A stretch of 64,000 nucleotides of DNA, taken from NCBI GenBank assembly GCA_016869435.1, contig VGEB01000001.1, positions 62,001 to 126,000 on the forward strand. Reading direction: 5' to 3'. Of the stretch, positions 1-64,000 are shown piece by piece (within the stretch, counting starts at the first letter, position 1; each line of letters starts with the position of its first letter). A model generated the notes under the pieces. That model did no database searches and had not been told where the DNA came from. It saw only the letters and a list, made by a program, of their open reading frames with translations. The stretch is from Alphaproteobacteria bacterium (GTDB taxonomy: Bacteria; Pseudomonadota; Alphaproteobacteria; Rhizobiales; Beijerinckiaceae). The position numbers and the translations under genes were made by a program.

Positions 1-128
1 TCCCCCTCCCCAACCCTCCCCCGCTTCGCGGGAGAGGGAGCTAGATTCGGCCCCATTGTCGCAATTGGCGCGAAACCCGCTCGTTAGCGTCCCCTCTCCC
101 GCGAAGCGGGGGAGGGACAGGGAGGGGG
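1..128. repeat. Inverted pair of GC-rich intergenic repeats
   Basis: Two copies of a C-rich/G-rich motif lie in opposite orientation, at about 12-40 and 90-128. Each contains a local hairpin around CCCGCTTCGCGGG, and the two copies are also complementary to each other. This is the kind of short palindromic intergenic repeat that is common in Hyphomicrobiales genomes. The right copy overlaps the 3' end of the GNAT gene and encodes its last residues. Confidence 0.75.
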
Positions 129-563
129 CGCGTCCGCCAACAGCTTGCTCAAAAAAAACCGCGCATGTCCGGGAGGAAATCCGGCGATCTCGCCGATACG
201 GGTAAAGCCGAGAGTTCCATAGAAGGCGGCGGCTCCGGGATCGAATGTGTCGACATAGATCCCCACGCAGCCGCGTTCCCGGGCGATCCGCTCGGCTTCA
301 GCGATCAGCCGGCGCCCCCAGCCGCGGCCGCGTTGAGTCCGCTCGACCCAAAGATGGCGAACGTAAAGCCAGCGCCAGTGCGATACGCCATTGAGCCCGG
401 CGACAAGAGTTCCCTGCGGATCGCGCGCGACGATGCAGAGGGGCGTTTCTCCGCGCGGGCCGAACCGAACCGCGATCTCTTCGCCGAGCCTCGCCGCAAG
501 CTCGGCCGACTCGGTCGGTTCGATCGAAAGGACGCTCTTCTCAACTTCTTGGTTTTTGATCAT
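84..563 (-). CDS. GNAT-family N-acetyltransferase
   Basis: A 159-residue protein with the acetyl-CoA binding motif A of GNAT enzymes (RGRGWGRRLIAEAE, about residues 78-91) and the usual C-terminal pattern of an aromatic residue before the last strand (AAFYGTLGFTRIGE). The substrate cannot be told from the sequence. The gene diverges from the deacetylase gene, and the two start codons are about 10 bp apart; ATG 563 is preferred, with GTG 569 as the alternative. There is no clear Shine-Dalgarno site. The last 15 or so residues (PPPCPSPASRERGR) are encoded by the intergenic repeat, so the natural C terminus was probably replaced by repeat sequence. Confidence 0.85.
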   Translation of the reverse strand: MIKNQEVEKSVLSIEPTESAELAARLGEEIAVRFGPRGETPLCIVARDPQGTLVAGLNGVSHWRWLYVRHLWVERTQRGRGWGRRLIAEAERIARERGCVGIYVDTFDPGAAAFYGTLGFTRIGEIAGFPPGHARFFLSKLLADAPPPCPSPASRERGR

Positions 564-572
564 GATCACGTC

Positions 573-1541
573 GTGAGACGAGTCCTCGTCCTGCTATTTT
601 GGGCGTGCGTCGCCTGCGCTGCAACGGCCCAAGGCGAAGACGGCTCCTGTTCGCCCGTCGACATCGCGCCGGGGCCGGCGTCGACCGGCGAGCGCGTGCG
701 CGACTATGCGCCGATTTTCGACCTCTGCGCCAACGGCGGCGAATCGCGGCTGGCGATTCGCCGCATGAGCGTCGACGGGACGCAGCTGATCCTGACGGTC
801 GATCCGCAATCTTTGCAAACGTCGCTGGAGCGCGCGTCATGTTGGCGCTGCGAAGAGACGAGCGACGCCGCGCAGGCCGAAACGCGCTATCTCAAGGCGC
901 TTCATCCGCCGCAGGACTCGACGCGGCCGCCGGCGCTGGTCAATGCGGGGCTCATTCACGGCGACGGCGACGGCGCTTTCGTCACCGGCGACCTCTGCCC
1001 GAGCCGCAAGCCGCTCGACCGCAGCTTCTTCGAAAAGCTTGCCGCGCAGGGTCCGGGCGCGCCCGTGGCGCTAGCCGTCTCCGGCGGCTGGATCGCCCGC
1101 CACGGCGCCGACATCGCCTGGTTGCGCGAGAAGGAGCGGATCGGCGCGCTCGCCATCACCTGGGCCAATCATTCCTATAGCCATCCCTATGCCCCCCACC
1201 TTTCAGATAGGCGGAATTATTTCCTGCGGCCCGGCGTCGACGTCGATCGGGAAATTTTCGAAACTGAAAAGCTCATCATCGCCGAAGGCGAAACCCCGTC
1301 CACGTTTTTTCGCTTTCCGGGTCTCGTCGCCGACGCGGCGCTGCTGGAACATGTCCGCAGCCGCCATCTGATCGTGTTCGGCGCCGACAGTTGGCTGGCG
1401 CTGGGCTTAAGGCCGCGCCCCGGCTCGATCGTGCTTGTGCATCCCAACGGCAATGAGCCAGTGGGCATAAAGCTGTTTTCGCGGCTCATCGACGCCGGGG
1501 CGATGCCGTTGCCGCTGCGGCCGATCAACGAGGCGCCATAG
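573..1541 (+). CDS. Exported polysaccharide deacetylase-like (NodB-fold) protein
   Basis: A predicted 322-residue exported protein starting at GTG 573, which gives a clean signal peptide (RRVLVLLFWACVACAATAQG). A longer frame starting at 165 is open but lies antisense to the GNAT gene and was not used. The C-terminal half carries NodB-like carbohydrate esterase signatures: HGDGDGAFVTGD, NHSYSHPY (metal-binding His pair) and FFRFPG. Family members remove acetyl groups from polysaccharides or peptidoglycan; the substrate here is unknown. The TGDL in place of the usual TFDD/TGDD makes the catalytic Asp assignment less certain. Confidence 0.75.
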   Translation: MRRVLVLLFWACVACAATAQGEDGSCSPVDIAPGPASTGERVRDYAPIFDLCANGGESRLAIRRMSVDGTQLILTVDPQSLQTSLERASCWRCEETSDAAQAETRYLKALHPPQDSTRPPALVNAGLIHGDGDGAFVTGDLCPSRKPLDRSFFEKLAAQGPGAPVALAVSGGWIARHGADIAWLREKERIGALAITWANHSYSHPYAPHLSDRRNYFLRPGVDVDREIFETEKLIIAEGETPSTFFRFPGLVADAALLEHVRSRHLIVFGADSWLALGLRPRPGSIVLVHPNGNEPVGIKLFSRLIDAGAMPLPLRPINEAP

Positions 1542-1741
1542 CCGGCTAAACGCCCTTCATTGACAAGGTTTCCGGCGGCTCTTATCTCTCGCGCGGAAAC
1601 GCCGCGTCGGTCTCGGCGCCCCGCCGTTGGCGCGCTGTCGCAGGCGGATGTTATTCATGCATTATGCGACGTTCCGCCGGCCGCCGTCCCCCGGCGCGCC
1701 GAGAAGGCGGCAGACGCTGCGCGGGAGAAAGGTTCGCAAGA

Positions 1742-4570
1742 ATGATCGGCGCACTCGCCAAAAAGATTTTCGGCACCGCCAATGATCGCCGGCTCAAGAC
1801 CTACGCGCCGAAGGTCAAAGCGATCAATGCGCTGGAGCCGCAGGTCGAGTCGCTCTCCGACGACGAGCTTCGCGATCGCACCCGCCAGTTCCGCGAAGAG
1901 CTGGCGGCCGGCAAGACTCTCGACGATCTGCTCGTTCCCGCTTTCGCCACGGTGCGCGAGGCGGCCAAGCGCACCCTCGGCCAGCGCCACTTCGACGTCC
2001 AGCTCATCGGCGGCATGGTGCTGCATGAAGGGGCAATCTCGGAAATGCGCACGGGCGAGGGCAAGACTCTCGTCGCCACTCTCGCCGTCTATCTCAACGC
2101 GCTCGCCGGCAAGGGCGTCCATGTCGTCACGGTGAACGATTATCTGGCCAAGCGCGACGCCGACTGGATGGGCCAGATCTACAAATTTCTCGGCATGACC
2201 GTCGGCGTCGTCGTGCATGACCTGATGGACGACGATCGCGCGGCCGCTTACGCGTGCGACATCACCTACGGCACCAACAACGAATACGGCTTCGACTATC
2301 TGCGCGATAATATGAAATATGAGTTCTCGCAGATGGTGCAGCGCGGACATCATTTCGCGATCGTCGACGAGGTGGACTCGATCCTGGTCGACGAAGCGCG
2401 CACGCCGCTGATCATTTCGGGCGCGATCGACGACAAGTCGGATCTCTACAATACGATCGACCGGCTGATCCCCAAGCTCGACGCCGACGACTTCGAACTC
2501 GACGAGAAGCAGCGCACGGTTCATCTCACCGACGCCGGCAATGAACATATGGAGGAACTGCTGACCGAGGCCGGCGCGCTGACCGAGGGCGCGCTTTACG
2601 AAGCGCACAACGTCACGCTCGTGCATCACGTCAATCAGGCGCTGCGCGCGCACAAGCTCTTCCAGAAGGACAAGGATTACATCGTCCGCAAGGGCGAGGT
2701 GGTCATCATTGACGAATTCACCGGCCGCATGATGCCGGGCCGCCGCTATTCGGAAGGTCTGCATCAGGCGCTCGAGGCAAAGGAGCGCGTTCAGGTTCAG
2801 CCCGAAAACGTCACCCTCGCGTCGATCACCTTCCAAAATTATTTCCGCCTTTACGACAAGCTCGCCGGCATGACCGGCACGGCGGCGACGGAAGCGAATG
2901 AATTCGCCGAAATTTATAAGCTCGACGTCGTCGAAATTCCGACCAACCGCCCGGTCTGCCGGCTCGACCAGGACGACGAAGTCTATCGCACGGCCAAGGA
3001 GAAACTTTCCTCCATCGCCGACGAGATCAAGGACGCGAACGGGCGGATGCAGCCCCTGCTGGTCGGCACCACGTCAATCGAAAAGTCTGAGCAGTTGGCC
3101 GAGTTCCTGCTGTCGCAGGGCTATAAGATGATCGACTTCGCCGATCCGAAGGGCCTGTCGAAACTCTACGACGCCGCGCGTTCGGGCAAGCCGTCGAAGA
3201 TGTTTGCGGTGCTCAACGCGCGCTTCCACGAGCAGGAAGCCTATATCGTCGCCGAGGCCGGCGTTCCCGGCGCGATCACCATCGCCACCAACATGGCCGG
3301 CCGCGGCACCGATATTCAGCTTGGCGGCAACGTCGAGATGCGCGTAACCCAGGAATGCGCCGGCCTTGAAGGCGACGCCCGCGGCAAAAAGGAAGCGGAA
3401 ATTCGCGAAGAGGTCGCCGCCTTCAAAGAGAAGGCGATCGCCGCCGGCGGCCTTTACATCATCGGCACCGAGCGTCACGAGAGCCGGCGCATCGACAACC
3501 AGCTGCGCGGCCGATCCGGACGCCAGGGCGACCCCGGCCGCTCGAAGTTCTTCCTGTCGCTGCAGGACGACCTCATGCGCATTTTCGGCTCGGAGCGCAT
3601 GGATTCGATGCTGGTGAAGCTCGGCCTGCAGGAGGGCGAAGCCATCGTCCATCCATGGATCAACAAGGCGATCGAGAAGGCGCAGCATAAGGTCGAGGCG
3701 CGCAATTTCGATATCCGCAAGAACATCCTCAAGTTCGACAACGTCATGAACGACCAGCGCAAGGTGATTTTCGAGCGCCGGCGCGAAATCATGAATGAGG
3801 AAAGCGTCGAGGAGCAGGTCGCCGACATGCGCGAAGACGTCGTCGACTCGATGGTGTCGCAGCACATCCCACATGACGCCTATGCCGAGGCCTGGGACGT
3901 CGCGGGCCTCGCGCAAGACGTGACGGCGAAGCTCAATCTCGACCTGCCGGTCGCCGACTGGGCCAAGGAAGAAGGCATCGCCGACGAGGAGATCAAGGAG
4001 CGCCTGCTCGAGGCGGCCGACGCCGCCTATGGCGATCGCGTCGAGAAAAATACTGAGCCGCTGATGCGCATGATCGAGAAACAGGTCGTGCTGCAATCGC
4101 TCGACACGCTCTGGCGCGAGCATCTCGTGGCGCTCGATCATCTTCGGCAGGTGATCGGCTGGCGCGGCATGGCGCAGCGCGATCCGCTCAACGAATACAA
4201 GTCCGAAGCGCTCGAACTGTTCAAGAGCCTGATGACTCGGTGGGACGAAACGGTGACCGCGCAGCTGATGCGCGTCGAAGTGTCCTTCGAAGCGCCGCCG
4301 TCCGCGCCGCCGGAATTGCCTCCCATGGAAATGTCGCATCCCAATCCCGAGGCGCTGATCGGCGGCGGACAACAGCTGGCGCTCAATGAGCTGAACTCGC
4401 GCCTCGCCACGGCCGATTTTTCGGCGCAGGGCCTTTCCATGGGAGAGGCGGCGCCCGAGCGGCGCCGCGATCCGGGCAATCCGACGACCTGGGGCAAGGT
4501 CGGCCGAAACGAACTCTGCCCTTGCGGCTCGGGCAAGAAATACAAGCATTGCCACGGCGCGCTGGTTTAA
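1742..4570 (+). CDS. secA: Preprotein translocase ATPase SecA
   Basis: A 942-residue motor ATPase that pushes unfolded preproteins through SecYEG. Visible features are the N-terminal [12 protein letters not shown] start, Walker A (RTGEGKT), the DEAD-motor signature [20 protein letters not shown], the second-motor motifs ([32 protein letters not shown]) and a C-terminal zinc finger ([14 protein letters not shown]) that binds SecB and phospholipid. ATG 1742 is preceded by a GGGAGAAAGG ribosome binding site; the frame is open further upstream but without support. The length is normal for alphaproteobacteria. In many rhizobia secA lies beside ppiC-argJ-mutT; here those genes are more than 50 kb away. 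Confidence 0.98.
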
Positions 4571-4577
4571 GCCGAAG

Positions 4578-5003
4578 ATGAGGCGAGCGATGCGACGGAT
4601 CAGCGTCTCCGCTCTCATGTCGATGCTGGCGTCTTCGGCGTCGGCCCGCGTCGAATGGGTGCAGGTCTCCAAGGACGATTTTTCGACCGTTTATATGGAT
4701 GCCGGCTCGCGTCGAACATCTTCCAACGGAATCGTTACGATCGACGCGCTCACCGATTACAACGCCGCCTCGCCAAAAGCCGCAGCATTCGGCCTTGCCG
4801 AAAAGGGGCTCTCGGAAATCGAGAAAGTGTCGCTCGATTGCGTCAATCGGACATACCGCTCTGAGGGCGGCGGTTGGCGGCAGGGCCAGATGGGCGAAGG
4901 AAAGATCACCAAGCCATATCCGCCAAAAGACCAATGGTCGCCGGTGCCGGCCTATTACGACGGACTCTTCGCTAAGGTCTGCGCGAGCAAGTCTTCGGAT
5001 TAG
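4578..5003 (+). CDS. Small exported protein, surface-adhesin E-like
   Basis: A 141-residue predicted exported protein starting 7 bp after the secA stop, so probably co-transcribed. A possible second ATG lies at 4590. After a short signal peptide ending around SASA, the sequence (VEWVQVSKDD, STVYMDAGS, VTIDALTDY, SLDCVNRTYR, WSPVPAYYDGLFAKVC) has the spacing of the surface-adhesin protein E family, a small beta-rich domain first described in Haemophilus protein E. Two cysteines could form a disulphide. The function in this organism is unknown; the family call rests on pattern recognition alone. Confidence 0.65.
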   Translation: MRRAMRRISVSALMSMLASSASARVEWVQVSKDDFSTVYMDAGSRRTSSNGIVTIDALTDYNAASPKAAAFGLAEKGLSEIEKVSLDCVNRTYRSEGGGWRQGQMGEGKITKPYPPKDQWSPVPAYYDGLFAKVCASKSSD

Positions 5004-5103
5004 CCGTCGGATGATTTGAACCGGCCCGCGCCCGAGAATATAAGCGCAGCGCGGGTTTACCGCCGCGGTGAGCGGCCGCCGCGGGCGTTTCCAGGAGCTT
5101 GTC

Positions 5104-6324
5104 GTGACCGCCATCGATTTTTCCAAAGTGCTCGTCGCCCAGGGCGGCGGCCCCACCGCCGTCATCAATCAGTCGCTGGTCGGGGCCGTGCTGGAATCGC
5201 GCAAATTTCGCGAGGTCGAGCGGGTCTATGGCGCGTTCCACGGCGTGCGCGGCATCGTCAACGAGGATTTCGTCGACCTTACGCAGGAGACCACGCATAA
5301 TCTCGAACTCGTCGCCTGCACCCCGTCTTCGGCGCTCGGCTCGACGCGCGACAAGCCAGACCTCAAATATTGTCAGGAAATCTTTCGCGTCCTGCGGGCG
5401 CATGGAGTCGGCTGTTTTTTCTATATCGGCGGCAATGATTCGTCCGACACTGTGCGGATCGTGTCACAGGAAGCCAGAAACGCCGGCTATCCGCTGCGCA
5501 CGGTTCACATTCCCAAAACCATCGACAATGATCTGATGGTCAACGACCACACGCCCGGATTTCCCTCGGCGGCGCGATGGGTGGCGCAGGCTTTCGCCGG
5601 CGCCAATCTCGACAATTGGTCCCTGCCCGGCGTCTATATCGCCGTCGTGATGGGACGCCACGCCGGATTTCTGACCGCCGCCTCGGCGCTCGGCAAGAAG
5701 TTCCCCGACGATGGACCGCATCTCATCTATATTCCCGAACGCGCCTTCATCGTCGATAAGTTCCTGGCCGACGTGAAGGCGACGATGGCGAAATACGGCC
5801 GCTGCGTGGTGGCGGTTTCCGAGGGCGTCTGCGACGAAAACCATACGCCGATCGCTGAAAAGCTCGCCAAGATGGTGGAGCGGGACGACCACGGCAACGT
5901 CCATCTCGGCGGCGGCGCGCTCGCCGACGAACTCACCCGCCTCGTCAAGGACCGTCTGGGATTCAAGCGGGTCCGCGCCGACACCTTCGGCTATGTGCAG
6001 AGAAGCTTCGTCGGCTGCGTCTCCGACGTGGACCAGCGCGAGGCGCGGGAAGTCGGCGAAAAGGCTGTGCAATACGCCATTTGGGGCGACCGCGACGGCT
6101 CGGTCACGATCCACCGGACCGGCTTTTATTCCGTCGACTATCGGTTGACGCCGCTCGAAGAGATCGCCGCGAAGACTAAAGTCATGCCGGACGAATATAT
6201 TAGCCCGTGCGGCACGGATGTGACCGACGCCTTCCGGCTCTATCTGCGCCCCCTGCTCGGAAGCGGCATGCCGGACGCCTATCGGTTGCGGCTCAACCGG
6301 GTTCCTAAAATACTCACCGCATAG
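5104..6324 (+). CDS. pfp: Pyrophosphate-dependent 6-phosphofructokinase
   Basis: A 406-residue phosphofructokinase-A fold enzyme that interconverts fructose 6-phosphate and fructose 1,6-bisphosphate. The substrate loop reads PKTIDNDL, with Lys where ATP-dependent enzymes have Gly, which marks PPi as phosphoryl donor. Other motifs are QGGGPTAVINQS, IGGNDSSDT and MGRHAGFL. The start is GTG 5104, 6 bp after an AGGAG site; an upstream in-frame start at 5068 has no ribosome binding site. A reversible PPi enzyme is typical of methanotrophs, where it serves glycolysis, gluconeogenesis or RuMP-linked flux. It lies alone between secA and clpX, followed by a possible terminator. Confidence 0.92.
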   Translation: MTAIDFSKVLVAQGGGPTAVINQSLVGAVLESRKFREVERVYGAFHGVRGIVNEDFVDLTQETTHNLELVACTPSSALGSTRDKPDLKYCQEIFRVLRAHGVGCFFYIGGNDSSDTVRIVSQEARNAGYPLRTVHIPKTIDNDLMVNDHTPGFPSAARWVAQAFAGANLDNWSLPGVYIAVVMGRHAGFLTAASALGKKFPDDGPHLIYIPERAFIVDKFLADVKATMAKYGRCVVAVSEGVCDENHTPIAEKLAKMVERDDHGNVHLGGGALADELTRLVKDRLGFKRVRADTFGYVQRSFVGCVSDVDQREAREVGEKAVQYAIWGDRDGSVTIHRTGFYSVDYRLTPLEEIAAKTKVMPDEYISPCGTDVTDAFRLYLRPLLGSGMPDAYRLRLNRVPKILTA

Positions 6325-6351
6325 GCCGCCCTGTTGGGCGCCTTTCTTGCT
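6324..6351 (+). terminator. Possible rho-independent terminator after pfp
   Basis: An imperfect GC stem (GGCCGCCC / GGGCGCC, loop TGTT) follows the pfp stop codon directly and is followed by CTTTCTT. The T tract is broken, so termination may be partial. Confidence 0.5.
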
Positions 6352-6552
6352 TTATGAAGATTTCCGGCGAAGGTTGCAATTTGGCCGTCGTCTAAAATAC
6401 ACTATCCAGTCATGGTTTCGGGCGCTCGTCGCTGACGACCGAAACGATGGACGGGGGGAACGCCAACCGCTTCCACCTTTTGTTAGTTTGGCGCCGGTAT
6501 CAGAAGTGTTCGGGCCGATTCGCCCGGCAGTCCGGCCCGATAGGAGAATAAT

Positions 6553-7818
6553 ATGAGCAAGGTCGGCGGCGGCGACTCCAAGAACACGCTATACTGCTCC
6601 TTTTGCGGCAAGAGCCAGCATGAGGTGCGTAAGCTTATCGCCGGCCCGACGGTGTTCATTTGCGACGAATGCGTCGAACTATGCATGGACATCATCCGCG
6701 AGGAGAACAAATCCTCCCTCGTCAAGCAGCGCGACGGCATTCCCACCCCGCGAGAGATTTGTAAGGTCCTGGACGACTATGTCATCGGCCAGGCCCAGGC
6801 CAAGCGCGTTCTCTCGGTGGCGGTCCACAATCATTACAAGCGGCTCAACCACGCGTCGAAACATGGCGATGTGGAGCTCGCAAAGTCCAACATTCTGCTG
6901 ATCGGGCCGACCGGCGTCGGCAAGACCATGCTCGCGCAGACCCTGGCGCGCATTCTCGACGTGCCCTTCACCATGGCCGACGCCACCACCCTGACCGAGG
7001 CGGGCTATGTCGGCGAGGACGTCGAAAACATCATCCTCAAGCTTCTGCAGGCGTCGGACTATAACGTCGAACGCGCCCAGCGCGGCATCGTCTACGTCGA
7101 CGAAATCGACAAGATTTCGCGCAAGTCCGACAACCCCTCGATCACGCGCGACGTGTCAGGCGAGGGCGTGCAGCAGGCGCTCCTGAAAATCATGGAGGGC
7201 ACCGTCGCCTCGGTGCCGCCACAGGGTGGACGCAAGCACCCGCAGCAGGAGTTCCTCCAGGTCGACACGACGAACATCCTCTTCATCTGCGGCGGCGCGT
7301 TCGCCGGCCTCGAAAAGATCATTTCCGCCCGCGGCCGAAACACCTCGATCGGCTTCGGCGCGACGGTGCAGGCGCCGGACGAGCGCCGCACCGGCGATAT
7401 TTTCAGACAGGTGCAACCCGAGGACCTGTTGAAGTTCGGGCTCATCCCTGAATTCGTCGGCCGCCTACCGGTCATCGCGACGCTTGAGGATCTCGACGAG
7501 GACGCGCTCAAGAAGATCCTGACCGAGCCGAAGAATGCGCTCGTGAAGCAGTATCAGCGGCTCTTCGAGATGGAAAACGTCGAGCTTACCTTTCAGGAGG
7601 ACGCGCTTTCCTCCGTCGCCCGCAAGGCGATCGAGCGCCATACCGGCGCGCGCGGCCTGCGCTCGATCATGGAAGGAATCTTGCTAGACACGATGTTCGA
7701 TCTGCCGGGGCTGGAGGGCGTCGAACAAGTCGTGATCGGACCGGAAGTGGTCGAGGGTAAAGCCCGGCCGCTCTATATATACGCCGAGCGAAGCGAAAAG
7801 AGCGGCGCGACCGCCTGA
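6553..7818 (+). CDS. clpX: ATP-dependent Clp protease ATP-binding subunit ClpX
   Basis: A 421-residue AAA+ unfoldase that feeds substrates to ClpP. Visible features are the N-terminal zinc-binding domain ([11 protein letters not shown] with a later CDEC pair), Walker A (GPTGVGKT), Walker B (VYVDEIDK), the pore loop region ([10 protein letters not shown]), the IGF-type ClpP-docking loop (NTSIGFGA) and sensor 2 ([11 protein letters not shown]). ATG 6553 has a TAGGAG site 6 bp upstream. It lies in the classic clpX-lon-hup order, but no clpP precedes it; the PPi-PFK gene occupies that place, so clpP must be elsewhere if the complex is complete. Confidence 0.98.
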
Positions 7819-7860
7819 CCGCCGCGACGACGAAGCCTTCCGGCGGCGCAGAATTAAGCT

Positions 7861-7876
7861 TGGGCGCCGCAGCGCC
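7861..7876. repeat. Small hairpin shared by the lon and hup upstream regions
   Basis: TGGGCGCCGCAGCGCC occurs here and identically at 10554-10569. It folds as GGCGC/GCGCC around a CGCA loop. At this copy it ends inside the proposed -35 element of the lon promoter. Confidence 0.5.
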
Positions 7877-7905
7877 TTGAATCGATTGTTTGCGTACACC
7901 ATTTG
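7876..7905 (+). promoter_or_regulatory. Candidate heat-shock (sigma-32) promoter of lon
   Basis: CTTGAA (7876-7881) is followed after 15 bp by CACCATTTG (7897-7905). These resemble the RpoH elements CTTGAA and CCCCATnT. lon is a heat-shock gene in most proteobacteria, and the site lies about 145 bp upstream of its start. The spacing is 1-2 bp longer than the Escherichia coli optimum. Confidence 0.45.
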
Positions 7906-8050
7906 CGTTAGCGGGGCCGCCGGACGCGATCGTCGGCGGTCTCTTATTGGCGCGACAGCGGCGGGCGACCGTATCGCGGCCTTAAACCCTAATCGCCTGC
8001 GGTCTCGCGTCGCCGCTGCAGCGGGGCGTGGTCAATGACAGGACAAGAAA

Positions 8051-10480
<2,430 letters not shown>

Positions 10481-10508
10481 TCGCCGTTCGTCCGGCGCAT
10501 TCGCTTGA

Positions 10509-10536
10509 GAGCCCCGCCTTCCGGCGGGGCTCTTTT
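10509..10536 (+). terminator. Rho-independent terminator of lon
   Basis: A perfect 10-bp stem (GAGCCCCGCC / GGCGGGGCTC) with a TTCC loop followed by TTTT, starting 29 bp after the lon stop codon. Confidence 0.9.
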
Positions 10537-10553
10537 ACTTTCTACCCAGCTAT

Positions 10554-10569
10554 TGGGCGCCGCAGCGCC
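10554..10569. repeat. Second copy of the lon/hup upstream hairpin
   Basis: Identical to 7861-7876. Here the stem extends to GGGCGC/GCGCCC around CGCA. It lies about 190 bp upstream of hup, between the lon terminator and hup, so it may belong to the hup promoter region. Confidence 0.5.
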
Positions 10570-10759
10570 CGGAACGCATGATTATTTTGCGTCGTAGCGG
10601 TCATTTCCCCCGGAAATCCAGCGATTCTGCGCCTTTGGCGGCCGGCATCCCTTGCATTTCCTGCGATTCGCGACCAACACTCGCCATCGCTGCGCAACGC
10701 CGATTCGAGGTCGCGCATTCTACGCCGGGCGGCTCGCAGTGAAGGAGAAGGAAAAAGCC

Positions 10760-11041
10760 ATGAACAAACTGGAACTCGTCGAGCACGTCGCGAGCGAGAC
10801 GGACACCTCGAAAGCTGCGGCGGCGGCCGCCATCGACGCCGTTATCGACGGCATCACCAAGGCGCTCAAGAAGGGCGACGAAGTCCGTCTTGTCGGCTTC
10901 GGCACTTTTTCGGTCAAGAAGCGTGCGGCCGGCAAGGGCCGCAATCCGGCGACCGGCGAAGAGATCAAGATTCCCGCATCGAAGAGCGCCCGCTTCAAGC
11001 CCGGCGCGACCCTGAAGACCGCGCTCAACAAAGCCAAGTAG
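10760..11041 (+). CDS. hupB: DNA-binding protein HU
   Basis: A 93-residue nucleoid protein of the HU/IHF family: MNKLELVEHVA start, GFGTFSVKKRAAGKGRNP (body plus the start of the DNA-binding arm), KIPASKSARFKPG and an ALNKAK tail. ATG 10760 follows a purine-rich GAAGGAGAAGG ribosome binding site; the frame is open upstream but that extension is not HU-like. HU bends and compacts DNA as a dimer. It lies after lon as in most Hyphomicrobiales, with its own terminator. Confidence 0.97.
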   Translation: MNKLELVEHVASETDTSKAAAAAAIDAVIDGITKALKKGDEVRLVGFGTFSVKKRAAGKGRNPATGEEIKIPASKSARFKPGATLKTALNKAK

Positions 11042-11089
11042 CTCCGGCGCCGGGAGGCGCTGGCGTCGCAGGCGTTCCAGAACTTTGCA

Positions 11090-11124
11090 CGATGGCCGCT
11101 GGCGTTCCGGCGGCCGTCGTTTTT
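11090..11124 (+). terminator. Rho-independent terminator of hupB
   Basis: A 10-bp stem with one G-T pair (CGATGGCCGC / GCGGCCGTCG), a 10-nt loop and five T residues, about 50 bp after the hupB stop codon. Confidence 0.8.
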
Positions 11125-11186
11125 GTCCGGCTTGCCTCGCGCCGAACCCGCCCTTAAAACCTCGCGGGCGCACGTCGCGCTGTTCG

Positions 11187-11262
11187 GGGCGGTTAGCTCA
11201 GTTGGTAGAGCATCTCGTTTACACCGAGAGGGTCGGCGGTTCGAGACCGTCACCGCCCACCA
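11187..11262 (+). tRNA. tRNA-Val (anticodon TAC)
   Basis: A 76-nt tRNA including an encoded CCA end. The acceptor stem GGGCGGT pairs with ACCGCCC; the D arm contains AGCTCAGTTGGTAGAGC; the anticodon stem TCTCG/CGAGA encloses the loop TTTACAC, anticodon TAC (GUA codons); the T arm contains GGTTCGAGACC. It lies after hupB, as in related genomes, where nuo genes often follow; here they do not. Confidence 0.98.
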
Positions 11263-11359
11263 GCGTGGTCGGGCGGCGCCGTGCGGCGCGGGCGCGGGCA
11301 TTGATGTTCCAAGACCTCGAAATCGCTTTACGTCGCTCGGACCAAAGAAGGCCGCCTGG

Positions 11360-12019
11360 ATGAAATTGATTAAGACCGTCCTGCTCGCCCTGTGTGTCGC
11401 CGCCGCCTCATCCGCGCGCGCCGAGGAGATGAGCTTTCGCGTCGTCGATCTGAATTCCGGCTGCGGCGCGCAATGCCCTCAGGTGATCGCCGCGCAAGGC
11501 GAAATCGGCGAGGCAACGCCCGACGTTTTTCTCGCTTTCGTGCGCGAAAATGCGCGCGGCGGCAATTTGCATGGGATTGTGCTGCTCGACTCGCCCGGCG
11601 GCAAGGTCGTCGCCTCGATGGAACTCGGCCAAGCCTTCCGCAAGCTCGGCATGGCCGTGATCGTCGCGCGTCCCGCAGCCGATCGATCGCGCACGATGGC
11701 GCTCGTGTCTGGCCGCTGCTATTCGGCCTGCGTCTACGCGTTGATGGGCGGCAGAAAACGCGTCATCCCGGCGCAAAGCAGCGTCGGCGTACACCGCATG
11801 TTCAACTATTCAACGAATTTCGACATCGCCGAGGGCGGATTCGTTCGCGAGCGCAATTTGGACGATGGCGGCATGCTCCAAACGCTTTCGCGCTATGCGG
11901 CCTTGATGGGCATAAGCACCGACTTGGTGAAGCTCGCCGAGCGGACGTCACCCGACAGGCTTTACATGTTGACCAGCGCCGATATCGCGCGCTGGCGGCT
12001 TGGCTCGCGCAAGCTTTAG
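11360..12019 (+). CDS. Secreted ClpP-like serine protease-fold protein (COG3904 type)
   Basis: A 219-residue exported protein with a clear signal peptide ([17 protein letters not shown]) starting at ATG 11360. The mature part has a ClpP/crotonase-like fold pattern: [19 protein letters not shown] supplies the oxyanion-hole SPGG, and [14 protein letters not shown] carries the likely nucleophilic Ser in the usual position, followed by GVHRMF with a candidate His. Members are predicted periplasmic proteins of unknown function, often near envelope genes. Four cysteines suggest disulphides. The upstream open frame overlaps the tRNA gene and is not coding. Confidence 0.75.
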
Positions 12020-12059
12020 GCGCGCCCGACATCAGTCATCATCAGCAACAGGCCAGGAC

Positions 12060-13595
12060 ATGAAACACATTCTCGAGGGGCTCGAACAGCGGCGCGCGTC
12101 GGCGCGGCTAGGCGGCGGACATAAGCGCATCGAAGCGCAGCACGCTCGCGGCAAGCTCACTGCGCGCGAGAGAATCGATCTGCTGCTCGATCACCAGTCC
12201 TTCGAAGAGTTCGATATGTTCGTCGCCCATCGCTGCACCGATTTCGGTATGGATCAGGGCGAGAAAATCTCCGGCGACGGCGTCGTCACCGGCTGGGGAA
12301 CCGTCAATGGCCGCGCCGTTTTCGTCTTCGCCAAGGACTTTACCGTCTTCGGCGGCTCTCTTTCGGAGACTCACGCGCAAAAGATCACCAAGCTGCAGGA
12401 CATGGCGCTCAAGAATCGCGCCCCGATCATCGGCCTGTTCGACGCTGGCGGCGCGCGCATTCAGGAAGGCGTCGCGGCGCTCGGCGGCTATGGCGAAGTT
12501 TTCCAACGCAATGTGCTCGCCTCCGGCGTCATTCCGCAAATCTCGGTGATCATGGGCCCCTGCGCCGGCGGCGACGTTTACTCTCCGGCGATGACGGACT
12601 TCATTTTCATGGTGCGCGACACGAGCTACATGTTCGTCACCGGACCGGACGTGGTGAAGACCGTGACGAACGAGACCGTGACGGCGGAAGAACTCGGCGG
12701 CGCGTCGGTGCATACGACCAAGAGCGCGATCGCCGACCGCGCCTACGACAACGATGTCGAGGCGCTGCTGCAGATGCGGCGGCTGATCGATTTTCTGCCG
12801 TCGTCCAATCAAGAGGAGCCGCCGGAGTGGCCGGCTTTCGACGAGGTGGACCGCCTCGACGATTCGCTCGACACGATCATTCCGGACAATCCCAACAAGC
12901 CGTACGACATCAAGGAACTTATTCATAAGGTCGTCGACGAGGCCGATTTCTTCGAAATCCAGGAAGCGCATGCGCGCAACATCGTCATCGGCTTCGGCCG
13001 CATCGAAGGGCGCACGGTCGGCTTCGTCGCCAACCAACCGCTCGTGCTCGCCGGCGTGCTCGACATCGACGCCTCCAAAAAAGCTGCGCGCTTCGTGCGC
13101 TTTTGCGACTGCTTCAACATTCCGATCGTCACCTTCGTCGACGTACCGGGATTTCTACCCGGCACGGCGCAGGAGTATGGCGGTCTCATCAAACATGGCG
13201 CGAAGCTGCTTTTCGCTTACGCCGAAGCGACTGTGCCCAAGGTGACCCTCATCACGCGCAAGGCGTTCGGCGGCGCCTATGACGTTATGGCGTCGAAACA
13301 TCTTCGCGGCGACGTCAACTACGCCTGGCCGTCGGCGCAGATCGCCGTCATGGGCGCGAAGGGCGCAGTCGAAATCATTTTCCGCGCCGACCTCGGCGAT
13401 CCGGAGAAGATCGCTCAGCGCACCAAGGAATATGAAGATCGATTCCTGTCGCCGTTCGTCGCCGCTGAGCGCGGTTACATCGACGAAGTGATACTGCCCC
13501 ATTCGACGCGCAAACGAATCGCGCGCGCGCTTGCGCTGCTTCGTCACAAGGAACTCGAGAACCCATGGAAGAAGCACGATAACATTCCGCTGTGA
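12060..13595 (+). CDS. pccB: Acyl-CoA (propionyl-CoA) carboxylase beta subunit
   Basis: A 511-residue biotin-dependent carboxyltransferase that moves CO2 from carboxybiotin to an acyl-CoA, most likely propionyl-CoA to give methylmalonyl-CoA. Motifs are the [17 protein letters not shown] start, [21 protein letters not shown] and [12 protein letters not shown] (first oxyanion hole), [10 protein letters not shown] and [12 protein letters not shown] (second). The GQ-type start at ATG 12060 has CAGGAC upstream. The partner biotin carboxylase/BCCP subunit and the mutase genes are not in the window. The 20-bp spacing from the ClpP-like gene suggests, but does not prove, co-transcription. Confidence 0.92.
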
Positions 13596-13739
13596 CGAAC
13601 CGCGGCCAACGCCGAGTCAGATCACTCACGTCGCGCCATTTCGCCGCAGAGCCTTTGCGCCTAAATCAGCGGCGCCCCATCACAAAATTCGCCAAAGTGC
13701 TTCATTTTTGAAGTGACAGGCCGAATCTTTTGTCATAGT

Positions 13740-13985
13740 GTGCGCTCGCCAGGTTGGTTGGGTAATAGCCTAAGCGTCGAATGCGTCGCGGGATTAAGGC
13801 CCAGCTACGGTCCAAGTCGGGGAGGACGCCGAACAGAACGCAGTTCGCCGAGGCTCGAAGTTTAGCCCGCGAACAGGCTATCGGAGCGACTTAAGACTTC
13901 GGAGCATGGCGTTTCAGTTCGGTTAAGGACGGGGTGCCAAAGAGCGGGGAGCGGCGGGACGCCATCCTCGCTCTTTGTGTTTTTT
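13740..13985 (+). ncRNA. Candidate structured non-coding RNA (unidentified)
   Basis: No credible reading frame fills the 540 bp between pccB and trxA, yet the stretch ends in a very strong terminator. Long-range pairs nest in order: 13743-13747 with 13884-13888, 13765-13771 (ATAGCCT) with 13875-13881 (AGGCTAT), and 13787-13792 (CGCGGG) with 13866-13871 (CCCGCG), giving a rod with internal bulges. The 5' end near 13740 is a guess. A 6S-like RNA is one possibility because of the rod shape. I found no RNase P, SRP or tmRNA signature motifs and no riboswitch I recognise. Confidence 0.5.
13938..13985 (+). terminator. Strong rho-independent terminator
   Basis: CAAAGAGCG (13938-13946) pairs perfectly with CGCTCTTTG (13969-13977), with an inner GGCG/CGCC hairpin, followed by TGTTTTTT. 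The T tract is on the + strand only, so it ends a rightward transcript from the region upstream of trxA. Confidence 0.85.
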
Positions 13986-14138
13986 GACTTGCGAGTCAGG
14001 CGTTAAAGAAATTGCTACGCCGAAAAGCATATCGCTACTCGCCTGAACCTGAGCAGCTTGTCCGTCGCCTTGACGGGCGATGAGGCGCTTCCTACTTTCC
14101 GCGCACGTTTAGCGAAAAGCCCCGATGAAAGGCCGGCC

Positions 14139-14459
14139 ATGTCAACTCAGAAAATCACCGACGCCACTTTCGAACAGGAAGTGCTCAATTCCGCCGAGCC
14201 GGTCGTTGTCGATTTTTGGGCGGAGTGGTGCGGTCCATGCCGCATGATCGCCCCTGCCCTCGAAGAGATCGCTTCGGAAATGAAGGGCAAGGTCAAAGTC
14301 GTTAAGCTTAATATCGACGAAAACCCCGCGGTGGCGAGCAAGCTCGGCATACGCTCGATTCCGACGCTCATTCTGTTCAAGGACGGCAAAGCCGCCGCGC
14401 AAAAGGTCGGCGCCGCCCCCAAGGGAGAATTGTCGCGGTGGATCACCGCGGCCGTGTGA
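14139..14459 (+). CDS. trxA: Thioredoxin
   Basis: A 106-residue thioredoxin with the redox site [10 protein letters not shown], the cis-Pro loop [11 protein letters not shown] and a typical C terminus ([11 protein letters not shown]). It reduces disulphides of cytoplasmic proteins using electrons from thioredoxin reductase. ATG 14139 has AAAGG about 6 bp upstream; a longer in-frame start at 14058 would add an atypical leader. It is a single-gene unit behind a terminator. The opposite strand is fully open across the whole gene, as an extension of the convergent DUF4010 gene. Confidence 0.97.
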
Positions 14460-15751
14460 GCGACTCCGACAAAACCTGACAACCACAGCGCAACGAGAGC
14501 GCCGGCAATTGCGAGACTCGAAGCGGCGGCGAGTCGGCATCCCATCCCAACGCCGCCGATCGCCGACCCCATTACGACCTTTGAGACCGTGTTCGACAGC
14601 ATCGCTAGCAGGACCGCCCCCGCTGCCGCCGTTACGCCGATTTCGGTCGCGCCGAGCCGCGCCATGGTGAGCGCAATCGCGTCGACGTCGACAATGCCGG
14701 AAAGGATTGCGAGCGCATAAGCTCCGAGGGTTCCGGCGAAATGAGTGGCGAGTCGCGACAGTACCATCACCGTCGCGAGCAGCGCGCCGAATTTCAGCAC
14801 CGCTGTTAGATCGAGCGGATTGCCGACGGATAGGCCGCTCGTTTGCTCGGGGCGCTCGCCACCGCCTCGTCTCAGCAAAAAAGCGCCCGCGAGGGCAAAA
14901 AGAACGCCGGCGGCGACGAGCGGCGGCGCCAGGCGCCACGCAAGCGTCGGATTGACGACGGCGACAACGGCAAGAACGCGCGGCGCCATGATCGCATTCG
15001 CGAAGATCGCGCCCGCCGCCGAAGCGCCAATCTGCGATGGATGTTCCCGCGCCAGCCGCGACATCGCCGCCGTAGCGGCGGTCGATGAGGCCAGTCCTCC
15101 CGCCATGCCGGCGATGGCGACGCCGCGGCGGTAGCCGATAGCTTTAACGGCGACATAGCCGGCGAAGGAAATCGCGCCGATCAGAACGGTCATCAGCCAC
15201 AATTCGAAAGGATTCACCGCGTCCCACGGGTCGATCGCGCGATTGGGCAGAACCGGCAGCAAGACGAAGCTCATGACGAGCAGCGCCAATCCTGAGCGCA
15301 GCTCGTCCCAGGTGATGCGCTCGATAAGGCCGTGCAAGAACGCCTTGAGCGCCAAGATCGCCGTCGTCCCCACCGCCGCCGCGACGGCCGCCTGAATGTC
15401 GCCGATGACCGCAAAGGCCCCGAGCGAGAAGGCGAGCAAGGCCGCGATGGCGGTCGTCGCGCCAAAGGTTTTGTCACGCACGTTTTCGCGGTAACGATAA
15501 GCGCCGATCAATGCGCCAACGAAAACGAAGGCGATCGACAAGGCAATGACGCCGGACGCGCCGTAGGGCTGAACGATTGCGCCCCATACGCCGCCAAGCA
15601 GAGCCGCGAGACCATGGGTGCGAAGTCCCGCAGCGCGCTCGCCCTCGCCTTCGTCGCGCGACGTCCAACCGCGTTCCAGGCCAATGAGCAGGCCGATCGC
15701 CAGCGCGATCGACAGTCTCTGGATCAGTTCGACCGCTGTTAATTCGTTCAT
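14147..15751 (-). CDS. MgtC/DUF4010-family multi-pass membrane protein, with antisense 3' extension
   Basis: A 534-residue frame whose first 430 or so residues are a multi-pass membrane protein: an N-terminal MgtC-like segment ([14 protein letters not shown]) and a DUF4010 region ([26 protein letters not shown]). Transport or ion homeostasis is suspected but unproven. Start ATG 15751 overlaps the upstream stop codon (ATGA), indicating coupling. The family normally ends near residue 420-430, about position 14460; here no stop follows and the frame continues antisense through all but the first 8 bp of trxA, adding about 100 residues unlike a membrane protein. A lost stop codon is likely. Confidence 0.8.
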
Positions 15752-16098
15752 GTCTTCTTTGGCCGCTTCTTTTGCTTCGTGGCGCTCCGCCAAGCCCCTT
15801 CAAGCGCAAGGCGCAGTTCGCCGACGTCAATCGCTTCAAGCAGGATCGTCGTCCATCCCTGCCGCCCCCAGGCGTTGGGAACGGGCGCAAACGCCTGCGG
15901 CGCCATCATGGATTTGAACGCCTGCTCTTCGGGTAGGAGCTTTACATTCGCCGTTCGCCCGTCGGCGGCGAGAGTCGCGTAGATCCGGGCGGTCTTGAAG
16001 GCGGTTTTGTCGAAATGCGGCGCTTCGCTCGTTCCTTCGAACGACAGTGCGATTCTCCGGAAATCACGGCTGGTGGCCACGACCGCTCCATGAAACAC
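15748..16098 (-). CDS. MmcQ/YjbR-family protein
   Basis: A 116-residue protein of the YjbR fold (double wing DNA-binding-like), with the usual DFRRIALSFEGTSEAPHF start region, a middle strand RIYATLA, and a C terminus of the type LLEAIDVGELRLALEGAW. The biochemical role of the family is unknown. The start is probably GTG 16098. It overlaps the DUF4010 gene by 4 bp and so forms a two-gene unit, diverging from the aminotransferase gene 83 bp away. Confidence 0.8.
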   Translation of the reverse strand: MFHGAVVATSRDFRRIALSFEGTSEAPHFDKTAFKTARIYATLAADGRTANVKLLPEEQAFKSMMAPQAFAPVPNAWGRQGWTTILLEAIDVGELRLALEGAWRSATKQKKRPKKT

Positions 16099-16181
16099 GC
16101 GGCGCGATTTGCGCCGTCAAGATAATATGGCGCGCCGCGGGAATGCGTGCGCCTGATCAAGATTGGCAATAAAACCACCGT

Positions 16182-17342
16182 ATGAAGCCCCTGTCTCCGT
16201 CCCATCGCTCCGCCATTGCGCCCTTTATGGCGATGGATGTGCTGCGCGACGCCAAGGCGCTGGAGCGCGCCGGCCGCAGCATCATCCATTTGGAGCTGGG
16301 CGAACCGGGCGTCGCCGCCCCCCGCCGCGTGCGCGACGCCGCCGCGGAGTCGCTGCGCCACGGCGTGATCGGCTATGGCGAGGCGCTCGGCGACGCCAAG
16401 CTTCGCGCCCGCATCGCGCGTCACTATGGCGAGCGCTATGGCGTCGACGCGCCTCCTGATCGGGTCATCGTCACGACGGGCTCGTCCGGCGGCTTTCTGC
16501 TCGCCTTTCTCGCCGCATTCGATTCTGGCGCGCGCATCGCCGTCGCCGCCCCCGGCTATCCGGCTTATGCGAATATTCTTTCAGCGCTCGGCCTGGAGCC
16601 GGTCCTGCTCGACGTCGGCGAGGAGACCCGCTTTGCGCCCACTGCGGCGATTCTCGAAGCCGCCCATCGCGACAAAAAGCTTCACGGCGCGCTCTTCATG
16701 AGTCCGGCCAATCCGACCGGCGCGATGATAGCGCGCGATGAATTGGCGCGGATCTGCGCCTTCTGCGAGGAAGCCGGAATTATCTTCGTCTCTGATGAAA
16801 TCTATCACGGGCTCGAATATGAAATGCGCGCGGAGACCGCTCTGCGCTTTTCGCATCGCTCGCTCGTCATCAATTCCTTCTCGAAATATTACGCGATGAC
16901 CGGCTGGCGGCTTGGCTGGCTCGTGGCGCCGTCGGAGCTGATGCGGCCGCTCGAGCGCTTGCAGCAGTCGCTCGCGATCTGCGCGCCGACCTTGTCGCAG
17001 CGAGCGGCGCTCGCCGCTTTCGACGCGAGCGGCGAATTGGAGGCGAACCGCGCCGCCTATGAGCGAAACCGGGCGTTCCTGCTGGATAGCCTTCCCCGAT
17101 TGGGGCTGGATAAATACGCGCCGCCCGACGGCGCCTTTTACATCTATGCGGACGTGTCGCGATTCACCGACGACTCAATCGCATTCTGTCGGAGAATGCT
17201 GCATGAGGCCGGCGTCGCGACGACGCCGGGCCTCGATTTCGATCCGCGCCGCGGCGCGAAGACGCTGCGGATTTCTTACGCCGGGCCGGAGGCGGAAGTC
17301 CGAGAGGGCGTCGCCCGGCTGGAAGCCTGGCTCAAAGTCTAG
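16182..17342 (+). CDS. Pyridoxal-phosphate-dependent aminotransferase, class I/II
   Basis: A 386-residue fold-type I aminotransferase. Visible are the N-terminal IIHLELGEPG motif, the cofactor-phosphate region TTGSSGGFLLAF, MSPANPTGAMI (Asn contacting the ring), VSDEIYHGLEYE (Asp to the pyridine nitrogen) and NSFSKYYAMTGWRLGW with the Schiff-base Lys. It resembles aspartate/aromatic aminotransferases of subgroup I-gamma; the amino donor cannot be fixed from sequence. Its TAG stop codon is the first three bases of the 115-bp repeat, so the present C terminus was set at the repeat boundary. Confidence 0.88.
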   Translation: MKPLSPSHRSAIAPFMAMDVLRDAKALERAGRSIIHLELGEPGVAAPRRVRDAAAESLRHGVIGYGEALGDAKLRARIARHYGERYGVDAPPDRVIVTTGSSGGFLLAFLAAFDSGARIAVAAPGYPAYANILSALGLEPVLLDVGEETRFAPTAAILEAAHRDKKLHGALFMSPANPTGAMIARDELARICAFCEEAGIIFVSDEIYHGLEYEMRAETALRFSHRSLVINSFSKYYAMTGWRLGWLVAPSELMRPLERLQQSLAICAPTLSQRAALAAFDASGELEANRAAYERNRAFLLDSLPRLGLDKYAPPDGAFYIYADVSRFTDDSIAFCRRMLHEAGVATTPGLDFDPRRGAKTLRISYAGPEAEVREGVARLEAWLKV

Positions 17343-17454
17343 CGCGCTTTCCGATCAGACGGAATCGTCTGATCGATAAGAAATCGCGCCAAATTAACAG
17401 GCTGGAGCAAGTTCTAATCGAAAAAGTCGGTCAACTTTTTCGGAACTTGCTCTA
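17340..17454. repeat. 115-bp double-hairpin dispersed repeat, copy 1
   Basis: About 95% identical and without gaps to 29213-29327. The first hairpin is GATCAGACG-GAAT-CGTCTGATC; the second is a long stem GAGCAAGTTC/GAACTTGCTC continued by CGAAAAAGT/ACTTTTTCG. The ends are TAG and CTA: the left end forms the stop codon of the aminotransferase gene and the right end that of rne on the opposite strand. It may act as a two-way terminator or mRNA stabiliser between these convergent genes. Confidence 0.9.
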
Positions 17455-20406
17455 GCCGCCAAACGGCGTGCGCACCCGCTGCCACCAGCCGCCTTTCTTC
17501 GGGCGATTGGGGTCGGCCTGGGTAATGACCACCTCCGTCGCCTCGCGCTGGACGAACGGCTGCGGCGCCGGCTCAGGCGTCAGCGGCTCGCGCGGAACGA
17601 TCTCCGTCGAAGTCTCGAATGCGCGTTCTGCCGCTGGCGGCGCAATCTCGGTCCCGTTCACCGCGGCCGCGGGAGCAAACTCCGGCGCGGGCGCTTCCGA
17701 CGTCGTCCGCGGAGCTTCTCCACCCGTCTCGTCGAGCGGAAAGACCGCGGAAGGATCCTTGAATTCCTCCGGCAAGGGCGCGGACCGCCGCCAACGGCCG
17801 GGACCACGATCCGGACTGCGGTTGGCGCCGCGTCTGCCGCCACGGCGATCAGGCCGCTCTTCAGCAGGCGCCGGGGCGCCTTCGATCGACGCCATGAACG
17901 CGAGGCCTTCATCGGACGGCTGGTCTGCGCCGGGACCCATATGTTCGCCGACTTGCGCGCCGCCGCGGCCACGCCGACGGCGACGACGCCGACCGCGGGA
18001 CGCGCCTTCATCCTCCGCCGCAAAACGGGACCGGCCGCCGTTCTCGTGGCGGCGCTGTTCGCCGCCCGGCTCGGCGCCCTCCTCCTCCAACTCGGACATT
18101 TCGCCGACTGCGGCTTCTTCGACCGCCTCTTCTTCCAAAGGTTCGGCGCGAATTGAGTCGACGCGCAGCGGCGCATCACGCTGCGCGACGCGCGGTCCGG
18201 TCGCGAGTTCTCCGCGCTCGAGCGCGTGATATGTCGCGCCGGTCAGCGTGTCGTCGGCGGCCACCGTGATGTGGACGCCGAACCGGCCTTCCAGCTCCTG
18301 AAGATGGGCGCGCTTCTGGTTGAGGATATAGAGCGCCACGACGGCGCGGGTGCGAAGCGTCACGTCATGCGCCGCGCTCTTGACAAGCGCCTCTTCCAGC
18401 ACGCGCAGCACGTGCAGCGCGATGGAGGCGGTGGAGCGGACATGGCCGGCGCCGGCGCAATGCGGACAGGGCACCGTCGAGCCTTCGACGACGCCGGCGC
18501 GGATGCGCTGACGCGACATTTCGAGCAGGCCGAAATGCGAAATGCGTCCGACCTGAATGCGGGCGCGGTCGCTCTTGAGGGCGTCCTTGAGGCGCCGCTC
18601 CACGGAGCGATTGTTGCGGCTCTCTTCCATGTCGATGAAATCGACGACAATCAGACCGGCGAGATCGCGCAGTCGCAATTGCCGCGCGACTTCGTCGGCG
18701 GCCTCGAGATTGGTGCGCAGCGCCGTGTCTTCGATGTTATGCTCGCGCGTCGAGCGCCCCGAGTTCACGTCGATCGCGACAAGCGCCTCGGTCTGGTTGA
18801 TGACCAGATAGCCGCCCGATTTCAGCGTGACGTGATTGGAGAACATCGCGTCGAGTTGCGCCTCGACGCCAGCCTCGGCGAAAATCGGATAGGGCTCGCG
18901 GTGCTGACGGACATTCTTCGCATGGCTCGGCATCAGCATGCGCATGAAGTCCTTCGCCTCGCGATAGGCGTCTTCGCCCGAGACGGTCACTTCCTCGACG
19001 TCGCGCCCATAGAGGTCGCGAATGGCGCGCTTGATCAGCGAGCCTTCCTCATAAACGAGCGTCGGCGCCGAGGAGCGCAGCGTCAGTTCGCGCACGCTCT
19101 CCCAAAGACGCAGCAGATATTCGAAGTCGCGCTTGACCTCCTGCTTGGTGCGGGTCGCCCCCGCCGTGCGCAGAATGACGCCCATGCCTTCCGGCACTTC
19201 GAGATCATGGACGATCTCCTTGAGACGCTTGCGGTCGGCGCCGTCGGTGATCTTGCGCGAAATGCCGCCGCCCCGCGCGGTATTGGGCATGAGCACCGAA
19301 TAGCGGCCGGCGAGCGAAAGATAGGTGGTAAGCGCAGCGCCCTTGTTGCCGCGCTCTTCCTTGACGACCTGAACGAGCAGCACCTGACGCCGTTTGATGA
19401 CCTCTTGAATCTTGTATTGGCGGCGCGGACGGGGCGCGCGGTACGGCGCCTCATCCATTGCGTCGCCGCCGATATGTTCGACGTGATCCTCCTCGTCGTC
19501 GTGCTCTTCCTCGTCGTGCTCCTCAAGCGGAGCTTTGGCGCGGGCGCCGACGTCCGCCGTCTCGTCTTCCGCCTCTTCGCGGGCGCGTTCTCGCTCCGCG
19601 TCGCGCTCGTCCTGCCGGCGCGCCTTCAACTCATGGTCAGGTTCCGGCGTCTGTAGAGCGAATTCCTCGGCTTCCCCGGTCTCGACCGAGCCAAAGCCGG
19701 CGGGATCGACAGAAATCCGCTCATGTGGCGCCGAAAGCATCGGCTGTTCGGCCGCCTCGCCCTCCGCAACCTCGGTCGCGCTGGCGCGGCGCTCGGCCTG
19801 ACCCTCCGCGATCTCCTCGACGGCGCCCGAAGTCTCGGCGGCTTCTGCTTCCTCAGCCGGCGCTTCGGTTCCGATCAACGCAGGCGGAGCTGCGGAAGCC
19901 GCCACCCCGGCTTCGGCGTCCGGCGCGTCGGCGAAGGCGGTTTCGGCCTGATCCTCGACGACGATCGAGGTCTCTGACGTGTCGTCGATGGGCTCGCTCG
20001 CTACCGCCTCGTCAACGGCGGCGCGCTTTTCGGCGCCCTCATACTGTCGCCGGCGCGAACGACGCCCCCGGCCATCGCGGACATGCGGCGCGCGCTCTTC
20101 CTCTTCGGCCTGCTGGTGGGCGCGGCTCTCTTCCTCAAGCAGCGCCTGCCGGTCGGCGACCGGGATTTGGTAATAGTCGGGGTGGATCTCGGCAAAGGCC
20201 AGAAAGCCGTGACGGTTTCCGCCGTAGTCGACGAAGGCCGCCTGGAGGGACGGCTCGACTCGCGTGACCTTCGCGAGATAAATATTGCCGCGCAGCGGTT
20301 TTTTGTCAGCGGCCTCGAAATCGAATTCCTGAACGCGGTTTCCGCGTAGAACGACTACGCGGGTCTCCTCCGGGTGGGAGGCGTCGATGAGCATCTTGTT
20401 AGCCAT
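17452..20406 (-). CDS. rne: Ribonuclease E
   Basis: A 984-residue endoribonuclease that starts mRNA decay and processes rRNA and tRNA, and scaffolds the degradosome. The N-terminal S1 domain (LAKVTRVEPSLQAAFVDYGG, HGFLAF) is interrupted by an acidic, low-complexity insertion of about 230 residues rich in Glu and Ala, typical of alphaproteobacteria. The catalytic core follows: 5'-sensor region, DNase I-like site (VAIDVNSGR, IVVDFIDME) and the Zn-link (CPHCAGAGH). The C-terminal tail is Arg-rich and disordered ([12 protein letters not shown]). The stop codon lies in the repeat. rne is usually autoregulated through its long leader, and here over 300 bp precede it. Confidence 0.97.
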   Translation of the reverse strand: MANKMLIDASHPEETRVVVLRGNRVQEFDFEAADKKPLRGNIYLAKVTRVEPSLQAAFVDYGGNRHGFLAFAEIHPDYYQIPVADRQALLEEESRAHQQAEEEERAPHVRDGRGRRSRRRQYEGAEKRAAVDEAVASEPIDDTSETSIVVEDQAETAFADAPDAEAGVAASAAPPALIGTEAPAEEAEAAETSGAVEEIAEGQAERRASATEVAEGEAAEQPMLSAPHERISVDPAGFGSVETGEAEEFALQTPEPDHELKARRQDERDAERERAREEAEDETADVGARAKAPLEEHDEEEHDDEEDHVEHIGGDAMDEAPYRAPRPRRQYKIQEVIKRRQVLLVQVVKEERGNKGAALTTYLSLAGRYSVLMPNTARGGGISRKITDGADRKRLKEIVHDLEVPEGMGVILRTAGATRTKQEVKRDFEYLLRLWESVRELTLRSSAPTLVYEEGSLIKRAIRDLYGRDVEEVTVSGEDAYREAKDFMRMLMPSHAKNVRQHREPYPIFAEAGVEAQLDAMFSNHVTLKSGGYLVINQTEALVAIDVNSGRSTREHNIEDTALRTNLEAADEVARQLRLRDLAGLIVVDFIDMEESRNNRSVERRLKDALKSDRARIQVGRISHFGLLEMSRQRIRAGVVEGSTVPCPHCAGAGHVRSTASIALHVLRVLEEALVKSAAHDVTLRTRAVVALYILNQKRAHLQELEGRFGVHITVAADDTLTGATYHALERGELATGPRVAQRDAPLRVDSIRAEPLEEEAVEEAAVGEMSELEEEGAEPGGEQRRHENGGRSRFAAEDEGASRGRRRRRRRGRGGAQVGEHMGPGADQPSDEGLAFMASIEGAPAPAEERPDRRGGRRGANRSPDRGPGRWRRSAPLPEEFKDPSAVFPLDETGGEAPRTTSEAPAPEFAPAAAVNGTEIAPPAAERAFETSTEIVPREPLTPEPAPQPFVQREATEVVITQADPNRPKKGGWWQRVRTPFGG

Positions 20407-21045
20407 GGGGGACTCTTCTGCGGCGCCGCGCGCGACGACGCCGACGGGGCAAGCCTGAATCCAAGGGACTCGGCGACCGCTCTTTGGCGCAGCCTCAAGG
20501 CGCGAACGCTTGTTGTGAGGATGGGGGAGACAGACGCGAGGCCTGCGATACGCTGGCCGGCTTCAACGCCGGCGGGGCGACGTAGCGCGTCACGCCACGT
20601 GCCCGAGCGACGCCCCACGAGCCGAGAGTCCGTGTTTTTGGCGAAGCCGCGCCCCGCCGCGCGGACGAGCCACACGGAGAAAACGCCTACTCTCGCGCCT
20701 ATCACGGTCCTGGCCATGAGATCGTCAAAAAACCCTTCGCGACGCCTTGAGGCGCCGACCGAACGTCACGAGGCTGCGCAGGGCGGCGCAACGGAAAGAA
20801 GTCTACTGTCCCGAAATTCCGCAGGCTCGATTTCACAGCCGCGCTGAACGGCAAATATCGCGCCGCAGAACTCCGCAGCCTTCCTTACATATCGATCGCA
20901 CCCTGCCGGCGCAAGCGCCGGCTCGGCTATTCACCAAAAAATTCGAGGAGAAAGGTCGCTGAGGCGGCGGCTTTCAGATAGGCTAACGATCCGTTAACGG
21001 CGCTCTTTCAATATCTGCGATCGCCGGACCGTGTTAAGGACTAAC
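20407..21045. other. Intergenic region between rne and the amidase gene
   Basis: These 639 bp separate two divergent genes. The rne-proximal half is GC-rich with several inverted segments (for example GCCGGCttcaacGCCGGC near 20560) and probably holds the rne promoter and leader; a minus-strand frame there overlaps the rne start and has an Arg-rich, non-protein-like composition. The amidase-proximal part holds a CtrA-like box. I see no further gene. Confidence 0.6.
20983..20998 (+). promoter_or_regulatory. Candidate CtrA-binding site
   Basis: CTAA, 7 bp, TTAAC (20983-20998) differs by one base from the CtrA consensus TTAA-N7-TTAAC. It lies about 48 bp upstream of the amidase start, a normal position for a cell-cycle-controlled promoter. 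CtrA controls division and envelope genes in alphaproteobacteria. Confidence 0.45.
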
Positions 21046-22311
21046 GTGAGCAGGATCGTTTTGTGCGCTGCGGCGTCCCGATTGTTGATTTTGGCGGCGC
21101 TCGCCATCGCGAGCGCGCTCGCCCGGTCGGCCATCGCCGAAGAAAAGGGGGCGGAAATCTCCGCCCTGGCCGCTCGAATTGAGGCGCTCCCGGATCGCTC
21201 CCGGCTGCTGTTCGATCTCACGGGCCTGCCGCCGGTGACGGCCTATCCGGTGGCGAACCCGCCGCGCATCATCGTCGACCTGCCCCAGGTGCTCTTCCGC
21301 ATGGAGGCGAACGCCGGCCTGTCGCCAGGCGACAAGCTCATAAAATCATATCGATATGGCATATTCGCGCCGCGACGGTCGCGAGTCGTGATCGATCTCA
21401 CGGGTCCGGCCAAAATTCTCAGGGCGGACAGCGAGGTGGCGACGGGAGGGCCGCGGCTCGTCATCGAACTCGCGCCGACCAGCGCCGCTTATTTCGCTGT
21501 TCTCGCCGCCGAACAGGCCCGGAATCAGCCCGCCGCCCCGCCGCCGATAATCCCGCTGCAAACGGCCAAGCCGACCACGGACAAGCCCACGGTCGTGATC
21601 GATCCCGGCCACGGCGGGCTCGACATGGGCGCGACCAGCAAGAATGGCGAACTCGAAAAGGAAGTCGTGCTCGAGTTTGCCCGCGCGCTGCGGCAAAAGA
21701 TCGAAGAGGGCGGACGAGCGCGCGTCCTTTTGACCAGGGATCACGACATGTTTGTGCCGCTCGCCGAGCGCGTGCGAATCGCGCGAGAAAACAACGCGGC
21801 GTTGTTTGTCTCAATTCATGCGGACACGCTCTCCGCCTCTCGCGTCGAAGGCGCGACCGTGTATACGGTCTCGGAGCGCGCGTCCGACGCTGAAGCGGCC
21901 CGCATGGCGGAAAAGGAGAATCTCGCGGACCAGGCCGCCGGACTCGAGAGCAAGGCGGACGCCGAGCAGGTTGGAGACATATTGTTCGAGCTGACGCGCC
22001 GAGAGACCCGCTCTTACAGCCGCCAGTTTTCGCATTCGCTGATCTCCTTTTGGAGGGAGGTCGGCGCGCTCAATAAAAATCCCAGCCGTTCCGCGGGCTT
22101 CGTCGTTCTCAAGGCCTTCGACGTTCCTTCGGTCCTGCTCGAACTCGGGTATCTCTCAAGCGACAAGGACCTCGCCCACCTGACCTCCCAGGACTGGCGC
22201 GAGCGCGCGGCGCAGAAAACCGCCGAAGCCGTAGACGCCTTTATCAGCGCGCGCGGCCGGGAGGCGCGAGCGCCCGGGGATCAGCCTTCAGACGCCGCGC
22301 GCCCACAATAA
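21046..22311 (+). CDS. amiC: N-acetylmuramoyl-L-alanine amidase with AMIN domain
   Basis: A 421-residue periplasmic peptidoglycan amidase that cuts the bond between MurNAc and the stem peptide during septum splitting. A signal peptide (LLILAALAIASALARSAIA) is followed by an AMIN targeting domain (about residues 50-160), a Pro-rich linker and a zinc-dependent Amidase_3 domain: VVIDPGHGGLDMGA with the first ligand, the Glu in ELEKEVVLEFA, FVSIHADT with the second His, and VLLELGYLSS with the catalytic Glu. GTG 21046 is chosen because AAGGA precedes it by 5 bp. mrcA follows after 375 bp, another wall gene. Confidence 0.95.
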   Translation: MSRIVLCAAASRLLILAALAIASALARSAIAEEKGAEISALAARIEALPDRSRLLFDLTGLPPVTAYPVANPPRIIVDLPQVLFRMEANAGLSPGDKLIKSYRYGIFAPRRSRVVIDLTGPAKILRADSEVATGGPRLVIELAPTSAAYFAVLAAEQARNQPAAPPPIIPLQTAKPTTDKPTVVIDPGHGGLDMGATSKNGELEKEVVLEFARALRQKIEEGGRARVLLTRDHDMFVPLAERVRIARENNAALFVSIHADTLSASRVEGATVYTVSERASDAEAARMAEKENLADQAAGLESKADAEQVGDILFELTRRETRSYSRQFSHSLISFWREVGALNKNPSRSAGFVVLKAFDVPSVLLELGYLSSDKDLAHLTSQDWRERAAQKTAEAVDAFISARGREARAPGDQPSDAARPQ

Positions 22312-22686
22312 AACACAAAATCGGGGCAAATGGAGAGCGCTGCGACGCACGATCGCCCGGGCGTTGCAGGCGCTGAACAACGAGAAACACAGACGCGGCG
22401 TCGCATGTAGCGGATCAAGCGCTTCCGGCGTTGCGGCAATTTCGCGACCGGCGGCGTCCGCTGACAAATGGGCGGGGAACCGAAGCCGGACCTCCCCGAA
22501 TGGCGGAACGATCCAAAGGGGCAATGTTGAGGCAGGCGACGCAAAAGGCGCGATCGCTCACTATATCTGAGCCGGACGAGCCAGCGGCGCGCCGGCGGGC
22601 CCCTTCCCCGGCGTCGCGAAGCGGAATTCGACATTGGAAACACGAGCCGACGCGCGGCGCGCCGGCAGCTCTAAGGGTGATATTTC
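22312..22686 (+). other. Intergenic region before mrcA
   Basis: No credible gene is seen in these 375 bp. The reading frames that cross it on either strand lack ribosome binding sites and family features. It presumably carries the mrcA promoter, but I see no clear -35/-10 pair. Confidence 0.5.
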
Positions 22687-25095
<2,409 letters not shown>

Positions 25096-25156
25096 ATCGA
25101 GCTGATGAGATCGAGCGCGGCGGCCGGCGACCTTTGGTTTCCGGCCGCCGGCTTAT

Positions 25157-25975
<819 letters not shown>

Positions 25976-26102
25976 AGGACATCCGCCGAGACCGCTTGCG
26001 GCTTCTCTCACCTAACCGGACGAGGCGACGAACGCTATTTCATTCATAATGATGTTACCGCGCATGAGCTTGAGCGTGCGCGTTTTTTGAAGGAATTGAA
26101 AA

Positions 26103-26198
26103 ATGTCCAGGTTGCGCAATCGCGCCCTGCATCTGACGCTGCTCCTGGCGCTCGCGATCGCCTTCACGCTCGCCGCTTATCCCTCGCGCGCAAGCTGA
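26103..26198 (+). CDS. Small single-pass membrane protein, 31 residues
   Basis: ATG 26103 is preceded by AAGGAATTGAAAA, a good ribosome binding site, and opens a 31-codon frame: a short basic N terminus (MSRLRNRALH), a hydrophobic segment (LTLLLALAIAFTLAAY) and a PSRAS tail. This looks like a real membrane microprotein. It faces the ccmAB genes tail to tail. It is too short and lacks the length of CcmD, and it lies on the other strand, so it is not called as CcmD. Confidence 0.45.
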   Translation: MSRLRNRALHLTLLLALAIAFTLAAYPSRAS

Positions 26199-26232
26199 CA
26201 GGCAGATCTGGCTGTGCATCGATTGAGCGCTT

Positions 26233-26904
26233 CTATTCGCCGAGATAGCGCAACGCCGCAGCGGCGGCGAAGGGGCAGAGCGCGAGAGCGGCGAGCGTGA
26301 TCGCGCAGAGAATCGCAAAGGGCGCGTAAAAGGGCACGGTTCCGCCGCTCGCCGCCTGAGCGGCTGAAACGCCGAAGATCAGCACCGGAATGGTCAGCGG
26401 CAGCACGAGCAGCGCCATCAGCAGACCGCCGCGCCGCACGGTGACGGTCGCCGCCGCGCCGATCGCGCCGATCAGCGTCAGCGCCGGCGTTCCGACAAGA
26501 AGCGTCGCGACGACGCCCAGAAGCGCCATCGTCTCCTGTTGAAGCATCAGGCCCAGAAACGGCGCGGCGAGAATGAGCGGCAGGCCGGTCGCCGCCCAAT
26601 GCGCGGCGCATTTTACCAGCACCGCCAATTCCAGCGGCGTCTCGGCGAGATGAAAAAGATCCAGAGAACCGTCTTCGGCGTCGGCCTGAAACAAGCGGTC
26701 GAGACAGAGCAGCGTCGCCAGCAGCGCCGCGATCCACAGGATCGCCGGTCCGATGCGGGCGAGAAGATTGGGGTCCGGCCCGAGCGCGAAGGGAACGATC
26801 GCGACGAGCGTCAGGAAGAAGACGACGCCCATCGCGCCTGAGCCGCCGATGCGGCGCGCGACGCGCCATTCGCGTAAGAAGAGGGCCGCGAGCGGCGCGC
26901 TCAC
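26233..26904 (-). CDS. ccmB: Heme exporter protein CcmB
   Basis: A 223-residue integral membrane protein with six predicted transmembrane segments, starting ALFLREWRVARRIGGSG and continuing with GVVFFLTLVAIVPFALGPD, the pattern of the CcmB permease. With CcmA and CcmC it forms the ABC complex that releases holo-CcmE during cytochrome c maturation (system I). Its start overlaps the ccmA stop by 4 bp, so the two are coupled. The usual downstream ccmC, ccmD and ccmG are absent here; the gene is followed by the end of a convergent small frame. Confidence 0.92.
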   Translation of the reverse strand: MSAPLAALFLREWRVARRIGGSGAMGVVFFLTLVAIVPFALGPDPNLLARIGPAILWIAALLATLLCLDRLFQADAEDGSLDLFHLAETPLELAVLVKCAAHWAATGLPLILAAPFLGLMLQQETMALLGVVATLLVGTPALTLIGAIGAAATVTVRRGGLLMALLVLPLTIPVLIFGVSAAQAASGGTVPFYAPFAILCAITLAALALCPFAAAAALRYLGE

Positions 26905-27563
26905 GAGGCGCCCAGAGTGAGCGTGGACGCTTCGTCGAGCCCGAGCGGCTCATGCGTCGCGGCGACGATCAGGCCGCCATTCGCGCAATGGTCGCGCATG
27001 GCGGCGGCGAATTTTTCGCGCGAGGCCCGATCGAGCGCCGTCAGCGGCTCGTCGAGCAGCCACAGCGGCCGAAAGGCGACGAGGAGGCGCGCCAGCGCCG
27101 CGCGCCGTTTCTGCCCCGCTGAGAGCGCGCCAAACGGCGCGCCAGCGATATGGCCGAGGCCGACGACGCCGAGCGCGGCGTCGACCGTCCGGCTGCGCCG
27201 GTCGGGCGCTCGAGCGAGATAGCGCGACCAGAAGCCGAGGTTTTCTTCGACGGTCAGCGCCGATTTAAGTCCGTCGCTATGCGCGAGATAATGCGCCTGC
27301 TGGGGCAGCTCGACGTCGGGCGGCCCGCCGGCGAGCGCAACAGCGCCTCCAGCGCGCGGCAAGAGTCCCGCTATGGCGCGCAGAAGCGTCGATTTGCCGG
27401 CGCCGTTCGGCCCCGTCACCACCAGCGCCTGACCGGCGGAGAGCGAAAAGCTCAGGCGATCGAGAACAAGGCGTCCCCCGCGCGATACGCTGAGATTCTC
27501 GACGCAAAGACGCATTGCGCCGTCCACGGGCGGCTGAGCGGGTTGAGCGACATCGCGCGACAT
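26901..27563 (-). CDS. ccmA: Heme exporter ATP-binding protein CcmA
   Basis: An ABC ATPase of about 220 residues for cytochrome c biogenesis. Visible are Walker A (VTGPNGAGKSTLLRA), the CcmA-typical signature LSAGQKRRAALARL, Walker B with the LWLLDEPLTALD pattern and the switch His (AATHEPLGL). The start at ATG 27563 (MSRDVAQP) is uncertain: ATG 27515 (MRLCVENLS) is equally likely because it matches the family N terminus, and the frame is open to 27695. No clear Shine-Dalgarno site marks either. Confidence 0.92.
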   Translation of the reverse strand: MSRDVAQPAQPPVDGAMRLCVENLSVSRGGRLVLDRLSFSLSAGQALVVTGPNGAGKSTLLRAIAGLLPRAGGAVALAGGPPDVELPQQAHYLAHSDGLKSALTVEENLGFWSRYLARAPDRRSRTVDAALGVVGLGHIAGAPFGALSAGQKRRAALARLLVAFRPLWLLDEPLTALDRASREKFAAAMRDHCANGGLIVAATHEPLGLDEASTLTLGAS

Positions 27564-27668
27564 GAGCTTGGGGCATAGAGCTTTGCGATCGAATGCGCCA
27601 GCCTCAGCCGGGCGCCCGCCGGCCAGCGCAGGGCTTCGAACTCGGGCTAATTTCAGCTTAGTTTCAGT

Positions 27669-27804
27669 CGTCATGCCCGCGCTTGTCGCGGCCATCCATG
27701 CCCGTCAACGGCGAAACGCAGCGCGCGGAGACCCTACGTTCGGCCCATGTTCTCACATTTGCCTCGCGTCGTCGCGTGGATGGCCGCGACAAGCGCGGCC
27801 ATGA
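27669..27804. repeat. Inverted repeat pair of an intergenic element
   Basis: CGTCATGCCCGCGCTTGTCG (27669-) continues to 27701 and is matched with few mismatches by the reverse complement of 27772-27804, with about 70 bp between the arms. This is a widespread type of inverted intergenic repeat in this bacterial group. Confidence 0.8.
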
Positions 27805-27879
27805 CGCGGTCAGATGACCCTCGTTAACCTGGATTCGGAGCCCTGCCCGCTAGCGGCGGCCGCTGGCGCAGACGGGGCG

Positions 27880-27926
27880 GGAATGATAAGCAGCCGGATC
27901 ATTCCTTGGGCGCTTGGGGCCCCAAG
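27880..27926. promoter_or_regulatory. Two dyad-symmetric elements upstream of the sphingolipid gene set
   Basis: GGAATGAT (27880-27887) and ATCATTCC (27898-27905) form a perfect 8-bp inverted repeat with a 10-bp spacer, a usual operator geometry. Seven bases further on lies a perfect 14-bp palindrome, CTTGGGGCCCCAAG (27913-27926). Both are within 100 bp upstream of the synthase start and could bind a dimeric regulator. No regulator gene is nearby. Confidence 0.45.
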
Positions 27927-27976
27927 TTATAGGCTAATCGCGCGCGGCGCGCCCGTGATCAGGGACGGCGGAATAA

Positions 27977-29215
27977 GTGACGAAGCATAAGAGCCTAGAG
28001 GATTATGCGGCAAGGCGGTTCCGTTTCGCCGGCAACGCCTTGCTGGAGTTCAGCGATCCGTTTTTCGCGCAGATCGACCGGCTGCGGGCCGAGTTCGAGG
28101 CGCAGGGCAAGCACTTCGTCAGCTTCGCCAATTACGACTATCTCGGCCTCGCGAATCATCCGCGGATTCGGGAAGAGGCGAAGCGCGAAATCGATGGGCT
28201 CGGCATCGGCGCGCTGGCCTCGCGGCTTGTCGGCGGCGAGCGGACGACGCACAAGCCCTTCGAGGCGGAGATCGCCGAATTCTTAGGGATGGAGAGCGCG
28301 CTGACGCTGGTCTCCGGCTATCTGTCCAATGTGACGACGATCGCCTGGCTGATGAGCGGCAAGCGCGACGCGATCTTCATCGACGAACTCGCCCATAACA
28401 GCATCGTCGCCGGCGCCGACGGCGCGCCGGCGCATGTCGTCAAGTTCCGCCACAATGACTTCGATCATCTCGATCACCTGCTGGCGCGTCATCGCGAGGA
28501 ATATCGCAACGTCCTGGTCGTCGTGGAGGGCGTCTACAGCATGGACGGCGATACCGCCGACCTGCCGCGGCTCCTCGCGATCAAGGAGAAATACAAGGTC
28601 TGGCTGCTGGTCGACGAGGCGCATTCGCTCGGCGTGCTGGGCGAGACCGGCCGCGGCCTTCCCGAATATCAGGGCGTCGACCCCGCGCGCATCGACCTCA
28701 TCGTCGGCACCATGTCGAAAACGCTCGCTTCCTGCGGCGGCTATGTCTGCGGAAAGAAGCAGGTCATCGACTGGTTTCGCTATACGCTGCCCGGCTTCGT
28801 CTACAGCGTCGGCCTGTCGCCGGTGATTCTCGCCGCCGCGCGCACCGCGCTGCGGCTGATGCAGGAAGAGACCTGGCGCATCGCCAAACTCGCGAGCAAC
28901 GCCGAACTCTTCCGCACCGTCGCGCATGAGGCGGGCTTCTCCACGGGGCCGGCGATCGGGCGCGGCGTCGTGCCGATCCTGTTCTCGAGCGACGTCGAGA
29001 CGATGTGGGCGTCTCAGCATTTGCTGGAGAACGGCTATTACGTGCCGCCGGTGGTGCGCATCGGCGTGCCGAAGGATGGGCCGAGGCTGCGCTTCTTCTT
29101 CTCCGCCAACCACAGCGAGGCGGAAATTCGCGGCGTCATCCAGACGCTGCGCGACATGCCGCCGGTGACCGAAGAGGCGCATCAGATCGTCGCTGCGGCG
29201 ATGGCGGGCGGTTAG
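27977..29215 (+). CDS. Alpha-oxoamine synthase, serine palmitoyltransferase-like
   Basis: A 412-residue PLP enzyme of the alpha-oxoamine synthase family, which condenses an amino acid with an acyl thioester with loss of CO2. Landmarks are NYDYLGLANHP, the His that stacks on the cofactor ring (His140 in DELAHNS), DEAHSLGVLGETGRG (Asp213, His216) and the Schiff-base Lys248 in GTMSKTLASCGG. BioF, KBL and HemA share this fold; the acyltransferase, sphingolipid-type desaturase and FA2H-type hydroxylase that follow favour serine palmitoyltransferase, the first step of sphingolipid synthesis, giving 3-ketosphinganine. It starts at GTG 27977, and its TAG stop is the left end of the 115-bp repeat. Confidence 0.8.
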   Translation: MTKHKSLEDYAARRFRFAGNALLEFSDPFFAQIDRLRAEFEAQGKHFVSFANYDYLGLANHPRIREEAKREIDGLGIGALASRLVGGERTTHKPFEAEIAEFLGMESALTLVSGYLSNVTTIAWLMSGKRDAIFIDELAHNSIVAGADGAPAHVVKFRHNDFDHLDHLLARHREEYRNVLVVVEGVYSMDGDTADLPRLLAIKEKYKVWLLVDEAHSLGVLGETGRGLPEYQGVDPARIDLIVGTMSKTLASCGGYVCGKKQVIDWFRYTLPGFVYSVGLSPVILAAARTALRLMQEETWRIAKLASNAELFRTVAHEAGFSTGPAIGRGVVPILFSSDVETMWASQHLLENGYYVPPVVRIGVPKDGPRLRFFFSANHSEAEIRGVIQTLRDMPPVTEEAHQIVAAAMAGG

Positions 29216-29327
29216 CGCGCTTTCCGATCAGACGGAATCGTCTGATCGAAAAGAATTCGCGCCAAGCTAATAAGCTGGAGCAAGTTCTAATCGAAAAAGT
29301 CGGTCAACTTTTTCGGAACTTGCTCTA
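29213..29327. repeat. 115-bp double-hairpin dispersed repeat, copy 2
   Basis: Same length, orientation and ends as 17340-17454, with six mismatches, all between the two hairpins. Its first three bases are the stop codon of the synthase gene. It stands between the first and second genes of the proposed sphingolipid set and could reduce or end transcription there, or stabilise the upstream mRNA. Confidence 0.9.
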
Positions 29328-29392
29328 GGCGCCCGCCACCCGCGTCACTTTGACGCTTTCGGTTAGGCCTTGCGGCCGCTAGGACTTGTCTT

Positions 29393-30607
29393 ATGGCGCG
29401 GATCGAGATTCTTCCGGTTGACGGCCCATTGCGCTTTGCTGCTTTTTGCAAGCTGCCGCGGCTGCTCTATGCCGGCGCGCCGGGCTTTTCGCCGCCCCTC
29501 GACGTCGAACGCTGGAGCGTCTTCGCGCATAAGCTCAACCCGCATTACAAGCTTGTCGAGGAGCAGAAATTTCTCGCCCGCCGCGACGGCCAATGGGTCG
29601 GGCGGATCATGGCGCAGGTCTATAAGCCCGAGATCACGCCGGTCGGCGCCTCCAACGCGCAGTTCGGCGCGCTCGACGCGATCGACGATATCGAGGTCGT
29701 GCGCGCGCTGACGCAGGCCGCCGAGGACTGGCTGCGCGCCAAAGGCGCCGAGCGGATCAACGGACCCTTCTCGCCGACGATCAACAAGGAGTGCGGCCTG
29801 CTTGTCGACGGCTTCGACTCTCTGCCGATGTTTTTCATGCCTTGGCATCCGCCCTATCTCGCACGCCATATCGAGGCGCTGGGCTATGAGAAGGCGCAGG
29901 ACCTCCTCTCCTATCGCTTCGAAATTTCAAGCGCGGACATCGACCAGCCGGCGCGCATTTCGACGCGTCGCGAATGGCGCAATCGCCTGAAGCTCAGGCC
30001 GCTCAACATAAAGGCGTTGAAGAAGGGCGAAACCGCCCTGATGGCGGAACTGTTCAACGACGGCTGGAGCGGCAATTGGGGCTTCGTGCCCTTCACCAAG
30101 GAAGAATTTGATTCCGACGCCGACGCGCTGCAATTTCTCGTGACCGAGGATTTCGGCATCGTCGTCGAGCTTGACGGCGTCCCGCAGTCCTTCGCCGTCG
30201 CGCTTCCCAATCTCAACGAGATTCTCGCTGACCTCGATGGCCGATTGTTCCCCTTCGGCTGGGCGCGCGCGCTGATGCGCTATCGCTCGCATCACTTCAA
30301 ATCAGCGCGGCTGCTGTTGCTGGGGACGCGCAAGACGCTGCAGAAAAGCGCGACCGGCGGCGCGATCTTTCTCGCGCTGATCGAGGAGATGCGGCGGCGC
30401 TACGCCAAATTCGCCGTTCCGCATCTCGAAGCCGGCTGGGTGTTGGAAAGCAACGCCGACATGCGCCGGCCGATTGAAATGTTCGGCGGCAAGGTCGATA
30501 AGATTCATCGCATCTATGAAAAGCGCCTCACTGTCGGCGGCGACGGCGAGGCCATGCGTATGCGCGACGGCGTCAGGGCGACTCAGCTACAGGATGCAAC
30601 GTCATGA
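29393..30607 (+). CDS. GNAT-fold acyltransferase, candidate bacterial ceramide synthase
   Basis: A 404-residue protein without signal peptide or clear membrane segment. The N terminus (ILPVDGPLRFAAFCKLPRLL), the middle stretch GPFSPTINKECGLLVDGFD and the segment FFMPWHPPYLARHIEALGY are typical of a long GNAT-like family found in sphingolipid-producing bacteria. In Caulobacter a GNAT-type acyltransferase (bCerS) N-acylates the long-chain base; similarity of size, fold and context suggests the same role here. That is inference, since I cannot align the two. ATG 29393 follows AGGAC. The stop overlaps the desaturase start (ATGA), so translation is coupled. Confidence 0.65.
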   Translation: MARIEILPVDGPLRFAAFCKLPRLLYAGAPGFSPPLDVERWSVFAHKLNPHYKLVEEQKFLARRDGQWVGRIMAQVYKPEITPVGASNAQFGALDAIDDIEVVRALTQAAEDWLRAKGAERINGPFSPTINKECGLLVDGFDSLPMFFMPWHPPYLARHIEALGYEKAQDLLSYRFEISSADIDQPARISTRREWRNRLKLRPLNIKALKKGETALMAELFNDGWSGNWGFVPFTKEEFDSDADALQFLVTEDFGIVVELDGVPQSFAVALPNLNEILADLDGRLFPFGWARALMRYRSHHFKSARLLLLGTRKTLQKSATGGAIFLALIEEMRRRYAKFAVPHLEAGWVLESNADMRRPIEMFGGKVDKIHRIYEKRLTVGGDGEAMRMRDGVRATQLQDATS

Positions 30608-31596
30608 ACGGCATATCCGTCACCGCCAATGGCGCCGACCGAACGCATGTCGAGCGGCGCAAGATGATCCTTCAGAAATATCCGCAAGTGCGCGAGCTGT
30701 TCGGCAAGGACCTCTTAACCTTCAAGATCACGGCGGCGATTTTCGTCGGTCAGCTTGTCATCGCAGCGATTTTGGGTTGGCTCGGCCTCTCTTATTGGTG
30801 GCTGTCGCTGGTGATGGCGATCTGCGTCGGCGCCTTCGCCAATCACGCCAATTTCGTCATCATCCATGACGCGATCCACAATTGCGTCTTCGACAGCCCG
30901 CTCGCCAATAAGTGGACGGCGATCCTCGCTGATCTTCCCAACGCCTTTCCGACGGCGATGGGCTTTCGCTGCTATCACATCAAGCACCATTCGCATCTGT
31001 CGGCCTATGACTACGACGCCGACATCCCGAGCCGCTGGGAAGTCGAATGGGTCGGCAACAGCGCCTGGCGCAAGGCGGTGTGGATCTTCTTCTTTCCGGT
31101 CATTCAGCTCGCGCGCCTGTCGCGCCTGAAAGGCACGGTGCCGATCTGGGGAACCTGGACCTATATCAATATCGCGGTCATCGCCCTTTTCGATCTCTTC
31201 GTGCTGCTCGCGTTCGGGCCGAACGCCCTGCTCTATCTGTTCTTCTCCTTCTGGTTCTCGGTTGGCGGCCTGCATCCCTTAAGCGCGCGCTGGCTGCAGG
31301 AGCATTTCGCCTTCGGCCCGGACCAGGGAACGTTCGATTATTACGGTCCGCTGAACAAACTCGCGCTCAACATCGGCTATCACAACGAGCATCATGATTT
31401 TCACGAAATCCCGTGGAACCGCCTGCCGGAACTGAAGGCGATGGCGCCGGAGTTCTATGACGATCTGCGCTGCCATCGCTCCTGGACGGCGCTGCTCGTC
31501 ACCTTCATCTTGGATCCGACCTATTCGCTCGGAACGCGATCGGAAAATGTGACGCAGGCCGCGCGCGACGCGCATGCCCTGTCGCCGGCGGAGTAG
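30604..31596 (+). CDS. Sphingolipid delta-4 desaturase-like membrane desaturase (DEGS1-like)
   Basis: A 330-residue membrane di-iron desaturase. The three His boxes are HDAIHN (88-93), HIKHH (125-129) and HNEHH (260-264), with hydrophobic segments around 43-80 and 185-222. The C-terminal part (GGLHPLSARWLQEHF, DYYGPLNKLALNIGYHNEHH, the HDF-EIP and APEFYDDL motifs, then SWTALLVTFILD) follows eukaryotic dihydroceramide delta-4 desaturases closely in order and spacing, much more than it follows bacterial acyl-lipid desaturases. It would introduce the 4,5-double bond of a sphingosine-type base. It is coupled to the acyltransferase and 3 bp from the hydroxylase. Confidence 0.85.
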   Translation: MNGISVTANGADRTHVERRKMILQKYPQVRELFGKDLLTFKITAAIFVGQLVIAAILGWLGLSYWWLSLVMAICVGAFANHANFVIIHDAIHNCVFDSPLANKWTAILADLPNAFPTAMGFRCYHIKHHSHLSAYDYDADIPSRWEVEWVGNSAWRKAVWIFFFPVIQLARLSRLKGTVPIWGTWTYINIAVIALFDLFVLLAFGPNALLYLFFSFWFSVGGLHPLSARWLQEHFAFGPDQGTFDYYGPLNKLALNIGYHNEHHDFHEIPWNRLPELKAMAPEFYDDLRCHRSWTALLVTFILDPTYSLGTRSENVTQAARDAHALSPAE

Positions 31597-31599
31597 CCC

Positions 31600-32247
31600 A
31601 TGTCGCAGGACGCAAGAACCGAAGCGCTCGACGCCTCGCCCCGCCTCTTTGAAAGCGATCTCCTCGACAAGCTTTCGCGCGTCCATCATCTGACGCCGGT
31701 GATCGTCTATTGCCCGATCATTCTCGGCCTCGTGATCTATTCGCTCGCGCTCAACGGTCTGGGGCTCGTTATTCTCGGCCTCGCCATTGGCTACATCGGC
31801 TGGACGCTCACCGAATATTTCGGCCACCGCTATCTCTTTCACACGGTGTTCGCGCTCCCCTTCGGATTGGGGCCGCGCTTTCAGTTCCTGATCCACGGCG
31901 TGCATCACATCTATCCGAACGATCCGCTGCGGCTGGTCATGCCGCCGCTGCTCTCGGGACCGATCATGCTGATCGCGCTCGTCTGCGCCCGGCTGATCTT
32001 CGGCGCGACCCTCGCCTGGCCGGTGCTGGCCGGCTTCATTAGCGGCTATGTGATCTATGATTGCGTGCATTACTGGACGCATCACGGCCAACCGAAAACG
32101 GACTTCGGCCGCATGGTGAAGCGGCTGCACATGCTGCATCATTTCCGCGACGCCGAAAAAGGCTTCGGCGTGCATGCGATCTGGTGGGACTATGTGTTCG
32201 GCACGGCCTATCAGAAGGGCGACACGCCGGGAACGCGGGCGGTGTGA
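31600..32247 (+). CDS. Fatty acid 2-hydroxylase-type sterol desaturase family protein (FA2H/Scs7-like)
   Basis: A 215-residue membrane di-iron hydroxylase. His clusters are HRYLFH (76-81), HGVHH (99-103), HYWTHH (157-162) and HMLHHF (177-182), in the order of the FA2H/Scs7 family, with membrane segments around 33-70 and 120-155. Eukaryotic members put a 2-hydroxyl group on the N-acyl chain of ceramide. The N-terminal cytochrome b5 domain of the yeast and animal enzymes is missing, so electrons must come from a separate protein. Last gene of the set, followed by an intergenic repeat. Confidence 0.85.
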   Translation: MSQDARTEALDASPRLFESDLLDKLSRVHHLTPVIVYCPIILGLVIYSLALNGLGLVILGLAIGYIGWTLTEYFGHRYLFHTVFALPFGLGPRFQFLIHGVHHIYPNDPLRLVMPPLLSGPIMLIALVCARLIFGATLAWPVLAGFISGYVIYDCVHYWTHHGQPKTDFGRMVKRLHMLHHFRDAEKGFGVHAIWWDYVFGTAYQKGDTPGTRAV

Positions 32248-32257
32248 GGGCGCGCCT

Positions 32258-32367
32258 TACCTCCCCCTTGCGGGGAGGTCGATCGCCGCAGGCGATCGGG
32301 TGGGGGTAATACAGGTCCACCCCACCCGGCTTGCTTCGCAAGCCACCCTCCCCGTCGAGGGGAGGGA
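32258..32367. repeat. Intergenic palindromic repeat cluster
   Basis: A run of short hairpins: CTCCCCCTTGCGGGGAG, GATCGCCGCAGGCGATC, TTGCTTCGCAA, plus GGGTGGGGG with a matching CCACCCCACCC. This is a common composite intergenic repeat in the group, here between the convergent hydroxylase and ligA genes, where it may also end transcription. Confidence 0.75.
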
Positions 32368-32398
32368 AAACGCCCTTATCGGCGGCAATCGCGGCATT

Positions 32399-34540
<2,142 letters not shown>

Positions 34541-34564
34541 TCAATTTCCGATCGAACCGCTCCA

Positions 34565-34673
34565 GCGTCATACCCGACGCGCGCTAAACGCTCGATCGGG
34601 AATCCAGAGCAAACCCAGCGTTCCTGGATCGGCTCTGGATTCCCGGTCAGGCCTTCGGCGTGCCGGGAATGAC
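34565..34673. repeat. Intergenic inverted repeat
   Basis: GGGAATCCAGAGC (34598-34610) is matched exactly by the reverse complement at 34632-34644, and outer segments GTCATACCCG and CGGGAATGAC (34567-34576, 34664-34673) pair with one mismatch. This is a familiar type of long-hairpin repeat in Hyphomicrobiales. Confidence 0.8.
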
Positions 34674-34752
34674 AAGCCCAGTGAACAGATCAACCGGATT
34701 TCATATCACTCGAAGGAAGGTTCCTGACTTTAGTCGCTTTGCCGCGCCGCGA

Positions 34753-37620
34753 CTACGCCGCTTCCGGCGCCGCGCCGACGAGGCGGCGGGCGTCGCGGGC
34801 GCTGATCGGACGCCCGAAGGCATAGCCCTGCGCATAGCCGCAGCCCAGCTGATAGAGTTCGATCGCGTCCTGCTCGGTCTCCGCGCCTTCGGCGACGACG
34901 TCGAGGCCGAGGTCCTGCGCCAGCGCGATAATCGAGCGCAGAATGATCGGGCGCGCGCCTTTGCCGGAATGCTTGATAAAGGAACGGTCGATCTTGACCG
35001 TGTCGAAAGGCAGGCGCTGCAGATAGGCGAGCGACGAATAGCCGGCGCCGAAATCGTCGAGCGCAAGACCAGCGCCGAGCTCCTTGATGCGCGCCAGCAT
35101 CTGCGCCGCATATTCAGGATTCTCCATCACCAGGCTCTCTGTCAGTTCGAGCTTGAGGCTGCCTTTGACGATATCGTTGCGCATCAACACGCTCTTTACG
35201 TCGCGCAGAAGGTCGTGCCGCAGCAGCTGGCGCGACGAAATATTGACGGACGCGAAGATCGGCGGATCGACGGCGAGCGCACGTTGCCACGCCGCGAGTT
35301 CGCGCGCCGTCCTCTCCAGCGCGAGAAGTCCGAGGTCGACGATGAGGCCTGTCTGCTCGGCGACGGGAATGAATTCGGAAGGCTCGAGCCGACCGAGGCG
35401 CAGATGATCCCACCGCAGCAGCGCCTCGAAACCGGCGATGGTGCGGTCTTCGAGCCGGACGATCGGCTGGAAGAAGACCTTGATCTCGCCGCGCTCCAGA
35501 GCCCGCCGCATATCGGCTTCGAGCGTCACGCGATCCGAGCGCTGCGCGCGCATGGCCGGGCGGAACACTTCGATGCGGTTGCCGCCCGAGCGCTTGGCGT
35601 GGCGCATCGCGATTTCAGCATCCTCCAGCATTTCAGCGGCGCCGGGATGGATCTGCTGGTCATGGAGCGCAATGCCGATCGAAGCGAACAGCGCGATCTC
35701 GCGATCGGTGAAGCGCACCGGGGTCGACAATGAGCGGCGCACCGAGTCGGCGATCGAGATGACATGGTCCACATGCGTCTCCGAGACCAGGATGATCGCG
35801 AAGGTGTCGCCGGACAGCCGCGCCAGCGTATCTTGAGGCTGCAGCAGCCTGGTGAGGCGATGGGCGACGGTCAGCAGAATGCTGTCGCCCATCGCCATGC
35901 CGACCTGCTCGTTGATCTGTCTGAAGCGGTCGATATCGATGACGAGGATGGTCGGGCGCACGTCCGTTTCCATGCGCGCGAGAATCAGGGCGGCTTCGAG
36001 ACGGTCGAAGAACAATTCCCGGTTCGGCAGGCCGGTGAGATTGTCATGCACGGCGTCGTGCAGCAGCCGCTCCTGCGCGTTGCGTTCGTCGGTCACGTCG
36101 TTGAGCGTGCCGACGACGCGGATCACCTCGCCGTCGGGGCCGACAACGGGCCGCGCCCGCAACCGGTAGCTTAGATAGTGGCCGTCTGCGGCGCGCAGGC
36201 GAAAGACCTGATTGATGCGTCCGCGCCGCTGCTCGAGGATGGCGTCGAGACAGGCGCGATAGCGGTCCTGCTCGAAGGGATGCAGCAGATCGAGCCATGA
36301 GGAGGCCGCGCCCTCAAGCCCGCCGCGGTCGAGTCCGAGCGCCGCTTCCGCTTCGGGGCTGACATAAATGTGGTCGGACGGAACGTCCCAATCGAACACG
36401 ATCTCATTGGCGCCGGTGAGCGCGAGGGCCTTGCGCTCGACGTCGCTCAGCGCGCCGTGCGACAGCCCGCCGGCGGCGAAGGCGTTCTGCATCACCGTGA
36501 AGCCGATCAGCATCACGATCAGGACGAGGCCGCCGACAAGCGCAGGGGACACAAGGTCGTTGGTGATCCAGCCGGCGACGGCGAATCCCGCCGTCGCCAC
36601 CCAGACGGCCAGAAGGAACCATGTCGGAATCAACATGATGGCGCGGTCGAACCCGTGCGTCGCGAGGTAGAGGATCAGCACGAAGCCGACGACGGCGACC
36701 GTCGCGAGCGAGATGCGCGCAACGCCGGCCGCGACCGGCGCGTCGAACACCGCAAGGCCGACGAGGTCCAGAAGGATTAGGAGCCACAGCGCCGCGACAT
36801 GCCAGGCGCGCACATGCCAGCGGTTGAGGTTCAGATAGGCGAAGAGAAAGACGACGAGCGTCGCCGAGAGCACGGTTTCGGCGCCGGCGCGCCAGATGCT
36901 GTTGGCGTTGGCGTCGAAGCCGAAAATCTTGTCCCAAAAGCCGAAATCGATGCACACATAGGCAAGGACCGCCCAGGCGAGCGCCGCCGCCGCCGGGAAA
37001 ATGACCGCGCCTTTGACCACGAAGACGATCGTCAGGAACAGCGCGAGCAGGCCGGCGATGCCGATGACGATGCCCTTGTAGAGGGTGAGGCTCGTCACCT
37101 TGTCCTTATAGGCCGAGGGCTCCCACAAATAGAGCTGCGGCAGGTTGGGCGTGCGGAGCTCAGCGACATAGGTGACCGTCGTTCCGGGGTCGAGCGTCAG
37201 CCGGAAAATGTCAGCGTCCGAGGCGTCTTCCGCTTCCGGTGGAAATCCCTGGCTCGCGGTGATCGCCGTGATGCGCGAGGAGCCGAGATCGGGCCAGATG
37301 ACGCCCGAGCCCTGCAGCCGGTAATGCGGCGCAACGATGAGGCGCTCGATCTGCTCGTCAGTGTCGTTGGTGAGCGCGAAAACGATCCAATTGGGCTGGC
37401 TGCCCGCCTCCTTGGCGCCGACCTCGATGCGTCGAACGATGCCGTCCGAACCGGGCGCGGTCGAAACCTGCAGCCTGTCGCCCTGCGAAGAATGTTTCTC
37501 AACGACGCTGGTCAGATCGATCGCCCGAGCGCCCTGCGGCACTCTGACGGACTCCATGGCCACGGCCTGAGCGGATGCGACAAACAAAAAGAGAGCGATC
37601 AGATATTTTTTCAGACGCAC
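34753..37620 (-). CDS. Membrane-bound GGDEF-EAL protein, probable c-di-GMP phosphodiesterase
   Basis: A 955-residue sensor. Layout: signal peptide, periplasmic domain to about residue 175, seven transmembrane segments (about 178-380), a PAS domain (395-515), a GGDEF domain (about 525-690) and an EAL domain (705-950). The diguanylate cyclase site is degenerate, SGDTF (603-607) in place of GGDEF, so synthesis is unlikely. The phosphodiesterase site looks complete: EALLRW (732-737), the Asn in VNISS, ELTES, DDFGAG (855-860), the Lys in VKIDRSF and EGAET. It would hydrolyse c-di-GMP at the membrane in response to an unknown signal. The gene diverges from ptsP. Confidence 0.93.
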   Translation of the reverse strand: MRLKKYLIALFLFVASAQAVAMESVRVPQGARAIDLTSVVEKHSSQGDRLQVSTAPGSDGIVRRIEVGAKEAGSQPNWIVFALTNDTDEQIERLIVAPHYRLQGSGVIWPDLGSSRITAITASQGFPPEAEDASDADIFRLTLDPGTTVTYVAELRTPNLPQLYLWEPSAYKDKVTSLTLYKGIVIGIAGLLALFLTIVFVVKGAVIFPAAAALAWAVLAYVCIDFGFWDKIFGFDANANSIWRAGAETVLSATLVVFLFAYLNLNRWHVRAWHVAALWLLILLDLVGLAVFDAPVAAGVARISLATVAVVGFVLILYLATHGFDRAIMLIPTWFLLAVWVATAGFAVAGWITNDLVSPALVGGLVLIVMLIGFTVMQNAFAAGGLSHGALSDVERKALALTGANEIVFDWDVPSDHIYVSPEAEAALGLDRGGLEGAASSWLDLLHPFEQDRYRACLDAILEQRRGRINQVFRLRAADGHYLSYRLRARPVVGPDGEVIRVVGTLNDVTDERNAQERLLHDAVHDNLTGLPNRELFFDRLEAALILARMETDVRPTILVIDIDRFRQINEQVGMAMGDSILLTVAHRLTRLLQPQDTLARLSGDTFAIILVSETHVDHVISIADSVRRSLSTPVRFTDREIALFASIGIALHDQQIHPGAAEMLEDAEIAMRHAKRSGGNRIEVFRPAMRAQRSDRVTLEADMRRALERGEIKVFFQPIVRLEDRTIAGFEALLRWDHLRLGRLEPSEFIPVAEQTGLIVDLGLLALERTARELAAWQRALAVDPPIFASVNISSRQLLRHDLLRDVKSVLMRNDIVKGSLKLELTESLVMENPEYAAQMLARIKELGAGLALDDFGAGYSSLAYLQRLPFDTVKIDRSFIKHSGKGARPIILRSIIALAQDLGLDVVAEGAETEQDAIELYQLGCGYAQGYAFGRPISARDARRLVGAAPEAA

Positions 37621-37934
37621 GAATTCTCTTCTCGATGCCGCAAACTCGGAGATCGCTTCTCTCCCGACCCATGGCGGCCGCCAAGCGCGCGGGCAGTTAT
37701 CGCCAGACGCTCATCCGGAAGTGGTAGAGGCTTCGAGCCGCGCCCGCAAGCCGATTCGCCAAGCTTTGCAATAGCGGTATGTTCCTTGCGTCGTCGCGCT
37801 TCTTGGCCCCGCTTGCGGAGCGCCGACGGCGCCAATATACGCTGCTTGAGAGCCACCGTCGCAATCTACAGGGGCATGGCGGTTTTTTTGCGGTCGGCCA
37901 CCCGCGAAATTCTGGGAAAACGGGAACGGATTGG
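37621..37934. other. Intergenic region between the phosphodiesterase gene and ptsP
   Basis: These 314 bp lie between two divergent genes. The ptsP frame is open upstream to 37779, but the extra residues are Arg-rich and unlike the family. I see no other gene and no convincing promoter. Confidence 0.5.
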
Positions 37935-40199
37935 ATGCGCAGCGCTCTCGGCGGCCCTCGCCTTCTGTTGCGCCGACTCCGCGAAATCAGCGCGGAATCG
38001 GTCAGCGCCCAGGCGCGGCTCGACAAGATTGTGGTGCAGATCGCCGCGAATATGGTCGCGGAAGTTTGTTCCGTTTATGTGCTGCGCGCCGACGGGCGCT
38101 TGGAGCTATACGCCACTGAGGGCCTCAACCGCGAGGCGGTGCACCTGACCACGATGCACGCGGGCGAGGGCCTTGTCGGCCTCATTGCGAAAAGCGCCGA
38201 GCCCGTCGCCCTTTCGGAGGCGCACGAACATCCCGCCTTCTCCTACAAGCCGGAGACGGGCGAAGAGGCCTATCACTCCTTCCTCGGCGTTCCGATTCTG
38301 CGCGGCGGCAACACCCTGGGCGTGCTTGTCGTGCAGAACAAGGTGCGCCGCGTCTATTCGGAAGAAGAGATCGAGGCGCTGCAGACGACGGCGATGCTGC
38401 TCGCCGAGCTGATCGCCTCGGGCGAACTGCAGGCGATCGAAGACCCGCGCGATCTTGCGCTTTATCGCCCGGCGTCGCTTAAGGGCGCGCCGATGGCGGA
38501 AGGCGTCGGACTCGGCCACGTGCTGCTGCATGAGCCGCGCGTCGTCATCAAGCAGCTTGTCGCCGAAGACATGCCCGCCGAACTCGCGAGACTCGAACAT
38601 GCGATTGACGCGATGCGCCAGTCGATTGACGAGCTCGTCGCGCACAGCGACCGCATCGCCGCCGGCGAGCCGCGCGAAATCCTCGAAACCGTGCGCATGG
38701 TCGCCTACGACCGCGGCTGGGTGCGGCGTTTGCGCGAGGCGGTGATGACCGGCCTCACGGCGGAGGCGGCGGTCGAGCGGGTTCAGAACGATGCGCGCGC
38801 GCGCATGCAGCGTCAAACCGACCCTTATCTGCGCGACCGCCTGCACGACCTCGACGACATCGCCAACCGGCTGCTGCATCAGTTGACGGGTCAGAGCTAC
38901 GTCGCCGACCGCGACAGCATGCCGGAAAACGCCATCATCGTGGCGCGAACGATGGGGCCGGCGGCGCTGCTCGACTATGATCGCACCCGGTTGCGCGGGC
39001 TTGTGCTGGAGGAAGGCGGGCCGACCAGCCACGTCGCCATCGTCGCGCGAGCGCTGGGCGTCGCCACCGTGGGGCTTGTTCCCGGCCTGATCGACATCGT
39101 CGAAACCGGCGATCCGATCATCGTCGACGGCACGACCGGCGAAGTGCACGTCCGACCCCAGCCCGACGTGCAGAGCGCCTATGCCGAAAAGGCTCGGCTG
39201 CGGGCGCGGCGTCAGGAGCAATACGCCAAGCTTCGCGACGTGCCGGCGGTCACCAAGGACGGCGTCGAGATCGCCCTGCACATGAACGCCGGCCTCGCGA
39301 TCGACATGCCGCATCTGGAGGAGACCGGCGCGCATTCGATCGGGCTCTTTCGCACGGAGCTGCAATTCATGCTCGCGCCGCGCTTTCCGCGCATGGACGA
39401 GCAATACCGCTTCTACAAAGCGGTGCTCGACGCAGCGCCGGACAAGACGATCACCTTCCGCACGCTCGATATCGGCTCCGACAAGATCTTGCCCTATATG
39501 GCGAAGATCGAAGAGGAAAATCCGGCGCTCGGCTGGCGCGCGATCCGTATCGGCCTCGACAGGCCGGGTCTCTTGCGCATGCAGCTGCGCGCGATGCTGA
39601 AGGCCGGCGCAGATCGCGATCTGAGGATCATGTTTCCGATGATCGCCAATGTCGCCGAGTTCGACGCGGCAAAGGCGATTGCGCTGCGGGAGCTCGGTCA
39701 CATCAGGCGCCACCGCTATGCGCCGCCAACCCGGCTGAAGCTCGGCGCCATGGTGGAAGTGCCGTCGCTGCTGTGGGAAATCGATCTCATCGCCGAACGG
39801 GCGGATTTCCTCTCGGTTGGCTCCAACGACCTGGTTCAATACATGTATGCAGCCGACCGCGACAACACGCGCGTGTCGAAGCGTTACGACAATCTCTCTA
39901 GGCCGGTCCTACGCGCGCTCGAGCGCATCGTCGCGGCCGGCGCGCGGCACAACGCGCCAGTGACGCTTTGCGGCGAGATGGGCGGGCGCCCACTCGAAGC
40001 GCTGGCGCTGCTCGCCATCGGCTACCGATCGCTGTCCATGGCGGCCTCCGCCATCGGGCCGGTCAAGACGATGATCCTCAATCTCAATCTCGAAGAGGCG
40101 CAGGTCTATCTCGCCTCTCTCCTAGCGTCCGATGACGGCAGCGCGTCCGTTCGCGAGCAATTGCGTCAATATGCAATCGCGCGCGGCGTGCCCTTGTAG
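37935..40199 (+). CDS. ptsP: Nitrogen phosphotransferase system enzyme I (EI-Ntr)
   Basis: A 754-residue PEP-protein phosphotransferase of the PTS-Ntr regulatory relay, passing phosphate from PEP to NPr. An N-terminal GAF domain (about residues 20-160) senses nitrogen state in relatives by binding glutamine. The phospho-accepting His is in GGPTSHVAIVARALG; the PEP-binding barrel shows SIGLFRTELQFM, FRTLDIGSDK, MVEVPS, SVGSNDLVQYM and LCGEMGG with the catalytic Cys. Start ATG 37935 gives the family N terminus (MRSALGGPRLLLRRLREI). prfA follows in the usual alphaproteobacterial order; lysC is not upstream. Confidence 0.95.
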   Translation: MRSALGGPRLLLRRLREISAESVSAQARLDKIVVQIAANMVAEVCSVYVLRADGRLELYATEGLNREAVHLTTMHAGEGLVGLIAKSAEPVALSEAHEHPAFSYKPETGEEAYHSFLGVPILRGGNTLGVLVVQNKVRRVYSEEEIEALQTTAMLLAELIASGELQAIEDPRDLALYRPASLKGAPMAEGVGLGHVLLHEPRVVIKQLVAEDMPAELARLEHAIDAMRQSIDELVAHSDRIAAGEPREILETVRMVAYDRGWVRRLREAVMTGLTAEAAVERVQNDARARMQRQTDPYLRDRLHDLDDIANRLLHQLTGQSYVADRDSMPENAIIVARTMGPAALLDYDRTRLRGLVLEEGGPTSHVAIVARALGVATVGLVPGLIDIVETGDPIIVDGTTGEVHVRPQPDVQSAYAEKARLRARRQEQYAKLRDVPAVTKDGVEIALHMNAGLAIDMPHLEETGAHSIGLFRTELQFMLAPRFPRMDEQYRFYKAVLDAAPDKTITFRTLDIGSDKILPYMAKIEEENPALGWRAIRIGLDRPGLLRMQLRAMLKAGADRDLRIMFPMIANVAEFDAAKAIALRELGHIRRHRYAPPTRLKLGAMVEVPSLLWEIDLIAERADFLSVGSNDLVQYMYAADRDNTRVSKRYDNLSRPVLRALERIVAAGARHNAPVTLCGEMGGRPLEALALLAIGYRSLSMAASAIGPVKTMILNLNLEEAQVYLASLLASDDGSASVREQLRQYAIARGVPL

Positions 40200-40253
40200 C
40201 GGGCCTCCCCTTCTCCGCGCCGCTGCCGTCACTATTTCCTAAGAAGCCTTCAC

Positions 40254-41324
40254 ATGTTCGCTCAAGACAAGCTCGACCTCATTCTGCGCCGCTATGAAGA
40301 GATCGGCGACAAGCTCGCCGTCGGGGCCGATGGACAGGCGTTCGTCGCGCTGTCGCGCGAGCGCGCCGCGCTCGACGAGGTCGTCGACAGGATTCGCGCC
40401 TATCGCGCCGCGCAGAAAGAAACTGACGATCTTTCCGCCATGCTCGCGGACGCTTCGCTCGACGCCGACATGCGCGCGCTGGCGGAGAGCGAGACGGCTG
40501 CCGCGCGCGAACGCCTTGATGCGGCCGAAAGCGCGCTGCGCCTGGCGCTGCTTCCCAAGGACGAGGCGGACGAGAAGAGCGTCATTCTCGAAGTCCGGGC
40601 GGGTACGGGGGGCGATGAAGCGGCGCTCTTCGCCGGCGATCTCTTTCGCGCCTATCAGAAATATGCTGCGCTCAAGGGCTGGCGCGTCGAGATCGTATCC
40701 GAAAGCCCCGGCGCGCTCGGCGGATTCAAGGAAATCGTCGCGGAAATCGTGGGACGCGGCGTCTATGGCCGGTTGAAATTCGAGTCCGGCGTGCACCGCG
40801 TCCAGCGCGTGCCGGAGACGGAGACGCAAGGCCGGATCCATACGTCGGCGGCGACCGTCGCAGTATTGCCGCAGGCGGAGGACGTCGACGTCGCCATCGA
40901 CGACAAGGATCTTCAAATCGATACAATGCGTGCGCAAGGCGCCGGCGGCCAGCATGTCAACAAAACGGAATCGGCCATCCGCATCACTCACATTCCTACA
41001 GGCATCGTGGTGATGATGCAGGAGGAGCGCTCCCAGCATCGCAACAAGGCCAAGGCGATGAACGTCCTTCGGTCGCGTCTTTACGACGCCGAGCGCCAGC
41101 GACTCGACAAGGAGCGTTCGGAAGACCGCAAGCAACAGGTCGGCTCAGGCGATCGCTCCGAGCGAATCCGCACCTATAACTTCCCTCAGGGCCGCGTCAC
41201 CGACCATCGCATCAACCTCACGCTCTACAAGCTCGACCGGGTGATGGAAGGCGAGTTCGACGAAATCATCGACGCGCTGACGACCGACCATCAGCAAAGA
41301 CTGCTCGCGCAAAGCGAGGCGTAA
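40254..41324 (+). CDS. prfA: Peptide chain release factor 1
   Basis: A 356-residue class I release factor that reads UAA and UAG. The catalytic GGQ is in [16 protein letters not shown]; the codon-reading tripeptide region reads [15 protein letters not shown], that is PxT with Glu in the middle, a variant of the Escherichia coli PAT. The acceptor domains and the C-terminal [16 protein letters not shown] are complete. It starts 54 bp after ptsP and is probably co-transcribed. The usual next gene, prmC, which methylates the GGQ glutamine, is not here. Confidence 0.96.
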
Positions 41325-41360
41325 AGACGCTGCGAATGCCTCGCGCGAAGCGCGCGCAAG

Positions 41361-41444
41361 GTCATCATTGCGAGGAACGCAGCGACGAAGCGATTCAGCA
41401 ATCGACGCGCGCTTATTCGATTTCTTCGCTTCGCTCGCGATGAC
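41361..41444. repeat. Intergenic repeat with terminal inverted ends
   Basis: Begins GTCATCATTGCGAGGAACGC and ends with TCTTCGCTTCGCTCGCGATGAC, whose reverse complement (GTCATCGCGAGCGAAGCGAA) resembles the start. This is the common GTCATTGCGAG-type repeat of proteobacteria. Confidence 0.75.
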
Positions 41445-41587
41445 GACTCTCACAGGCGCTGCATTTCCCGGCAGGGACAAAGCGTTGGCGGCGTGTGCTC
41501 CGAAGCACGAACAGCGCGAGAGACGCTTTCTACATTGCTCCCATTCGCAGAGAGAAAGACTTGCGAAGAAGAGCTAAGGAGAGCGTC

Positions 41588-41848
41588 ATGTCCAACTCGA
41601 AAAAAATCGTTTCCGCCACTCTTGCCGCCGCAGTTCTGGTTGGAACCATCGCCAGCAGCACGCCGGCGTTGGCTTGGTCCAAGTGGCATCATGGTTATGG
41701 CTGGGCGCCTTACGCCGTTGGCGGCGCTCTGGCGTTGGGCGCGATGGCGGCCGCGGCCGCGAGCGGCCCCGATTGCTATTACGAGCGCCGTCCGATCTTC
41801 AATCGCTGGGGCGACGTGATCGGCTATCGCTCTGTGCCGATCTGCTAA
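41588..41848 (+). CDS. Small exported protein of unknown function
   Basis: An 86-residue protein with a clear signal peptide (IVSATLAAAVLVGTIASSTPALA) and AAGGAG before ATG 41588. The mature part is short: WSKWHHGYGWAPYA, an Ala/Gly-rich hydrophobic stretch (GGALALGAMAAAAASG) and a C-terminal CYYERRPIFNRWGDVIGYRS segment with two Cys. Similar small exported proteins are frequent in Hyphomicrobiales; none has a known function. It forms its own unit with a terminator. Confidence 0.75.
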   Translation: MSNSKKIVSATLAAAVLVGTIASSTPALAWSKWHHGYGWAPYAVGGALALGAMAAAAASGPDCYYERRPIFNRWGDVIGYRSVPIC

Positions 41849-41868
41849 CTCAATCTTTTCGAACGTCA

Positions 41869-41895
41869 GAAAGGGCCGGCGCCGCCGGCCTTTTT
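41869..41895 (+). terminator. Rho-independent terminator
   Basis: A perfect 7-bp stem GGCCGGC/GCCGGCC with a GCC loop, A residues before and TTTTT after. The A and T flanks make it possible in both directions, between the small exported protein and the convergent gene at 41915. Confidence 0.85.
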
Positions 41896-41914
41896 GGTTT
41901 AGGACGCGCGCAGC

Positions 41915-42235
41915 TCACCAGTCGTAATCGAAAAACTGGCCGATTTCGTTATAGCGTTGCGGGTCCTGTAGCGAGAAATCCTGTTGCTCGAGAAAGTAAT
42001 TATCGTTGGCGTAGCGGTTGGGCTGCAGATTTCCCTGGGCCGCCGAAGGCGCGCCGTCGTCGAGCCAGTCCTTGCCGGTCGTCAGATTATGGGGCAACGG
42101 AATAGGAAAATCATCGCCATGCGCCACAGAGACCTGGCCGGTCGCGACGGGCTTGCGCTGTTTCGCCAAGGCTTGGCTCGAAGCGAGCGCGCATATCAAG
42201 GCGAGACCCAGCGCCAGCTTTAAGGAATTGCGCAT
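41915..42235 (-). CDS. Small exported protein of unknown function
   Basis: A 106-residue protein. ATG 42235 has AGGGAG 7 bp upstream and opens a signal peptide (LKLALGLALICALASSQALA); a start at 42259 would lengthen the leader without support. The mature part is polar, rich in Asn, Gln and Asp (GNLQPNRYANDNYFLEQQDF), ending FFDYDW. I recognise no domain. It lies directly downstream of purH (57 bp) on the same strand and may be read from its promoter. Confidence 0.7.
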   Translation of the reverse strand: MRNSLKLALGLALICALASSQALAKQRKPVATGQVSVAHGDDFPIPLPHNLTTGKDWLDDGAPSAAQGNLQPNRYANDNYFLEQQDFSLQDPQRYNEIGQFFDYDW

Positions 42236-42292
42236 TTTTGAACTCCCTGTCCGCATCATCGCGCCAGTTTAGCCGGAGCGGCCCGGGCATTG

Positions 42293-43885
42293 CTAGTGCC
42301 GGAAGTGGCGCACGCCGGTGAACACCATAGCAAGGCCCTGCGCGTCGGCCGCGGCGATCACGTCCTTATCGTTAATCGAGCCGCCGGGCTGGATGACGGC
42401 CGTGGCGCCTGCTGCGGCAGCCGCCAGCAATCCGTCGGCGAAAGGAAAAAAGGCGTCGGAGGCGACGACGGACTCCTTCGCGAGACTATCCACTACTCCT
42501 GCGGCGCCAGCCGCGTCCTGCGCCTTATGCGCGGCGATGCGCGAGGAATCGACGCGCGACATCTGCCCGGCGCCGATTCCAACTGTCGCGGCGTCTTTCG
42601 CGTAAACGATCGCGTTAGACTTCACGTGCTTGACGACTCTGAAGGCGAATTTGAGATCGGCAAGCTCCTGCGCCGTCGGCTGGCGCTTGGTCACGACCTG
42701 CAGGTTCATGTCGTCAACGACGGCGTTGTCGCGTGATTGCGCAAGAAAGCCGCCTGAAACGGATCGATAGGTCAAGCCGGAAGCACGAGGATCGGGCAGG
42801 CCGCCGGTCAGCAGCAGACGCAGATTCTTTTTGGCGCCGACAATTGCGATCGCCTCCTCGTCGACGTCGGGCGCGATGATCACCTCGGTGAAAATCTTGA
42901 CGATCTCTCGCGCCGCTTCGGCGTCGAGCTTGCGATTGAGCGCGACGATGCCGCCGAAGGCGGAAACCGGATCGCAGCGCAAAGCTTTCGCATAGGCGTC
43001 GGCCAGAGTCGCGCCTTCAGCGACGCCGCAGGGATTGGCGTGTTTGACGATGACGGCGGCGGCCGTCCGCGCCGGATCGAATTCCGCGACGCATTCGAAC
43101 GCGGCGTCGGTGTCGTTGACGTTGTTGTAGGACAGCTGCTTGCCCTGAAGCTGACGCGCCGTGGCGACGCCGGGTCGCTTCTCGCCGGAAAGATAGAAAC
43201 CCGCCGATTGATGCGGATTCTCGCCGTAACGCATGGGTTCGGCCAGACGACCGCCGAAGGCGCGCAGCGGCGGCGAGGCTTCGGCAAGCTCTTGCGCGAG
43301 CCAATTGGAAATCGCCCCGTCATAGGCCGCTGTGCGAGCAAAAGCCTTTTGCGCGAGCCGCCGGCGGGTGGCGAGCCGCGTCGCGCCCTTCGTCGCGTCG
43401 AGTTCCTCGATCAGCGCCGCATAATCTTCAGGATCGACGACGACGGCGACGTCGTCGTGGTTCTTCGACGCGGCGCGGATCATGGCCGGTCCGCCGATGT
43501 CGATATTTTCTACGCATTCTTCGAAGGGCGCGCCTTTCGAGAGCGTCGATTCGAAAGGGTAGAGATTGACGACGAGCAGATCGATGGGCCGAATGTCATG
43601 CGCGAGCATCGCCGCTTCATGCTGGGGATTTTCGCGGATCGCCAGAAGGCCGCCATGCACCTTCGGGTGCAGGGTCTTCAGCCTTCCGTCCATCATCTCC
43701 GGAAACTGCGTGAGATCGGCGACGTCGCGCACCGCGAGTCCCGCCTCGGTTAGCGCTTTACGCGTGCCGCCGGTGGAGACGAGCTCCACCCCATGCGCCG
43801 CCAGAACGCGCGCGAACGCGACAAGGCCTGTCTTATCGGAAACGGAAATCAGCGCGCGCGCCACGCGGCGCAAATCGACGGCCAT
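42293..43885 (-). CDS. purH: Bifunctional AICAR transformylase/IMP cyclohydrolase
   Basis: A 530-residue enzyme for the last two steps of IMP synthesis. The N-terminal IMP cyclohydrolase domain (MGS-like) shows [27 protein letters not shown] and [16 protein letters not shown]; the C-terminal transformylase has [13 protein letters not shown] and the catalytic Lys-His in [12 protein letters not shown], with [11 protein letters not shown] near the end. Length and motifs are normal. It follows the heparinase-like gene as in many alphaproteobacteria. Confidence 0.97.
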
Positions 43886-43915
43886 TGCCCACTCCTGGAT
43901 CGCGCCGCGCGCTTA

Positions 43916-45634
43916 TCACACCTGATGCCCGGACGGAACCGGCGCGCCAACGCGCCGCCGGAAACTCCATGCGATCTCGGCGCCGGCGGCCGCCGTCCCG
44001 CGCAAAACGATCTGGGCGCATTTGCGCGCGCCGCCGGGCGCGGCGAAAAAGATGCTGTCTTCGACTTCGGGTGAGACGCCCAGCGCCTCAAAGTCGAGAA
44101 TTTCGCCATTGGCGAGAGTGAGTTCGACTGCGCCGTCGGCGCGAAGCGTAACGCGCACGCGCGGGTGAAGGTGAAAACGCAGGGCGAAATCGCCTGAGTC
44201 CCGATGTCTGCCGCCCCCTTCCGCAGCGACGAGTCGGTCGACGCCCAGAAGCGCAGCGCCATCCGCCGTCAGGGTCAGCTCGCGCGCGTGGATGAGGCCG
44301 AAATCGCGCGCATATCCGTCATGAGACAATGCGAGCGTCGTCTCCGCGTCGAGACGGCGGCGCTCGACCTCGACTTTGCGTGGACCGGCGAGAACGCGCC
44401 CGGCGCGCCGGCGCGGCGCGCTTTGTGGCGCGATGCGGGCGCTGGAGCGGTCGTTGACGACGAGAGTCGAATGCGCGGCGGTGGCCCGCGCCAATTCGCG
44501 GGCGTCCAAATGCGGCGCCGAAGGGGCGCCGCAGTTGACGACGACGCGCTCGATCCCGATCGAAAATTCAAAAGACAGGCAACCCGCATGCGCAGAAAGC
44601 GAGAATTCGAAAGGCGGCGGGCCGCCGGCGTCGACGATGACCAGCGCGTCGGCCGCCTCCATGCGCTGATAGCCGGCATAAGGCGCGTTGACGGGCGGCG
44701 CGCCGCGCGTATCCTCATGGGCAAGCGCGTTCGCCAACCGGTCCAGCGCCGTCACGCCCATGCCGTTGAACAGCGCCAGAGACCCGTCGCCATGCTGCAG
44801 CATGCGCAGCATCGGCATCATTCGATCGATGGCGCGCAGGACGGCCGGCGGCGTTTGCAGGCCGCGCGCCGCGATCACCTGCCGCAGCGGCAATAAGTCG
44901 ATCAGCAGGTCGACGGCGACCTGCGGATTGCGGCTCACATGGCCGCCATCGATCAGGATCTGGCGGTCGAGTTCGGCGCTCAGCGCGCGCGACACATGCG
45001 GCGCGATCTTGCGGCCCGTGTCGGCGCAAACGGCGAATTCGGCGAGCGCGATGGCGCAGAAGGCGCGATCGGCGCCGCGCGCGCCGTCGCCGGCCAAGGC
45101 GCGCCATAGCAACCGAGCGTTGCGCGCAAGCGCCAGCATGAATGCATCGTAAAAATCGGCGTCAGCGCCGTCGAGCAGCATCGGCGATTGCGAGAGAAAT
45201 GAAAGGAGGCGTCGCGCGACGATGACCGGCTCCATCGCCGGATCGTCGGGCGGCAGCTTCGGAAGAGAAAGAAAGTAGGCGACGAGCCCCTGCGCATGCT
45301 CGATCGCCACCTTCTTGTCCGAGCCTTGTAGATGCCGCAGCCAGGAGAAACCGGCGAGCGAGCGCCGCCAGCCTTCGGATGGCGCCGTCATGAGAAAGGG
45401 CGATACGCCTCTCGCCTGCACGGTTTTGCCTTCGAAAGAAAAATAACCGGCGTAAATCTGGTCGGCGACGGTCGAGTCGGTTGTTCTTATGTCGGGAGGA
45501 GCGATGCGCAGCCGCTCGGGCGGCGCGATCGCCATCGATTTCATAAGGTGGTAGGGCGCGGCGGCGCCTCGCGCGAAAGCGCCCGCCGCCCGCGCCGCCG
45601 AGGCGCCGGCCAGCCGCACCCGATCCCGCAACAT
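43916..45634 (-). CDS. Heparinase II/III-family protein
   Basis: A protein of about 572 residues with an N-terminal alpha/alpha toroid region (WRRSLAGFSWLRHLQG, DGGHVSRNPQVAVDLLIDLLPLR) and a C-terminal beta-sandwich (HLHPRVRVTLRADG). This domain pair marks heparinase II/III-like lyases; in alphaproteobacteria the gene stands before purH and its substrate is unknown. No signal peptide is obvious, which is odd for a polysaccharide lyase. The start is uncertain: ATG 45634 is used; the frame extends to 45676 and a GGAGG site lies about 17 bp upstream of the ATG. Confidence 0.85.
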   Translation of the reverse strand: MLRDRVRLAGASAARAAGAFARGAAAPYHLMKSMAIAPPERLRIAPPDIRTTDSTVADQIYAGYFSFEGKTVQARGVSPFLMTAPSEGWRRSLAGFSWLRHLQGSDKKVAIEHAQGLVAYFLSLPKLPPDDPAMEPVIVARRLLSFLSQSPMLLDGADADFYDAFMLALARNARLLWRALAGDGARGADRAFCAIALAEFAVCADTGRKIAPHVSRALSAELDRQILIDGGHVSRNPQVAVDLLIDLLPLRQVIAARGLQTPPAVLRAIDRMMPMLRMLQHGDGSLALFNGMGVTALDRLANALAHEDTRGAPPVNAPYAGYQRMEAADALVIVDAGGPPPFEFSLSAHAGCLSFEFSIGIERVVVNCGAPSAPHLDARELARATAAHSTLVVNDRSSARIAPQSAPRRRAGRVLAGPRKVEVERRRLDAETTLALSHDGYARDFGLIHARELTLTADGAALLGVDRLVAAEGGGRHRDSGDFALRFHLHPRVRVTLRADGAVELTLANGEILDFEALGVSPEVEDSIFFAAPGGARKCAQIVLRGTAAAGAEIAWSFRRRVGAPVPSGHQV

Positions 45635-45840
45635 GATGGCGCTCAGTGGCGTCCTCCGATAGCGGCGCGCGCGCAATGCCCCTCAGCGGCGCGCCAGCCG
45701 GCAATATCAAACCCCGCCGTCCGCTTATAGTCTAAATTTCCGTGACTTTCGAATGAGATCGCGTCGTCGCGAACTCTGCGCCATTGCGCGCGAAAGGCCG
45801 GAAATGGCAATGTCCCGTCTCTTTTCAGGGAGTCTCGCCA

Positions 45841-46371
45841 ATGCCGCTTTACACGATCGACGGAATCGCCCCGCGCCTGCCCGCCCCCGGCCGGTTCTAC
45901 GTGGCGCCCGCCGCGCATGTCATCGGCCGTGTCGCCCTGGAGGAGGACGCCAATATCTGGTTCGGCTGCGTTCTGCGCGGCGACAATGAATGGATCACGA
46001 TCGGCGCGCGCACCAATATTCAGGAAAATAGCATCCTTCATACCGACATGGGCTTTCCTCTGGACATCGGGCCCGACTGCACGATCGGCCATGGCGTCAT
46101 TCTGCACAGTTGCACGATCGGGGAAGCGACGCTCATCGGCATGGGCGCGACGATCCTCAACGGCGCCAAGATCGGCGCGAATTGCCTCGTCGGCGCCAAT
46201 GCGCTGGTGACCGAAGGCAAGGAGTTTCCCGACTATTCGCTGATTGTCGGCTCGCCGGCCAAAGCGATCCGCACCCTCGGCGCGGACGCCCGCGCCCGCC
46301 ATCTCGACTCGGCGAAACATTATGTGGAGAACGGCCAGCGTTACGCGAAAGGGCTGACGCCGATCGGCTGA
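45841..46371 (+). CDS. Gamma-class carbonic anhydrase family protein
   Basis: A 176-residue left-handed beta-helix protein built from hexapeptide repeats. The zinc ligands of the gamma class are present: His in SILHTD, and two in IGHGVILHSC; the RGDNEWI and NIQENS motifs also match. Members act as carbonic anhydrase or as YrdA/CaiE-like proteins of unclear function. ATG 45841 follows AGGGAG; an upstream ATG at 45784 lacks support. It diverges from the heparinase-like gene. Confidence 0.9.
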   Translation: MPLYTIDGIAPRLPAPGRFYVAPAAHVIGRVALEEDANIWFGCVLRGDNEWITIGARTNIQENSILHTDMGFPLDIGPDCTIGHGVILHSCTIGEATLIGMGATILNGAKIGANCLVGANALVTEGKEFPDYSLIVGSPAKAIRTLGADARARHLDSAKHYVENGQRYAKGLTPIG

Positions 46372-46379
46372 GCCCCTCC

Positions 46380-47021
46380 TCACCGCGACACATAGAGCGG
46401 CGCGCTGGTCGGCGGAGCGATCGCCACCCAGGCGTTCTGATTATACTGCGACTGCCGCTTGACGAAGCGATAGGGAACGCGCGTCCAGGGTCGCATCTCG
46501 TCGGAGAGATTGTCGAGCACGAATTCGCCGCGGCTGGTCTTGACGGTCAGAACCGAATGGCCGTCGCCGTTCTTTTCCTTCACCACGGTAAGCAGCAGCG
46601 CCTGCCGGGGGAAACCTTCTTCGATCAGCATGCGGCGCTTCAGCAGGGCGAAATCCTCGCAGTCGCCCTTGCCGTCGCCCGGATAGTCCCACTGGTCGAC
46701 CGAGCCCCAATGATCCGAATCCGAAACCGGATCGATGTTCTTGTTCACCCAGGCGTTGATGCGCGCGATCTTGCGGTAGACGGCGCCGGTGAGTTCGACC
46801 TCCTGCGCCTCGGTTTCATCGTCCTGGCATTCGCCGCGGTAGCGCTGGCAGAAGTCCACCCAGCCGTACGGCACGCTGGTTTCGGACCCGATCGACGCCG
46901 ATGTCGCCGTCTCCGGTCCGGCGAAACTTTTCGCGTCGACCGCGACGAGCGCCGCGCCTGCAATCCCGAGAGCCATAATCGCCTTGCTGACAACGCCCAA
47001 CATAACCCGCCTCCGTGACAT
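46380..47021 (-). CDS. Exported transglutaminase-like cysteine peptidase (BTLCP, family C93)
   Basis: A 213-residue protein with a signal peptide (VVSKAIMALGIAGAALVAVDA) and a bacterial transglutaminase-like domain: catalytic Cys in KGDCEDFALLKR, His in DGHSVLTVKT and Asp in FVLDNLSDE. Family members are periplasmic; the Pseudomonas relative LapG cuts the adhesin LapA under c-di-GMP control. No LapD-like or large adhesin gene is adjacent here, so the target is unknown. It converges with the carbonic anhydrase gene, 8 bp apart. Confidence 0.88.
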   Translation of the reverse strand: MSRRRVMLGVVSKAIMALGIAGAALVAVDAKSFAGPETATSASIGSETSVPYGWVDFCQRYRGECQDDETEAQEVELTGAVYRKIARINAWVNKNIDPVSDSDHWGSVDQWDYPGDGKGDCEDFALLKRRMLIEEGFPRQALLLTVVKEKNGDGHSVLTVKTSRGEFVLDNLSDEMRPWTRVPYRFVKRQSQYNQNAWVAIAPPTSAPLYVSR

Positions 47022-47488
47022 GAGGCGAGGTTAGTTTTCTTGTTTTGCTGTCTATGAAAGTATTTATGCCGCATTTTACGCGGATGCGTTCAGATTTTCG
47101 CCGATCTCCAGTAAGTATAATTTTGCGCTACTGAACTCCATAAAATTTGATTTTTTCCAACATCATATTGGAAAAAAAGGATTTTTTATGCACACAGCGC
47201 TCGCCGCGGCCGCCCGCGCCCCGCCCCGAATTAAGCTTGGAAGAACGCCGGTTAACTTGCGCCGGTCCTGAAGGTTAACGCGCCCGCTCGGTCCGTAATT
47301 TTTGTGCCGCGCGCGGCGGCGGCGCGCCTTCCGTGTGGCGCAAATCGGTCACAAGGTCTTATGCGCCCGATGCGGCGGGCACGGGGCGTCTCCGCCCTTC
47401 GAGGGAGAAGGTCGGATTGCGGACCTCTCCAGATCGCGTACGCAAATTCCGTCGGACGTTCGCGTCAAATTCAGCTTGATGACGCCTA
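47022..47488. other. AT-rich intergenic region with a hairpin
   Basis: These 467 bp separate the peptidase gene (promoter side) from the 3' end of xseB. About 47030-47190 is clearly AT-rich against the genome and contains TTTTTTCCAA (47151-47160) and TTGGAAAAAA (47168-47177), a perfect stem with a 7-nt loop that resembles a two-way terminator. Further right GTTAAC occurs twice, about 20 bp apart. One very short frame is listed separately. Confidence 0.6.
47188..47271 (+). CDS. Very short possible reading frame, 27 residues
   Basis: ATG 47188 lies 6 bp after AAGGA and opens 27 codons (MHTALAAAARAPPRIKLG, then a basic tail). The product is basic and not membrane-like. Because the ribosome binding site sits in the AT-rich hairpin region it could be a leader peptide, but no gene follows it on this strand. 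Weakly supported. Confidence 0.2.
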   Translation: MHTALAAAARAPPRIKLGRTPVNLRRS

Positions 47489-47746
47489 TCACTCCACGTC
47501 GAAGGACGCGACTCCGGTCGGTTGGCCATTTTCGCCAAGCGTGATTTTTTCGATGCGGGCTTCGGCCTCGGCGAGAAGAGTCTCGCAGCGCGCCTGCAGC
47601 GCCTTGCCGCGGGCATAGAGCTTCACCGACTCGTCGAGCGACACGGCGCCCTTCTCGAGATCGCCGACGATGCGCTCGAGCTCCTGCATCGCCTGTTCGA
47701 ACGGCATCGTAACGATGTCTGCGGCGGCGTCCGGCTCCTGCGTCAT
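47489..47746 (-). CDS. xseB: Exodeoxyribonuclease VII small subunit
   Basis: An 85-residue helical protein with the family core MPFEQAMQELERIVGDLEKG and SLDESVKLYARGKAL. Several copies bind one XseA to form the single-strand exonuclease VII. ATG 47746 has GAGAGG just upstream and is preferred to ATG 47758. Neither dxs, which often follows xseB in alphaproteobacteria, nor xseA is here. Confidence 0.93.
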   Translation of the reverse strand: MTQEPDAAADIVTMPFEQAMQELERIVGDLEKGAVSLDESVKLYARGKALQARCETLLAEAEARIEKITLGENGQPTGVASFDVE

Positions 47747-47790
47747 GGCGCCTCTCATAGACCAGGCGCGCCTTTTTGGCTATGCGGCGC

Positions 47791-49191
47791 TCAGCGTTCA
47801 GCCGGTTCAGGGCGGCCGACGATACGCAGAATCTGTGGAAATTCTTCGCGCGTCCGGCGTTCGATCTCATCCAGCGCGTCATGGGCGTTTTGCACCGAAA
47901 CGGCGGCGTCAATTTGGCAATGGAAGTTGACGACAATGCCGCCGGCCGTCTGGCGAACCCGAACGTCTTGCACCCTTGCGAGCGGACGGGTCTGAGCGGC
48001 GACGCAGGCAAGCGCCGCTTCAATCGCGCCGGCAACCGCCGGATCGGCGGGTTGCGCTGCAAGCAAACGCATTTCGAGAGGTTCGATGTGGGTTTCGACT
48101 TCGGCGTCGGCCCCGAATTCGTCGCGCAATGCGCTTTCGAAATCGGCGGCGACGGCGTGCGCGCGGCCGAGCGGCATGGCGCCGTCGAGTTCAATGTCGA
48201 CGCCGATCGACAGGCGCCCGTCGATCCGCTGAGCGATGACATGATGGGCGTGTATATGTCGGCGCGCGCCAACCAGCAGAATGCGCTCCATGACCGTTTC
48301 GTCGTCGAGCGCCCGCGGCTCGAACGCAAGCGTGACGCGGGCGCGCGGCGTCACCTCGGCGATCGCTTCGGCCACGGCTGATTTGATTCGCGCCGCCTGC
48401 TCCACGCGCAGTCCCCGTGCAACGCCGATTGTCGCCTCGCCGACAATGTCCGGGCCGATGGTGCGCAGCCGCAGCGAATCTATGGCGATGACGCCCGGCA
48501 CGTCGGCGATCGCTCGCTGCAGGTGCGGCGCAAGTTCGCGTGGCGCCGCGTCGAGCAGCGTGTCGATGGTGCGTCGGCCCAGCCGAAAACCGGCGACCGC
48601 AATAAATGCGGCGACGCCGAAGGCGGCAAGCGCGTCGCCGCGCTCGAACCCGTAATGCGCCGCAACGAGACCCAATAGCACCAGCGTCGACGAAACCAGA
48701 TCGCTCGCAAAATGCAGCGCGTCTGCGGCGAGCGCGTCGCTGCCTTCGGCCCTAGCAATTCGGCTCAACTGACGGGAGCGCACGTAATCGACGGCGATGG
48801 AGACGACGAGAACGCCATAAATCGGCCAATCCACGTCGATTTCGACATTCTTCTCATGGAGCCGCCGCCATGCCTCGGCGACGACGAACACGGCAAGGCC
48901 GAAGAGGAAGCCGGTCTCGATCAGCGCCGCCAGCGCCTCATATTTGCCATGGCCGTAGTGATGTTCTTCGTCCGCTGGCTTTTCCGCTTCACGCACCGCA
49001 AAAAAAGTCAGCGCCGTCGCGCCCGTATCAACGAAGGCGTGGCCGGATTCCGACAGCAGCGCCAGCGATCCCGACCATAGGCCGGCGGCGAGCTTCGCGA
49101 CTGCGAGAATAGCGCTCGCGGCTATCGAAGCCTTGGCTGCCCCGAGCTTAACGCTCGTCGCCGCTCTCGGAAGGGCTTTGGTCTCGGTCAC
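47791..49191 (-). CDS. Cation diffusion facilitator family transporter
   Basis: A 466-residue metal-proton antiporter of the inner membrane. Six transmembrane segments fill residues 20-210. Site A is ESGHAFVD (HxxxD) and site B DALHFASD (HxxxD); the loop EEHHYGHGKYE is typical of the family. The cytoplasmic part is long (about 250 residues) and seems to hold two ferredoxin-like domains, the second with HIHAHHVIAQ, where most relatives have one. It exports Zn, Co or Fe; the metal cannot be fixed by sequence. Confidence 0.9.
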   Translation of the reverse strand: MTETKALPRAATSVKLGAAKASIAASAILAVAKLAAGLWSGSLALLSESGHAFVDTGATALTFFAVREAEKPADEEHHYGHGKYEALAALIETGFLFGLAVFVVAEAWRRLHEKNVEIDVDWPIYGVLVVSIAVDYVRSRQLSRIARAEGSDALAADALHFASDLVSSTLVLLGLVAAHYGFERGDALAAFGVAAFIAVAGFRLGRRTIDTLLDAAPRELAPHLQRAIADVPGVIAIDSLRLRTIGPDIVGEATIGVARGLRVEQAARIKSAVAEAIAEVTPRARVTLAFEPRALDDETVMERILLVGARRHIHAHHVIAQRIDGRLSIGVDIELDGAMPLGRAHAVAADFESALRDEFGADAEVETHIEPLEMRLLAAQPADPAVAGAIEAALACVAAQTRPLARVQDVRVRQTAGGIVVNFHCQIDAAVSVQNAHDALDEIERRTREEFPQILRIVGRPEPAER

Positions 49192-49302
49192 CGAACCGCG
49201 CCACTCTATTTCAGTGAACGTTAGCCTCTAGCAAGCGGCCGGTCAGGGCGCAAACCGACGCCGTGCTAAAACTATGGCCGAACCATCAGACAGGAGCCGC
49301 AT

Positions 49303-49743
49303 ATGAAATTTCTGCACGCGATGATTCGGGTCGGCGACCTTGACCGTTCGCTCGGCTTCTTTTGCGACGTGCTCGGAATGAAGGAGGTGCGTCGCACGCA
49401 GAACGAGAAGGGGCGCTACACCCTCGTCTATCTTGCGGCGCCTGACGACGCCGCCGAAGCCAAGGAAAAGCACGCGCCGCTTGTCGAACTCACCTACAAT
49501 TGGGACGAGCATGAATATGCGGGTGGGCGGAACTTCGGCCACCTCGCTTTCGCCGTGGAGAATATTTACGAAGTCTGCGCGCGTCTCCAGGCGGCCGGCG
49601 TGACGATCAATCGGCCGCCGCGAGACGGCCACATGGCCTTCGTGCGATCGCCGGACGACATCTCCATCGAACTGCTTCAGAAAGGCGCGCCGCTGCCGCC
49701 AATCGAGCCCTGGGCTTCGGCGCCAAATGTTGGCGCGTGGTAA
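49303..49743 (+). CDS. gloA: Lactoylglutathione lyase (glyoxalase I)
   Basis: A 146-residue vicinal-oxygen-chelate protein that converts the methylglyoxal-glutathione adduct to S-lactoylglutathione. Start [20 protein letters not shown], then [49 protein letters not shown] and SIELLQKG are standard. Metal ligands are the His near the start, the Glu in VELTYN, His in GHLAF and Glu in SIELLQ. CAGGAG precedes ATG 49303. Confidence 0.94.
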
Positions 49744-50196
49744 AGTTTTGCGGCGCCGCGCGTTCTATTGCGTCGCAGCTACGAATTTTTTGGCCGCCGG
49801 GAACGATTGCTGTGGCCATGAGTTGAGTCAAAGGCCGAGCTGTGGCCTCAGCGCGGCCAATCGATATGTTGTTGATGTGCTGACGAACTTTCGTCGCGAA
49901 CCTGTCACGGCTTTCAGATAGAAGCGCGGCGGGCGTCGCTCTCGAGCAGGGGTCGGCTTTTGACGTCGACCGTCGTGTTCGCCAGCTATTAAAATCCCGT
50001 CCGGAATTCGGATGGGGGATTTTCACCAATTTTCTATAAAGATTCTGTTCAGCTTGAACCGATAGCTTGTCAGCTTAAACCGATAGCTTGACGGCAGAAG
50101 ATGCGGTCGTTGAGACGCCAATAAGAAAACATGTCGCGGATGGTCCGCGGCCAAAAAAATGAAATGGGGCTGGAGTTCAAGGGCGGAGGAGACGTC
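49744..50196 (+). other. Intergenic region with a 21-bp tandem duplication
   Basis: No gene is seen in these 453 bp. TATAAA occurs at 50035-50040, and directly after it lies the duplicated 21-mer described separately. Frames running into the next gene from 50131 lack a ribosome binding site until 50197. Confidence 0.5.
50050..50091. repeat. Tandem repeat, two 21-bp units
   Basis: CAGCTTGAACCGATAGCTTG and CAGCTTAAACCGATAGCTTG follow each other with a period of 21 bp and one internal mismatch. Two helical turns between units would place two proteins on the same face of the DNA. It lies about 105 bp upstream of the next gene start. Confidence 0.75.
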
Positions 50197-50556
50197 ATGC
50201 TCATCCTGGATTTGATCAATTCCTGCTCTAACGACAAGGTCGCGCAAGCAGCGCTGGCCTGCATCGGCGGCCAATTCGCCGAACGCGTGCGAGCGGCCGC
50301 CGGGGTGAAAGGCCTGAGCGTGGGCAAATTCGTCGTGCTGGCGGTGCGCGACTATGCAAGCCGGTCCGATGAAGCGGCGCAGGAGGCGCTTCGCGTCAAA
50401 GTCGTTCGCGACGACCAGCCTTTGCTCCGCGGGCTGCGCGAGGTGCTCGAAGCGGCGCTTGAACGCGACCCCTTCTTCGTGGACGGCGAGGCCATGTCGG
50501 CGACGCCACCCTATGCATTCAGCGCCGCGCGGGAGAATGCGCTGCGATATCACTGA
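50197..50556 (+). CDS. Hypothetical protein
   Basis: A 119-residue soluble protein. GGAGGAGA lies just upstream of ATG 50197 and decides the start over ATG 50131 and 50164. It looks helical (MLILDLINSCSNDKVAQAAL, FAERVRAAAGVKGLSVGKFV, DYASRSDEAAQEALRVKV). The middle (LSVGKFVVLAVRDYA) is faintly like a ribbon-helix-helix or CopG-type helical segment, but not enough to name. It has no signal peptide. Preceded by the 21-bp tandem repeat, which could be its operator. Confidence 0.65.
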   Translation: MLILDLINSCSNDKVAQAALACIGGQFAERVRAAAGVKGLSVGKFVVLAVRDYASRSDEAAQEALRVKVVRDDQPLLRGLREVLEAALERDPFFVDGEAMSATPPYAFSAARENALRYH

Positions 50557-50679
50557 TTGTCCAATCGAACTGACACTCCTCTTTAACGAGTGATGGCGAC
50601 GTGGCTGCCGCACCGTCGCCATCTGTATTTTTGCGCCTAAATGAGAAGTAGCCCAACCTGTCTTGCTTGACTGTGGCTG

Positions 50680-51348
50680 ATGCATTTCCTCGATCAGGCG
50701 CAAATCGCCTCCATACTTGCGACGTACGGCTACTGGGCGATTTTTCTTGTCATCGCCCTGGAGAGCGCCGGCATTCCCTTGCCTGGCGAAACCATGCTGG
50801 TCGGCGCAGCGATTGTGGCGCGGCTGTCTGGGACGATCGACATCGAAAATGTCGTTGTCGCTGCTGCGGCCGGCGCCATCGTTGGAGACAATGTCGGCTA
50901 TTGGCTCGGGCGGGAGTTCGGCACCAAGCTGCTTGAGCGTTACGGCCATTATGTGGGTCTTGGGGTGGAGAAGTTGCGCTTAGGTCAATATCTCTTCTAC
51001 CGCTGGGGCGGCGCCATCGTCTTTTTCGGGCGATTCTTCGCTTTGCTGCGCATTCTCGCGGCCTCCCTCGCCGGCGCCAATCATCTGCCGCCGGGCCGCT
51101 TCTTTATCTACAACGCGACGGGCGGCGTCGTTTGGGCCTGCGTCTTCGGTTTCGGCGCTTATTTCCTGACGGCCGGCTTTGAAAAAATCAAAGGCCCAAT
51201 TGCGGCGGCGCTCGCATGCGGCCTCGCGCTCGGACTGTTCATCCTTTGGCGCTACTACAAGCGACATGAGGCGCGGCTGATGCGCGAAGCCGACGCTGTG
51301 CTGAGCCAGCGCGCTAGCCGAAACGCGCGCCCATCCGCGCATCGATGA
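50680..51348 (+). CDS. DedA-family membrane protein
   Basis: A 222-residue inner membrane protein of the DedA/SNARE-associated family. Family motifs: ALESAGIPLPGETMLVGAA (membrane re-entrant region with the Glu), GAIVGDNVGYWLGRE, FFGRFFALLRILAASLAG with its two Arg, and NATGGVVWACVFGFGAY. Some members are undecaprenyl-phosphate or lipid flippases. The last 35 bp overlap the convergent DUF2244 gene. Confidence 0.92.
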   Translation: MHFLDQAQIASILATYGYWAIFLVIALESAGIPLPGETMLVGAAIVARLSGTIDIENVVVAAAAGAIVGDNVGYWLGREFGTKLLERYGHYVGLGVEKLRLGQYLFYRWGGAIVFFGRFFALLRILAASLAGANHLPPGRFFIYNATGGVVWACVFGFGAYFLTAGFEKIKGPIAAALACGLALGLFILWRYYKRHEARLMREADAVLSQRASRNARPSAHR

Positions 51349-51805
51349 GCGCGCGAGTGAGATTGCGCGCCAGTTCCGCCTTTTGATCCGGGCCAAGAAA
51401 GGCGCCGATCTCGACGCTTTCGCCTCGCGAGACCAGTTCGACCCGCTCGGTGCCGAATTCTTCATGCACCGTCTGCTTGAGCCGCACCCAGGAGGGATTG
51501 AACCGCCATTCTCTGCGCTGGCCGCGCGCGCCGATTTGCGCGAAAACGAGTTCGAGCGGCGTGAGGTCGAGCGTCTCATGGCTGCGCGCGGCGCGGAAGC
51601 TCAGGCGGAAGGCGAAATAGAGTCCGAGCGCGTCAAGGCCCATGAAACCGGCGACCGGCCAGGCCCCCATGAAAAAGAAAGGTAGCGCAAACAGGACCTG
51701 GCCGAGACAGAATATCAGGATGAAAAGATAGAAAGCGTGCGGCGTCATCGACCGGTGCGGCGTCAGCCGCGCTTTGTAAATTTTCCGCTCGAAGGGGTCG
51801 GACAT
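51314..51805 (-). CDS. DUF2244 membrane protein
   Basis: A 163-residue protein with two transmembrane segments (FYLFILIFCLGQVLFALPFF and an adjacent one) near the N terminus and a cytoplasmic domain (REWRFNPSWVRLKQ, VELVSRGESVEIGAFLGP) typical of DUF2244. The family is common in alphaproteobacteria and often lies next to nth, as here (divergent, 50 bp). Function unknown. Its 3' end overlaps the DedA gene. Confidence 0.9.
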   Translation of the reverse strand: MSDPFERKIYKARLTPHRSMTPHAFYLFILIFCLGQVLFALPFFFMGAWPVAGFMGLDALGLYFAFRLSFRAARSHETLDLTPLELVFAQIGARGQRREWRFNPSWVRLKQTVHEEFGTERVELVSRGESVEIGAFLGPDQKAELARNLTRALIDARMGARFG

Positions 51806-51855
51806 TTCTCCTGCCGGCGCTTTCTCCCTCAGATTCTAAAAGTTATAACGCGCCG

Positions 51856-52557
51856 ATGGCGGAAACAAACACTTCAAACGCGCGTGTCCCCAAGAGAGCG
51901 CGACCTCGCCGGCGGCCGGCGCCCGCCGACGCCGCCCGCATCGAGGAGATTTTCGCGCGTCTATCAGCCGCAAACCCTGCGCCGAAGAGCGAACTCAATT
52001 ACAAAAACCCCTTCACCCTCCTCGTCGCCGTCGTGCTGTCGGCGCAAGCGACCGACGCGGGCGTCAACAAGGCGACGCCGGCGCTGTTCAAGCTCGCCGA
52101 CACACCCGCCAAGATGGCGGCGCTCGGCGAAGAGCGCGTGCGCGACCTCATCAAGACGATCGGCCTTTTTCGCGCCAAGGCGAAAAATGTCGTCGCCCTC
52201 TCGCGATTGCTCGTTGAACGCCATGGCGGCGAAGTTCCGCGCACGCGCGAGGAGCTGACGGCGCTCCCCGGCGTCGGCCGCAAGACCGCGAATGTCGTGC
52301 TCAACGTCGCCTTCCATGAGCCGGTGATCGCGGTGGATACGCATATCTTTCGAGTCTCCAACCGGCTGCCGCTCGCGACAGGCAAGACGCCGGAAGAGGT
52401 CGAAGCCGGACTCGAAAAGATCGTGCCGCAGAAATATCTGCTGCACGCCCATCACTGGCTCATCTTGCACGGACGCTATGTGTGCAAAGCGCGCAAGCCC
52501 GAATGTCCGCGCTGCATCATCGCCGATCTGTGCCGGTTCAAGGCGAAGACAATTTAG
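51856..52557 (+). CDS. nth: Endonuclease III
   Basis: A 233-residue base-excision repair DNA glycosylase/AP lyase for oxidised pyrimidines. The helix-hairpin-helix LPGVGRKTANVVLN contains the catalytic Lys, the catalytic Asp is in AVDTHIFRVSNR, and the 4Fe-4S loop has Cys spaced C-6-C-2-C-5-C (CKARKPECPRCIIADLC). The N terminus has an extra basic segment (VPKRARPRRRPAPA). Confidence 0.97.
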   Translation: MAETNTSNARVPKRARPRRRPAPADAARIEEIFARLSAANPAPKSELNYKNPFTLLVAVVLSAQATDAGVNKATPALFKLADTPAKMAALGEERVRDLIKTIGLFRAKAKNVVALSRLLVERHGGEVPRTREELTALPGVGRKTANVVLNVAFHEPVIAVDTHIFRVSNRLPLATGKTPEEVEAGLEKIVPQKYLLHAHHWLILHGRYVCKARKPECPRCIIADLCRFKAKTI

Positions 52558-52669
52558 TTTTTGATCCCTCTCCCATTCGGCAATGAGGACAAAGTCACAG
52601 ACGCGCGTCGGCCGCCGTGGAATTTTCGACTGAAGCCGAAGGGGCGAACGCAGTCGGAGAGGAACCGTT

Positions 52670-52789
52670 ATGAACTACAAAATGGCGATCATTATTATGG
52701 GCGGCCTGCTGTTTGTCGCCGCCATGATCCCCTATGCCTACACGCCGCGATGCACGACCGCGGAATGCACGCCGGAGCGTCCGTATTGA
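52670..52789 (+). CDS. Small membrane protein, 39 residues
   Basis: GAGAGGAACCGTT precedes ATG 52670, a good ribosome binding site. The 39-residue product has one hydrophobic segment (MAIIIMGGLLFVAAMIPYAY) and a short outside tail with two Cys seven apart (RCTTAECTPERPY). The arrangement resembles a small envelope protein. No family is recognised. Confidence 0.5.
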   Translation: MNYKMAIIIMGGLLFVAAMIPYAYTPRCTTAECTPERPY

Positions 52790-52844
52790 TCGCCCAATCG
52801 TAGCGAGACGCCTGCCGGGCAGGCGCCTCGGGATGCTCTTGGCC

Positions 52845-53357
52845 TTAATTGACCTGGCAGGTCGACTCATATTTTCCGCAGGCCCTGGCGTCGCCCCTGT
52901 CGCAACTCTGTTTCCAGGCGCGGCAGCCCGGCTTTTTCCACGGCTGGCTTTCAAATTCGCCGGAACGCTTGCGCACCGGGACGCAATTATCGGTTTCCGG
53001 AACCTGCCGCGTGCCGGGCGGGCAACCATGCATCGAGTGGCCTTCCTCGCCGCGCGCCGGCCGTTGCCGCTGGCCGCTGTCCACGCAGAATTTTTGGGAA
53101 ATGGAGCAACTCACCCTCCCGCCTTCCCGGCAGGTAGACACGGCGGGCTGATAATGGACGGCGCTGCGTCCATAATTCGCCTCAAGCCTTCGAACCTCCA
53201 CAAGTCCCTTGTTGTTGGCTTTTGAAAGCGCCTCCTCTCTGGAATAGCCGCTGGCCGAAGCCTGCAACACGCCGCAGAACGCAAAGGCGCTTTCAGAAAG
53301 AGAAACCATCGAAAGAACCGTTATGGTCGAGATAGCCCCAAGATGTCTCAGTTTCAT
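52845..53357 (-). CDS. Exported Cys-rich protein of unknown function
   Basis: A 170-residue protein with a signal peptide (ISTITVLSMVSLSESAFA). The mature chain begins FCGVLQASASGYSREEALSK, a DUF4189-like pattern of an exported small domain. It contains about 11 Cys, including VSTCREGGRVSCSISQKFC, the segment HGCPPGTRQVPETDNCVPVR and the end CRAWKQSCDRGDARACGKYE. Disulphides are expected in the periplasm or outside. The role is unknown; the gene stands alone between two convergent units. Confidence 0.7.
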   Translation of the reverse strand: MKLRHLGAISTITVLSMVSLSESAFAFCGVLQASASGYSREEALSKANNKGLVEVRRLEANYGRSAVHYQPAVSTCREGGRVSCSISQKFCVDSGQRQRPARGEEGHSMHGCPPGTRQVPETDNCVPVRKRSGEFESQPWKKPGCRAWKQSCDRGDARACGKYESTCQVN

Positions 53358-53466
53358 GCCGCCCCCTTTTCGCCCCAGCTCAGGCTAAGCATGGCGCAGG
53401 GCGAAAGATAGAGGGCGCGAAAAATTTATCGGGAGGCGTTTGCAGGCGCAGCATTGCCGATCGATC

Positions 53467-54315
53467 CTAAGACAATGCTTTCCCCAGCCGCCCAGCCAAA
53501 TCCTGGATATATTGCCAAGCGACGCGGCCTGAACGCCCGCCGCGCGTGATCGACCATTCCAGCGCTTCGGCGCGGATCGTCGCCTCGGGCGCATTCAGGC
53601 CAAAACGGTCGGCGTAGCCGAAGACCATCGCCAGATAGTCGTCCTGGCTGCAGTTGTGAAAGCCGATCCACAGTCCGAAGCGATCTGAGAGCGAGATTTT
53701 CTCTTCGATCGCCTCGCCCGGATGTATCGCCGTCGCGCTTTCATTCTCCATCATGTCGCGCGGCAGCAAATGGCGACGATTCGACGTGGCGTAAAAGAGC
53801 ACATTGTCTGGCCGTCCTTCGACGCCGCCTTCAAGAGCGGTCTTGAGCGCCTTGTAGCTCGTCTCTGCGCCGTCGAAGGAAAGGTCGTCGCAAAAGACAA
53901 TGAAGCGGAACGGCGCCGGCGCCAGTTCGCCGAGAAGCGCCGGCAGCGCCTCGATATCCTCGCGATGGATTTCGATGAGCTTCAGCCCCTTGTCGGCGAG
54001 CGCGCCGTGGACGGATTTCACCAGCGAAGATTTGCCCATGCCGCGCGCGCCCCACAACAGCGCGTTGTTGGCGGGGAGGCCCAGCGCGAAGCGGCTGGTG
54101 TTGGCGAAGAGCATGTCGCGCTGGCGGTCGACGCCCTTGAGCAACGCGAGATCGACCCGGTTGACGCGGGCGACGGGATGGAACGCGCCGCCAGCCGCGC
54201 GCCAGACGAAGGCCTCGGCGGCGGCGAAGTCGGGGGCTTCAGGATTGGGCGGCGCCAATCGCTCCAACGCGCCGGCGATGCGCGCGAGCAACTGCGTGAC
54301 ATCCTCTTGCGACAT
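53467..54315 (-). CDS. DUF815 AAA+ ATPase
   Basis: A 282-residue ATPase. Walker A is GARGMGKSSLVKSV and the Walker B-like segment is RFIVFCDDLSFD; the region DNVLFYATSNRRHLLPRDMM carries sensor 1. This is the COG2607/DUF815 family, common in proteobacteria and without assigned function. It diverges from glnE, with an intergenic repeat between them. Confidence 0.9.
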   Translation of the reverse strand: MSQEDVTQLLARIAGALERLAPPNPEAPDFAAAEAFVWRAAGGAFHPVARVNRVDLALLKGVDRQRDMLFANTSRFALGLPANNALLWGARGMGKSSLVKSVHGALADKGLKLIEIHREDIEALPALLGELAPAPFRFIVFCDDLSFDGAETSYKALKTALEGGVEGRPDNVLFYATSNRRHLLPRDMMENESATAIHPGEAIEEKISLSDRFGLWIGFHNCSQDDYLAMVFGYADRFGLNAPEATIRAEALEWSITRGGRSGRVAWQYIQDLAGRLGKALS

Positions 54316-54356
54316 GATCCTCCTCGACTAATTTTTCCGACAATTCCAAGCAGCTT

Positions 54357-54443
54357 CCTCATCCTTCGAGACGCTCGCTTCGCGAGTTCGTTGAGCGGAA
54401 GGCCCGTCTGGAGCGCCCGCAGGGCGCATCTCGAAGGACGAGG
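54357..54443. repeat. Intergenic inverted repeat
   Basis: CCTCATCCTTCGAGA (54357-54371) pairs with TCTCGAAGGACGAGG (54429-54443) with one mismatch, with an inner GCTCGCTTCGCGAG hairpin. It is a very common repeat type in this bacterial group and ends only 17 bp before glnE. Confidence 0.85.
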
Positions 54444-54460
54444 GTCCGGCTCCTTTTCCA

Positions 54461-57400
54461 TTGACCTTTCGCTTGTCGACTCTCAAGGCTGATTTGCTTG
54501 ACGCGCCGGATTATATCGGATGGTCACCGCCGCATCGACGGCCCAGCCGGGAAAAGATTTTGACGCCGACCGAACATTCGCTCATCGACCGCGCCAAGGT
54601 CTTCATCGAGCCGCTCGACGCCGAGAAGGCCGAAGCAGCGCTGGCGCGCATTCTCGAGAAGGACGGCGCAAGCGATGGCGCGCTTGCAATGTTTCTGCGG
54701 GATCGGCCAACGACGCGCGATCTGCTCCTCGGCGTGTTCGGCTCTTCCTCTTATCTGACTGACCTTGCGGCGCGCGATCCGGCGCGACTCGCGCGAGCGC
54801 TCGCGAGCGATCCCGCGCAGCGCATCGAAGCCCTGATCGAGTCGACGCGGCGCATCGAAACTGATGACGAAGCCGAGCTGATGCGCCTGCTGCGCCTTGT
54901 GAAGCAGGAAGCCGCGCTCGTCATCGCCCTCGCCGATCTCGCGAAAGTCTGGGACCTGCCGGAGGCGACGGCGGCGCTCACGCGGATCGCCGACGCCACG
55001 CTCTCCGCCGCCATTCGCTTCACGCTGCGCGCCGCTTCGCTCGCCGGCAAGCTCGAACTCGCCGATCAGCGCGACCCGGAGCGCGGGTCGGGATGGATTT
55101 TTCTCGGCATGGGCAAGGGCGGCGCATATGAGCTGAACTACTCGTCCGACATCGATCTCATTGTCTTCTTCGACCGTTCGCGCACGCGCCTCGTTGACCC
55201 GTCGGAAGACGTCGACTTCTTTGTCAAACTGACGAAGCGGATCGTAAAAATCATGAGCGAGCGCACGGCCGACGGCTATGTGTTTCGCGCCGATCTGCGG
55301 CTGCGTCCCGATCCCGGCGCGACGCCGATCGCCATCCCGCTCGAAGCGGCGCTGAGCTATTATGAAAGCATGGGCCAGAACTGGGAGCGCGCGGCCTTCA
55401 TCAAGGCGCGGCCGGTCGCGGGCGACATATTCGCCGGCGAACAGTTCCTGCAAGAACTCGCGCCTTTCATTTGGCGCAAATATTTCGACTTCGCCGCGAT
55501 CGCCGACGTCCATTCGATCAAGCGGCAGATTCACGCCCATAAGGGGCACGGCAAGATCGCCGTCGCTGGCCACAACATCAAACTCGGCCGCGGCGGCATT
55601 CGCGAAATCGAATTCTTCGTGCAGACGCAGCAGCTCATCACCGGCGGCCGCGATCGGCGCCTGCGTGGACGCTCGACGCTCGCCATGCTCGACCAGCTCG
55701 TCGACAGTGGCTGGGTGGCGCCGGAGGCGCGGGACGATCTGCGCGACGCCTATCTCTTTCTGCGCGACGTCGAGCATCGCATTCAGATGATCGCCGACGA
55801 GCAGAAACATACGCTGCCCGAAACCGAAGAGGGCGTCGCCGTCATCGGCCGAATGATGGGCTTTGTCGCCTATGCCGATTTCGCCGAAGCGCTGTTGAAG
55901 CGGCTCGATGTCGTGCAGAGCCATTATGCGAGGCTTTTCGAAAGCGCGCCGGCGCTTACCTCGTCGGCCGGCAATCTCGTCTTCACCGGCGACGACGACG
56001 ATCCGGGCACGATCGAGACGATCGCCGCGATGGGCTTTTCGAATCCGAAGACGGTGACGGCGACCATTCGCGGCTGGCATTTCGGCCGTTATGCGGCGAC
56101 GCGCTCCACCGTGGCGCGCGAACGCCTGACCGAACTGACGCCGATCATGCTCGAAGCGATGGCGGCGACGGAGAACGCAGACGCCGCCTTTCTCGCCTTC
56201 GACAAGCTCATCTCGAAATTGCCGGCCGGCGTGCAACTCTTCTCGCTGCTGGTTTCGCAGCCGCGGCTCCTCAACCTGCTCGCCGCGATCATGGGCGCGG
56301 CGCCGAAACTGGCGGAGACCATTTCGCGCCGGCCGCGCGTATTGGACGCGCTTCTCGAACCGGCGTTCTTCGAAAGCGTGCCGTCGCAGGCGGAGCTTGA
56401 TCAGCGGCTTGCGGAGCAGCTCTCGGAGGCGCGCTCCTATGAAGACGTGCTCGACCGCGCCCGCATCTTCGGCCAGGAGCAGAAATTCCTCATCGGCGTG
56501 CGTATCCTCACCGGCTCGGCCTCCGTGGCGGAAGCCGGTTTGGCCTATACGCGACTGGCTGAGACGCTGATTTCCCGGCTCTTCGCGCTGGTCTGTGACG
56601 AATTCGCCAGAGTCCATGGAACCATCGAGGGCGGCGCAGCAGCAGTCGTCGCCATGGGCAAGCTCGGGGGACGCGAAATGACGGCGTCTTCCGATCTCGA
56701 TCTGATGCTGCTTTACGACGCCGATCCGCTGGCGGAATCGAAAGGCGGCGGGCGGCCGATTTCCACACAACAATATTACGGCCGACTGACGCAGCGACTG
56801 ATCAGCGCCCTATCCGCGCCCATGGCCGAGGGTCTCCTCTACGAAGTCGATTTTCGCCTGCGGCCTTCGGGCAACAGCGGCCCGATCGCAGTGAGCCTCA
56901 AAGCCTTCTCGGACTACCACGCCCATGAGGCCTGGACCTGGGAGCATATGGCCCTGACCCGCGCCCGCGTCATCGCCGGTCCCGATGCCTTCGCAAATCG
57001 GGCCGATGCGGCGATCCGCGCCGCGCTGACGCGGCCCTGCGACCCGGAAAAACTGAAGGACGACGTCTTGTCGATGCGCTGCAGGATCGAAAAGGAGAAG
57101 GGGTCTGGAAACCCTTGGGAGGTCAAGCAGGTTCCCGGCGGGCTCGTCGACATCGAGTTCATCGCGCAATATCTGATGCTGCTCCACGGCCCCCTGCATC
57201 CCGAGCTTTATTCGACGACCGTCACGGACGCCCTTCAGAATCTCAAGGACGCCGGCTTTCTCGACGTGGGCGCGGCTGAGGCGCTGACGGCGGCGTCACG
57301 ACTTTATCAGGGCCTGACCCAATTGCTGCGCCTTGCCGTCGACGAAGCTTTCCGTCCCGCCGACGCGCCGCGCGGACTGACTGAACTGCTGCTGCGAGTC

Positions 57401-57517
57401 GGCGACGCGCCCGACCTTTCCAATCTCGAAGCCCTGCTCGTCGACACGCAGCGAAGGACCCGGGAAATTTTCACGAATGTCGTCGGAGAGGTCGCCGAGC
57501 GCCCGATTTCGGCCTGA
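54461..57517 (+). CDS. glnE: Bifunctional glutamine synthetase adenylyltransferase/adenylyl-removing enzyme
   Basis: A 1018-residue regulator of glutamine synthetase. Two nucleotidyltransferase domains are seen: the N-terminal adenylyl-removing one with GMGKGGAYELNYSSDIDLIV and the C-terminal adenylylating one with AMGKLGGREMTASSDLDLML, each followed by RLRP (DLRLRPD, DFRLRPSG). The middle responds to PII. The start is unclear: TTG 54461 gives the full frame but has no Shine-Dalgarno site and stands next to the inverted repeat, so repeat insertion may have altered the 5' end. Confidence 0.95.
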   Translation: MTFRLSTLKADLLDAPDYIGWSPPHRRPSREKILTPTEHSLIDRAKVFIEPLDAEKAEAALARILEKDGASDGALAMFLRDRPTTRDLLLGVFGSSSYLTDLAARDPARLARALASDPAQRIEALIESTRRIETDDEAELMRLLRLVKQEAALVIALADLAKVWDLPEATAALTRIADATLSAAIRFTLRAASLAGKLELADQRDPERGSGWIFLGMGKGGAYELNYSSDIDLIVFFDRSRTRLVDPSEDVDFFVKLTKRIVKIMSERTADGYVFRADLRLRPDPGATPIAIPLEAALSYYESMGQNWERAAFIKARPVAGDIFAGEQFLQELAPFIWRKYFDFAAIADVHSIKRQIHAHKGHGKIAVAGHNIKLGRGGIREIEFFVQTQQLITGGRDRRLRGRSTLAMLDQLVDSGWVAPEARDDLRDAYLFLRDVEHRIQMIADEQKHTLPETEEGVAVIGRMMGFVAYADFAEALLKRLDVVQSHYARLFESAPALTSSAGNLVFTGDDDDPGTIETIAAMGFSNPKTVTATIRGWHFGRYAATRSTVARERLTELTPIMLEAMAATENADAAFLAFDKLISKLPAGVQLFSLLVSQPRLLNLLAAIMGAAPKLAETISRRPRVLDALLEPAFFESVPSQAELDQRLAEQLSEARSYEDVLDRARIFGQEQKFLIGVRILTGSASVAEAGLAYTRLAETLISRLFALVCDEFARVHGTIEGGAAAVVAMGKLGGREMTASSDLDLMLLYDADPLAESKGGGRPISTQQYYGRLTQRLISALSAPMAEGLLYEVDFRLRPSGNSGPIAVSLKAFSDYHAHEAWTWEHMALTRARVIAGPDAFANRADAAIRAALTRPCDPEKLKDDVLSMRCRIEKEKGSGNPWEVKQVPGGLVDIEFIAQYLMLLHGPLHPELYSTTVTDALQNLKDAGFLDVGAAEALTAASRLYQGLTQLLRLAVDEAFRPADAPRGLTELLLRVGDAPDLSNLEALLVDTQRRTREIFTNVVGEVAERPISA

Positions 57518-57641
57518 GCGGGAGTTGTCAGATCGGGCCGCTCGGGCATAGATACGCCGGATTCCTCGCGCAGGAGCTTTCCCGCCGGCGGCGACGGCCG
57601 CTTTGTTCAAGGCCGCCCTGGCCCTTTTTTTGGAGCACATC

Positions 57642-58544
57642 ATGTCTCACGCCCGCAAGAATGAGCGTTCTCTCGCCCGCGCCGCGCTCGGAGCGACCGC
57701 GCTCGCGGCCCTGCTGGCGATGAGCGCCGCCGGCGCGACGACTGCGACGGCGAAAACGCTCGCCAAGGTCAATGGCGTCGAGATCACGGACGAAGACATG
57801 AAGCTCGCGATGGAGGATCTCGGCCCCGCCATTCCGCGCCAGCTCGAAGGCAAGGCGCGCGAAACTTATGTTCTCGATTTTCTCATCGATGAGCAGCTCG
57901 TCGTGCAAAAGGCGCAGGCCGACAAGGTCGCCGAAACGCCGGAATTCGCCAAGAAGCTGGGCTACCTGCGTGACAAGGCGCTGATGGAGACCCTGCTCGG
58001 CAACGTCGCCCAAAAGGCCGCGACCGAAGCGGCGATCAAGCAGGCCTATGACGAGGCGGCGAAAAACCAGAAGCCGGATACCGAGTATCACGCGCACCAC
58101 ATTCTGGTGCCGACTGAAGAAGAGGCGAAGGCTGCGCTCAAGCGCGTCAAGGGCGGCGAGGATTTCGGCAAAGTCGCCACCGAACTTTCGAAGGACCCTG
58201 GCGCTAAGGGCGGCGACCTCGGCTGGTTTACCAAGGACCGCATGGTGCCGGAGTTTGGCGATGCTGCGGCGAAGCTGCAGCCGGGCCAGATTTCCGATCC
58301 GATCAAGACGCAGTTTGGTTGGCACATCATCAGGCTGGACGAGAAGCGTCCGAAAGTTTTTCCGCCGCTCGATCAGGTCAAGGATCAGGTCGCCCGCTAC
58401 GTGGTGCAGAAGGCGCAGAGCGAACTCGTCATGAAGCTGCGTGAAGGCTCGAAGATCGAACGCGCCGACCAGCCGGCCGAGGGCGCGCCCGGCGCCAAAC
58501 CGGCGGAAGGCGCCAAGCCAGCCGAACCGCCGAAGAAGAAGTAG
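57642..58544 (+). CDS. Periplasmic parvulin-type peptidyl-prolyl isomerase
   Basis: A 300-residue exported foldase. ATG 57642 has TTGGAG 6 bp upstream and opens a signal peptide (ALGATALAALLAMSAAGATTATA). A SurA-like N-terminal region (KVNGVEITDEDMKLAMEDLG) is followed by a rotamase domain (HAHHILVPTEEEAKAAL, GGDLGWFTKDRMVPEF, TQFGWHIIRLDEKRP) and a low-complexity Ala-Pro-Lys tail ending PPKKK. It assists folding of outer-membrane and exported proteins. Stands before argJ, as in most rhizobia. Confidence 0.93.
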   Translation: MSHARKNERSLARAALGATALAALLAMSAAGATTATAKTLAKVNGVEITDEDMKLAMEDLGPAIPRQLEGKARETYVLDFLIDEQLVVQKAQADKVAETPEFAKKLGYLRDKALMETLLGNVAQKAATEAAIKQAYDEAAKNQKPDTEYHAHHILVPTEEEAKAALKRVKGGEDFGKVATELSKDPGAKGGDLGWFTKDRMVPEFGDAAAKLQPGQISDPIKTQFGWHIIRLDEKRPKVFPPLDQVKDQVARYVVQKAQSELVMKLREGSKIERADQPAEGAPGAKPAEGAKPAEPPKKK

Positions 58545-58679
58545 TCCGGAAGAGCTTTTCTTCGTTTGAGGGCAGGAACGTCCCGCCGCCCGAAAATCTG
58601 TTCCGTAGCGAAGCCTTGACGCGGACGGCAAGCGCCGGGCAAATCCGCGCAGGTCCACTCCGATGTGCAAGGCTTCGCT

Positions 58680-59927
58680 ATGGCTCACGACGCCCCGGTC
58701 TCCCCGCTCGCGCCGAAATCAGTCCCCGAGATCCCGCCGCTTGACGGCGTGCGCTTCGCCGTCGGCGCCGCAGGCGTGCGCTATGCCGGACGCACCGACG
58801 TGATGCTGGCCCTGCTCGACGCCGGAACGACGGTCGCGGGCGTCTTTACCAAGTCCAAGTGCCCGTCGGCGCCGGTCGACTGGTGCCGCGAGCGTATCAA
58901 GGGCGGCAAGGCCCGCGCGCTGCTGGTCAACTCGGGAAACGCCAACGCCTTCACCGGCAAGACCGGCGCACAGGCGGTCAAATTCTCGGCGAAACTCGCC
59001 GCCGCGGCGACGGGGTCGCCCGAACGCCAGATTTTCCTCGCTTCCACCGGCGTCATCGGCGAGCCGCTCGATGCGCATAAATTCGACGGCCTGCTGGAGA
59101 AGCTCGTCGAAGGCGCGCGGCCGGACGGCTGGCAAGACGCAGCGCGCGCGATCATGACCACCGACACCTATCCGAAGCTATCGACGCGCATAGCGACGAT
59201 CGGCGGCGTCGAGGTAACGATCAGCGGCTTCGCCAAGGGCGCGGGAATGATCGCGCCCGACATGGCGACGATGCTCGCCTTCGTCTTCACCGACGCGGCG
59301 ATCGGCACGGAGGCGCTGCAGGCGTTGCTCGAAAGCGGCGCCAAGAGAAGCTTCAACGCCATCACCGTCGACGGCGACACCTCGACCTCCGACACGCTGC
59401 TGCTCTTTGCGACGGGCGCGGCGAAGAAACGCGGCGCGCCGAAGATCGAAAAGGCGAGCGACAAGCGGCTCGCCGATTTCAAGCGCGCGCTGGACGCGGT
59501 GCTGCTCGACCTCGCTCATCAGGTGGTGAAGGACGGCGAAGGGGCGCGCAAATTCGTCGAAGTAGCGGTGACCGGCGCCGACAGCGCCAAGGCGGCGAAG
59601 CGCGTGGCCTTTTCGATCGCCAATTCGCCGCTGGTGAAGACCGCGATCGCCGGCGAAGACGCCAATTGGGGGCGCATCGTCATGGCGGTCGGCAAGGCCG
59701 GCGAAAAGGCGGACCGCGACAGGCTCGCCATCTGGTTCGGCGGCGTGCGCGTCGCGCACAAAGGTTTGCGCGATCCCGACTATGACGAAGCGGAAGTTTC
59801 CCGCATCATGAAGCGCGACGAAATCGTCATTAATGTCGATCTTGGATTGGGCAAGGGCGCGGCGACGGTATGGACGTGCGACCTCACCAAGGACTATGTC
59901 GCGATCAACGGCGACTACCGAAGCTGA
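58680..59927 (+). CDS. argJ: Bifunctional glutamate N-acetyltransferase/amino-acid acetyltransferase
   Basis: A 415-residue ArgJ that recycles the acetyl group in arginine synthesis and can also acetylate glutamate with acetyl-CoA. The self-cleavage and nucleophile site is in [16 protein letters not shown], at the Thr of ATML; other motifs are [23 protein letters not shown] and [19 protein letters not shown] 58680 is preceded by CAAGG; GTG 58665 is a weaker choice. The precursor splits into alpha and beta chains. Confidence 0.96.
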
Positions 59928-60251
59928 TCATGGCGTTCGCGAACGCAATTATTGGCCGATATGGTGAAAGGCGCGAAGCCGGCGGCGAAATCCTCGCACA
60001 GGACCGCGGAGCAGGTTGATATTGCGCTGGAATCTAGTCGGGCGCTTGAGGATCTGCCCGTGGGCGGCTCCCTCCCGCCGCCGCGACCGACGGGGCGCTG
60101 CGGGGCGGTAGGAACGCAGCGCGGTCGTCAGGACGATATCTGACGTGCTAGACTGCCTGATCGCCGCCGAAGCGCCGGGCCGGACGAACGCCCTGCCGCG
60201 TTGGAGACGGTAAAGGTTTGCGATCTGCGTTTGTCGTGGAACGTCGTGCTC
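59928..60251 (+). other. Intergenic region between argJ and the lipoprotein gene
   Basis: These 324 bp are GC-rich. Short frames on both strands have no ribosome binding site and no family features. In relatives an acetyltransferase gene often sits here between argJ and mutT; it is missing. Confidence 0.4.
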
Positions 60252-60773
60252 ATGCGTTGGGTCAAACTCCTCTTTGTCGCGCCGCTCGCCATGCTTTCCG
60301 CATGCAACACCGCGCGCGGCCCGGAGCCCGGCGTTGGCTTCGATCCCGCGCAGGCGAGTTATATCAGGGCGCCCGGCAGGGGCGTCATCGCCGGACAAGC
60401 TTTTCTGCGCGACGTTTCCGGAAAATCAAATGTGCGCTACGCCGCTGGCGAGACGGTGAGGCTGATACCCGCGACGACTTATGCGCAAGAGCGAATCAAG
60501 AAGTTCTATGGCTCGGTGAAATTTTTGCCGGCCGCGTCGATTCCAAAGGTGGATCCGGACACGCAATACGCTTCTCTGACTCGCACGACTACCGTGGAAT
60601 CAAACGGCCGCTTTACATTCGAGAATGTCGCGCCCGGGCGTTACTATCTCACCACGCAGCTCATCTGGAAGCCAAAAGATTCGACTTCGTCTGAAGGCGG
60701 CGCGATGTATGAGGAGGTGACGCTCACCGGCGCGGAAAACGGTCCGGTAAAGGTCATTCTCTCCGGTAATTGA
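60252..60773 (+). CDS. Predicted lipoprotein with a carboxypeptidase regulatory-like domain
   Basis: A 173-residue protein. ATG 60252 gives a short lipoprotein signal (MRWVKLLFVAPLAMLSAC) with lipobox LSAC; the frame is open upstream to 60201 without support. The mature chain looks like a beta-sandwich: GQAFLRDVSGKSNVRYAAGE, SNGRFTFENVAPGRYYLT and KVILSGN, a pattern of carboxypeptidase-regulatory or transthyretin-like domains. Role unknown. Its stop overlaps the mutT start by 4 bp. Confidence 0.75.
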   Translation: MRWVKLLFVAPLAMLSACNTARGPEPGVGFDPAQASYIRAPGRGVIAGQAFLRDVSGKSNVRYAAGETVRLIPATTYAQERIKKFYGSVKFLPAASIPKVDPDTQYASLTRTTTVESNGRFTFENVAPGRYYLTTQLIWKPKDSTSSEGGAMYEEVTLTGAENGPVKVILSGN

Positions 60774-61183
60774 GTCCGCCCGTGTCTCTCCTTCTCGTCG
60801 TGGCGGCGGCGCTCGTCGACGCCGACAACCGCGTGCTCATCGCCCAGCGTCCTGAAGGCAAGACGCTCGCAGGATTATGGGAATTTCCGGGCGGCAAGCT
60901 TCATCCCGGCGAACGGCCGGAGGAAGCGTTGGCGCGCGAACTCGAAGAGGAACTTGGCGTGCGGGTCTGCGCGCCCTGTCTCGCGCCGCTGACCTTCGCA
61001 AGCCACGCCTATGATGATTTTCATCTTCTGATGCCGCTTTATGTCTGCCGTAAGTGGGAAGGATTCGTCGCGCCGGCGGAAGGACAGGCGGTGCGATGGG
61101 CGCGCGCCCGCGAATTGCGCAACTATCCGATGCCGCCCGCCGATGCGCCGCTGATCGGCCCGCTCATCGATTTGCTGGGGTGA
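60770..61183 (+). CDS. mutT: 8-oxo-dGTP diphosphatase MutT (Nudix)
   Basis: A 137-residue Nudix hydrolase that removes 8-oxo-dGTP from the nucleotide pool. The Nudix box GGKLHPGERPEEALARELEE continues ELGV and fits GX5EX7REUXEEXGU; LAGLWEFPGGK precedes it as in MutT. The start TTG 60770 overlaps the lipoprotein stop; GTG 60782 is possible. It stands close to argJ, as in other alphaproteobacteria. Confidence 0.93.
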   Translation: MSPPVSLLLVVAAALVDADNRVLIAQRPEGKTLAGLWEFPGGKLHPGERPEEALARELEEELGVRVCAPCLAPLTFASHAYDDFHLLMPLYVCRKWEGFVAPAEGQAVRWARARELRNYPMPPADAPLIGPLIDLLG

Positions 61184-61219
61184 ACAAAATGGTAATCGCA
61201 TGGGTTTGGAGACGCTGCG

Positions 61220-62581
61220 ATGTTCACGCAAACCAATCAGCGTGGCCCCGACCGCCGCGCCCGCTACGCGGCCGGGAAAGCTCTACGCCAGATCGTCCCG
61301 CGTGAACGGCTGGCGGATTTTACGCCTCCCGCAAACCGCAACGCCGCGGCGATCATCGCCGAAACCGAACGTGATCGAATCCAAGCCCTGCTTCCGCTTC
61401 GCCGCAAATCCATGGCGGAGTCGCCGCACGCATTTCTGCGCGGCGCCGCTGACGTCATGGCCGCCGATCTTGCGACGCAGGCGGCTCCCGGCATTCGTGC
61501 GCAAGTCTGCGGCGATTGCCACCTCATGAATTTCGGCGCCTTCATCTCGCCGGAGGGACATGCGCTGTTCGACGTGAATGATTTCGACGAGACGCTGCCA
61601 AATGTCGATGTCACCATCGATCTGCGGCGCTTGGCGACAAGCGTCGTCGTCGCGGCGCTCGGCGCCGATAAGAGCAGGCAAGCCGCAAGATCCATGGCTC
61701 GATCCGCCGTCAAGGCATACCGCCGGGGCATGATTGAACTTGCCGGTTTGTCGCCGCTTCAGGCGTGGAATACGCGTGTGCCGCTGCGCGACGTCGTCGC
61801 CCAGCTCCGCAATCGGGTTCTTCTCGGCGCCGTCCACGCCGCGATCGCGTCGCATCGCGACGAAGACGACTTCGCTGATAATTTTCCAAAGGTGGCGAAG
61901 GATTCCTGCGGCGACTGGCGCGTCGAGGATAAGCCGCCGCGGCTCTTCCATCTGGATGATGGCGTCGCCAGTCAATTCGATCTGAACGGCCTCATCGCCG
62001 CCGCCTTCGCAAACTTGCCGCTGCAGGTCGCCAGTCTATTGCGTCGCTACCGTTTGTGCGACATCGCTTTCAAGGCGGTCGGCGTCGGCAGCGTCGGCGC
62101 TTATTGCACGATCGCGCTGTTCATGAGCGCCGACGACGAACGGCTCTTCCTTCAAATCAAGGAGGCGAAACGCTCGGTGCTGGAGCGCTTCGGCCTTGGC
62201 GCATGGACAGGCGCGCAGGGCGAGCGCGTCGTCGAGGGTCAGCGCATGATGCAGGCGGCGTCCGACATATTTCTTGGTGCGATGCTCGACCCCGCGTCCA
62301 AGCGAGAATTCTACATGCGCCAGCTGAAGACCCGTCGTCTTGGCGGACTTACGGAAGTGATGCAGCGCCATGATCTGCTAAATTACGCGAAACTCTGCGG
62401 GCGCACTTTGGCGCGCGCGCATGCGCGTTCCTCCGACGCCGCGACTCTTGCAGGCTACACGGGAAAGAGCGAAGCCTTCGACGATGCGCTCGCGTCCTTC
62501 GCGATGCTCTATGCGCGGCAGAACGCGAAGGACTACGAAGCATTCCGTGCGCAGCGAAACGACGCGCCTACTCTTCCCTGA
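61220..62581 (+). CDS. DUF2252 protein
   Basis: A 453-residue protein with DUF2252 motifs: FLRGAADVMAADL, CGDCHLMNFGAF, FDVNDFDETLPNV and GVGSVGAYC. The pattern is distantly related to aminoglycoside phosphotransferase/kinase-like folds (CGDCHLMNFG resembles a Brenner-type HxDxxxxN loop, VNDFDE a metal-binding Asp pair), so a small-molecule kinase role is possible but unproven. The last 14 bp overlap the convergent kinase gene. Confidence 0.85.
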   Translation: MFTQTNQRGPDRRARYAAGKALRQIVPRERLADFTPPANRNAAAIIAETERDRIQALLPLRRKSMAESPHAFLRGAADVMAADLATQAAPGIRAQVCGDCHLMNFGAFISPEGHALFDVNDFDETLPNVDVTIDLRRLATSVVVAALGADKSRQAARSMARSAVKAYRRGMIELAGLSPLQAWNTRVPLRDVVAQLRNRVLLGAVHAAIASHRDEDDFADNFPKVAKDSCGDWRVEDKPPRLFHLDDGVASQFDLNGLIAAAFANLPLQVASLLRRYRLCDIAFKAVGVGSVGAYCTIALFMSADDERLFLQIKEAKRSVLERFGLGAWTGAQGERVVEGQRMMQAASDIFLGAMLDPASKREFYMRQLKTRRLGGLTEVMQRHDLLNYAKLCGRTLARAHARSSDAATLAGYTGKSEAFDDALASFAMLYARQNAKDYEAFRAQRNDAPTLP

Positions 62582-63626
62582 CCGTCGCGTAGGTCGCGGG
62601 AATCGACAGCGTCCAGATCAGCCCGTCGGGCGGGAAATTCAGCGTCGCCGTTCCGTCGAGCGCCTGGGCGACAAGGCGCTTGATGACTTTATGGCCAAAG
62701 CCTTCGCGCGGCGGCATCGCCACCGCCGGACCGCCGCTCTCGCGCCATTCGATATTGAGCCGCCCGTCTTCGAAGCGCCACGTCAGCGAGACGGCGCCCT
62801 CGGGCCGCGAGAGACCGCCAAAGCTCAGCGCGTTGGTCGCGAGTTCGTGCAAAGCGAGGCCGATGTTCTGCGCAGCCTCCGGCTTCAACATTATCCGAGG
62901 CCCGTCGATCTTGGCGCGCGCCGGCAGGTCGCCCCGCGCCACGTCCATGCAGTAGGCGAGCTGAGCGCGCACCAGGTCGCACATCGAGGCGCCGCGCCAG
63001 TCCTGCGACACGAGCAGATCATGCGCCATGGACAACGCCTGCAACCGCGCGGCGAATTTGCGCTGGAATTCTTCAAGCGAGGGGGAACCGGCGGCGGTCT
63101 GCCGCGACATCGCCTGCACCACGGCGAGGAGATTCTTCGAACGATGGACGAGTTCGCGCAGCAGCACGCGCACATGCTGCTCGCGCTGCTTGCGCGGCGT
63201 GATGTCGCGCGCGGTGCCAAGAATGCGCACCGCCCTGCCGTCCTCGAAAAAGGTGCGGCCGCGCACCGAAACCCAGCGCTCGATGCGGTCGGTCTGTCCG
63301 ATGACGCGATATTCGATCTCGTAATCGCCCTCGTGATTTGGATCGAGGGCGACGCCGACCGCTTCCTTCGTGCGCTTCTTGTCCTGTGGGTGCAGCGCGC
63401 TGCGGAAAATCTCGAAACTTGCCGGCACGCCCTCGGGCAGGCCCCACAGTCGGCGCACCCGCTCGTCGATATGCACCTCGCCCGTCAGGAGATTCCAATC
63501 CCAGATGCCGGTGCGCCCGGCGTCGAGCGCAAGCTGCATCCGCTCCAGAGCGAAGGCCTGCTCGTCGCAGAACGACCGCGCATGGCGCGCGTCATCTGTC
63601 TCTAAGCGAATTTCCGTGTCGGTCAT
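62568..63626 (-). CDS. PAS-HWE family sensor histidine kinase
   Basis: A 352-residue soluble kinase. One PAS domain (about residues 25-145) includes TGIWDWNLLTGEVHIDERV and the PAC end RILGTARDIT. The HWE kinase core follows: phospho-acceptor His in LRELVHRSKNLLAVVQA, HELATNALSFGGLS, and the WRE motif (IEWRESGGP) that names the family, ending GFGHKVIKRLVAQAL. HWE kinases often sense light or general stress in alphaproteobacteria; no response regulator is adjacent, so it is an orphan. Confidence 0.93.
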   Translation of the reverse strand: MTDTEIRLETDDARHARSFCDEQAFALERMQLALDAGRTGIWDWNLLTGEVHIDERVRRLWGLPEGVPASFEIFRSALHPQDKKRTKEAVGVALDPNHEGDYEIEYRVIGQTDRIERWVSVRGRTFFEDGRAVRILGTARDITPRKQREQHVRVLLRELVHRSKNLLAVVQAMSRQTAAGSPSLEEFQRKFAARLQALSMAHDLLVSQDWRGASMCDLVRAQLAYCMDVARGDLPARAKIDGPRIMLKPEAAQNIGLALHELATNALSFGGLSRPEGAVSLTWRFEDGRLNIEWRESGGPAVAMPPREGFGHKVIKRLVAQALDGTATLNFPPDGLIWTLSIPATYATVREE

Positions 63627-63691
63627 TCGGCGCCTATCGGTCTGTTGGGATGGCCGCCATCTTAGCTCCAGACGCGGCGCGGCGCGAGGGG

Positions 63692-64000
63692 CTAGATATC
63701 GACCAGTTCCGTCGCGAAGGCGGCGCGTTCCTGAATGAAGGCGAAGCGCGCTTCCGGCTTGTTTCCCATCAGCCGCTCAACGCAATCCGCCGTCTCCTCG
63801 CGATCCTCGGGTTCGACGATGACCTTGAGGAGCGTGCGCTTTCCAGGGTCCATGGTGGTTTCCTTCAGCTGAGCCGCGCTCATTTCGCCCAGCCCCTTGA
63901 AGCGGCTCGTCTCGATTTTTCCTTTCCCGGTTAGCTCCTTGCGGATCAGTTCCTCACGGTGCTCGTTGTCCCGCGCGTAGACGGTCTTCGCGCCTTGCGT
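63692..64000 (-). CDS. parE: DNA topoisomerase IV subunit B, C-terminal part (cut by the window end)
   Basis: The last 102 or so residues of ParE (type II topoisomerase ATPase subunit, which decatenates chromosomes). The frame reads YARDNEHREELIRKELTGKG, then TSRFKGLGEMSAAQLKETTM and DPGKRTLLKVIVEP, the GyrB/ParE C-terminal toprim tail, and stops at 63692. The 5' part lies beyond base 64000. The RFKGLGEM motif identifies the family; the short tail without the GyrB insertion favours ParE over GyrB. Confidence 0.88.
   Translation of the reverse strand, partial: TQGAKTVYARDNEHREELIRKELTGKGKIETSRFKGLGEMSAAQLKETTMDPGKRTLLKVIVEPEDREETADCVERLMGNKPEARFAFIQERAAFATELVDI

Follow-up and report, generated by a model that had tools for sequence, protein, structure and literature searches.

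The analysed window, a stretch of DNA of 64,000 nucleotides, contains a 543-bp gap without a protein gene (13596-14138) between the end of pccB at 13595 and the start of trxA at 14139. A preliminary description had reported a gap of about 540 bp that lacks genes and is closed by a strong one-way terminator, and both statements were found to be correct. The structured RNA gene that it placed in this gap is likewise borne out by conservation, a promoter, a terminator and covariation, its extent being corrected to approximately 13746-13983. Computation showed this segment to be an independent RNA gene of approximately 240 nucleotides with its own σ70-type promoter and terminator (Table 1).

Table 1. 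Features of the RNA gene between pccB and trxA (positions in the window)
Feature	Position	Strand	Remarks
-35 element GTGACA	13713..13718	+	40 of 45 homologous loci, bona fide αr9 among them, have RTGACA ahead of the core
-10 element CATAGT	13734..13739	+	Aligned; constant spacing to the -35 element in Methylocystis and Methylosinus
RNA gene, very probably a divergent αr9 RNA	13746..13983 (ends approximate)	+	Model R1 matches over all 237 positions, 223.5 bits; model R2 also matches here, with 172.5 bits
Closing helix P0, 5' side	13748..13750	+	Pairs with 13933-13935; 93-99% of cells paired; G-U, A-U, G-C and U-A variants
Arm P1 with inner hairpin P1a	13755..13807	+	P1: 13755-13762 with 13800-13807; P1a: 13774-13777 with 13783-13786
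Invariant core GGUCCAAGUCGGGGAGGACGCC	13809..13830	+	Near-invariant; predicted pairing site for suhB-type sRNA
Mini-hairpin GUC[GGGGAG]GAC inside the core	13816-13827	+	
Arm P2	13828..13923	+	13828-13834 with 13917-13923, variable region inside; 6 of 7 pairs changed on both sides
Second GGAC	13927..13930	+	Pairs with core GUCC 13810-13813; conserved across Beijerinckiaceae members
Intrinsic terminator AAAGAGCGGGGA...UCCUCGCUCUUU and U run	13938..13981	+	Hairpin 13938-13977
Unit predicted for M. sporium 5, just downstream of pccB			TSS approximately 7 nt after CATAAT; 3' end at CUCUUUGUGU

In a whole-genome search of 61 relatives, 32 proved to have the stretch in conserved form; with few exceptions, these belong to the same genus. 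Almost every full-size Methylocystis genome has the RNA, as do all 10 Methylosinus genomes examined; the named records that carry the stretch belong to Methylocystis, and the exact core also occurs in Methylosinus. A search with the core in viral contigs gave no match. The + strand was found to fold better than shuffled sequences (z = -2.8, with 1 of 200 shuffles as good), the - strand to a lesser degree (z = -1.5). A small protein was considered and rejected: close relatives differ by frame-breaking indels of 1 and 2 nucleotides, a pattern that identifies the stretch as non-coding, and no start codon is conserved. Aligned copies share the promoter GTGACA-N15-CATAGT/CATAAT, which spans 13713-13739 in the window, with -10 forms such as CATAAT, CATATT and CTACGG-like sequences in the relatives. 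The -35/-10 regions of Methylosinus (locus L071, for example) form an inverted repeat, TGACA-N14-TGTCA, which is probably coincidental, since it is not kept in all Methylocystis. The terminator is paired in 98% of cells in Methylocystis and Methylosinus; its stem is also near-invariant in sequence among the aligned copies, and 13 of its 16 pairs show double changes in the wider sequence set.

With regard to the fold, anchored alignments gave a closing helix P0, an arm P1 with P1a, a core helix, a mini-hairpin, an arm P2 and the terminator. This supported fold is a branched structure and replaces the nested rod that had been proposed. In the wider set of 30 sequences from Methylocystis, Methylosinus and other Beijerinckiaceae (alignment A4), 89.8% of cells pair and 33 of 45 pairs are changed on both sides, including seven of the eight pairs of P1 and all four of P1a. 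The covariation score of this set is 0.343, compared with 0.164 for shuffled and 0.06-0.10 for slid partners, these controls serving as a counterweight to an alignment that was fitted to the structure and favours the fold. Covariation in a narrower set of 31 sequences was weaker and unchanged in direction. The covariation among Methylocystis and Methylosinus relatives that the preliminary description proposed to look for was found, and it is strong in the wider set. Its three helices fared less well: two of them consist of strings that occur in the window and complement each other there but are not conserved as helices, ATAGCCT/AGGCTAT being pairable in 62% and CGCGGG/CCCGCG in 57% of cells among 31 relatives. 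The third, CGCTC/GAGCG, pairs in 100% of these relatives, solely as part of the terminator stem. The mini-hairpin has the general form GUC[NGGGAG]GAC across the alignment. The core helix, GUCC with the second GGAC, pairs in 87-93% of cells; a local GUCC/GGAC hairpin inside the core is an alternative to this long-range pairing, and covariation does not discriminate between the two, as all of these bases are invariant.

At nearly all Methylocystis loci read, the RNA lies between pccB and trxA. At the Methylosinus loci, pccB is beside the RNA and trxA was not found there; in genome G006, the RNA is flanked by an nfu-like gene and nadC, with neither pccB nor trxA adjoining, and in genome G107 by proS and tgt. 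These differing neighbours indicate an independent gene, which has no functional tie to trxA. That the RNA is a 5' leader or riboswitch of trxA, as could be suggested by the trxA gene that follows it in most of the Methylocystis loci that were read, is scarcely credible: the terminator and approximately 155 bp precede the trxA start, and the position upstream of trxA is not constant, as neither the Methylosinus loci nor G006 were found to have trxA next to the RNA. 6S RNA, which had been named as the main alternative, shares length and position with the window RNA and nothing more, and the chance that the locus is 6S or a second 6S is negligible, given that the same genome has a full-length 6S gene of 67 bits at a separate locus (G000:C71:1198-1352) and that the 6S model (RF00013) does not match the window locus at E<=10. 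Among the relatives, 56 of 61 were found to have 6S RNA. The Rfam scan proposed at the outset returned zero matches for the window sequence even at E<=10, and that of the Methylosinus loci also found nothing. A literature search for a methanotroph motif, "Methylosinus-1", found no paper.

The RNA need no longer be called unidentified, since intermediates tie it to the αr9 sRNA family (RF02343), known since 2007 as an orphan sRNA. In S. meliloti, αr9 (SmrC9, sra32) is a 149-nt, σ70-dependent, Northern-confirmed transcript, which is expressed in log phase and undetected in nodules (PMC2780559, PMC2245857, PMC2848018) and co-precipitates with Hfq (PMC2848018). The sequence gaTGAC-n17-CTA.AT lies upstream of its mapped 5' end, and its TB3 element is the sole part conserved in primary sequence, the remainder being supported by covariation (PMC2245857). 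The published location of αr9/SmelC289 is beside proS (PMC3927594). No assigned function for αr9 was found in the searchable literature; the M. sporium 5 transcript map names EcpR1 and αr45 (PMC12403871).

A covariance model built from Methylocystis, Methylosinus and one G107 sequence (R1) was found to match full-length relatives in other Beijerinckiaceae genera with 30-46 bits (E 1e-12 to 1e-7). These relatives have retained the second GGAC as well as the GTGACA promoter, and their core reads AGUCCAAGUC-NN-GGGAGGAC. G107, with 91 bits to R1, is a member of the window's group and is located at proS like αr9. With the core pattern, two more families of this order (f29 and f14) yielded five shorter RNAs, for all of which RF02343 is the sole Rfam match at E<=1, full-length and at 29-41 bits just under the Rfam gathering cut-off of 45 bits. 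In two other genomes, RF02343 matches above the cut-off, and the same core (GGUCUGAGUCUUGGGAGGAU) and promoter are present there. A second model (R2), built from Beijerinckiaceae sequences alone with no αr9 sequence included, led to RNAs with the core in additional families, and at nine of these loci a divergently oriented proS lies upstream. The RNAs of other families have in common the core GGUCYAAGUC-NN-GGGAGGA and an RTGACA promoter. Six R2 matches (L193, L195, L197, L198, L201 and L206) were rejected, as the core is absent and the matches are terminator-only or empty. R1 gives weak matches to the αr9-type RNAs from other families (E 5e-4 to 0.016), and loci L165 and L167 are matched by neither model. 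Outside the order, a class-wide search for the core pattern returned only the window's own genome.

The window core, GGUCCAAGUC-G-GGGAGGA, carries the motif found in bona fide αr9 matches, and we infer that it corresponds to the published TB3 element. The window promoter, GTGACA-N15-CATAGT, has the published αr9 form, and the terminator and several hairpins of αr9 are also present, in an RNA of approximately 240 rather than approximately 149 nucleotides. RF02343 does not match the window region or genome at E<=10 and its cut-off is not reached, and the window copy lies at pccB-trxA instead of beside proS, so that the RNA is not filed in the Rfam family as now modelled. The window genome has no other αr9 match, and its own proS locus is without the RNA. 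Nevertheless, sequence, promoter, structure and synteny, followed link by link through the intermediates, make the window RNA, very probably, a relocated, enlarged and strongly divergent homolog of αr9. The range of αr9 now extends to methanotrophs and other Beijerinckiaceae, which Rfam had missed.

Several genomic positions of these RNAs can be distinguished. Five Beijerinckiaceae relatives are located at proS (G107, G076, G115, G146 and G170), other Beijerinckiaceae copies adjoin thrB and tgt, and pccB is the neighbour of those in methanotrophs. Loci L140, L142, L144, L146-L151 and L155 have an αr9-like RNA between thrB and, often, tgt, which is also found at three of the five proS loci; as tgt is beside both types, it marks the ancestral site after proS has gone. 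Three genomes of family f36 (L203, L204 and L207) have a core-bearing αr9-like RNA with an ATGACA promoter and no adjoining proS, which is another relocation. At L157-L160, L164, L165, L167 and L176, which represent many families, mce (methylmalonyl-CoA epimerase) and a ribonuclease-J-like gene lie downstream of αr9. The pccB gene beside the methanotroph copy belongs to the same propionyl-CoA pathway as mce, a coincidence that may be due to chance.

A second conserved RNA was found to mirror the core. A suhB-type RNA (RF00519) is present in all 40 genomes checked, including that of the window (G000:C7:27016-27091), and the AbcR1/2 loci of S. meliloti are annotated as RF00519. The core GGUCCAAGUC-N(N)-GGGAGGA complements the ultraconserved suhB linker UUUCCUCCC-UA/UU-GACUUGGGCC of the same genome: GGUCCAAGUC pairs with GACUUGGGCC and GGGAGG(A) with (U)CCUCCC, the core being nearly the reverse complement of the suhB stretch, and the two variable core bases face two variable bases of that stretch. 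The predicted duplex of the αr9 core with suhB of the same genome reaches -33 to -41 kcal/mol in 28 of 28 genomes, and in each of these 0 of 200 dinucleotide shuffles of suhB attain the native energy. For the window core, the duplex energy is -37.6, compared with -32.4 for the best of 3000 random 90-nt segments of the window; within the RNA, only windows over the core reach such energies. As a side observation, the suhB loci (G000:C7:27016-27091 and L209-L239) share the invariant stretch GGGCGUUUCCUCCCUWGACUUGGGCC across the order, and many genomes contain between two and five RF00519 matches that differ in strength.

Matched changes are also observed. In G006, αr9 has CCGAGUC (A to G) and suhB has GACUCGG (U to C), which converts an A-U into a G-C pair, and a U-A pair of most lineages is G-U in Methylocystis and Methylosinus and G-C in G162. 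Pairing of the αr9 variants GGUCUAAGUC, GGUCUGAGUC and AGUCCAGGUC with suhB is retained by wobble. When partners were swapped across genomes, using 22 distinct αr9-suhB pairs, 60 of 5000 permutations were equally good, a count that ignores relatedness and comes from two partners so highly conserved that few positions are able to covary. Full-length cofolding gave a net energy of -15 kcal/mol, within the range of shuffled suhB sequences; this moderate value is explained by both RNAs being well folded, with the core partly paired internally.

No αr9-like RNA was found by BLAST, pattern or model in G007, G012, G014, G019, G022 and G027, which belong to the same genus. These are mostly small genomes of 1.4-3.0 Mb, and one or more suhB-type RNAs are kept in all four of them that were checked. 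It is possible that the partner was lost in streamlined, or is missing from incomplete, small genomes of the Methylocystis genus.

AbcR sRNAs repress S. meliloti mRNAs by means of CCUCCC anti-Shine-Dalgarno motifs, one of which lies in an "ultraconserved" stretch (PMC8844928). The window RNA is probably an αr9-type sponge or antisense partner dedicated to suhB/AbcR sRNAs. It would act in trans, presenting its core within a branched scaffold, and the exposed GGGA/GGGG loop could nucleate pairing with the anti-Shine-Dalgarno CCUCCC of suhB, which might then extend to approximately 17-20 bp, probably with Hfq, a protein that is encoded in the window genome. By imitating a target, the core would mask the stretch through which suhB/AbcR sRNAs repress transporter mRNAs. 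The outcome could be the blocking or destabilisation of suhB, with αr9 as a sponge or a co-degradation partner. The complementarity and its conservation are shown; that the two RNAs bind, which of them controls the other and how Hfq takes part are inferred.

Three other functions can be envisaged. A divergent αr9 might act directly on mRNAs or the ribosome through its Shine-Dalgarno-like GGGAGGA, the suhB complementarity being secondary; we regard this as unlikely. GGAGG is able to pair with the 16S anti-SD, but the duplex predicted between the core and the tail of the 16S RNA (-12.8 kcal/mol) is no better than those of shuffles. The invariant stretch far exceeds a Shine-Dalgarno motif, whereas its match to suhB covers approximately 17-20 bp in every genome tested. 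The predicted targets of S. meliloti sra32, fliM and smc01800 (PMC2245857), agree with direct action on mRNAs; these predictions, however, rest on the variable part of sra32, nt 60-95. It is rather improbable that the roles are reversed, with suhB as the effector and αr9 as its target, for instance in co-degradation, instead of a sponge. Complementarity in a duplex is symmetric, AbcR sRNAs act on many RNAs (PMC8844928), and sequence does not decide the direction of control; nonetheless, the order-wide invariant core, the conserved scaffold and the separate promoter fit a dedicated regulator better. Several invariant GGA motifs in or near loops could point to a core that binds a conserved protein, such as a GGA-binding regulator, with a coincidental complementarity to suhB. 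This is very unlikely, in view of duplex energies that exceed all shuffles in 28 of 28 genomes and the matched changes in G006 and G162; moreover, the homolog SmrC9 is a known Hfq binder (PMC2848018).

On balance, we also favour the broader reading that the whole αr9 family may be an order-wide dedicated antisense RNA of the suhB/AbcR-type sRNAs of the Rhizobiales/Hyphomicrobiales, kept through core pairing over approximately 17-20 nt and co-evolving with its partner, the Methylocystis/Methylosinus form being the most remodelled. A prior report of an αr9-suhB link was not found in open papers. The authors of the AbcR interactome stated that sponges of AbcR remain to be sought (PMC8844928), which suggests that the link had yet to be recognised in 2022. 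Large networks of transporters are under the control of AbcR/suhB sRNAs in alphaproteobacteria associated with plants or animals, and the same presumably holds for methanotrophs. If the proposal is true, it would assign a role to αr9 and reveal an element that controls suhB, and a few mutants would suffice to test it.

Compared with known systems, the window RNA most resembles αr9/Smr9C/SmrC9/SmelC289/sra32. Both have the core GGUC-AAGUC-NN-GGGAGGA with a small hairpin, a σ70 promoter of the RTGAC type that precedes the core by 67-125 nt, a terminator and hairpin arms that vary by covariation, and close relatives of the window RNA are located at proS. The window RNA differs in its length (approximately 240 compared with 149 nt), in a core with one variable base instead of two, in the pairing of GUCC with the second, downstream GGAC, in a larger P2 region, in its position at pccB-trxA rather than proS and in falling outside RF02343 even at E<=10. 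6S RNA (RF00013) is alike as a structured RNA of approximately 150-250 nt, and differs as a separate gene without a match in sequence or structure. The suhB RNA (RF00519, including AbcR1/AbcR2, also called αr15) is the proposed pairing partner and not a homolog; it bears the complement of the core, UUUCCUCCCUWGACUUGGGCC, and is shorter, with another fold. Finally, the proposed mimicry of a target site that binds the seed of an sRNA is shared with known sRNA sponges, such as the GcvB sponge cited in PMC8844928. In contrast to these, the window RNA is an independent gene conserved across the order, with a much longer complementarity.
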